Assembly: GCA_024405395.1 (NCBI GenBank)
Contig: JAKSOW010000028.1
Span: 1 to 32,363, forward strand
Direction of reading: 5' to 3'
Length of the DNA: 32,363 bases
Origin: Kiritimatiellia bacterium
GTDB lineage: Bacteria > Verrucomicrobiota > Kiritimatiellia > RFP12 > UBA1067
Under the pieces are notes generated by a model. That model did no database searches and was not told where the DNA came from. It saw only the letters and a program-made list of their open reading frames with translations. The position numbers and the translations under genes were made by a program. Position 1 is the first letter of the stretch, and each line of letters begins with the position of its first letter. Shown one piece after another: positions 1 to 32,363 of the stretch.

Positions 1-54
1 AACCGCTCTTACATGGATGAGAACCATATGTCCTAGCCGATAGACGAAGGGGCC
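1..54 (-). tRNA. tRNA-Glu (CTC), 3' part outside window
   Basis: Read on the minus strand, a 5' acceptor strand GGCCCCT (48-54), a D-arm region and an anticodon arm with 5-bp stem TATGG/CCATG around the 7-base loop TTCTCAT are visible. Loop position gives anticodon CTC, hence glutamate. The sequence leaves the window in the T-arm, so the acceptor 3' strand cannot be checked. It lies 5 bases downstream of tRNA-Leu and is probably cotranscribed with it. Confidence 0.85.
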
Positions 55-59
55 ATCAC

Positions 60-144
60 TGGTGCACCCGGTGGGATTTGAACCCACACACCTTGCGGCA
101 CTAGAACCTGAATCTAGCGTGTATGCCAATTTCACCACGGGTGC
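60..144 (-). tRNA. tRNA-Leu (CAG)
   Basis: Minus strand. The 7-bp acceptor stem GCACCCG (138-144) pairs with CGGGTGC, followed by discriminator A and an encoded CCA (60-62). The anticodon stem CTAGA/TCTAG encloses TTCAGGT, giving anticodon CAG. The T-arm contains GGTTCAAATCC. The long variable arm and the 85-nt length fit a class II leucine tRNA. It is the first gene of a small tRNA unit with tRNA-Glu. Confidence 0.96.
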
Positions 145-155
145 TACGGGGAGAT

Positions 156-184
156 AGTGTATCAAAATCCCCGTTGAGAGTCAA
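156..184 (-). promoter_or_regulatory. promoter of the tRNA-Leu/tRNA-Glu unit
   Basis: On the minus strand TTGACT (179-184) and TACACT (156-161) are separated by exactly 17 bases, and TGA directly before the -10 makes an extended -10. Transcription would start a few bases before the tRNA-Leu 5' end. The -35 hexamer overlaps the loop and right arm of the terminator hairpin of the preceding gene. Confidence 0.7.
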
Positions 185-189
185 CGGGG
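169..189 (-). terminator. intrinsic terminator of the TPR gene
   Basis: Perfect 9-bp inverted repeat (CCCCGTTGA / TCAACGGGG) around a 3-base loop, followed on the minus strand by ATTTTGAT. It starts 13 bases after the TPR stop codon. The U-tract is short and interrupted, so efficiency may be partial. The hairpin DNA also holds the -35 box of the tRNA promoter. Confidence 0.75.
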
Positions 190-202
190 AAAGATAACTT
201 TT

Positions 203-1585
203 TTACTTTTTCTCCTGCAGAGCCTTACCCAGTCGAAGCATGCGCTCATTGAGGTCACCAAAGGTGACATCGGCCGAGTAGATGTCCTTGAAGTAGGCGT
301 AGGCCTTTTCGATGTCGCCCGACTCTTCGGCGCAAAGACCCAACTGGTAAACCACCTTCTTCTTGAGGTCGTCCATCGTGGGCAACTGGTCGCGTGCCGT
401 CTCCAGCTGCATCACGCCCATGTCGCGCTGACCCTTCTTGATGAAGCACATGGCCAGGCAGTAGAGCGCCTGCAGACGATCCTTCGGGCTCTTCTGGGCG
501 AGCTGAAGGTGCTCAACGGCCTCATCATAGTACTCGTACATGTAGTACTGGTTGCCGAGTTCGTAGCGCAAGTGGAGGTCATTGGGATACCGCTGCACGC
601 GGAGCGCCAAGTCGTCGAAGACAAACTGGCTCTTCTCGGCCTCAACCTCATCGGCCTCTTCGTCCTTGCCGGCCTTGCGAAGCTCTTCGATCTTGTATTC
701 GTAGCCCGCGGTCTTGACCGAGGAAAGCATACGGTCAAGCTCCGGGTCCACGCTACCAAGCTTCTGCGCGGCTTCCAGCGTCTCAATGGCCTCGGGGAAG
801 CGCTTGTTCTGCATGAAGATACGCGCCAAGGCACGGTAGAAGTTCATGTTGTTGGGCTCTTTGGCGATCTGCGCCTTCTTCTCGGCAATGAGCGCCTCGG
901 CGTCGTCTCCCGTAATAACCGCCTTGTTCGCCTGGTCCAGCTTCTTGGCCTGCTCCTTGTTGGCGATGAGCGCCTGGAAACCGCCCTTCTTGCCCGTGGC
1001 CGTATCCCAGCCATCCGACATCGTCGCACGCGCTTCCGCATCCTTGAGCAACTGGATGATGCGCTGATCCTGAGGTGCCAGCTCGTGCAGCTTGGCATAG
1101 GCGTCACGCGCCTTGTCGAAGCGCTTCGCCATGGAATAGTAGGCGGCAACGCGCTCCAGCAGCGCAGGATCCTTCGCGCCGCACGTATAGGCGGCCTCAA
1201 CCGAAATGGCGGCGGCCTCAGGCTTGCCGGCGGCCTCGGCGGCCTTCACAGCGGCCTCAATGTTATCCGGATCCAGGGGATTGATCGACAACAGCTTCTC
1301 AGCCTCGGCCATGGCCTCCGCGGCCTGCCCCTTCTTCACCAGCCCCATGATCTTGGAACGCGCCAGCGCATTCTTGATCTTCTGCCCAAACCCACTGGAA
1401 CCGCTCTGACGGAAACGGGCAATCTGCGCCGTACGCAGCAGACGGCGCGTCTCCAATGTGTCCGGGGAACAAGTCAACGACTGTTCCAGCATTTCAACGG
1501 CCAAATCATACCTTCCCGCCTCAAGGGCCTGGCGGCCGCGATTAGAGAAATTCTGAGCCTTCTGCGCAAGTGCGTCATTCGCCAT
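203..1585 (-). CDS. tetratricopeptide-repeat protein
   Basis: A 460-residue protein of helical TPR-type repeats with no signal peptide or membrane segment, so probably a cytoplasmic scaffold. Repeats are visible near the N-terminus (about residues 10-45), in the middle (AEKLLSINPLDPDN; FYRALARIFMQNKRFPEAIETLEAAQKLG) and at the C-terminus (LHLRYELGNQYYMYEYYDEAVEHLQLA and the two following units). The start MANDALAQ is chosen because AGGAG (1596-1600) lies 10 bases upstream; the longer reading frame would translate the ribosome binding site. A strong promoter precedes it and a hairpin terminator follows. The partner is unknown; TPRs indicate protein binding only. Confidence 0.85.
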   Translation of the reverse strand: MANDALAQKAQNFSNRGRQALEAGRYDLAVEMLEQSLTCSPDTLETRRLLRTAQIARFRQSGSSGFGQKIKNALARSKIMGLVKKGQAAEAMAEAEKLLSINPLDPDNIEAAVKAAEAAGKPEAAAISVEAAYTCGAKDPALLERVAAYYSMAKRFDKARDAYAKLHELAPQDQRIIQLLKDAEARATMSDGWDTATGKKGGFQALIANKEQAKKLDQANKAVITGDDAEALIAEKKAQIAKEPNNMNFYRALARIFMQNKRFPEAIETLEAAQKLGSVDPELDRMLSSVKTAGYEYKIEELRKAGKDEEADEVEAEKSQFVFDDLALRVQRYPNDLHLRYELGNQYYMYEYYDEAVEHLQLAQKSPKDRLQALYCLAMCFIKKGQRDMGVMQLETARDQLPTMDDLKKKVVYQLGLCAEESGDIEKAYAYFKDIYSADVTFGDLNERMLRLGKALQEKK

Positions 1586-1614
1586 GTTTTCTGATCTCCT
1601 AAAGTTCAAGCCAT

Positions 1615-1643
1615 ATTATAGCACGATGAAATCTTGTTTACAA
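1615..1643 (-). promoter_or_regulatory. promoter of the TPR gene
   Basis: TTGTAA (1638-1643) and a perfect TATAAT (1615-1620) are 17 bases apart on the minus strand, with TGC directly before the -10 (extended -10). The implied 5' UTR is about 20-25 bases and contains the AGGAG ribosome binding site. It lies in the 74-base gap after dut, so the TPR gene can be transcribed independently of the lgt-dut operon. Confidence 0.75.
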
Positions 1644-1659
1644 TCTCGGGCAACAGCCT

Positions 1660-2091
1660 TCATAACAGGCCCGTTGAGCCGAAGCCCCCTGCCCCGCGTT
1701 CGGTGGCATCGGTCTCCGCGACCTCCAGAATCTCGGCGCGCACGACAGGAGCCACCACAATCTGCGCCACTTTCATTCCCTTCTCCACCAGGAACGGTTC
1801 CGCGCCATGATTCACCAGAATCACGCCAACCTCGCCGCGATAGCCTGCATCGATCGTGCCCGGCGCATTGAGCACGGTGACCCCATGCTTCAGCGCCAAC
1901 CCCGACCGCGGGCGCACCTGCGCTTCGGCATCCGGCGGCAACTGCATCACCAGACCCGTGTGCACCAACGCACGTGCGCCAGGCGCCAACGAAAGTTCCT
2001 CTATAGAACAAACGTCCATCCCGGCATCACCGGGATGGGCGTAGACCGGCAGTTTGGCCGCCGGGTCAATCTTCCGAAACAGCACTTGCAT
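1660..2091 (-). CDS. dut: dUTP diphosphatase (dUTPase)
   Basis: Hydrolyses dUTP to dUMP and pyrophosphate, keeping uracil out of DNA and feeding dTMP synthesis. The 143-residue length matches the trimeric family. All five motifs are visible: I DAGMD (22-26), II PRSGLA (61-66), III NAPGTIDAGYRGEVGV (75-90, with the catalytic Asp and Tyr), IV GMKVAQIVV (105-113) and V RGAGGFGSTG (132-141). The start MQVLF fits the family N-terminus. It overlaps the 3' end of the upstream chaperone gene by 26 bases, so translation is probably coupled. Confidence 0.96.
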   Translation of the reverse strand: MQVLFRKIDPAAKLPVYAHPGDAGMDVCSIEELSLAPGARALVHTGLVMQLPPDAEAQVRPRSGLALKHGVTVLNAPGTIDAGYRGEVGVILVNHGAEPFLVEKGMKVAQIVVAPVVRAEILEVAETDATERGAGGFGSTGLL

Positions 2092-3763
2092 CAGGAGCTT
2101 CCACAGACGAGGCAGAGGTGGTCGTGTAGCCAAGACGGGCGAGGTTCCAGGTGTTCCAGGCGGCAGGTACCGTGCCGGCCGTGAGCGACGAGAGCTCGTC
2201 GCGCAGCTGCATGCGCACCATCTGCGCCTCAGCGGCATCGCCGGCCTTGCGGTCTTCGACATACACGAGCAGACCGCGCGTGGGGTTCGCCGTGGGGATG
2301 AACTCGGAGATCTGCCCCTTCGCCAGCTTCATCACGGCCTGGGCAGCATAACGGGAATCAGGGAACGCATTGCGCGACATGCCACTGACGGAGAACGTGA
2401 TCGACGTGCTCACGTTCTGGGCGGCAAGAGCCTTGGCGTCAAAGGGCTGCCCCTTGGCGAGCGCCGCCGCCGCCAGAGCGCGCTGCTTTTCCACAGCGGC
2501 TTTGAAGGCCTTGGCACGGGCATCAGCCAATGCACGCGGACGAATGATGGCCTTTGCCTCGGCGAAAGTGGGAACATGAGCCTTGACGAAAGACGCGCGC
2601 TCGACGAGGTAGACGGCATTGGTGCCCGCCACCACGCCATAGCGCAGATCCTCGGATTCGGGATCAAGCTCGGCCACCGCCGCGGCGAAGCCCTCCACGC
2701 CAGGCGCGAAGGCCTCGGGACGCGACATGAAGCCGGCCACATAGCCCGTACCCGAAGGCGCGAACAGCGGCGAGGTCTGGACCTTGGCCTTGTCCTCGGC
2801 GGCAATCTTCTCCAGTCGGTCAACCTTCTGCGTGGAGGCGGCATCCGCCGTCTCGTTGGGATAGACGCGGAAAAGCAGATTGGTGCGGAAGGCCTCCAGC
2901 GACGCGATCAGCTGAAGTTCCTTTTCGAGGATGCCCTTCACCTCCTCGAACTTCTTGGTGACCACGCCATTCGTCGTCTGCGTCTCGAAACGCTGCGAGG
3001 TGGCATCGTAGTGGTCATGCATCTCGTCATCCGTGATCTTGAACTGGGCGAGGCGCTTGGGATCGTCGGCCTGATATTTCACATACTTGACCGTCACGCA
3101 GTCGGGCAGCGCGATGGAATTCGTGTTGTCCTTGTAGAAGGCTTCAAGCCCCTTGTCGTCCAGCGTCACCTTCGCGCCATCCTTGTCGGTAAAGGAGGCG
3201 ATGCGCACCGTGTACTTGTCGGTGAAGTCGTTGATGGCGCCCTCAAGCTCCATCGGCGAAACCCACGTCGCCGTGCCCAGCACGCTGCGAGAGAGCTTCA
3301 TGAGCGTAAGACGACGCTTGAGATACGCCTCGAACATTTCGGGCGTAAGGCCGTTCTCGCGCAACACCAGCTCGTAGAGGCGCATGTTGAACTGCCCACC
3401 CTCGCCCGCGAAGGAACGGTCATGCGCAATGGTGTCGCGCACTTCCTGGTCCGTCGCCGTGAGATGCAGGTTCTTCGCGACCTCCAATGCCGCCAGCTCC
3501 TCCCACGCGCGCTTGTTCACCTCGTGGTCGGCAATGTCGCGATTGCGCTGACGGCCAAAGCCGCGCACATCCTCCGCCAGAGCGCGGAACTCGGCCCCGG
3601 AGACCTCGCGATCACCCAACATGCCGGCACCACCCTGGCCGCGGCTGTCATCGTCACGTCCAGTGAAGAGGAAGTCAAATGCGAAGAAAACGGAAATCGT
3701 TACGGCGAAGGCGCCCCAGATCCATTTGTTGCGGATGAGACGGTTGAAGTGATGGATAACCAC
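2066..3763 (-). CDS. PpiD/SurA-like membrane-anchored periplasmic chaperone
   Basis: A 565-residue protein with a basic N-terminus and one membrane segment (about residues 14-33, WIWGAFAVTISVFFAFDFLF), followed by a long soluble, probably periplasmic part. Residues 50-200 resemble the SurA N-terminal chaperone domain of PpiD-type proteins (VSGAEFRALAEDVR, LTATDQEVRDTI). The C-terminal third (FAEAKAIIRPRALADARAKAFKAAVEKQ) resembles the PpiD C-terminal region. I see no complete parvulin catalytic domain, so it may be a chaperone or holdase rather than an active prolyl isomerase. The start is GTG, with AGGA about 10 bases upstream. It follows lgt and a secreted protein, which suits an envelope-biogenesis operon. 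Confidence 0.75.
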   Translation of the reverse strand: MVIHHFNRLIRNKWIWGAFAVTISVFFAFDFLFTGRDDDSRGQGGAGMLGDREVSGAEFRALAEDVRGFGRQRNRDIADHEVNKRAWEELAALEVAKNLHLTATDQEVRDTIAHDRSFAGEGGQFNMRLYELVLRENGLTPEMFEAYLKRRLTLMKLSRSVLGTATWVSPMELEGAINDFTDKYTVRIASFTDKDGAKVTLDDKGLEAFYKDNTNSIALPDCVTVKYVKYQADDPKRLAQFKITDDEMHDHYDATSQRFETQTTNGVVTKKFEEVKGILEKELQLIASLEAFRTNLLFRVYPNETADAASTQKVDRLEKIAAEDKAKVQTSPLFAPSGTGYVAGFMSRPEAFAPGVEGFAAAVAELDPESEDLRYGVVAGTNAVYLVERASFVKAHVPTFAEAKAIIRPRALADARAKAFKAAVEKQRALAAAALAKGQPFDAKALAAQNVSTSITFSVSGMSRNAFPDSRYAAQAVMKLAKGQISEFIPTANPTRGLLVYVEDRKAGDAAEAQMVRMQLRDELSSLTAGTVPAAWNTWNLARLGYTTTSASSVEAPDASAVSED

Positions 3764-3828
3764 GGTATCTTTTCCTGTTCTTTGTTTTCTTTATCGACTT
3801 TTCGTCTTCTTGTTGATTGTTAAACGGA

Positions 3829-4944
3829 TTAAAGGCCATCACCCGCAGGCGCGGCATCCGACGACGCGGAACCTTCCGACTTCTCGCCATCCTCCGATTT
3901 CTCTTCGGACTTCTCCTCAGAGCCCTCGGCTCCTTCACCTTCGGCGGATTCTTCCCCGGATTTCTCCTTCTTCTCCACCTTCGCGACCTCCGGAGCCTTC
4001 ACGAGTTCGCCAGAATTCACCTCAGCGCGATTCTCAAAGAACGCACGGAAGTTCTTGTCCTTGCCCTGGGCATCGAACGTCTGTACAGCCACGGCCATGC
4101 GGCCACTGCCGCCCTTATCCTTCTCCGAGACCTTGCGCCAGATCTTGGCCGCACATTTCGGGGAGAGCGTATACTCAATCGTCTGCGCCTCGTTTCTGTA
4201 CGTTCCCGACTCGGGATCCAGAACACTCTTCACGCCGCAATCCAACGACACCTTGCAGTCGCCGGACTCACCATACAGCGCCGTGAACAGCTTGTCCTCC
4301 TGGGAGATGATCCGCACCTGGTTGGCGACGCCCATCCGCTCCACATGATAATGCATGCCCTTGAAGGAGAGAGCCCCCGTCACCACACGAATCATGCACT
4401 CGCGCGTATCCGCAGTGGTCGAATAGGCGAAGCGGCTTTCGCCCGAAAGATTCTCGCACACGAAATCAGGCGACACGACGGAAATCACCCCGTCCTTGAG
4501 TGCACGCGGCAGGCTAAGGGTGAAAGCACCGCCCTTGAGCACGATTGCACGCGTCTGCTCGCCAATGGCGACGGCACGCGTGCTGAAGCAGCACCCAGCC
4601 TCAAGTGTCACCGAAGCATCCGTGCCCAAGGCGAAGCGCGCAACAGGATTCTCCGAGCCCTTCCCCGACAGACGAATGTCGGAGCCAAAGGGATAATACC
4701 GACCCGGGACAATCTTCTCCCAGGATTCGGACCCTTCCGCACGAATCTCGGCCACTCCTCCATTCAGTTCTTCACACCGCATCAGCGGCAGAAAACGAAA
4801 CTCCTTGGCCGGTGCCGCGGCAACAGCAGGCTTCTCCTCTGCCGGCTTTTCCTCCTCGGCAGCCTCCTGCGCGAACGCGCACGAAGCAGAAACAGCGGCC
4901 ACCGCAAAAGCGGTGTAAGCGGTCTTGAGTGAAATCTTTGACAT
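3829..4944 (-). CDS. secreted FecR-like protein with acidic C-terminal tail
   Basis: 371 residues. The start MSKISLKTAYT is chosen because it begins a typical signal peptide ending near CAFAQ. After an EEKPAEEKPA linker, residues about 50-200 show a FecR-like pattern: the opening GGVAEIRAEGSESWEKIVPGRYYPFGSDIRLS, then a 'vARFALGTDASVTLEAG' segment and repeated beta strands. The last 60 residues are low-complexity Glu/Lys/Ser-rich sequence. No sigma/anti-sigma partner lies nearby, so a FecR signalling role is not supported; a periplasmic or surface beta-structure is more likely. It lies 37 bases after lgt and 65 before the chaperone gene. The function is unknown. Confidence 0.65.
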   Translation of the reverse strand: MSKISLKTAYTAFAVAAVSASCAFAQEAAEEEKPAEEKPAVAAAPAKEFRFLPLMRCEELNGGVAEIRAEGSESWEKIVPGRYYPFGSDIRLSGKGSENPVARFALGTDASVTLEAGCCFSTRAVAIGEQTRAIVLKGGAFTLSLPRALKDGVISVVSPDFVCENLSGESRFAYSTTADTRECMIRVVTGALSFKGMHYHVERMGVANQVRIISQEDKLFTALYGESGDCKVSLDCGVKSVLDPESGTYRNEAQTIEYTLSPKCAAKIWRKVSEKDKGGSGRMAVAVQTFDAQGKDKNFRAFFENRAEVNSGELVKAPEVAKVEKKEKSGEESAEGEGAEGSEEKSEEKSEDGEKSEGSASSDAAPAGDGL

Positions 4945-4981
4945 TAAATGAAACCTTCCCTTTTCAAACGGTTTGGATATT

Positions 4982-5788
4982 TTACCTTTTTTTAAGACAA
5001 AAGGCAACTGTCATGAGCAAAAATCCACCAAGCAGCAAACCCACGGAAATCGTCTGGGAAATGGACAGTGGGCCAACAGCTGCGCGCGGATCGCCCCGCA
5101 GATACTCAAGTCCGAAGCGAATAAGCGCATAACCGATGAAATACCCGCCAGTCACCGCACCCGGACGCGTCGCATGCCGCCGCAGCCAGAGCAGCAGCAG
5201 CGCACCGAAAAGAAGCAGAACGGCAGCGGCCTCGAAGAGCTGCGTGGGCAACACGGGCAACGAAGATGCCGCCGAGGACGAGATCTTGCCCAGATTCACC
5301 TGTTCATACCAGGCAGGCGATCCACGGGGAAAGGCCACCGCAAGCGGCGACTCCGAGAGCCGCCCGTAGCAGCACCCGTAGAAAAAGCACCCCACCCGAC
5401 CAAAGGCGTGCCCCAACGGCACCACCACCACCAGCATGTCGGCCAACGGCAGAATCCGTTCCTTTTTCCAGAAGCACCAGGAGAAGAAGTAGACCATGGC
5501 CAGAATCAAGCCGCCATAGAACATGAGTCCGCCCTGGTCCACACGAATAACCGACAGCGGATTGGCGGCAAACTCGGCTTGCCAATGCTCCACCACATAG
5601 GCGATGCGGCTGCCCAACACCCCCGACACCATCAACGCGATCAGAAGATTCCCCATGGCCTCCGCCGGACGCCCCGAGCGGCGGCACAGCCAGCTCAGCA
5701 CCTGCCAGGCAGCCAGGAACCCCAACGCCATGAAGCAACCATACGTCTTCACGTTCAGGGGGCCAAGCGAAAACAAGTCCGGATGCAT
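4982..5788 (-). CDS. lgt: prolipoprotein diacylglyceryl transferase
   Basis: Integral inner-membrane enzyme that transfers diacylglycerol from phosphatidylglycerol to the lipobox cysteine, the first step of lipoprotein maturation. The 268 residues contain about seven hydrophobic segments. The family core appears as GGLMFYGG (86-93) and GRVGCFFYGCCYG (130-142), the Cys-rich variant of the Lgt signature, then SLPVLPTQLFEA and a C-terminal IRFGLEYLRGDPR segment. The start MHPDLFSLGP has AAAGGAG five to six bases upstream. It is the first gene of a minus-strand unit with the secreted protein, the chaperone and dut, and is divergent from the tRNA-thiolation gene. Confidence 0.94.
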   Translation of the reverse strand: MHPDLFSLGPLNVKTYGCFMALGFLAAWQVLSWLCRRSGRPAEAMGNLLIALMVSGVLGSRIAYVVEHWQAEFAANPLSVIRVDQGGLMFYGGLILAMVYFFSWCFWKKERILPLADMLVVVVPLGHAFGRVGCFFYGCCYGRLSESPLAVAFPRGSPAWYEQVNLGKISSSAASSLPVLPTQLFEAAAVLLLFGALLLLWLRRHATRPGAVTGGYFIGYALIRFGLEYLRGDPRAAVGPLSISQTISVGLLLGGFLLMTVAFCLKKR

Positions 5789-5805
5789 TTTTTCTCCTTT
5801 ACCAA

Positions 5806-5834
5806 TTGCCAAACAACCACGTATGGGGTACAAT
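5806..5834 (+). promoter_or_regulatory. promoter of the MnmA-like gene (leaderless)
   Basis: TTGCCA (5806-5811) and TACAAT (5829-5834) are 17 bases apart. Only 7 bases separate the -10 from ATG at 5842, so the expected start of transcription coincides with the A of the start codon. No Shine-Dalgarno is present; the intervening bases are pyrimidine-rich. Confidence 0.65.
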
Positions 5835-5841
5835 CTCCCCC

Positions 5842-6846
5842 ATGGCAACAGAAGATTATACCAAAAAATGCCGCGGTTTGTCGCTTCTTTCCGGTGGCCT
5901 TGATTCCCAGCTCGCCGTTTGCGTGCTTCGGGAGGCTGGCGCCGAAGTCGAAGGCATCACCTTCGTGACCCCCTTTTTCGCTCCTGTTGCGGCGCGCAAG
6001 GCCGCGGCCCAGCTGGGCGTCAAGCTGCACGAGATCGATTTCACGGACGACGAAATCGCACTCATCAAGGCGCCGCCCCATGGTTTCGGCGGCGCCATGA
6101 ACCCCTGCATCGACTGCCATGCCAAGATGATCCAGCGCGCCGGCGAGCTGATGACCCAGCTCGGCTATGACTTTGTGGCCACAGGAGAGGTATTGAACCA
6201 GCGCCCGATGAGCCAGAACCGCCAATCGCTGGGCGTGGTGGAAAAGTGCTCGGGTCTCACCGGCCGCCTGGTACGCCCCCTCTGCGCACAGCTGCTTGAA
6301 CCGACGATTCCCGAGACGGAAGGTCTGCTTGACCGCGCCAAGCTGCTCGGTCTCTCGGGACGCCGCCGCGAACCGCAGATGGCTCTCGCCGAGAAATTCG
6401 GGCTTCAGGAATATCCGTCTCCCGCAGGCGGCTGCAAATTGACGGAGAAAGGTTTCGGACGCCGCCTCAAGGACCTGATGGAACATGAAGGCCTCGACGA
6501 ACGCCGCCTGGTCGAACTGCTCAACATCGCCCGCCGCTATCGTCTGCCGGACGGCACCGGCGTGATCTTGGGCCGTGACGCGCGCGAAAATCGTATCCTA
6601 AAGGATTCGTTCCGTCCCGGCGACACCCTGCTGGCTCCGATTTCCGTTCCCGGCCCCACGGCGCTCATTCCCAAGGTCGCCTCTACGGCCGACCTCGATC
6701 TGGCCCTCAAACTGATCTGCGCCTTTTCCCGATATGACCAATTCAAGGGCGACATCGTCGTGCAAGTCCGCGACGCCGCCACACACGACGTCACTGTGCC
6801 GCGCCCCTACGACCGCGCGCCGCTACTGCCTTTTCAGATCGTCTGA
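5842..6846 (+). CDS. MnmA/ThiI-like PP-loop tRNA-thiolation enzyme with C-terminal NFACT-R-like domain
   Basis: A 334-residue ATP-pyrophosphatase. The PP-loop SGGLDS (17-22) binds ATP. NPCIDCHAKM (Cys89, Cys92) matches the cysteine region that accepts sulfur in MnmA-type enzymes, and SPAGGC (Cys198) supplies a further conserved Cys. ATGEVLNQRPMSQ is characteristic of this shorter MnmA-like family. The last 95 residues (YRLPDGTGVILGRDARENRILKD, then VPGPTALIP) look like an NFACT RNA-binding (DUF814) domain. By family it should thiolate a tRNA uridine, but the position (s2U34 or s4U8) cannot be fixed. ATG 5842 is preferred over TTG 5806, which is part of the -35 box. Confidence 0.8.
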   Translation: MATEDYTKKCRGLSLLSGGLDSQLAVCVLREAGAEVEGITFVTPFFAPVAARKAAAQLGVKLHEIDFTDDEIALIKAPPHGFGGAMNPCIDCHAKMIQRAGELMTQLGYDFVATGEVLNQRPMSQNRQSLGVVEKCSGLTGRLVRPLCAQLLEPTIPETEGLLDRAKLLGLSGRRREPQMALAEKFGLQEYPSPAGGCKLTEKGFGRRLKDLMEHEGLDERRLVELLNIARRYRLPDGTGVILGRDARENRILKDSFRPGDTLLAPISVPGPTALIPKVASTADLDLALKLICAFSRYDQFKGDIVVQVRDAATHDVTVPRPYDRAPLLPFQIV

Positions 6847-6849
6847 CGA

Positions 6850-6863
6850 GGCGTCACGACGCC
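6850..6863. terminator. short GC hairpin between convergent genes
   Basis: GGCGTC-AC-GACGCC fills the 18-base gap between the stop codons of the MnmA-like gene and the cysteine peptidase. There is no U-tract on either strand. It could be a weak bidirectional terminator or RNA 3'-end stabiliser. Confidence 0.3.
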
Positions 6864-6864
6864 C

Positions 6865-8316
6865 TCACTTCAGAGGCTTCATGGCCATCAGGCAGCGAGA
6901 AATCGTCCAGGCCCAGTCGGCCGGCATGCGCTTGAGCTCGTGCCCCTTTCCCCAGGTATCCGAATAGAGGATCTCGCGGCGCTTGTCGTTATAGCCGATG
7001 ATCAACCGCATATGCCCACCCTTCGCCTGCGGCAAGTCGGTCTCGGGATAGGTCCCCAGCGTCACGCTCCAGAAAAGCGGCACGCCGGCGTTCACGTACT
7101 GATGCACATCGGCCATGAATTTCTTGTACTTCGATTTCTGCGCGCCATTGACCTTCATGTCCTTGAGCACTTCGGCGTCCATCGCGGCATCGGCCGCCAT
7201 GGGATTGTACATGATTGTGTTGCCCTCACGGGTAACATAGACACTTTCATCTATCGCCGGCTTCTTGAGCTTTTTCGCGGCCTTGTTGTAGTTCGCCACA
7301 TCCTTCGTGAGACTGGCGATGCGCTCAGCCACCGGCTTCTCGAAGTCTCCGAAGAGCGTCATTGTGGCCAGCCGGTATCTGCGGCCAACGGCATCGACCG
7401 AATCCTTCATGCCCTTGGAGGAGGTACCCTCGTCCGCCGTGGTACCGGCGGCCTCGGCGATTTCATGCTCATCCACCTCTACCCCGTAATACCGCAACAC
7501 GCGCTCGGCCGCGGCAGCCGCACAATATCCCTTTGCGCCCTGATCCACCATCGGCACATTGTCCACAAAGACATCACCTCGAGGATCGCGAATGACGTTG
7601 TCGGTTATCGCGCTTTTCCCCTTTGCCGTCACTGGAGCGCCATTTCTGCCGCTGCCCGTCCCCGTGAGCCGGGCTGGTCCGTCGACAGCCAATCTCACAA
7701 AACCCGGCTTGAAGGTGTCAGCCTTGTTTCCGTCCTGGGAATAATTCCAAGTCAGGCCGGCGACAGTGGGAATGGCAGTCTTGGGCCATGTCTGCGACTT
7801 CTGCACCTGCCCCCGTCCCTTGACGCGTGCGGCCACCGGCACCGGATTCTTTGCGCCCTCAGCCGTGAGCCGCCCACGAACATCATTGAGCAGCTTCAGG
7901 AATCCTTCACGCGTGATGGTCTTGTCATTGCGCACAAGCGTCCGCACGCGACGGCCATCGGCGGTCGTCGATTCCGCAATCGACTCCGTGCCCCCGCGAT
8001 TGAAGAGCACCAGCTCCACTCGGGCTATTCCCCCTTCGGACGAGAACAGCACGCGGCTTTCATAGACAGGAATGCCGAAGCAGGAAACGCCGCCGTCCAA
8101 CCGCGAATCGGCACTTTCGCGCGTATCCGAGGTGAACTTGAACCCCTGCTCGCGATGCTTTTGGACAAAGAGCACGGGATCGGATCTCCAGAACGCCTCA
8201 TCGGCCAGAGCCTCACCCATCTCATACGCCTCACCGTGGGTCCTGAAAACGGCGAATACGACCCACATCGCCATCATACAGGGGAAAACACGAACACTTG
8301 GGTCAGGCAATTTCAT
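6865..8316 (-). CDS. exported C39-like (papain-fold) cysteine peptidase
   Basis: 483 residues. The N-terminus has a hydrophobic export segment (about 8-26, VRVFPCMMAMWVVFAVF). Residues 30-230 are of unknown fold. The C-terminal half carries a papain-like set: oxyanion Gln259 and nucleophile Cys265 in VDQGAKGYCAAAAAERVL, His435 in GGHMRLIIGY and Asp453 in LYSDTWG, matching the peptidase C39-like family. It is therefore probably an active protease or amidase outside the cytoplasm. There is no ABC transporter or leader-peptide gene nearby, so bacteriocin processing is not supported. The start MKLPDP has GGAGGG 6-8 bases upstream. It lies 13 bases after the DUF975 gene. Confidence 0.75.
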   Translation of the reverse strand: MKLPDPSVRVFPCMMAMWVVFAVFRTHGEAYEMGEALADEAFWRSDPVLFVQKHREQGFKFTSDTRESADSRLDGGVSCFGIPVYESRVLFSSEGGIARVELVLFNRGGTESIAESTTADGRRVRTLVRNDKTITREGFLKLLNDVRGRLTAEGAKNPVPVAARVKGRGQVQKSQTWPKTAIPTVAGLTWNYSQDGNKADTFKPGFVRLAVDGPARLTGTGSGRNGAPVTAKGKSAITDNVIRDPRGDVFVDNVPMVDQGAKGYCAAAAAERVLRYYGVEVDEHEIAEAAGTTADEGTSSKGMKDSVDAVGRRYRLATMTLFGDFEKPVAERIASLTKDVANYNKAAKKLKKPAIDESVYVTREGNTIMYNPMAADAAMDAEVLKDMKVNGAQKSKYKKFMADVHQYVNAGVPLFWSVTLGTYPETDLPQAKGGHMRLIIGYNDKRREILYSDTWGKGHELKRMPADWAWTISRCLMAMKPLK

Positions 8317-8329
8317 GAGGTCCCTCCAG

Positions 8330-9115
8330 TTACGTGTAGTCGGTCCGATCTCCTGCGGGCATGGGTGGCGCCTCATTCTCCTCATCAGAGGAACGGCGAT
8401 CCAGCAGATCCTCGTAGAACAGCGCGCAGGCGGTATCCACATAGGGCGTCAGCAGAAGGTTGGCGAAGAACCCGATGATCTGGGCGACAAGGACAACCAG
8501 CAGCCACCACCCGATGAAACTGAAGTTGAGGCAGAAGAACCGCCAGCGATTGCCGGCCATCAGACGCTTGGATTCGGCCAGGCACTTCAGCGGCTTCCAG
8601 TCGGGGTGGTCGATGAGCAGATACGGCGCCATGGCGTACGAAAAGGCCGCACGGATGCCGGGGATGATGAACAGCAACGTCCAGAAGAAGATGAACGTCT
8701 GCTGCCACAGGAGGAGCGACACCATGCGCCATCCGTTGCCCATCCCCGAAAAGGCGTGCGAAAGCGTGAGCCCGCCGCGCACCAGGGCAATCGACATCGC
8801 GCGCTGTCCCCACGAACAGAATCCACATACGTAGAGCACGCCCAGCACCAGCACGGCAGATGCCAGGAGGGAAACGGCAAATGAAGCCGGCGTGATCGTG
8901 GCTTCGGACTGCCCCATGACAATGGCGTAGATGCCCATGCATGACACGCCAAAAAGCATCAGCAGCAGAACAACGGCAACCGCCGCCGCCACACCCTGGA
9001 GCAACAACGCCAGAAAGTACAGACCGTAGCCCCCGCCACCAACCGGACGGCTTAACCGACTCCACGCCAGCCGACGAAAGCCCGCAGCCGTCAGAGGAAT
9101 AGATGTCTCAGCCAT
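8330..9115 (-). CDS. DUF975-family integral membrane protein
   Basis: 261 residues with about five hydrophobic segments. Motifs include ALVRGGLTLSHAFSGMGNGWRM, a long TM segment with WTLLFIIPGIRAAFSYAMAPYLLIDHP, and then AESKRLMAGNRWRFFCLNFSFIGW. The 'IPGI.aafsYam.pyl..d.p...a...S..lM.G....f.l.lsFigW' pattern is that of DUF975, whose biochemical role is unknown. The C-terminal tail is short, acidic and soluble. The start MAETS has GGGGA at good spacing. It sits 13 bases from each neighbour, so it is probably cotranscribed with pyrB and the peptidase. Confidence 0.8.
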   Translation of the reverse strand: MAETSIPLTAAGFRRLAWSRLSRPVGGGGYGLYFLALLLQGVAAAVAVVLLLMLFGVSCMGIYAIVMGQSEATITPASFAVSLLASAVLVLGVLYVCGFCSWGQRAMSIALVRGGLTLSHAFSGMGNGWRMVSLLLWQQTFIFFWTLLFIIPGIRAAFSYAMAPYLLIDHPDWKPLKCLAESKRLMAGNRWRFFCLNFSFIGWWLLVVLVAQIIGFFANLLLTPYVDTACALFYEDLLDRRSSDEENEAPPMPAGDRTDYT

Positions 9116-9128
9116 CGTTTCGTCCCCT

Positions 9129-10208
9129 TTAGGCCCCCAGGCACATGATCTGCTTCTCGAAGCCAAAGGTCATCGCGATGAGCGCCGAACGGATCCACAT
9201 GCCGTTGCGCATCTGACGCCAGTACATCGCACGCGGATCATGGTCACAGCAGGTGGCGATTTCGTCGCGCCGCGGCAGCGGATGGAGGATGACGCCGTCC
9301 TTCGGCAGCAACTTGAGCTCTTCGGCGCCGAACTTGAAGCGGCTGGTGTCGATCTTCGCCGACTCGCCGCTGGACTTGTCCCATTCGTCCTGAATGCGCG
9401 TCATGTACACGGCATCCGAAAGCGACGTGGCTTCGCGCAGATTGTCGGAGACGGCGAACTCGACGCCCTTCTCCTTGAGGATCGCAAGCACATCCTCCGG
9501 CACCTGCAGCTCCTTCGGGGCCACGAACACCTGGCGGATGTTCTTGAAATTGGTGAGCAGGTACGACAGCGAACGCACCGTGCGGCCGCGAAGCAGATCA
9601 CCGCAGAACGTGACCGTGCGGTTCTCTAGGCCGCCCTTGGTCTCGAAGGAACGCACCAGCGTGTAGATGTCGAGCAGCGCCTGCGTGGGGTGCTGGTCCT
9701 TGCCGGAGCCGGCGTTCAGGATCGGGATGGGGCGGTCGCTGTTGGAGAGCTCCCACGCCATCTGCTCCGCAAGGCCCTTTTCCGGGCACCGCATGATGAT
9801 CATGTCCACATACGAGGAGAAGGTGCGGATGGTGTCGGTCTTCGACTCGCCCTTCGCCTCCGAACTCGTGCTCTGGTCGCGCACGGAACTCGTGGTGAGG
9901 CCCAGGATCTGGCAGGCGTTGAGGTGCGAGAGGAACGTACGCGAGCTGGGCTGCGAGAAATAGAGCATCGCCCGCTTGTGTGGCAGCAGCGACTTCAGGT
10001 ACAGCGCGCCTTCCTTGGACTTCGCCATGAAGCGGATGCGGTTGGCCAACGCCACCAGCCGATCCAGCAGCTCGCGGTTGAACTGCTGCGCAAAGAGCGT
10101 ATGGTAGGGCGTGTTGACGGGGATCTCGTAATTGGCGAGATAGGGGGTCTTGGCCTCAAGGGGAAGCTTTTCAAAGTCTTCCCAGCTGATTTCGGTGATG
10201 CGTTTCAT
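9129..10208 (-). CDS. pyrB: aspartate carbamoyltransferase
   Basis: Catalyses carbamoyl phosphate + aspartate to carbamoyl aspartate, the committed step of pyrimidine synthesis. In 359 residues the carbamoyl-phosphate loop is SQPSSRTF (85-92), the 80s-type loop with the catalytic Lys is SSEAKGES (115-122), HPTQALLD is at 173-180, VYMTRIQDEW at 267-276 and HPLPRRDE at 309-316. It is 40-50 residues longer than the usual catalytic chain, with a distinctive N-terminal extension (ISWEDFEKLPLEAKTPYL). No regulatory pyrI chain or other pyr gene is adjacent. AAAG lies near the start but the ribosome binding site is weak, and a TTTAACC repeat lies just upstream. Confidence 0.93.
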   Translation of the reverse strand: MKRITEISWEDFEKLPLEAKTPYLANYEIPVNTPYHTLFAQQFNRELLDRLVALANRIRFMAKSKEGALYLKSLLPHKRAMLYFSQPSSRTFLSHLNACQILGLTTSSVRDQSTSSEAKGESKTDTIRTFSSYVDMIIMRCPEKGLAEQMAWELSNSDRPIPILNAGSGKDQHPTQALLDIYTLVRSFETKGGLENRTVTFCGDLLRGRTVRSLSYLLTNFKNIRQVFVAPKELQVPEDVLAILKEKGVEFAVSDNLREATSLSDAVYMTRIQDEWDKSSGESAKIDTSRFKFGAEELKLLPKDGVILHPLPRRDEIATCCDHDPRAMYWRQMRNGMWIRSALIAMTFGFEKQIMCLGA

Positions 10209-10215
10209 TTGATTC

Positions 10216-10247
10216 TTTAACCTTTTAACCGTTTAACCCTTTAACAC
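10216..10247. repeat. four tandem 8-bp units, TTTAACCN
   Basis: TTTAACCT, TTTAACCG, TTTAACCC and TTTAACAC follow one another without gaps and fill most of the 39-base space between the mannosidase stop and the pyrB start. On the minus strand they read as GGTTAAA steps ending just before the pyrB start region, so they form most of the pyrB 5' leader. No hairpin forms. The unit number could be variable. Confidence 0.8.
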
Positions 10248-12614
10248 TCACTCGTATTCGCCCTCAAGCAGCGGCGCGAGCTGTTTCCAGTCATAGGGCG
10301 GCGCGCCCGTGAGGAAATGGTTGCGCCCCTTCTCACCGTCGGTATCCCAGGTGATCGCGAAGACGCCATTGCCCTGCCAGTCCACGCGGCCGATCTCAGC
10401 CGCGGCGTTGGCCGGCACGGAATAGTCCGATTCGAAGACCGTCTTGCCCGTGGCCTTGTCCACAATCTTCGCATGCCCCTTCACAGGGTGTAGGCGATCG
10501 TTCACCGCCATGACGCGATGGTCGTCGCGCACCATCACCAGCTGGTTCTGCTGCACCTGGCGAATGGCGTAGTAGGCCTTCTTCTTGCCGCCATACCAGT
10601 CCACCACCGCATCGGAGATGATGGGCCAGCCATCGCGCACGTTCCACCAGATGAGGCCGTTCTTCTTCGTGAACTTGTCGCTGCGGAAGAGCTCCACGAA
10701 GGTCTTCATGGCCTCGGCCTGCACGGTCTGGCTCTGCGCGATGAACGTGTCCAGATCGCGCGGCACGGACCCGAAGACGATGTTCACCTGATTGGTCATC
10801 AGGCCATTGCGCCCCAGGCGGAAGAAAGCGCCAGGGCCAAAGCAGTCACACGCCTTCAACTGCCACTCGTCGTTCCAGTCGCCCACATTTCCCTTCCAGG
10901 GATAGACCGCGCGCGGTGTCATCATCTTCTCCAGGGAGGCGCGATTCGGACAACCGTGATAGCCCATCTCGCTCGCGAAATAGCACGGCGAATTCGTGTA
11001 GAACGGCACCTTGTAGTAGCCACGCGCGCCCCACAGATGATTCTCGGGCTTCTCGGCCTTGCCCGCATAGACGTCGCGGCTCACATAGGGCGAGCTCGGC
11101 AGATAGTCGTGCATCACGTCGTGCTCCCAGATGACGTCGGGGATCGTGCGGCGGGAATTGCGGTCGTCGTTCGGGTCGAAGCGCTTGCCGAACTCGCGGC
11201 CCAGTTTCCAGTAGAAGGCGCCGTCATTCTCGTTGTTGCCGCTCCAAAGCGCCAGCGAGGCACGGTTGCGCAGACGCAGCACAACATCCAACACCTCTTC
11301 ACGGGTACGGCGCGCATAGTCGTCGTCCTGCGGGAAGACGGAACAGCCGGTCATGAAGTCCTGCCACACCATCACGCCATGCGCATCACACCAGTCCCAG
11401 AACGCCTCCGGCTCGTACACGCCGCCGCCCCACACGCGAACCATGTTGCAGTTGAGGTCCTCCACCATCTCCAGGGTCGGCAGAAGGTGCTGGGCGTCGC
11501 GCCCGTGCAGCGAATCAAGGGGCACCCAGTTCGTGCCGCGGATGTAGCAGGGCTGACCATTGACATGGAAGAGGAACTGGCCCGGCTTGTCGGGATAGGT
11601 GTCGCGGTATTCCAAACGAATGGTACGCAGCCCGAGCTTCTGCGTATTGGACGCAAGGCACGTACCGTCGTCGGCGACGAGCTCAACCGTGGCGTCATAG
11701 AGCGCCGGTTCGCCAAACCCCTTGGGCCACCAGAAGTCGACGTCCTTGAGCGGCGCGCCATGAATCACAGAGAAAAGGTGGTAGGTCACGAAACGCTTCT
11801 TCTGCACATACTTGCGCTTGCCATTCCGCGACAGCGAGAAGACCACATTGGCGTTGTCGATGCGCGCAAACGGCGCCTGCACCCGCACGCGACAGCCCAC
11901 CCGGCAGCTCTTGGCCTTCACGTTCACGTCGGAGACGAGCCACGCCACCTGATCGATGCGGCAGGGCCCTTCCACGTCCAGACGCACCCCGCGCCACAGG
12001 CCCGAAACGAATGCGCGCGGGAAGATGTCCCAGCCGCCCATGTGCCCGGCTTTGCGGAAAGGCTCGCCGTCCGCACCGCCATCCATGCAGTAGCCCAGAA
12101 TGCCGATTGTCCTGTGCTGCGCCTCACACATCAGGGAACGGATCAGCACCTGCACCTTGTTCTCACCCGCCTTGAGCTTGTCCGTAACGTCAAAGCGATG
12201 CGGGATGAGCATGTTCTCCGCCTCGCCGATCTTCTCACCGTTGAGAAACACGTCGGCCAAGGTGTCGATGCCCTCGAAGACAAGCTGCACCCGCCCCCCG
12301 TCCGGACACTTCGGCGCGGCAAAGGTCTTGGTGTAGAGCCACTGGTAACCCTCATACGGGCGCAGCTTCAGCACATTGAGCCCCACCTCGGGCGGCGGCA
12401 GCACGCCGGCGTTCACCAGATCCAGCTCACAGTTGCCCGGCACGGTGGCCTTGACGGTCTTGAAGTCGACCTTCAGCGGCAACGTACGCACGGCGGCACG
12501 GTCCGGCTGGGGGAAATAGTCGAGGCGCCAATCGCCATCGAGAGAAAGCGAACCGCCTTCCACGGCACAACTGATGGCGGCGGAAAAAACAAGGGCAGCA
12601 AGAGTTTTTCTCAT
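10248..12614 (-). CDS. exported GH2 beta-mannosidase-like glycosidase
   Basis: 788 residues with a signal peptide (MRKTLAALVFSAAISCA). The order follows GH2: a jelly-roll sugar-binding domain (ADVFLNGEKIGEAENMLIPHRFDVT, about 120-145), Ig-like domains, and a TIM barrel beginning near RGTNWVPLDSL. WGGGVYE (395-401), acid/base Glu462 in WSGNNEND and candidate nucleophile Glu549 in FASEMGYHG match beta-mannosidases better than beta-galactosidases. It probably releases terminal beta-mannose from plant mannan or N-glycan fragments in the periplasm. The start is fixed by the signal peptide. A -10 box 7 bases upstream suggests a leaderless mRNA. Confidence 0.88.
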   Translation of the reverse strand: MRKTLAALVFSAAISCAVEGGSLSLDGDWRLDYFPQPDRAAVRTLPLKVDFKTVKATVPGNCELDLVNAGVLPPPEVGLNVLKLRPYEGYQWLYTKTFAAPKCPDGGRVQLVFEGIDTLADVFLNGEKIGEAENMLIPHRFDVTDKLKAGENKVQVLIRSLMCEAQHRTIGILGYCMDGGADGEPFRKAGHMGGWDIFPRAFVSGLWRGVRLDVEGPCRIDQVAWLVSDVNVKAKSCRVGCRVRVQAPFARIDNANVVFSLSRNGKRKYVQKKRFVTYHLFSVIHGAPLKDVDFWWPKGFGEPALYDATVELVADDGTCLASNTQKLGLRTIRLEYRDTYPDKPGQFLFHVNGQPCYIRGTNWVPLDSLHGRDAQHLLPTLEMVEDLNCNMVRVWGGGVYEPEAFWDWCDAHGVMVWQDFMTGCSVFPQDDDYARRTREEVLDVVLRLRNRASLALWSGNNENDGAFYWKLGREFGKRFDPNDDRNSRRTIPDVIWEHDVMHDYLPSSPYVSRDVYAGKAEKPENHLWGARGYYKVPFYTNSPCYFASEMGYHGCPNRASLEKMMTPRAVYPWKGNVGDWNDEWQLKACDCFGPGAFFRLGRNGLMTNQVNIVFGSVPRDLDTFIAQSQTVQAEAMKTFVELFRSDKFTKKNGLIWWNVRDGWPIISDAVVDWYGGKKKAYYAIRQVQQNQLVMVRDDHRVMAVNDRLHPVKGHAKIVDKATGKTVFESDYSVPANAAAEIGRVDWQGNGVFAITWDTDGEKGRNHFLTGAPPYDWKQLAPLLEGEYE

Positions 12615-12621
12615 GCCGCCC

Positions 12622-12650
12622 ATTATACCCTTTTCACCGTCTAAAGGCAA
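12622..12650 (-). promoter_or_regulatory. promoter of the beta-mannosidase gene (leaderless)
   Basis: On the minus strand TTGCCT (12645-12650), 17 bases, then perfect TATAAT (12622-12627). Seven bases separate the -10 from ATG 12614. No Shine-Dalgarno precedes the start. The promoter overlaps the end of the intergenic gap behind the upstream TIM-barrel gene. Confidence 0.75.
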
Positions 12651-12668
12651 GTACCTAGACACTAATCT

Positions 12669-14306
12669 TCAGTCGCCAAAGGCAAGATATCCCGCATTCC
12701 AGGCGCCGATTTCCGGGATTTCAATCTGGGCGACATCGCCCGTCCACGTGAGAGGCAGCGCCATGGGCGCACAGCGCAACACCCGCCACACGGCCTTTTT
12801 CGTCCCCTTCGGCACCGCGCGCAGCCGCAGCGACACGGGCCCCTGCACGTCAATGCGCGTATTGAGAAGCGCCACCGTGCGCAACGTGCCGTCGGCAACG
12901 GCGACCTGCGGAACCATCAGCCCCACAAAGGGCGACGTCACGACCGCAGGAGCCCCGCCAGCGCGCGCATCAAGCGCATCACGCACCTGCTGAATGTCCT
13001 TGGACCCACGGGAGCAGATGTCGAGCTTGCAGTCTGCCGCCGTCAGCGCGCCCAGACTGCGCCCCACGCCCGGCAACACCGGAATGCCCGTCAACGCAAA
13101 TTTGTAGAGCGCGTCATTCGCGAGTTCCGCTGGGACGGCATAGCCCGCCGGCTGAGCCCCGTCATTCGCCCGCACATACCCCAACAGCACTGGGGCGGCA
13201 TCCGCCAGTGGCTTGAGCAGCGTACGCGAATAGAGCGCGTCCTCCTCGTAGCGCGTGTCGAGGATGAGCATGCTCGTGGCGTTGAGCCCGTACATGAAGG
13301 CGCTGAAGCTCTCCACCAGCACGCTCTGCGCGCTCCGTCCGCCATAGGTACGCGGCCAGCTTTCGACTTCGGGGCACCATACGTCCACATCGTCCGCATC
13401 GCCATACAGGCCCTGAAACCGTGCCGCCATCAGGGATTTGATGACCTGTTGACTGGGATTGATGTCGTAGTAGTACCCGCCTCCCGGACGCAGACCCACC
13501 TTGCCGCCGACTTTCCGCAATGCCGCCACAACCGTCTGCACCGTCTCAAGATGCGAGGGCACGAAGCCATGCTGATAACCCAACCGCGTCGTCGGGCTGA
13601 TCTGGTGGAATTCCTCAGCGATGGCCGCCGCCACAGCGGCTATGCCGGCGTCAGAAAAGCGTTTCCAGCGGGCGGACAATTCCGCATCCGCCTTGCGCGC
13701 GGCCGCCAGCGTCTCGCGCGCCCAGTGCCCGCCCGTCTCGGCATTGAAGGCGGCCACACATGTGGCGCACCAGCAGCCCACGAAACTCTTGTCTGTGGCC
13801 GGGCGGTGGTTGCCGATGCGCAGATCATCGTCGATCCATGCGCTGGACGGCTTGAAGGCGGCATATGCCCGGGCCATGCCCCGCACGTACGCGAGAAAAC
13901 CCGGCTGACGCGGGCAGTTGCAGTACTTGTCCTCAACGCCGGTCTCGCCCGTCCACCCTGTCCAGTTCTTGGCCGAACAGTCCTCTAGGCTGGAAAGGTT
14001 GTCGCTATGGCCCAAAGTGGCCTGGATCTGCAATCCTGGCTGGATGCCCAGACGCCGCAAGTCGGCGGCGACCTGCCCCAGGTACGCCGCCCGTTCCTGA
14101 TGCCAGGCGAGCGGCGGTACGCCGATGCCCGTGGAGAACCACACCTCGTCGCAGCAGCCGGGATTCTCACGAATCGTCTGGAAGGTCTTTTCCCACTGCT
14201 CGGACGTGGCGGTGTGCAGGCCCCGCAGACGAAGCGACATGCGCGGCACGTCAGCCAGGGCCGTCCACGCTACTACGCCGCACAATGCCAACAAGCCCGT
14301 TCGCAT
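12669..14306 (-). CDS. exported TIM-barrel protein, probable unassigned glycoside hydrolase
   Basis: 545 residues with a signal peptide (MRTGLLALCGVVAWTALA). The central part alternates helices and strands like a GH barrel: DEVWFSTGIGVPPLAWHQERA, LGIQPGLQIQATLGHSD, then WIDDDLRIGNH (157-167) with candidate catalytic Asp residues, and CWCATCVAAFN (from 178), a Cys cluster like those near the active site of GH42-type barrels. The C-terminal 120 residues look like a beta-sandwich. I cannot assign a CAZy family. ATG 14306 is chosen over the adjacent GTG 14309 because GGAGG is then correctly spaced. It follows the deacetylase-like gene by 24 bases. Confidence 0.6.
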   Translation of the reverse strand: MRTGLLALCGVVAWTALADVPRMSLRLRGLHTATSEQWEKTFQTIRENPGCCDEVWFSTGIGVPPLAWHQERAAYLGQVAADLRRLGIQPGLQIQATLGHSDNLSSLEDCSAKNWTGWTGETGVEDKYCNCPRQPGFLAYVRGMARAYAAFKPSSAWIDDDLRIGNHRPATDKSFVGCWCATCVAAFNAETGGHWARETLAAARKADAELSARWKRFSDAGIAAVAAAIAEEFHQISPTTRLGYQHGFVPSHLETVQTVVAALRKVGGKVGLRPGGGYYYDINPSQQVIKSLMAARFQGLYGDADDVDVWCPEVESWPRTYGGRSAQSVLVESFSAFMYGLNATSMLILDTRYEEDALYSRTLLKPLADAAPVLLGYVRANDGAQPAGYAVPAELANDALYKFALTGIPVLPGVGRSLGALTAADCKLDICSRGSKDIQQVRDALDARAGGAPAVVTSPFVGLMVPQVAVADGTLRTVALLNTRIDVQGPVSLRLRAVPKGTKKAVWRVLRCAPMALPLTWTGDVAQIEIPEIGAWNAGYLAFGD

Positions 14307-14330
14307 CACGCCCTCCCCTTCGGCGCCGAC

Positions 14331-15422
14331 TTACACGAGTTCCTCGATGAAGATGAATCGGTAGCCGTTGTCCTGCATCATCTGCGACATCACGCGGATC
14401 TTCTCCGCATAATCCGGCTGATAGGCGAGATAGTCGGGGAAGAAGTACTGTTCATGGTCGGAGAAGCAGAGGTGGTCGCGGCCCAGCACCTTGGCGGTAT
14501 CGCTCTTCAGCGTGGGCACGTCCACCAGATTGAGGCACGGCGCATCGCAGAACAGGTGCTTGAAGCGCATGCCCGTGCGCTTGTCGAGCACGCTCTTGAG
14601 CGACAGGCCTGTGGCGGCGGCCTGCGCCTCGGAAATGTGGTTGTATGAGCAGGCCGACGCGCTAATCTCGGCATTGCGCGAATCACGCCAGTAGAAGGCC
14701 GTCTCCGGCTTGCGGTTCTGCTCGATGCGCATCGCATGGCCATAGGGCAGACGCGACCGCACGCCGTCATAGCGATAGCGCGGCCCCACCGTGCATTCCA
14801 TGATCTTGATGCCCAGGTCCTTCATCGCGCGGCACCCCTCCTCGCTCATCGGGCACCAGTGCGGCACAAGCGCACACGTGAAGACGCCTTCACCCGCAAA
14901 GCGGACGATCTCGCCCTTGATGCGGTTGAAGAGCTTGACGATGTCGGCGTAATTGGCGTTGAGCCACGGATAGTCGGGGAATTCCTGCAGGGAGTGGAAG
15001 CCGAGCTTGAGCCAGTCCTTGTTCGCCTGCCATTCGGCCTTGTAGGCGTCCGGCACTTCGGCGAGCGAGAACTCGTCCATGCCGTAGTAGAAGTCCGTGC
15101 GGTAGAAGAGGTTGATCTGCAGCTTGAGGCCGTACTTGTCGTGGCATTCCTTCAGGGGCTTCAGAAACGCGTTGTCGAACAGCGATTTCGGACGCTGCCG
15201 CGCCAGGTCGCGCAGGAACCAGATGGCGTCGTCGATGAAGAACGAGGCGAACTTGCCCTTCAGCGCCGGATTTGAGACATACTCGAAATCGGAAATGGTC
15301 GGCGGCAGCTCCACGGCGCCCCGCGCGAATTCGGGGACCTTGCCCGCGGCATCCGCGACAACCGCCGCCGGGGCCGACGCGAGCGCCAACGCACCCGCCT
15401 TGAGAAAATCACGTCTGTTCAT
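14331..15422 (-). CDS. Tat-exported polysaccharide-deacetylase-like protein
   Basis: 363 residues. The N-terminus NRRDFLKAGALALASAPAAVVA is a twin-arginine signal, so it is exported folded, possibly with a metal. FFIDDAIWFLRDLA (about 61-74) and LGFHSLQEFP (140-149) resemble the Asp-Asp and His motifs of NodB-fold deacetylases, and the strand spacing fits that barrel. The usual HxxxH metal pair is not obvious, so activity is uncertain. AAGGAG lies 6 bases before the ATG. It is the first gene of a two-gene unit, with a good promoter upstream and the repeat-rich region beyond it. Confidence 0.6.
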   Translation of the reverse strand: MNRRDFLKAGALALASAPAAVVADAAGKVPEFARGAVELPPTISDFEYVSNPALKGKFASFFIDDAIWFLRDLARQRPKSLFDNAFLKPLKECHDKYGLKLQINLFYRTDFYYGMDEFSLAEVPDAYKAEWQANKDWLKLGFHSLQEFPDYPWLNANYADIVKLFNRIKGEIVRFAGEGVFTCALVPHWCPMSEEGCRAMKDLGIKIMECTVGPRYRYDGVRSRLPYGHAMRIEQNRKPETAFYWRDSRNAEISASACSYNHISEAQAAATGLSLKSVLDKRTGMRFKHLFCDAPCLNLVDVPTLKSDTAKVLGRDHLCFSDHEQYFFPDYLAYQPDYAEKIRVMSQMMQDNGYRFIFIEELV

Positions 15423-15447
15423 GCATTGCTCCTTGAATAGGCTTGGA

Positions 15448-15477
15448 ATTATAGCAGATTAAGCCTTTTCCCCGCAA
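15448..15477 (-). promoter_or_regulatory. promoter of the deacetylase-like operon
   Basis: TTGCGG (15472-15477), 18 bases, then TATAAT (15448-15453) preceded by TGC (extended -10). The implied leader is about 20 bases and contains AAGGAG. The repeats at 15621-15686 and 15733-15817 lie about 150-360 bases upstream. Confidence 0.7.
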
Positions 15478-15535
15478 GGAGAATCCAAGCGCTTTAACAC
15501 ACCAGAGCGAACGGAGTCTCAGGCCGTGTGCGTGA

Positions 15536-15554
15536 CCGTTTTTTTGCAAAACGG
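15536..15554. repeat. inverted repeat CCGTTTT/AAAACGG
   Basis: A 7-bp stem with a 5-base centre. It lacks a following U-tract on the minus strand, where any terminator for the upstream operon would be needed. It lies about 60 bases upstream of the 15448-15477 promoter, so an operator role is possible but unsupported. Confidence 0.35.
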
Positions 15555-15620
15555 CACCCCAAACGAGCTATCTCACATTCAGAGGCAATTCATGCTACGT
15601 TCTACGAGATAACGCCGAAA

Positions 15621-15686
15621 ATCGATTCACCGAAAGTTACCCGGAGATTCCCCGCAGATGCCCCGGGGATTCCCCGCAGATTCACA
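15621..15686. repeat. six contiguous 11-bp units, helically phased
   Basis: On the plus strand the 66 bases split without gaps into ATCGATTCACC, GAAAGTTACCC, GGAGATTCCCC, GCAGATGCCCC, GGGGATTCCCC and GCAGATTCACA. The approximate consensus is GVAGATTCCCC. The four right-hand units are most alike and also form an imperfect 22-bp tandem repeat. An 11-bp period is close to one helical turn, placing every unit on nearly the same DNA face. Confidence 0.75.
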
Positions 15687-15732
15687 AGAAGCCGACTGCC
15701 GAGGCATTGCGGTCCCCTAGATGAATCACAAA

Positions 15733-15751
15733 AATTCGTGCGCACGAATCG
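15733..15751. repeat. 19-bp site with perfect 16-bp palindrome, copy 1
   Basis: AATTCGTGCGCACGAATCG contains the perfect palindrome ATTCGTGCGCACGAAT (15734-15749). On the minus strand it is followed directly by a run of T, so as RNA it could be an intrinsic terminator for the operon ending at 15925. As DNA it has the form of a dimeric-repressor operator. Confidence 0.75.
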
Positions 15752-15798
15752 CTTGAGAGACTGTACGGACTCTTCGATTCGGCTGTAAGGGGCGCGAC

Positions 15799-15817
15799 AA
15801 TTCGTGCGCACGAATCG
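15799..15817. repeat. 19-bp site with perfect 16-bp palindrome, copy 2
   Basis: Identical to copy 1 and offset by 66 bases. The palindrome is 15800-15815. A second, overlapping inverted repeat, GCACGA-A-TCGTGC (15808-15820), adds a third half-site. No T-run follows on either strand, so this copy is not an intrinsic terminator. Confidence 0.75.
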
Positions 15818-15924
15818 TGCCTTCGGCTCTAGACCACATCCCTTCCCCCAGGAGCCAGGGAACAACCAGACGGCTGCCAAATCCTGATCCGCCTGAGGAA
15901 CCGCGAAAGCATGTACGGAAAGTC

Positions 15925-17526
15925 CTACTTCCCGTACCGCACACGCACGCTGAAGTCATTCAGGGTCGACTTCTGCGAAGCCGTGACCTCAAAGGCATTG
16001 TCGCCACGATGCAGGGCTGTCGAAGGCAGGCGGAACGTAAAGCGACCATCCTTGAAGGAGGCGCAGGGGTAGACCGTGCCGTTTACCCGCAGCGCAAACG
16101 TCTCGGCCGTCAGCTCGCCGCCCGTCAAGGCCAGGGCCGTGACCTCGGCCTTCTCGGCGAAGTCGTTGCCCAGGAACATGCTGAAGGCGAACGGCTCGGC
16201 GGCGCGCAGTTCTCGCGGGTAGCAGGGGTCGATCACCGGCAGGTTGTTGAACCGCCCGCCATCCTTGAGCCAATGATTCGGCGTATAGCCACCCGAGCCT
16301 CGCTCCGTGGCGAAGTAGAGCTTCTCACGATTCGTCGTATCAAACGGATTGATGGCGGCCATCCGCTGCATGGCCCCGTACTCGAGATTGAAGAAGTACA
16401 CGCCATCGCATCCCGCCTCCTGGGCGGCCGAATAGCGCCCAACGTAAAACGCCTCCGACATGCGGCCGGGGAGCACCTCCCGCTTCAGCCGCTTCGCCTG
16501 ACCGGGGATGCGCGTCTCGTCCAGCGACCAGTAGAACTTGACGCCATGGCGATGCGCCAAATCCACGCTCTTCTTGACCGGGTTCAGCAGAAAGTAGCCG
16601 CCGCCCACCCAGATGTCAACCAGCTTCTCGCGGAACCAGGTTTCGATGTCCGCGCCAACCGCCAGGTCATACTCCACCGAATCCGGCATGCGCATGGCGA
16701 TGACGATCGGCCGCCCCTTCCGCTGGCCCACCTCCTCGGTGATCGCCTTCAGGTCGCGCATCAGCTGCGTCATCTTCGCGATCTCCGACGCCGTGGCCAC
16801 GCCACCCGTCGCCACCGAGCGGAAGAGCATGAAGTGCCGGTTGAAGTCGTATTCGATGCCGTCCACGTCGTAGTTCGTCACGAGCTCGCGCACAAAGCGC
16901 TTCATGGTCTCGCGCACCAGCTCCTGATCGAAGTCGACGCAGCTCCAGCCCGCATAGCCCTTGTAAAGCTCTTTCTGACGGGGGCCACGGTTGAGATCGC
17001 CCATCAGGCATTCCGGGTGGTGCAGCTTGAATGGCGGATACAGCGCGCTGAGAGCCCCTGGCTTGGACGCCGCATCGTGCTGGTCGTTGACGCGGATGGA
17101 GACGAACACCTCCAGGTTGTTTGTTGCACAGTATTCCGTCGCCATCTGCAGCGCATCCGTGCCCAGCGCGAAGAAATTCGCCGCCGCGTTGTAGTGTCCC
17201 CCGTCCGGATGGGGGACTGTCCCCGTAAGCGACTCACCGGCCTTGCGACAGCAGAAATGCCCGAAGCCTGCGCTTTGCGGACAATACGACACTGTGGTGA
17301 CGTGCGTGTCCTTCGTGAACACCAGCCGGCGCTGCGTGAAGTTCGCCACGCTTACCGGCAGATTGGACGGCCAATAGAGCATGTCGCAACCGTCCGTGTT
17401 GTAGACGAGCGGACGGGCGCGGTTGACGGCCGCCGCCCGTTTGGCGGCCCAGTCCTCCGCAGCTCCGCCGAAAGCAGTTACCCCAACGAGAACGGCGCCG
17501 ACACAACCAACAAACCTGACATTCAT
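15925..17526 (-). CDS. exported TIM-barrel glycoside-hydrolase-like protein
   Basis: 533 residues with a signal peptide (MNVRFVGCVGAVLVGVTAFGGAA). The barrel features FVSIRVNDQHD, then VDFDQELVRETMKRFVRELVTNYDVDGIEYDFNRHF (DGIEYDFNR at 222-230 has candidate catalytic Glu and Asp residues), then IVIAMRMPDSVEYDL and WVGGGYF. This layout resembles GHL10-type putative hydrolases. The C-terminal 90 residues (LALTGGELTAETFALRVNGTVY and on) look like a beta-sandwich. The substrate is unknown. GGGAGGA lies 7 bases before the start. It is the last gene of the sialidase-type operon, 20 bases after the PATR gene. Confidence 0.6.
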   Translation of the reverse strand: MNVRFVGCVGAVLVGVTAFGGAAEDWAAKRAAAVNRARPLVYNTDGCDMLYWPSNLPVSVANFTQRRLVFTKDTHVTTVSYCPQSAGFGHFCCRKAGESLTGTVPHPDGGHYNAAANFFALGTDALQMATEYCATNNLEVFVSIRVNDQHDAASKPGALSALYPPFKLHHPECLMGDLNRGPRQKELYKGYAGWSCVDFDQELVRETMKRFVRELVTNYDVDGIEYDFNRHFMLFRSVATGGVATASEIAKMTQLMRDLKAITEEVGQRKGRPIVIAMRMPDSVEYDLAVGADIETWFREKLVDIWVGGGYFLLNPVKKSVDLAHRHGVKFYWSLDETRIPGQAKRLKREVLPGRMSEAFYVGRYSAAQEAGCDGVYFFNLEYGAMQRMAAINPFDTTNREKLYFATERGSGGYTPNHWLKDGGRFNNLPVIDPCYPRELRAAEPFAFSMFLGNDFAEKAEVTALALTGGELTAETFALRVNGTVYPCASFKDGRFTFRLPSTALHRGDNAFEVTASQKSTLNDFSVRVRYGK

Positions 17527-17546
17527 AGTCTATTCCTCCCGCAACA

Positions 17547-19583
17547 TCAACGAAGAATCACCATTGTCCCCCGGACACCCTTGACCCGAAGCGTGTTTCC
17601 CGAGACGAATGCGCACATGAACCGCGCCGGCCGCCCATCGACCTCAATGGCGTAGGAAGCCAGATTGGCGGCACCGACAATACCTTTCGCCGCCGTCATC
17701 AGCGGAACGTCAATCTCCCGTTCATGCCGAGAGCCCAAGCCATCCAGACGGATCTTGCCATTTGCGGCCAACGTCACGACATTCGTCACGTTCAACCCAA
17801 CCGTCTGAGCCACGCGCCCGCGCAGACCGGCAGATTCATTCAGCACCACATTCGCGACCTTGCCCGTGCCGGACACGTACGCCCCAGCCCGCACTACGAT
17901 ACCGCTTGCACACGCCAGATCGCCATCCACCTGCAAGGTTCCCTCTTCCACCTTGGCCTCGCCGTTGATCAGATAGCCCTGACTGCTGGCCGCGAACGAC
18001 GGCTGCGACAGACGCAACGTGCCCACCCCCGTCTTGCGGAATGAAATGCGGAATGCCTTCAGCGCATCCTTGTTCCAGCGCAAGATCGGACGGCCAATGT
18101 CGGCGTCGACTTCGCCATCCCCCGTAACGTCCGCGATGTCGAACTTCGTCTCGGGATAACCATTGACAAGCAACCCCTTCTGCGCCAGGCTGGCACCGGC
18201 AATCCACGGCCAGACGAAGGGTTCATCCCCCTCCACCTTGAAAGTATCCATGACCTGAAGTGCGCCTGCACCAGACAGACCATTGTATTCGGCTATGTGG
18301 CCGCCATTGCGGAACGTGACGCGCGGCAGCGGCACGCCCTGGGCATCCGCAAACTTCAAGGCTCCACCATCCAACACCACGGTGAAATTGTAGCGCGACT
18401 GGTCATTGGTGATCGTCGTCGAACTGATCATGCCGAAGATGTTCCGGTTGGGAATGAAAAGCGTGCCGTTTGTGCTCACGCGGATTTCGCGCAGGCGCTC
18501 AGTTGTGGTCATGTTGCCGAGGTACCAGGTTGCGCCCGCCTCCTGGCTCAGGTTGGCGTTCAGGTCAAAGCCGGCCTGCAAGGTTCCCCCGCGAACTTCG
18601 ACATCCCCCGTGAAACTGTTGAGCTTGTTGGTGAGGATCATCGTTCCTGGCCCCGTCTTGACCAGTCCAGAAGGCACGTAGGCCGTTGCCACCGTATTCG
18701 TGTAGGCGTCCACCAGCCGAAAGCCGTTTGTACAGTCCGCCACAGCATTTCCAGTGACATCAGCTATCTCGAATTCCGTTAAGGGTCCGAACCACAGATG
18801 TACCCGATCCTGCCCACTGTTCTTGTAGGGCGGCGCGGCAAACGTCATGGGCTTGGTGCCGCGAACCGTGACTTTCCCCGACAATGTCATGCGGCCATAC
18901 GAATTGCCATACCCCGTAAGGTTGGCATAGTCAAATTCGGCGTCTTCAAAGGATATTGGGCCCAACCCCATGTGTGCATTGGCTGCCGAGCTGTCGGAGA
19001 TCCTCAAACACCCTCGCGTAACCTCAATCGGCGTGGTGATGGCCAGGCCTCCCGTACCGCCAAACATGTTACGGCAGTCCAGATGCAAGGTTGCACCTTC
19101 ATTGACCACGAAAGGCGCAGTCTTCTGCGCAAGACCGCTGAGCTGCCCGTACGTGCCGAAATAGACCGTGCCGCCATTGATGACGAAGCCGCCGTCCACC
19201 GACGTGAGAACCGTTCCAACAAACACGAGCCGTCCGGCGCCGCGCTTTTCCCATCGCGTCGTCCAGTCGCCAAGGTAGTTGGTCACGCGCGTAAGCGTCA
19301 AGTCACAGGCAGCCGGCACATCCAGCACAAGGCTCTTGGGTTTCATGCCGGAAGCCTTGATCTCAATGGTCTGCGTGCTGCTCACCGAAATCACCGCGTC
19401 ATCGCCGTTCTGGAAAGTCGTTGCCTCAGCCGTGTCCGCCAACGCCCAGTTCTTCGTCGTGGTGTCGAAAGAATTGTTCACAGCCCCCGTCCAGACGATG
19501 GAACGCGCCTGTGCCGAAAGGGCCAACCCCATCAACACCGAGACGATCCGTGCTGCACCAGCCAAGGATATTGCGGTTTTCAT
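17547..19583 (-). CDS. secreted PATR beta-strand-repeat protein
   Basis: 678 residues with a signal peptide ending near LSAQA. At least three autotransporter-associated beta-strand repeats are visible: WEKRGAGRLVFVG with INGGTVYFG (111-142), LVKTGPGTMILTNK with VRGGTLQAG (306-338) and FRKTGVGTLRLSQ with VEEGTLQVDG (515-554). These predict a surface or extracellular beta-helix, but no autotransporter barrel domain follows. Two IADVTG segments (272-277 and 483-488, the second within DIADVTGDGEVDAD) resemble EF-hand/dockerin loops. The last 38 residues match the other PATR protein of the window. The start MKTAISL has GGAGA 7-9 bases upstream. A sugar-binding or surface-layer role is inferred from context only. 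Confidence 0.75.
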   Translation of the reverse strand: MKTAISLAGAARIVSVLMGLALSAQARSIVWTGAVNNSFDTTTKNWALADTAEATTFQNGDDAVISVSSTQTIEIKASGMKPKSLVLDVPAACDLTLTRVTNYLGDWTTRWEKRGAGRLVFVGTVLTSVDGGFVINGGTVYFGTYGQLSGLAQKTAPFVVNEGATLHLDCRNMFGGTGGLAITTPIEVTRGCLRISDSSAANAHMGLGPISFEDAEFDYANLTGYGNSYGRMTLSGKVTVRGTKPMTFAAPPYKNSGQDRVHLWFGPLTEFEIADVTGNAVADCTNGFRLVDAYTNTVATAYVPSGLVKTGPGTMILTNKLNSFTGDVEVRGGTLQAGFDLNANLSQEAGATWYLGNMTTTERLREIRVSTNGTLFIPNRNIFGMISSTTITNDQSRYNFTVVLDGGALKFADAQGVPLPRVTFRNGGHIAEYNGLSGAGALQVMDTFKVEGDEPFVWPWIAGASLAQKGLLVNGYPETKFDIADVTGDGEVDADIGRPILRWNKDALKAFRISFRKTGVGTLRLSQPSFAASSQGYLINGEAKVEEGTLQVDGDLACASGIVVRAGAYVSGTGKVANVVLNESAGLRGRVAQTVGLNVTNVVTLAANGKIRLDGLGSRHEREIDVPLMTAAKGIVGAANLASYAIEVDGRPARFMCAFVSGNTLRVKGVRGTMVILR

Positions 19584-19615
19584 GCTCTTTCTCTCCATTT
19601 GTCTTTTTCCCGAAA

Positions 19616-21439
19616 TCACTCCCCAGTCATCCGAAACCAACGGAAACAGGCGCCCTGCGGGTCATGGGCCATCGCCAACGTCTGAAGGTGCAGATAGGAG
19701 ACGCCAAAGGGCGAGAAGCCCTCCGCCTTGAGGGCGGCAGACGTCTCGCGTCCGTCGCAGGCCAGCGTCGCGCGCCCTGCCTCCAGATCCCAAGTCAAGG
19801 TCACGACGCCCCAGCGCGCAGGGCCACCCAACGTCTCGGCGCTCAACGCCAATGACGCCATCGCCCGTTCGCGAATGGCCCAGTCGCACGGATTGATCCA
19901 ATGGTCGCAAAGCGACACCAGCACCCCGGCGCCATCCACACGGCATTCAAACGAGACAGACCCCTTCTTTGCCGCCGGAAAATTCCAGGTTACGCCTTGG
20001 TGCTCATCCACCAGCCGCTCGTCGTGAATCCGGCAGATGCGCAGACATTCGCGCTTAGTGCCCGCTGCCGTATCGGGCTCGCGCATCATCACGGCACCTG
20101 CCACACGATTGAACGCGCAATGCCCGGACCATCCCGCATAACCGCCATTCAGCGATTTGAGATAGAGGTGATTGGAAAGATGCTCGGTGCCGCCCCTCAA
20201 CGTCTCTTCGCGCTCCTTCTCATAGAGCCATTTCACGTCGAAGACGACAATGCGGCGAGAAGACACGGCCTGCCCCAGGCATACCATGACCTTGCCCTTG
20301 GGCATTTCGATGAGTTCGGCCTGATGCACGCTCTTGTCTATGCCATGTCCGCCCCGCATCTGCCAGAATTCATTGCCACGTTCGCGATAGTCCTCGTGGT
20401 TGCGTATCGCGTTGAGCGCAATCTCGCGGAAACCGATCCAGGTCTTCCCGTCATCCTCCGAAATCGCGGCATGCAGCGCGTCACGGTTGGTGAAGACCGA
20501 CTCCCACCGCCCGCTCAAGGAGCCCGGCCCCAGTTCTGGATACTCCGAGGCCGCCCGCTTCGGCAGAATCTGCGTGTTGTTCCACACACAGAGGATGCGG
20601 CCGTCCGACAGGCGCTTCAAAAGCGGCATCGTGTTCGACTGCCAGAAAGCCGGCGGCTCGAAACGCGGCCCCCAGGTGACGCCGCCATCATGCGACAGAT
20701 AGCACACCGCATGGTCCACGCCCGAGCGCGTCATCATGTAGAGTGTGCCGTCCGACAGTTCGACGATGTCCGGCTCATGGCATCCCGTGTTCCAGCGATG
20801 CGATGCGTCCGGCGGCGTCACTTCGTCGCACAGCGCAATGTCGTGAATCTCAACGCGAGGAGACCACGTCTGCCCCTCGTCATCCGAATACACGAGACAG
20901 GGATAATAGCCAATGCGATCCGGACATTTTCGATAGAACGAGAAGATCCAACGCCGCCGTTTCTCCAACGCCAGAAGGCGCCCATACGACGTGATTCCGG
21001 CTATTGGCCCACGCGAACGAATCTCCTTGCCATCCGGCCCCAGATCCCGCCTAAACCACTTGCCCTGCTCCTTGCCGGCATCGACGCAGGCCACATTCAA
21101 GCCATAGTCCGCCCAGGGGCAAGGCCTGTAGAAGGCATCCGAGGCATCGGCCTCCCGAATCGTCCAGTTGAAGCCACAATCACGCGAACACTGGACGAGG
21201 CGCACCACGTTTGTGCCGTAACGCCGTGAACCGCCATTGCGGATCTCTCCGTCCGGCATCACGCGAATGGCATTCGCCCCACTATCCGACAACGGCGTTG
21301 CCACCTGCTGGGGGGCGTAGATGGCATCGAAATAGATGCGCGCCGCTCCCGTCAGAGACGGCCAGGCCACTTTATCCGCAGCCGAAGCGGCCAACCCCAC
21401 GCACACGAGGCCAACTATGACTGAGCCCGTCATCCGCAT
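19616..21439 (-). CDS. exported Asp-box (BNR) sialidase-like protein
   Basis: 607 residues with a signal peptide (VIVGLVCVGLAASA). Four Asp-boxes mark a six-bladed propeller: SRDCGFNW (85-92), SDDEGQTW (185-192), SHDGGVTW (249-256) and SEDDGKTW (327-334). CHEPDIVELSDGTLYMMTRS (from 220) resembles the sialidase strand carrying a catalytic-site Glu and Arg. The N-terminal FRIP motif that supplies the first triad arginine is not recognisable, so exo-sialidase activity is likely from context but not proven. A C-terminal beta-sandwich follows. It starts 3 bases after the lyase stop, so translation is probably coupled. Confidence 0.75.
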   Translation of the reverse strand: MRMTGSVIVGLVCVGLAASAADKVAWPSLTGAARIYFDAIYAPQQVATPLSDSGANAIRVMPDGEIRNGGSRRYGTNVVRLVQCSRDCGFNWTIREADASDAFYRPCPWADYGLNVACVDAGKEQGKWFRRDLGPDGKEIRSRGPIAGITSYGRLLALEKRRRWIFSFYRKCPDRIGYYPCLVYSDDEGQTWSPRVEIHDIALCDEVTPPDASHRWNTGCHEPDIVELSDGTLYMMTRSGVDHAVCYLSHDGGVTWGPRFEPPAFWQSNTMPLLKRLSDGRILCVWNNTQILPKRAASEYPELGPGSLSGRWESVFTNRDALHAAISEDDGKTWIGFREIALNAIRNHEDYRERGNEFWQMRGGHGIDKSVHQAELIEMPKGKVMVCLGQAVSSRRIVVFDVKWLYEKEREETLRGGTEHLSNHLYLKSLNGGYAGWSGHCAFNRVAGAVMMREPDTAAGTKRECLRICRIHDERLVDEHQGVTWNFPAAKKGSVSFECRVDGAGVLVSLCDHWINPCDWAIRERAMASLALSAETLGGPARWGVVTLTWDLEAGRATLACDGRETSAALKAEGFSPFGVSYLHLQTLAMAHDPQGACFRWFRMTGE

Positions 21440-21442
21440 GGC

Positions 21443-22372
21443 TTACGCCCTGGCCTGCCCCTTCTTCACAATGCCCAGGGCGGCGAAACGCTTCAGATAC
21501 GCCTTTTCCTGAGCGGCCGTAAGCTTCTCGAACGGCGCACGGTAGGGTCCGCAGTCGATGCCCACGAACTTCATCATGGCCTTGCGGTAGCTCCAGTTGT
21601 CGCTCTCGATCATCAGACGAACAACCTGATTGGCCTCGTCCTGCCATTTTGCGGCGGCACGGAAGTCGTTTTTCGCGGCCAATTCGCAGATCTTGGCGAA
21701 ATGACCGGGGATGATGTTGTAGGTGGTGCCGATGCCGCCGGCGAAGACATTGTCCAGCGCCAACGCACAGAGCAGCTGCTCGTCGCAACCCGCAAACCAG
21801 ATGGTTTCCTTCACCTTGTCGATGTCACGCTTGAGCGCCTGGGCGGCATAGTAGTCGCGCCCCGTGTACTTGATGCCCTTCACGTTGGGCAGGTCAAAGA
21901 AGCGGATGTCGCGCGCGGGCACCAGCTCGGAGCCAATCGAATACGCCATAAACGGCAGATCCGTGGCTTCTGACACCCGCTTGTAGTGGTAATAGGTGCG
22001 GTTGAAGTTGTTGCAGAAGACGGGCGGCGCGACGGACGAGATCCAGTCCACCCCCACGTCTGCCGCCGCCTTCGCCAGCGCCACCGAGACGTCGGTGGAG
22101 GTATCGCCCACGTGAGCAATGAGCTTGCAGCGGCCGTTGGCCGCCTTCACCGCACGACGCCACACGGTTTTACGTTCCTCGGGGGAAAGCAGAAACCAGC
22201 CGCCCGTGGAGCCCGTGAGGTAGAAGCCGCGCAGGCCATTGGCGATGCCGTATTCGACGATGGCGTCAATGGCCTCCTCGTTGACACGATTCTTCCGGTC
22301 GATGGGCGTGAACAGGGCGGCATAGGCGCCCGCCATGCCCTTGAAGCACGTTTCCGTCAGTTTAATGCTCAT
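21443..22372 (-). CDS. nanA: N-acetylneuraminate lyase-like aldolase
   Basis: A 309-residue DHDPS/NAL-family class I aldolase, cytoplasmic. GFYLTGSTGG (49-58) is the carboxylate-binding loop; Tyr144 and Schiff-base Lys168 (GIKYTG) are in the expected positions, and GGIGTTYN (212-219) closely matches the NanA version. The reaction would be N-acetylneuraminate to ManNAc and pyruvate. The sialidase-like gene and symporter on either side favour NanA over dihydrodipicolinate synthase, although another 2-keto-sugar acid is possible. Its start overlaps the end of the symporter gene by 11 bases (ATGAGCATTAA), a sign of coupling. Confidence 0.82.
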   Translation of the reverse strand: MSIKLTETCFKGMAGAYAALFTPIDRKNRVNEEAIDAIVEYGIANGLRGFYLTGSTGGWFLLSPEERKTVWRRAVKAANGRCKLIAHVGDTSTDVSVALAKAAADVGVDWISSVAPPVFCNNFNRTYYHYKRVSEATDLPFMAYSIGSELVPARDIRFFDLPNVKGIKYTGRDYYAAQALKRDIDKVKETIWFAGCDEQLLCALALDNVFAGGIGTTYNIIPGHFAKICELAAKNDFRAAAKWQDEANQVVRLMIESDNWSYRKAMMKFVGIDCGPYRAPFEKLTAAQEKAYLKRFAALGIVKKGQARA

Positions 22373-23816
22373 TTTCAGACATTCCTCTTGAAGTGGGTTT
22401 CAGGCAACTGGCAATCGGCGCCACCACCAGGCACGCCACCATTCCCAGAAACCCGTACAAAAGCAGATGCGGCTTGCCCGCAAAGGGTATTTGGTCCAAT
22501 CCGAAGCAGACGATGTAGTTGGCCACCAGACCGCAGGTGGCGCCGAAACCATTCACCCGTTTCAGGAAGATGCCCATGAAGAAGAGGCAACCCAGGCCTG
22601 CGGTGAAAATGCCCAGGAACCGCTGGAACTGGTCATAGATGTTGCGGATGTCCGCATTGGCCAGCCAAAGCGCAAAGGCGCCGCCCAGAATGCCCACGAC
22701 CACCGTGCAGATCTTGCCGCAGCGCAGTTCATTCTTGCCCTTCCAGAGGCGGCGATAGAAGTCGGTCGTGATGGCGCTGGCCGCCGAATTGAGGTTGGAC
22801 GACAACGTGCTCATCGTCGCCGCCGCCACAGCCGCCAAGACAAGGCCCGAGATGCCCGAGGGCAGCTCGTGGGCAATGAAGATGGGCAGCACGGCGTCCG
22901 GCTTTGTGTCAGCCGGCAACGCACCGGCGTGCGCCTGATAGAAGGTCCACAGCGCCACGCCCAGCACGAAAAAGACGAAGCAGTTTATGAATGACAGCAC
23001 GCTGTTGAGCAGGATCGAACGGGCAGCACCCTTCTCGTCCGCTGTCGTCATGTAACGCTGCACCACGCATTGATCCGAGGTATACGACGCCAGATTCGCC
23101 ACCAAGCCGCCAATGAAGACCACCCAGAAGCAGGGCTTCGTGAGATCGAACGCGAAGTCGAACACCTTGAACTTCTCGGCCTCCATCCCCTGCGAGATGA
23201 AGCCCGCCATGCCGCCATCAGACCCCATGATCGCCCAGGTAAGGATGACCGCCGTCGAGCCGATCAGGATGAGCGACTGCACAAAGTCGCTCCAGATCAC
23301 GGCCTCCACGCCGCCCGTTGTGCAGTAGAGAATGGTGATGGCGACCACCGCCAAGATGGCCAGGTTGATGTCGAAGCCGGTTACAGCCGTGATCGCCAAC
23401 GCCGGCAGATACGTCACAATGGCCGTGCGGGCGATCATGAAGAGGATGAACGCCGCAGAGGCAAACAGACGACAGGGCAGATTGAACCGCACTTCCAGAT
23501 ATTCGTAGGCGCTCGTCAGATTCAGCTTTCGGAAGAATGGCAGATACCACTTCACCACCACCGGCGCCAGAAGGACAACGCCAAAGGGAAGAACAAAATA
23601 GCTCATGTTCCCCGCAAAGCTCATCGCCGGCACGGTGATGAAAGTGATGGAGGAGAACATCGTCGCGTAGATCGAGAGCGCCACCACCCACCAAGGCAGC
23701 TTGCCACCCGCCTTGAAGTAGGCGTCCGCATCCTTGTTGCGGCGCATGAACCAGAAGCCCATCCCGGCCATGATCAGGAGATAAACGAGGATTACGGCTA
23801 TATCCAATATCTTCAT
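22362..23816 (-). CDS. sodium:solute symporter (SSS family), probable sialic-acid importer
   Basis: 484 residues with about 13 membrane segments. Family marks are LPWWVVALSIYATMFSSITFITVPAM (near 40-65), TGGVEAVIWSDFVQSLILI and LVLAAVAAATMSTLSSNLNSAASAITTDFY, the SSS sodium-site region. The SSS family includes dedicated sialic-acid transporters; here the substrate is inferred from the adjacent lyase and sialidase-like genes. It is the first gene of the operon and divergent from the AraC regulator. No Shine-Dalgarno is present and the -10 box lies 8 bases before ATG, so the mRNA looks leaderless. Confidence 0.85.
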   Translation of the reverse strand: MKILDIAVILVYLLIMAGMGFWFMRRNKDADAYFKAGGKLPWWVVALSIYATMFSSITFITVPAMSFAGNMSYFVLPFGVVLLAPVVVKWYLPFFRKLNLTSAYEYLEVRFNLPCRLFASAAFILFMIARTAIVTYLPALAITAVTGFDINLAILAVVAITILYCTTGGVEAVIWSDFVQSLILIGSTAVILTWAIMGSDGGMAGFISQGMEAEKFKVFDFAFDLTKPCFWVVFIGGLVANLASYTSDQCVVQRYMTTADEKGAARSILLNSVLSFINCFVFFVLGVALWTFYQAHAGALPADTKPDAVLPIFIAHELPSGISGLVLAAVAAATMSTLSSNLNSAASAITTDFYRRLWKGKNELRCGKICTVVVGILGGAFALWLANADIRNIYDQFQRFLGIFTAGLGCLFFMGIFLKRVNGFGATCGLVANYIVCFGLDQIPFAGKPHLLLYGFLGMVACLVVAPIASCLKPTSRGMSENEH

Positions 23817-23824
23817 CGACGATG

Positions 23825-23833
23825 ATTATATCA
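23825..23833 (-). promoter_or_regulatory. extended -10 of the symporter operon
   Basis: TGATATAAT on the minus strand, 8 bases before ATG 23816. No good -35 hexamer is found at 16-18 bases, which suits an activator-dependent promoter. A TATACA element lies in the -35 zone. Confidence 0.6.
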
Positions 23834-23852
23834 TCTCACTCATCTGACACAG

Positions 23853-23884
23853 TATACAAAACTACAAGATATTTTTATACACAT
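23853..23884. promoter_or_regulatory. direct repeat TATACAMA, possible AraC-type operator
   Basis: TATACAAAACT (from 23853) and TATACACATCA (from 23876) share TATACA and are 23 bases apart in direct orientation, close to two helical turns as in AraC-family paired half-sites. The left copy falls near -35 of the symporter promoter and the right copy near -35 of the regulator promoter. Specific binding is inference. Confidence 0.45.
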
Positions 23885-23898
23885 CATGCCCAAGGCTG

Positions 23899-23907
23899 TG
23901 CTATAAT
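23899..23907 (+). promoter_or_regulatory. extended -10 of the AraC regulator gene
   Basis: TGCTATAAT, identical to the extended -10 elements at 1615 and 15448 on the minus strand. ATG 23914 follows after 6 bases, again without a Shine-Dalgarno. No clear -35 is visible. Confidence 0.65.
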
Positions 23908-23913
23908 CGCCGC

Positions 23914-24825
23914 ATGCACGAAGACCCCATCATTTACCGAGACTACAAAGGCGACCGTGTATTGGACCTCCGTTCCGACGGCGTGGACTGCATTCCTGTC
24001 CTGGGCATGAGCAGCTTCCTGGCGATTCGGCCAGGTCCAGACAATCACATTCACCCGGGGTGCATGGAGTTCTGCCTTTGCCTCAAAGGTAATCTCATCT
24101 TTGACTCGGAAGGCGGCGAATATCCCTTTCTGCCGGGCCATATCTTCGTCTCCGCACCCAATGAGCCGCATCATCTGCGACATAATCCCAGCGGGCTCAA
24201 GGTCTACCGCATTCTGTTTGCGATCCCCAAACCCACCCATCGCCTGCTGGGACTGGATCGGGCTGAAGGCGCCTGGCTTTCCCATGCGCTGACACACATG
24301 CCCAAACGCCTTTTTGCGGCTACACCCACGATACGCGGAGCCTTTGAGCGCCTTTTCCATCTTTACGACAACGAAACGCTCGGTACGGCGGAACGACGTG
24401 TCCGCATGAAGGCGGCAGCGCTCACGCTTTTGGTGGCGCTCGTGGAGGCAGCTGGCCAGACTCCTCCCAAATCCGCTCGCGCAATTGAGACGCTGGCCCA
24501 GCACATTCTCGAACATCCAGACGGCGACTTCCCGGTCGCAGACATGGCCAAGATCGCCGGCATGTCGGTTTCCGCCTTCTCAGACGCCTTCAAGCGCGCC
24601 AAGGGGCTGCCCCTCCATGCCTATGTACTGAACTGCCGAATCAACCGCGCCCGTGCGCTTCTGGAACAGACAAACCGCTCAATCGCGGCCATCGCGCATG
24701 AACTGCGCTTCTACTCCGCCCAGCACTTCGACAAGATCTTCAAACGCATCACGGGCGTCTCGCCCACGTCCTATCGTCAGAGAGGGGACACCTGCCAGTC
24801 CCGGCGCAAATCCTGTCGGGCCTAG
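23914..24825 (+). CDS. AraC-family transcriptional regulator with cupin sensor domain
   Basis: 303 residues. The N-terminal half has a cupin-like sugar-sensing pattern (NHIHPGCMEFCLCLKGN, then YPFLPGHIFVSAPNEPHHL, residues 44-88). The C-terminal 100 residues hold two helix-turn-helix motifs: VADMAKIAGMSVSAFSDAFKRAKG (208-231) and IAAIAHELRFYSAQHFDKIFKRITGVSP (258-284), the AraC signature. It is divergent from the symporter operon, so it is probably the local activator and may autoregulate. The start is 6 bases after a strong extended -10, consistent with a leaderless mRNA. Its stop shares the tetranucleotide CTAG with the stop of the convergent PATR gene. Confidence 0.92.
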   Translation: MHEDPIIYRDYKGDRVLDLRSDGVDCIPVLGMSSFLAIRPGPDNHIHPGCMEFCLCLKGNLIFDSEGGEYPFLPGHIFVSAPNEPHHLRHNPSGLKVYRILFAIPKPTHRLLGLDRAEGAWLSHALTHMPKRLFAATPTIRGAFERLFHLYDNETLGTAERRVRMKAAALTLLVALVEAAGQTPPKSARAIETLAQHILEHPDGDFPVADMAKIAGMSVSAFSDAFKRAKGLPLHAYVLNCRINRARALLEQTNRSIAAIAHELRFYSAQHFDKIFKRITGVSPTSYRQRGDTCQSRRKSCRA

Positions 24826-27641
24826 CGCATGTAAATGGCGCAGCCGGCCTTATAGACCGTCAAGACGCCATTACGGCAGTGGAAACGCGGACTTTTGGAC
24901 TTCGCCACACCGTTCATCTGCAGCGACCAGTTGGCGAACGCAGACGTGTCCACATGGCTGAACGAAAGCGGCAACGTCAGCGTCTGGCCGGCGAAATCGT
25001 CGGCCAATACATTCAGCGTGCCCGAGGTCGCGAGCGAAAAGCCGTCCAAGGTTCCGCCTGACACAGGGTCGACGGCGAGGCGCGAAATCGCAGGCGCGTT
25101 TTCACCCTCGAACTTCAACGTTGCGCCACCCGACACCTTTACGGCGCCAATCTGCGTCAGCATATCGAACTTCCGCATCGGCACCGTGTTGGTGGCGACG
25201 AATCCGCCGCCGTTTGTGCGCTTGTACACGGACAACGTGGGGTCTTTATGCCAATCGACGGCGGGATCTGAAGCGTCAAAATGATCTTCCGACGTGCAGC
25301 CAGCCCCCGCTTCGTACGAGCTTCTTCCCGTTGAAATCCACCGATAGGTCCCTGTAGGCTTCACACCATCCTGAATGCCCGAAAGATCCTCCCAATGCAC
25401 GCCATCCACGGATCCAAGGAGCTTCACGGCCGTCACCCAGGAGTGGGCGAAATAAGGAGCGGTATTGCCGCCGCCACACGCCACGTCGAACAAGGTGACG
25501 GGTTGGGCCCCTTCCGCGAGGCACATATCCAGGTTCAGCCAGCTGTCGGGGACGTTCCGTTGCGGTCCTCGCGCGGCACTGGTGGCGCCCGGCGGCACGA
25601 AGCCTCGACGGAACAGATTCCACAATCTGCTCTCTTCCATCTCGCCCGGGCCCTTCACGTAAGGCGCACGGCAACCCGAAAACAGCAACTCCAGCAAATT
25701 GAATCCATGTGCCACGCCGCCGTCTGCGCCAGAAACCGTACGATTCCAGGCCATGGCCACAGTCCCCGGCCGCAGTTCCCCCTGACGCACCAGCTTCAGG
25801 TTCATGTTCTGGCGCGTAGTATCCGCCGCCCAGAGCCCAACCTGAACCATGTCAACCGTCGACTCCCACCAGGGAGTCTCGTAGTAATCGGTGTTGTAGT
25901 CGGCGACTTCACAGACAGAAAGCCGATAATAGCCGTACTTGTCCTCTGGGAAACGCTTGACGACGAGCATGCCCCCTTCCACCGAGAGATCGCCGGAGAA
26001 GGTGAGATCGCCACCCAGTTGCCACGTTCCGGGGCCGCGCTTCAGCACCGAAACGACGCCATCTCCATCTGCCACGTCATACACCTGATTGGTCATGGAC
26101 GAGGTGCCGTCGAGGACGAGCGTCTTCGCGCCAGAGCCCAAGCCCGTCACACCCGCGTACTTGACCACGCCTTCATTGGCGTTCTGACGGAATCCGCCAC
26201 AACCCGCCAACGCAAAGGAACGGTCCTCCATCATCATGGCGTCTGCCGAGGTATTCTCCAGCAGGCCGGTGGCACTGGCATTCGCAGCATCACCGAGCAT
26301 AATCGCATAATCGACCGCATTGGCGTTGTCATACTGCTCGACACGCTCGTGGCAGTTCGTCGAGGTGCCGATCGAACTGACTTCGCCGCGTCGACTCAAC
26401 AGCCCACACCCGAGCACACCGTCCTCGATCGCCACAGTGGCGGCCGTGGTACTGGACTTATGCTCAAGATTCCACTGTCCCTTTCCGGTCTTCTCAATGT
26501 AGACATCCCAGAACTGCGAATTACCGTCCGTTCCCCACCGGTTGATGGCGCTTTCGAGCCAACAGGGCTGAAGATTGTCACCGGCAAGAACCAACGCGTC
26601 ATTACGTCGTTCGGTAGACCAGTGCGAAGCGATCGCCCCCGTAAGACGCAGATTGCCGTTGGTGCCGCCCGATACCAGCGTATCCAGCGAATGGACATAG
26701 AGGCTGCGGTCACAAGTCTCACCCAGGCCCGTATAGACAAACCGCTGCGGCAGACTGGCATTGCCCGGCCCCATCGAGCTTTCCGCATCCGCGACATTCC
26801 CCAACTTGCGCAGATACAGCGTACCGCTGAAGTTCTTCTCGTTCGAGGTGCCCGTCGTGACAGAGGCGCGGTTGGCCGATCCTTGAAGGTCCATCGTGCA
26901 ACTGCGCACCTGGAGCTGAATGTTCGCGCTCAACACCCCCGAAAAGCTCGACAGTTCCTTGCGTCTGCTGCCGTTCTTGTAGATACGTGAAACGGTAGTG
27001 GACTCATTGGTGATGAGCCCCGCCCCCTCCACCTGAAGAGTCTGCCACGCGCCCTTGTCACCAGTGGCGGGCACAATGATCTTGGCGCCGGCGGCGACAT
27101 AGTTGTAGTCCATCATCCACCAGTAGCCCACGTCATTCGGCGCATGAGGCTGAATGCGGAGCGTGCCCTCCATCACACGCCAATCGCCCTGATGGTCCGA
27201 GGCCGACGTGCTGCTGGGATTCAGGAGCCTACACGAATCCAGCACCAGCTCCCCGGCGCCGGTCTTGTACACGACACCGATTTCCGCATCGATGGTAACG
27301 GAGCTGTAGAATGGCCGCGTCAGCGTCATCGTCTGGCCTGCCGGAACATTGATCCTGATCGTGGCCGCGCCATACTGGAAGGCGGAGATGGAACTGAGGA
27401 AGTTGGTGATCGCAGGGAAGTCGGCAGACGTGCCATCGATCGTAATATCAAGTTCCTTCGAGACCGAGGTGCTGACGATGTCCGAGCTGCTCCCCGTGGG
27501 CGCGTTGCCGTCGCTGTAGAACTCGCCGTTTGTCCAGTCCGCCGCCGTGACAGGCGCCTTGATGAGCGTGAACGTCTCGGCCTTCGTCGCCAACGCCAGC
27601 AGACCGATGACAGTCGCGGCAATCAATCTCTCGACACGCAT
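24822..27641 (-). CDS. large secreted PATR beta-strand-repeat protein
   Basis: 939 residues with a signal peptide (MRVERLIAATVIGLLALATKA). Beta-strand repeats of PATR type are seen at 124-164 (YKTGAGELVLDS, MEGTLRIQ), 382-414 (IEKTGKGQWNLEH, DGVLGCG) and 532-562 (LKRGPGTWQLGGDLTFSGDLSVEGGMLVV). Residues about 715-756 (LFDVACGGGNTAPYFAHSWVTAVKLLGSVDGVHWEDLSG) resemble a discoidin (F5/8-type) carbohydrate-binding fold. No outer-membrane barrel is present. The C-terminal 38 residues align with the PATR protein at 17547. The start is set by GGGGAG about 10 bases upstream and by the signal peptide. It is the last gene of its operon, and a surface glycan-binding role is inferred. Confidence 0.72.
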   Translation of the reverse strand: MRVERLIAATVIGLLALATKAETFTLIKAPVTAADWTNGEFYSDGNAPTGSSSDIVSTSVSKELDITIDGTSADFPAITNFLSSISAFQYGAATIRINVPAGQTMTLTRPFYSSVTIDAEIGVVYKTGAGELVLDSCRLLNPSSTSASDHQGDWRVMEGTLRIQPHAPNDVGYWWMMDYNYVAAGAKIIVPATGDKGAWQTLQVEGAGLITNESTTVSRIYKNGSRRKELSSFSGVLSANIQLQVRSCTMDLQGSANRASVTTGTSNEKNFSGTLYLRKLGNVADAESSMGPGNASLPQRFVYTGLGETCDRSLYVHSLDTLVSGGTNGNLRLTGAIASHWSTERRNDALVLAGDNLQPCWLESAINRWGTDGNSQFWDVYIEKTGKGQWNLEHKSSTTAATVAIEDGVLGCGLLSRRGEVSSIGTSTNCHERVEQYDNANAVDYAIMLGDAANASATGLLENTSADAMMMEDRSFALAGCGGFRQNANEGVVKYAGVTGLGSGAKTLVLDGTSSMTNQVYDVADGDGVVSVLKRGPGTWQLGGDLTFSGDLSVEGGMLVVKRFPEDKYGYYRLSVCEVADYNTDYYETPWWESTVDMVQVGLWAADTTRQNMNLKLVRQGELRPGTVAMAWNRTVSGADGGVAHGFNLLELLFSGCRAPYVKGPGEMEESRLWNLFRRGFVPPGATSAARGPQRNVPDSWLNLDMCLAEGAQPVTLFDVACGGGNTAPYFAHSWVTAVKLLGSVDGVHWEDLSGIQDGVKPTGTYRWISTGRSSYEAGAGCTSEDHFDASDPAVDWHKDPTLSVYKRTNGGGFVATNTVPMRKFDMLTQIGAVKVSGGATLKFEGENAPAISRLAVDPVSGGTLDGFSLATSGTLNVLADDFAGQTLTLPLSFSHVDTSAFANWSLQMNGVAKSKSPRFHCRNGVLTVYKAGCAIYMR

Positions 27642-27679
27642 TGCAGTATGCTCCCCTTTCAGAAACCCCAACATTTGCC

Positions 27680-29260
27680 TCACAGGTCACGCAGGCCCGA
27701 ATAGGATGGCCCACCTGCCGCCACATAGCCGCCAGAAGCGCCCTTTGCGTCCTTGGTCACCCAGAACGAATAGAGCGTCGCGCATCCCAGATGGAACCGA
27801 AACGCCACGGTTCGCCCGGCCAGGGCAGCAAGGTCCCGCCCCTTCCAGACGACTTCGCGCTTCGTCGCGTCGATGCCCGCAACCGTTGCGCAATCTGCCG
27901 CCGAGAAGCCCGTCAGCACCGCCCCGGCTTCATCAAGCACCTCCACGGCCACCGATCCGAAAAGGCATTCCGCGTTCACGAAGAGGTGAGAGCCCGAAAA
28001 CACAACGGGCTTCGTCGTGAGCATTCCCGCGGCATCCGCCACCATGCCCGCGAAACCATCCCGGCGCAACGTCGCATAGCCGATGGCGCCGCCATCATAC
28101 ATGCCGTTGTCCTTCCAGTGCTTGGCCTTGAGCTTGCGGCCATCGCCTCGCAGCCCCGAATAGAAGATGCGCAGCTCGTCGTCGGAAACGGTGCAGATGC
28201 CGCTCAGACACGACAGATATCCCGTATCCCATTTACCGGAGCCCCAGCCCTCGGGCGCGATGTCCGGCTCAACACGCGGCTCATACGTCTTGCCGTCGCG
28301 CGAAAAGCAGAAATGCAGCCCCGTCTGCTTGGGCAGCCCCACCTTCATGCAGTCGCCGTTGTCGCCAGGCGTGTTGTAGAGCACCTCCATCACGCCCAGC
28401 ATCAACGACTCGTAGGCCACCGCATTGAAACTGTAGAGCGACCGGCGCAGGCCATTGGTGGCGACCAGCCACGCGGCGGGCTCAGGATACTTCTTGAAGG
28501 AGTCCGGCACTTTCCCCTGGGCGGCAGGCGCCTTCTGCTTTTCAGGCCAACACCAACGGCAAGCCTCGCCGCCGAAGGACGATGCCGCGAAATAGCGGCG
28601 ACTGCGGCCAACGACCGGACGATAGTCCCGCAACGAGAAGACCCAATTCGCACGGAACGGGTCGTAATAGGCCGTGGAACGGTCCCCCGAGTGCCCCGCC
28701 ACCCCCAGTTCACGGAAGGTAAAGCCATCATCCGACGCGAACAGCGTGTCGGGGCAGGTGTTGCCGGGTGACGAAATGTGCATCTTCCAGGCGGCGTAGG
28801 GATTGGCGGCCGCATAGTCGGGCGTCACATCCCAGCTGTCCAACGGCGGACGCGTTGCATCCGGGAACACGCGATTGGTTCCCGGCACCTTGCCGAGATC
28901 GGGATATTCCCAGTGGCGTCCATCGCGCGATTCGGCATAGCAGACATCGCCCAGCCACCCCGCCTGATACCACAACCGGAACCGCCCCCGCGTGGGATCC
29001 CACCAGAGACCGCCGTCCGTGGCGCAGGTGAGCGTCGCAGGAGCCTTCCCCGCCACTTTGGGCGCGGCACCCCCTGATGGCCAGACGACGGGCCCGGCGG
29101 CTTTCACAGGTCGATTCCAATGACGGACAACCCCCGTAGACGAGGCTACGAGGAAATCGTCCACAAACAGCTGGCGACCGAGGTCAATGTTGACAGGTCC
29201 AGCAAACGCGCACAATGCGCCCATCCCCAAACCACCCAACAGACCTCGTCTCCAGCTCAT
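27680..29260 (-). CDS. exported beta-propeller glycosidase-like protein (GH43/GH32 type)
   Basis: 526 residues with a signal peptide (about 1-20). After it comes DLGRQLFVDDFLVASS (26-41), the opening typical of a PVC-bacterial family often described as GH32-like. Repeated WW/RLWY, CYAESRDGRHWEYPDLGK, DTLFASDDGFTFREL and HFCFSRDGKTYEPR segments indicate a five-bladed propeller. A C-terminal beta-sandwich (VAVEVLDEAGAVLTGFS) matches the accessory domain of such enzymes. The catalytic acid triad cannot be assigned with confidence and the substrate is unknown. GGGAG precedes ATG by about 9 bases. It is spaced 24 bases after the esterase and 38 before the PATR gene. Confidence 0.62.
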   Translation of the reverse strand: MSWRRGLLGGLGMGALCAFAGPVNIDLGRQLFVDDFLVASSTGVVRHWNRPVKAAGPVVWPSGGAAPKVAGKAPATLTCATDGGLWWDPTRGRFRLWYQAGWLGDVCYAESRDGRHWEYPDLGKVPGTNRVFPDATRPPLDSWDVTPDYAAANPYAAWKMHISSPGNTCPDTLFASDDGFTFRELGVAGHSGDRSTAYYDPFRANWVFSLRDYRPVVGRSRRYFAASSFGGEACRWCWPEKQKAPAAQGKVPDSFKKYPEPAAWLVATNGLRRSLYSFNAVAYESLMLGVMEVLYNTPGDNGDCMKVGLPKQTGLHFCFSRDGKTYEPRVEPDIAPEGWGSGKWDTGYLSCLSGICTVSDDELRIFYSGLRGDGRKLKAKHWKDNGMYDGGAIGYATLRRDGFAGMVADAAGMLTTKPVVFSGSHLFVNAECLFGSVAVEVLDEAGAVLTGFSAADCATVAGIDATKREVVWKGRDLAALAGRTVAFRFHLGCATLYSFWVTKDAKGASGGYVAAGGPSYSGLRDL

Positions 29261-29284
29261 TTGCGATACTCCCGTTCTCTGTGA

Positions 29285-30631
29285 TCAGCGTCCCAGCGCC
29301 TTGTCGGCGAAGTCCAGCGTCCACTGCCAGTCATAGCCCGAGATGCCGTGCTGGCCACCCCGGCGCACGTAACCCAGGTTGCGGCCAATGCAGCACGTGT
29401 CGAAATTGTCGGGATAGTCGAACTTCGGCAAACCTTCCAGACCGTTCACCTCCCAGGCTGGCGAAGCCGCCTTGCAGGAGAGGTATTCGCCCTTCGTGTC
29501 AAACCAGCCCGAGTTGAAGCCCTGCACCAAGATGGCACGCGGCGCGATGGAGGCCACCAGCAGGTGCTGGTCGAACTTCATGGCCTGTTCGTTGTCCACA
29601 TACTTGCCGTAGGCCTTGCAGTACCAGTGCGGGAAGCTGGCCATCTCCGTGGAGACGTTCTCGCCGTAGTCGCGCTTGGCGAGCGGTACGCCGCCGCCGC
29701 CCGTCTGGTTGGGCACGCACACCTTGAAGCGCTCGTCGCGCGAGCAGGCCAGAAGCGGGGTCTTGGCCAGGCGCGAATAACCCGTTGCCACATTCTGCTC
29801 GGCGTCGATCTCGGGGATCGTGTAGGCGAAGTCAAGTCCGCGCGAAAGCGTCCAGGCCCACGCGCCGATGGCAGTGATGTTGTCGTCGCGATTGGGGTCG
29901 CGCTTCGGCCAGAGATCGAAGACGTGCGTGTAGGCCAGTTCCTCGGGAAGGCCCTTGCGCACTTCGGTGTCAGGCGAAATCTGACCGTAGCAGGCCGTCA
30001 TCACGGCATAGCCACGTGCGAGGATCATCTCCACCGGGAACGGCGCCGCCGTGTCATGCTGAGCCTCCTTGCCACGCATGCTCTCGAGCGGCTTATGGTC
30101 CGCACCGATGAACTTGCCCTGACGCAACCAGGTCTCCGCCGGCACCTGCACCTCCGGATCGGTCACCATCGTATGGTTGCCCGCATAGTTCAGGAGCAGG
30201 ATCACAGGGCTCTTTTCCTTGTTCTCGCACACCACGCGTCCATCCTTGATCACGGGCTCCAATCCCGCAATGCGGTTGGGGATCAGCACCAGCCAGTCCA
30301 CGAACGGACCCGACTTGTCCTTCTTGAACCACATGCGGTACTGGCGACGAATGCCCAACCCCGCGAGCGTGGGGCCCTCCTCGAAGAGTTCCGTCACCAC
30401 GGCCTCAGGCGCCGGCGGGATCTGGCCGAACATCTCCTTCGCGAAGATGTCCACAATTTCCTTCCGGCGGGCCGCCCAATCGGCCTTCGTGACGACCTTG
30501 CGTCCGTCTGCGAAAGTCAGCGGATCCTCCAGCGTATAGGGGCCCACTTTCGCCTCATCATAGTTCGGCTTGCGTCCAAACGCCACAACGGCGGCTCCAA
30601 GCACCAGACTAGTCAACAACAACTTCTTCAT
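29285..30631 (-). CDS. exported CE15-like alpha/beta-hydrolase (glucuronoyl-esterase-related)
   Basis: 448 residues with a signal peptide (MKKLLLTSLVLGAAVVAFG). The sequence PVILLLNYAGNHT, GAWAWTLSRGLDFA, then GYSRLAKTPLLACSRDERFK (candidate nucleophile Ser286), and the late GQHGISGYDW (candidate His428) follows the CE15 layout. In bacterial CE15 the nucleophile motif is GCSRxGK and an acid Glu sits in PQESGSGG; here they read GYSRLAK and PNQTGGGG, so the family resemblance is clear but the chemistry may differ. AAGGAG lies 8 bases before ATG. It is the second visible gene of the operon. Confidence 0.7.
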   Translation of the reverse strand: MKKLLLTSLVLGAAVVAFGRKPNYDEAKVGPYTLEDPLTFADGRKVVTKADWAARRKEIVDIFAKEMFGQIPPAPEAVVTELFEEGPTLAGLGIRRQYRMWFKKDKSGPFVDWLVLIPNRIAGLEPVIKDGRVVCENKEKSPVILLLNYAGNHTMVTDPEVQVPAETWLRQGKFIGADHKPLESMRGKEAQHDTAAPFPVEMILARGYAVMTACYGQISPDTEVRKGLPEELAYTHVFDLWPKRDPNRDDNITAIGAWAWTLSRGLDFAYTIPEIDAEQNVATGYSRLAKTPLLACSRDERFKVCVPNQTGGGGVPLAKRDYGENVSTEMASFPHWYCKAYGKYVDNEQAMKFDQHLLVASIAPRAILVQGFNSGWFDTKGEYLSCKAASPAWEVNGLEGLPKFDYPDNFDTCCIGRNLGYVRRGGQHGISGYDWQWTLDFADKALGR

Positions 30632-30655
30632 GTTCTTTCTCCTTGAAATCAGGTT

Positions 30656-32363
30656 TTAGGGGCAAACGCGGGCGGGCTGACAGTTGAGGCCGCAGAAGAC
30701 CTTCTTGAGCTCGCCGCGGAAGTCCTGCGACACGGTATCGGGCACCACGAGCACGCCCGCCAATTCAGCGCCTTTCTCACGCCCCGTGAACATCGAAATC
30801 GTGATCGTGTCCGTCGCAGGGAACGCCATCGGAAACACTTCCCAACCGCTCCACGAGGAACCACGCGAATCCTGGACGAAGGGATAGTCCCACTTCCAGT
30901 TGCCGCGTCCGCCCTTATAGCCATAGGGCGCCTTGAGGAAGTCGCAGTTACCGTTGGCTGCGGTGCCAAACCGCGGTTCGGAAGTCATCTTCCCCTTCTC
31001 CTTGCGCGCCAGGCTCTTCACGCCCGGCACCTTGACTTCAAAGGCGCGCGCGCCATGCTCGCCCTTTGTGAGCCCACTCTCGAAGCGCGTGCAGCCAAAC
31101 ACCAGATACTTGCCGGCCGCAAGCGGCGCCATCTTGAAGTCCACGCCATCGCCGCTCTTGTGGCACATCACAGCCGCCTGCACACGGTCGGCATCGGGCG
31201 GAACCACCGTTGCACCGCCCTTGCAGACGCCTTCGGCGGCAATCAGCAGGCGTGCATTGGCGCAGCTCACCACCGTAAGCTCGCGCGCCGCCTCGCCATC
31301 CAGGATCGTCACAGCCCCCACGCGCGGCACGGCATCTGTGGCCGCAATCGTGAGTACGTTGTTGGCGATTTCCGCCTTGAGGCCCACCGTCGCCTTCACA
31401 TTCGCGGCAGGCGACACGCCAGTCACCGCCAATGTCAGCGGCTGAGCCGGATCCACCAGCACCGTCTGCCGCTCGAAGCCCGGAATCGTGCCCGAATACA
31501 GGCCGCCCGCAACCTTGATCTCCTTGACGTTCTCGCGCCACTGCACAGTGAGTCGCGCGGAATCGCCAGAAACCGCCTTGAAGGTCAGTTCATTGGCGCC
31601 GGGCTTGGTCTGACCCGGGAACGTACGGCGATTCACGATCACCTCGGTGGCAGCCGTGAAGCGCGTCACCTCGTCGATGGGGGCCTTCACCCGAATCCAG
31701 AAGCCATGGCGCGCACGCACCAGATAATCCAGCGTCACCTGGCCGTCCGCACCAGGTGCCGGCAAGGCGCGGAAGGTCTTGAAGTTGGTGGAGATCTCCA
31801 GCGGCGCCGGCTGGCCATTCTTCAGGACCGCGCCATAGCGTGCCCAGGTGATCGGATAGCCGCTCTTGACGTCATAGCAGAACGAATCCGCCGTCACGTT
31901 CACAAACGCCGGATTGGACTTCGTCGGCTTTCCGTCGAACGCGATGAAGCCGTTGGAGAAGTCCGGGAAGAAGCGGTCAATGCGCCGAATCGGGTTCTTT
32001 GCGACCTCTGCGCCGGTCTCTTTCTCATAGCGCGGCGCGTACGACGTCGCATCCGGCGCATCCCAGATGCACTTCTTGCCATAGAGGTTCTTGCACTGCA
32101 GGTTGTTGCCCTGGCCATTGTTGCCGCGCCACACGCGGAAACGTTCGCCGGGGTTGAGCGTCACGCCCACCTTGGCGCGATAGTCGGGGCTCTGCACGTG
32201 ATGGCCGCGCGTGCCCTTGCGCATAAAGTGATCAGGTGAGAAGCGCACGCGGTTGTGGATGCCGGGCTGATCGCCCACTTCCCGGAGATAGGCCGCCGTC
32301 TCGTTGTCCATCGCCGGGAAGAACTTCTGCGCCGAAAGGTCGTAGATGTGGTTCTTGCCGTCG
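30656..32363 (-). CDS. large secreted-type protein, N-terminal part outside window
   Basis: The reading frame stays open to the right edge (upstream residues DGKNHIYDLSAQKFFPA precede the first internal Met at 32311), so the gene is truncated and no start or signal peptide can be seen. The visible 569 residues include DGKNHIYDLSAQKFF near the edge, reminiscent of the strand that follows transglutaminase-like cores, then several beta-sandwich-like segments (LTFKAVSGDSARLTVQWRENVKEIKV; VQAAVMCHKSGDGVDFKMAPLAAGKYLVFGC) and a C-terminal WKWDYPFVQDSRGSSWSGWEVFPMAF domain. I do not recognise the family. It precedes the esterase by 24 bases and is probably part of the same exported glycan operon. 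Confidence 0.6.
   Translation of the reverse strand, partial: DGKNHIYDLSAQKFFPAMDNETAAYLREVGDQPGIHNRVRFSPDHFMRKGTRGHHVQSPDYRAKVGVTLNPGERFRVWRGNNGQGNNLQCKNLYGKKCIWDAPDATSYAPRYEKETGAEVAKNPIRRIDRFFPDFSNGFIAFDGKPTKSNPAFVNVTADSFCYDVKSGYPITWARYGAVLKNGQPAPLEISTNFKTFRALPAPGADGQVTLDYLVRARHGFWIRVKAPIDEVTRFTAATEVIVNRRTFPGQTKPGANELTFKAVSGDSARLTVQWRENVKEIKVAGGLYSGTIPGFERQTVLVDPAQPLTLAVTGVSPAANVKATVGLKAEIANNVLTIAATDAVPRVGAVTILDGEAARELTVVSCANARLLIAAEGVCKGGATVVPPDADRVQAAVMCHKSGDGVDFKMAPLAAGKYLVFGCTRFESGLTKGEHGARAFEVKVPGVKSLARKEKGKMTSEPRFGTAANGNCDFLKAPYGYKGGRGNWKWDYPFVQDSRGSSWSGWEVFPMAFPATDTITISMFTGREKGAELAGVLVVPDTVSQDFRGELKKVFCGLNCQPARVCP

Follow-up and report, generated by a model that had tools for sequence, protein, structure and literature searches.

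A Seven-Residue C-Terminal Element on Large Exported Proteins of Kiritimatiellae as a Candidate Sorting Signal

Introduction

Type IX secretion acts on surface proteins that combine a Sec signal with a C-terminal signal, and its type B domains end in a short G...R/K strand. In the 'choice-of-anchor' domains, the name refers to the anchor after the domain, which differs between proteins. The PEP-CTERM/exosortase (EpsH) system uses a short C-terminal element of about 24 residues with a PEP motif, a transmembrane helix and a basic cluster, and type Va autotransporters with PATR passengers carry PATR repeats in their exported part and a translocator barrel at the C-terminus. Type IX domains are 7-stranded sandwiches (PMC10994853), and the BAM beta-signal follows the consensus zxGxx[aromatic/hydrophobic]x[aromatic/hydrophobic] (PMC10945584).

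Literature searches for Kiritimatiellae together with secretion systems or PEP-CTERM returned nothing relevant, and, as far as we found, the surface placement of large glycan-locus and other surface proteins in rumen and gut Kiritimatiellae is undescribed. Here we describe the C-terminal ends of two PATR proteins of one member of this class and of their counterparts in the same genome and its relatives.

Materials and Methods

The window is the whole stretch of DNA analysed, 32,363 nucleotides in length; its contig (C201) belongs to a 4.04 Mb genome of the class Kiritimatiellae that is 84% complete (hereafter G000; other genomes are numbered likewise). About 0.92 Mb of G000 was analysed in stretches. 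Some 70 G000 ORFs with PATR matches were fetched with their surroundings and, four unlikely ORFs having been dropped, the resulting set comprised 65 complete ends. A PATR-blind sample of 363 kb of G000 was chosen regardless of PATR. For the region upstream of the terminal residues, a profile was built from 11 other G000 tails with the last 7 residues removed. Genomes were also scanned at the DNA level with the strict pattern GTx[VILM]x[FLIMV]R-stop and a reversed control.

Results

The Two Window Proteins and Their Setting

Both window proteins give PATR/TIGR02601 matches above the curated cut-offs (Table 1), and Pfam and NCBIfam searches return PATR matches only, with no match to an autotransporter barrel in either protein. 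The original prediction, made from the letters of the DNA, had already described two barrel-less PATR proteins here, and the positions and terminal residues that it gave for them hold, on the minus strand. The ORF of the first protein (17547-19640, minus strand; 697 aa) opens with a TTG at 19640, upstream of the likely start at 19583, and the upstream GTG start of the second ORF, at 27683, overlaps the stop codon of the preceding gene.

Table 1. Coordinates of the two PATR proteins of the window and of their C-terminal features.
Feature	Coordinates	Strand	Remarks
First PATR protein	17547..19583	-	ATG at MKTAISLAGAARIVSVLMGLALSAQA; Sec signal peptide 19506-19583
PATR / TIGR02601 repeat, first protein	18570..18668	-	46.3 bits
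Last 41 residues of first protein (AANLASYAIEVDG...)	17550..17672	-	'nLAxWxV'-type pre-terminal unit plus heptapeptide; tail-profile match, alignment
Heptapeptide GTMVILR, C-terminal end of first protein	17550..17570	-	stop codon 17547-17549; fits G-x-x-Phi-x-Phi-[RK]-COOH
Second PATR protein	24822..27641	-	939 aa from ATG at 27641; signal peptide MRVERLIAATVIGLLALATKA 27579-27641
PATR / TIGR02601 repeat, second protein	25959..26051	-	36.0 bits
Last 41 residues of second protein (TSAFANWSLQMNG...)	24825..24947	-	pre-terminal unit plus heptapeptide; tail-profile match
Heptapeptide GCAIYMR, C-terminal end of second protein	24825..24845	-	stop codon 24822-24824

The two genes lie within a glycan-use locus (10248-32311, minus strand) that also encodes a GH2 enzyme, a BNR sialidase-like protein, an N-acetylneuraminate lyase-like aldolase, a sodium:solute symporter and a glucuronoyl esterase-like protein. 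Given these neighbouring glycan-use genes, both proteins are plausibly surface proteins of the locus. A further protein of the window (14331-15422, minus strand), beginning MNRRDFLKAGALALASAPAAVVADA, has a weak, sub-cut-off match to a Tat signal and no other family match. For the aspartate carbamoyltransferase encoded in the window, identity to the best 80 matches is 68-90%; these matches come mostly from rumen/gut MAGs, many of them labelled Kiritimatiellae.

A Terminal Heptapeptide

The strongest element common to both window tails is formed by their last seven residues. The exact end G-x-x-[VILMF]-x-[FLIMVYW]-[RK]-COOH is present in 55 of the 65 G000 PATR proteins, about 15% of which deviate from the pattern. 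Inside these 65 proteins it fits 94 of 73,057 positions (0.13%), and a tighter form is found 39 times at the terminus versus once internally. Information content reaches 3.2 bits at position -1 (R), 2.3 at -2, 2.0 at -4, 1.5 at -6 and 2.5 at -7 (G), and no position from -8 to -30 exceeds about 1 bit. The codons used for the glycine and the arginine vary synonymously, and the constraint therefore acts on the peptide.

As background, 11 of the 1,879 further ORFs with 100 codons or more, read in all six frames of the same stretches, match the pattern; ten of them are 276-1,021 codons long and the eleventh 105 codons, and most are large or secreted-looking. Signal peptides are present in most carriers of the heptapeptide. 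Its strictly C-terminal position on many unrelated signal-peptide proteins is what is generally expected of a C-terminal sorting signal.

The Pre-terminal Unit

Compared only with each other, the two window tails align weakly (score 26, with 6-10% of shuffles as good). The 11-tail profile, however, gives 29.2 bits to the second window protein and 13.9 bits to the first, with 0 shuffles as good, and since a profile of other tails recognises both proteins, the unit of about 40 residues is real. A 12-tail profile scores about ten more PATR proteins outside the training set above 8 bits; together with the 12 training tails, this makes the unit 'nLAxWxV...G...R...G.L.V' common to about 22 of the 65 PATR proteins, and the remainder have other pre-terminal units followed by the same last seven residues. 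A fold search with a model of the unit gave nothing better than E 1.9. The sole match of a PDB sequence search, to an S-layer protein, was weak (E 0.031) and was not used.

The C-terminus that the original prediction saw in both proteins is thus genuinely shared, but the main common element is the terminal 7-mer and not the proposed 38-residue module, which is a real unit and only one of several pre-terminal types. The alignment behind that module combines one type of pre-terminal unit with, nested in it, a terminal signal of much wider occurrence. The shared tail did prove to be strictly C-terminal and borne by signal-peptide proteins, and its terminal and internal counts speak against the concern that it might simply be the last PATR unit, repeated within the proteins.

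When its last 119 residues were modelled with AlphaFold (pLDDT 86.7), the second window protein showed a compact, non-barrel domain with the last nine residues outside every strand. A model of a beta-helix carrier, weak overall (pLDDT 60) and used only for its last 9 residues, has these disordered. In these two models of different domains, the tail is thus predicted to lie outside the folded domain.

Carriers Beyond PATR

In the PATR-blind sample eight ORFs match the heptapeptide; seven of them are 1,063-1,556 codons long, and most have a signal peptide. Among ORFs of at least 1,000 codons, 7 of 29 carry it, versus 1 of 1,356 shorter ones. Several carriers are beta-helix proteins without PATR: among eight scanned non-PATR carriers, DUF1565 was found in three, and the NCBIfam choice-of-anchor Q domain also in three (above cut-off in two). 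In G039, which belongs to a different family of the class, the tail comes almost directly after the end of a beta-helix (DIGAYE-SPPPA-GTLILIR, about 12 residues), and in G002 and G004 it stands behind other-looking ends, so that a whole further domain is not needed. Two G000 loci (L038 and L081, on contigs C38 and C245) each contain three consecutive genes for tail-bearing proteins, which suggests tandem operons of surface proteins.

The strict pattern gave, as matches and reversed control, 35/1 in G000, 24/0 in G002, 23/2 in G008, 13/1 in G012, 11/0 in G004 and 29/0 in G039, and was near background in nearly all other class and phylum genomes scanned. The 29 matches of G039 (L425) occur in a genome that yet has no PATR match at the threshold used. 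When one strict match per genome was read, those of tail-bearing genomes mostly ended ORFs open for more than 500 codons, and those found elsewhere mostly ORFs of fewer than 165 codons; all 20 strict matches within the analysed 0.92 Mb of G000 lie at the ends of ORFs with 276 codons or more. Because the strict pattern fits only 15 of the 55 PATR tails of G000, its 35 matches suggest by extrapolation roughly a hundred or more carriers in this genome, somewhere over 100.

Relatives and the Place of PEP-CTERM

PATR proteins throughout the family of the window (G001-G012) share the tail, with a stronger T at -6 and a last residue that drifts to K, Q or L. As it drifts to Q or L in other genera, the end need not be basic. 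PATR proteins of several other families of the class (G024, G037, G041, G052, G053, G061, G074) end in PEP-CTERM, as do those of many further members of the phylum, and in G084 and G131 some PATR proteins have ends like those of true barrel autotransporters. One PEP-CTERM protein (G074, L354) has a pre-terminal unit homologous to that of tail-bearing proteins from the family of the window (21.0 bits, with none of 300 shuffles as good). The last domain is the same there and the ending different, and the heptapeptide occupies the place held by PEP-CTERM in related families.

The likeness to PEP-CTERM extends further, since each is a short C-terminal element borne, within a single genome, by many diverse proteins with signal peptides, each occupies the same position on PATR proteins, and each may be preceded by 'choice-of-anchor' domains. 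Unlike PEP-CTERM, however, the tail has 7 residues and none of its three hallmarks: a PEP motif, a transmembrane helix and a basic cluster were found in none of the 65 G000 PATR tails. G000 does encode an exosortase (PF09721, E 1e-49, C24:14356-15126), the presence of which does not itself link it to the tail; the enzyme is found in most relatives too, and most family genomes encode it in an ORF of about 550-600 codons. TIGR02595 (PEP-CTERM) matches in G000 fall on other ORFs, mostly of about 200 aa (mostly about 170-250 codons family-wide), so that PEP-CTERM is used there by small proteins, unlike the tail. With an exosortase present and TIGR02595 on these other, mostly small ORFs, both endings coexist in G000, apparently with divided cargo. 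Substitution of the tail for a lost exosortase was ruled out, as G000 has both exosortase and PEP-CTERM. With type Va autotransporters the carriers share PATR repeats in the exported part, but they do not have the C-terminal translocator barrel.

Discussion

There is good support for the tail as a functional, position-dependent and interchangeable C-terminal element. We lean, with moderate confidence, towards reading the terminal heptapeptide, G-[TLM]-x-Phi-x-Phi-[R/K]-COOH, as the C-terminal signal by which these Kiritimatiellae sort large Sec-exported proteins, mostly beta-solenoids, in the role that PEP-CTERM has for the same kinds of protein in related families. The original prediction of sorting or anchoring gains from the strict C-terminal position, the signal peptides, the number of carriers and the place shared with PEP-CTERM; the sorting itself is what we infer from them. 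The tail is probably a short, helix-less surface-sorting signal, bound as a beta-strand by a putative outer-membrane receptor. Judging by the signal peptides, carriers would first be exported by Sec and have their signal peptides cleaved; the body would then fold and, as modelled, leave the C-terminus free as an extended peptide. The tail, with its alternating hydrophobic residues and its basic residue beside the free carboxylate, could then pair as an added beta-strand with a putative outer-membrane or periplasmic receptor, which would move the protein to the cell surface or hold it there. No candidate receptor was found among the genes examined, and no specific secretion gene of the kind whose co-occurrence with the tail the original prediction proposed to check emerged.

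By analogy, the free tail peptide resembles the BAM beta-signal zxGxxPhixPhi shifted by one residue (PMC10945584). A true BAM beta-signal, which BamA/BamD would bind like the last strand of a barrel while the passenger, having no barrel itself, is displayed or retained at the surface, nevertheless seems unlikely. The glycine at -7 and the hydrophobic residues at -4 and -2 have the spacing of the consensus (PMC10945584) and stand, like the BAM signal, at the extreme C-terminus, but the polar first position is weak, an extra R/K follows the last hydrophobic residue, and the carriers are beta-solenoid passengers with no barrel to insert; in two real barrel-type proteins of G000 (DUF481 and DUF3034) the final residues are W and F, and no basic residue follows. 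A single Omp85 protein was detected in almost every genome of the family (G002 gave no match and G008 two partial ones), which in most of them leaves BamA as the only candidate of that kind. A dedicated Omp85 channel for the tail was rejected, most family genomes showing one Omp85 protein. We likewise give low probability to a structural role without targeting, as a donor strand joining neighbouring beta-solenoids into a surface layer or fibre, or as a cap strand. The strand-like alternation, the free end in the models and the large, repetitive carriers, sometimes encoded in tandem, would suit such a role, but the same 7-mer stands behind several differing pre-terminal units and domains, and related families place PEP-CTERM there instead.

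A type IX system recognising the tail as a reduced or divergent form of its C-terminal domain is very improbable, although the tail shares with type A and type B domains the combination of a Sec signal peptide with a C-terminal signal and, with type B, a terminal strand with a basic residue. As the original prediction held, the tail is recognisable neither as PEP-CTERM nor as type IX: NCBIfam models of the type IX C-terminal domain matched none of the two window proteins, the eight non-PATR carriers and 20 members of one of our tail alignments (A2), and a search of G000 and 46 relatives (47 genomes) for SprA, itself without a positive control match, gave no match. The about 12 residues after the beta-helix end in G039 also contrast with the 7-stranded sandwiches of type IX (PMC10994853). 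Common descent, by which copied 3' ends of a paralogous family would have left a functionless tail, can be given hardly any credence. There are many PATR paralogues in one genome, some of them sharing the pre-terminal unit of about 40 residues, but conservation lies mainly in the last 7 residues, with unrelated sequence upstream between types, the codons vary freely and the tail is present in several families of the class; its occurrence on unrelated domains contradicts this explanation.

Returning to the sorting signal, it is possible, though we put it forward only tentatively, that the tail defines a new Gram-negative secretion or anchoring route, in which a seven-residue signal with no membrane helix or domain would be read by a putative outer-membrane receptor and would bring giant beta-solenoid proteins, roughly a hundred or more in each genome, to the cell surface, beside the exosortase. 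A compact C-terminal tag replacing PEP-CTERM would allow the surface proteins of these bacteria to be listed and would give a target for finding the receptor through co-occurrence, and it may also be a very short, portable surface tag.
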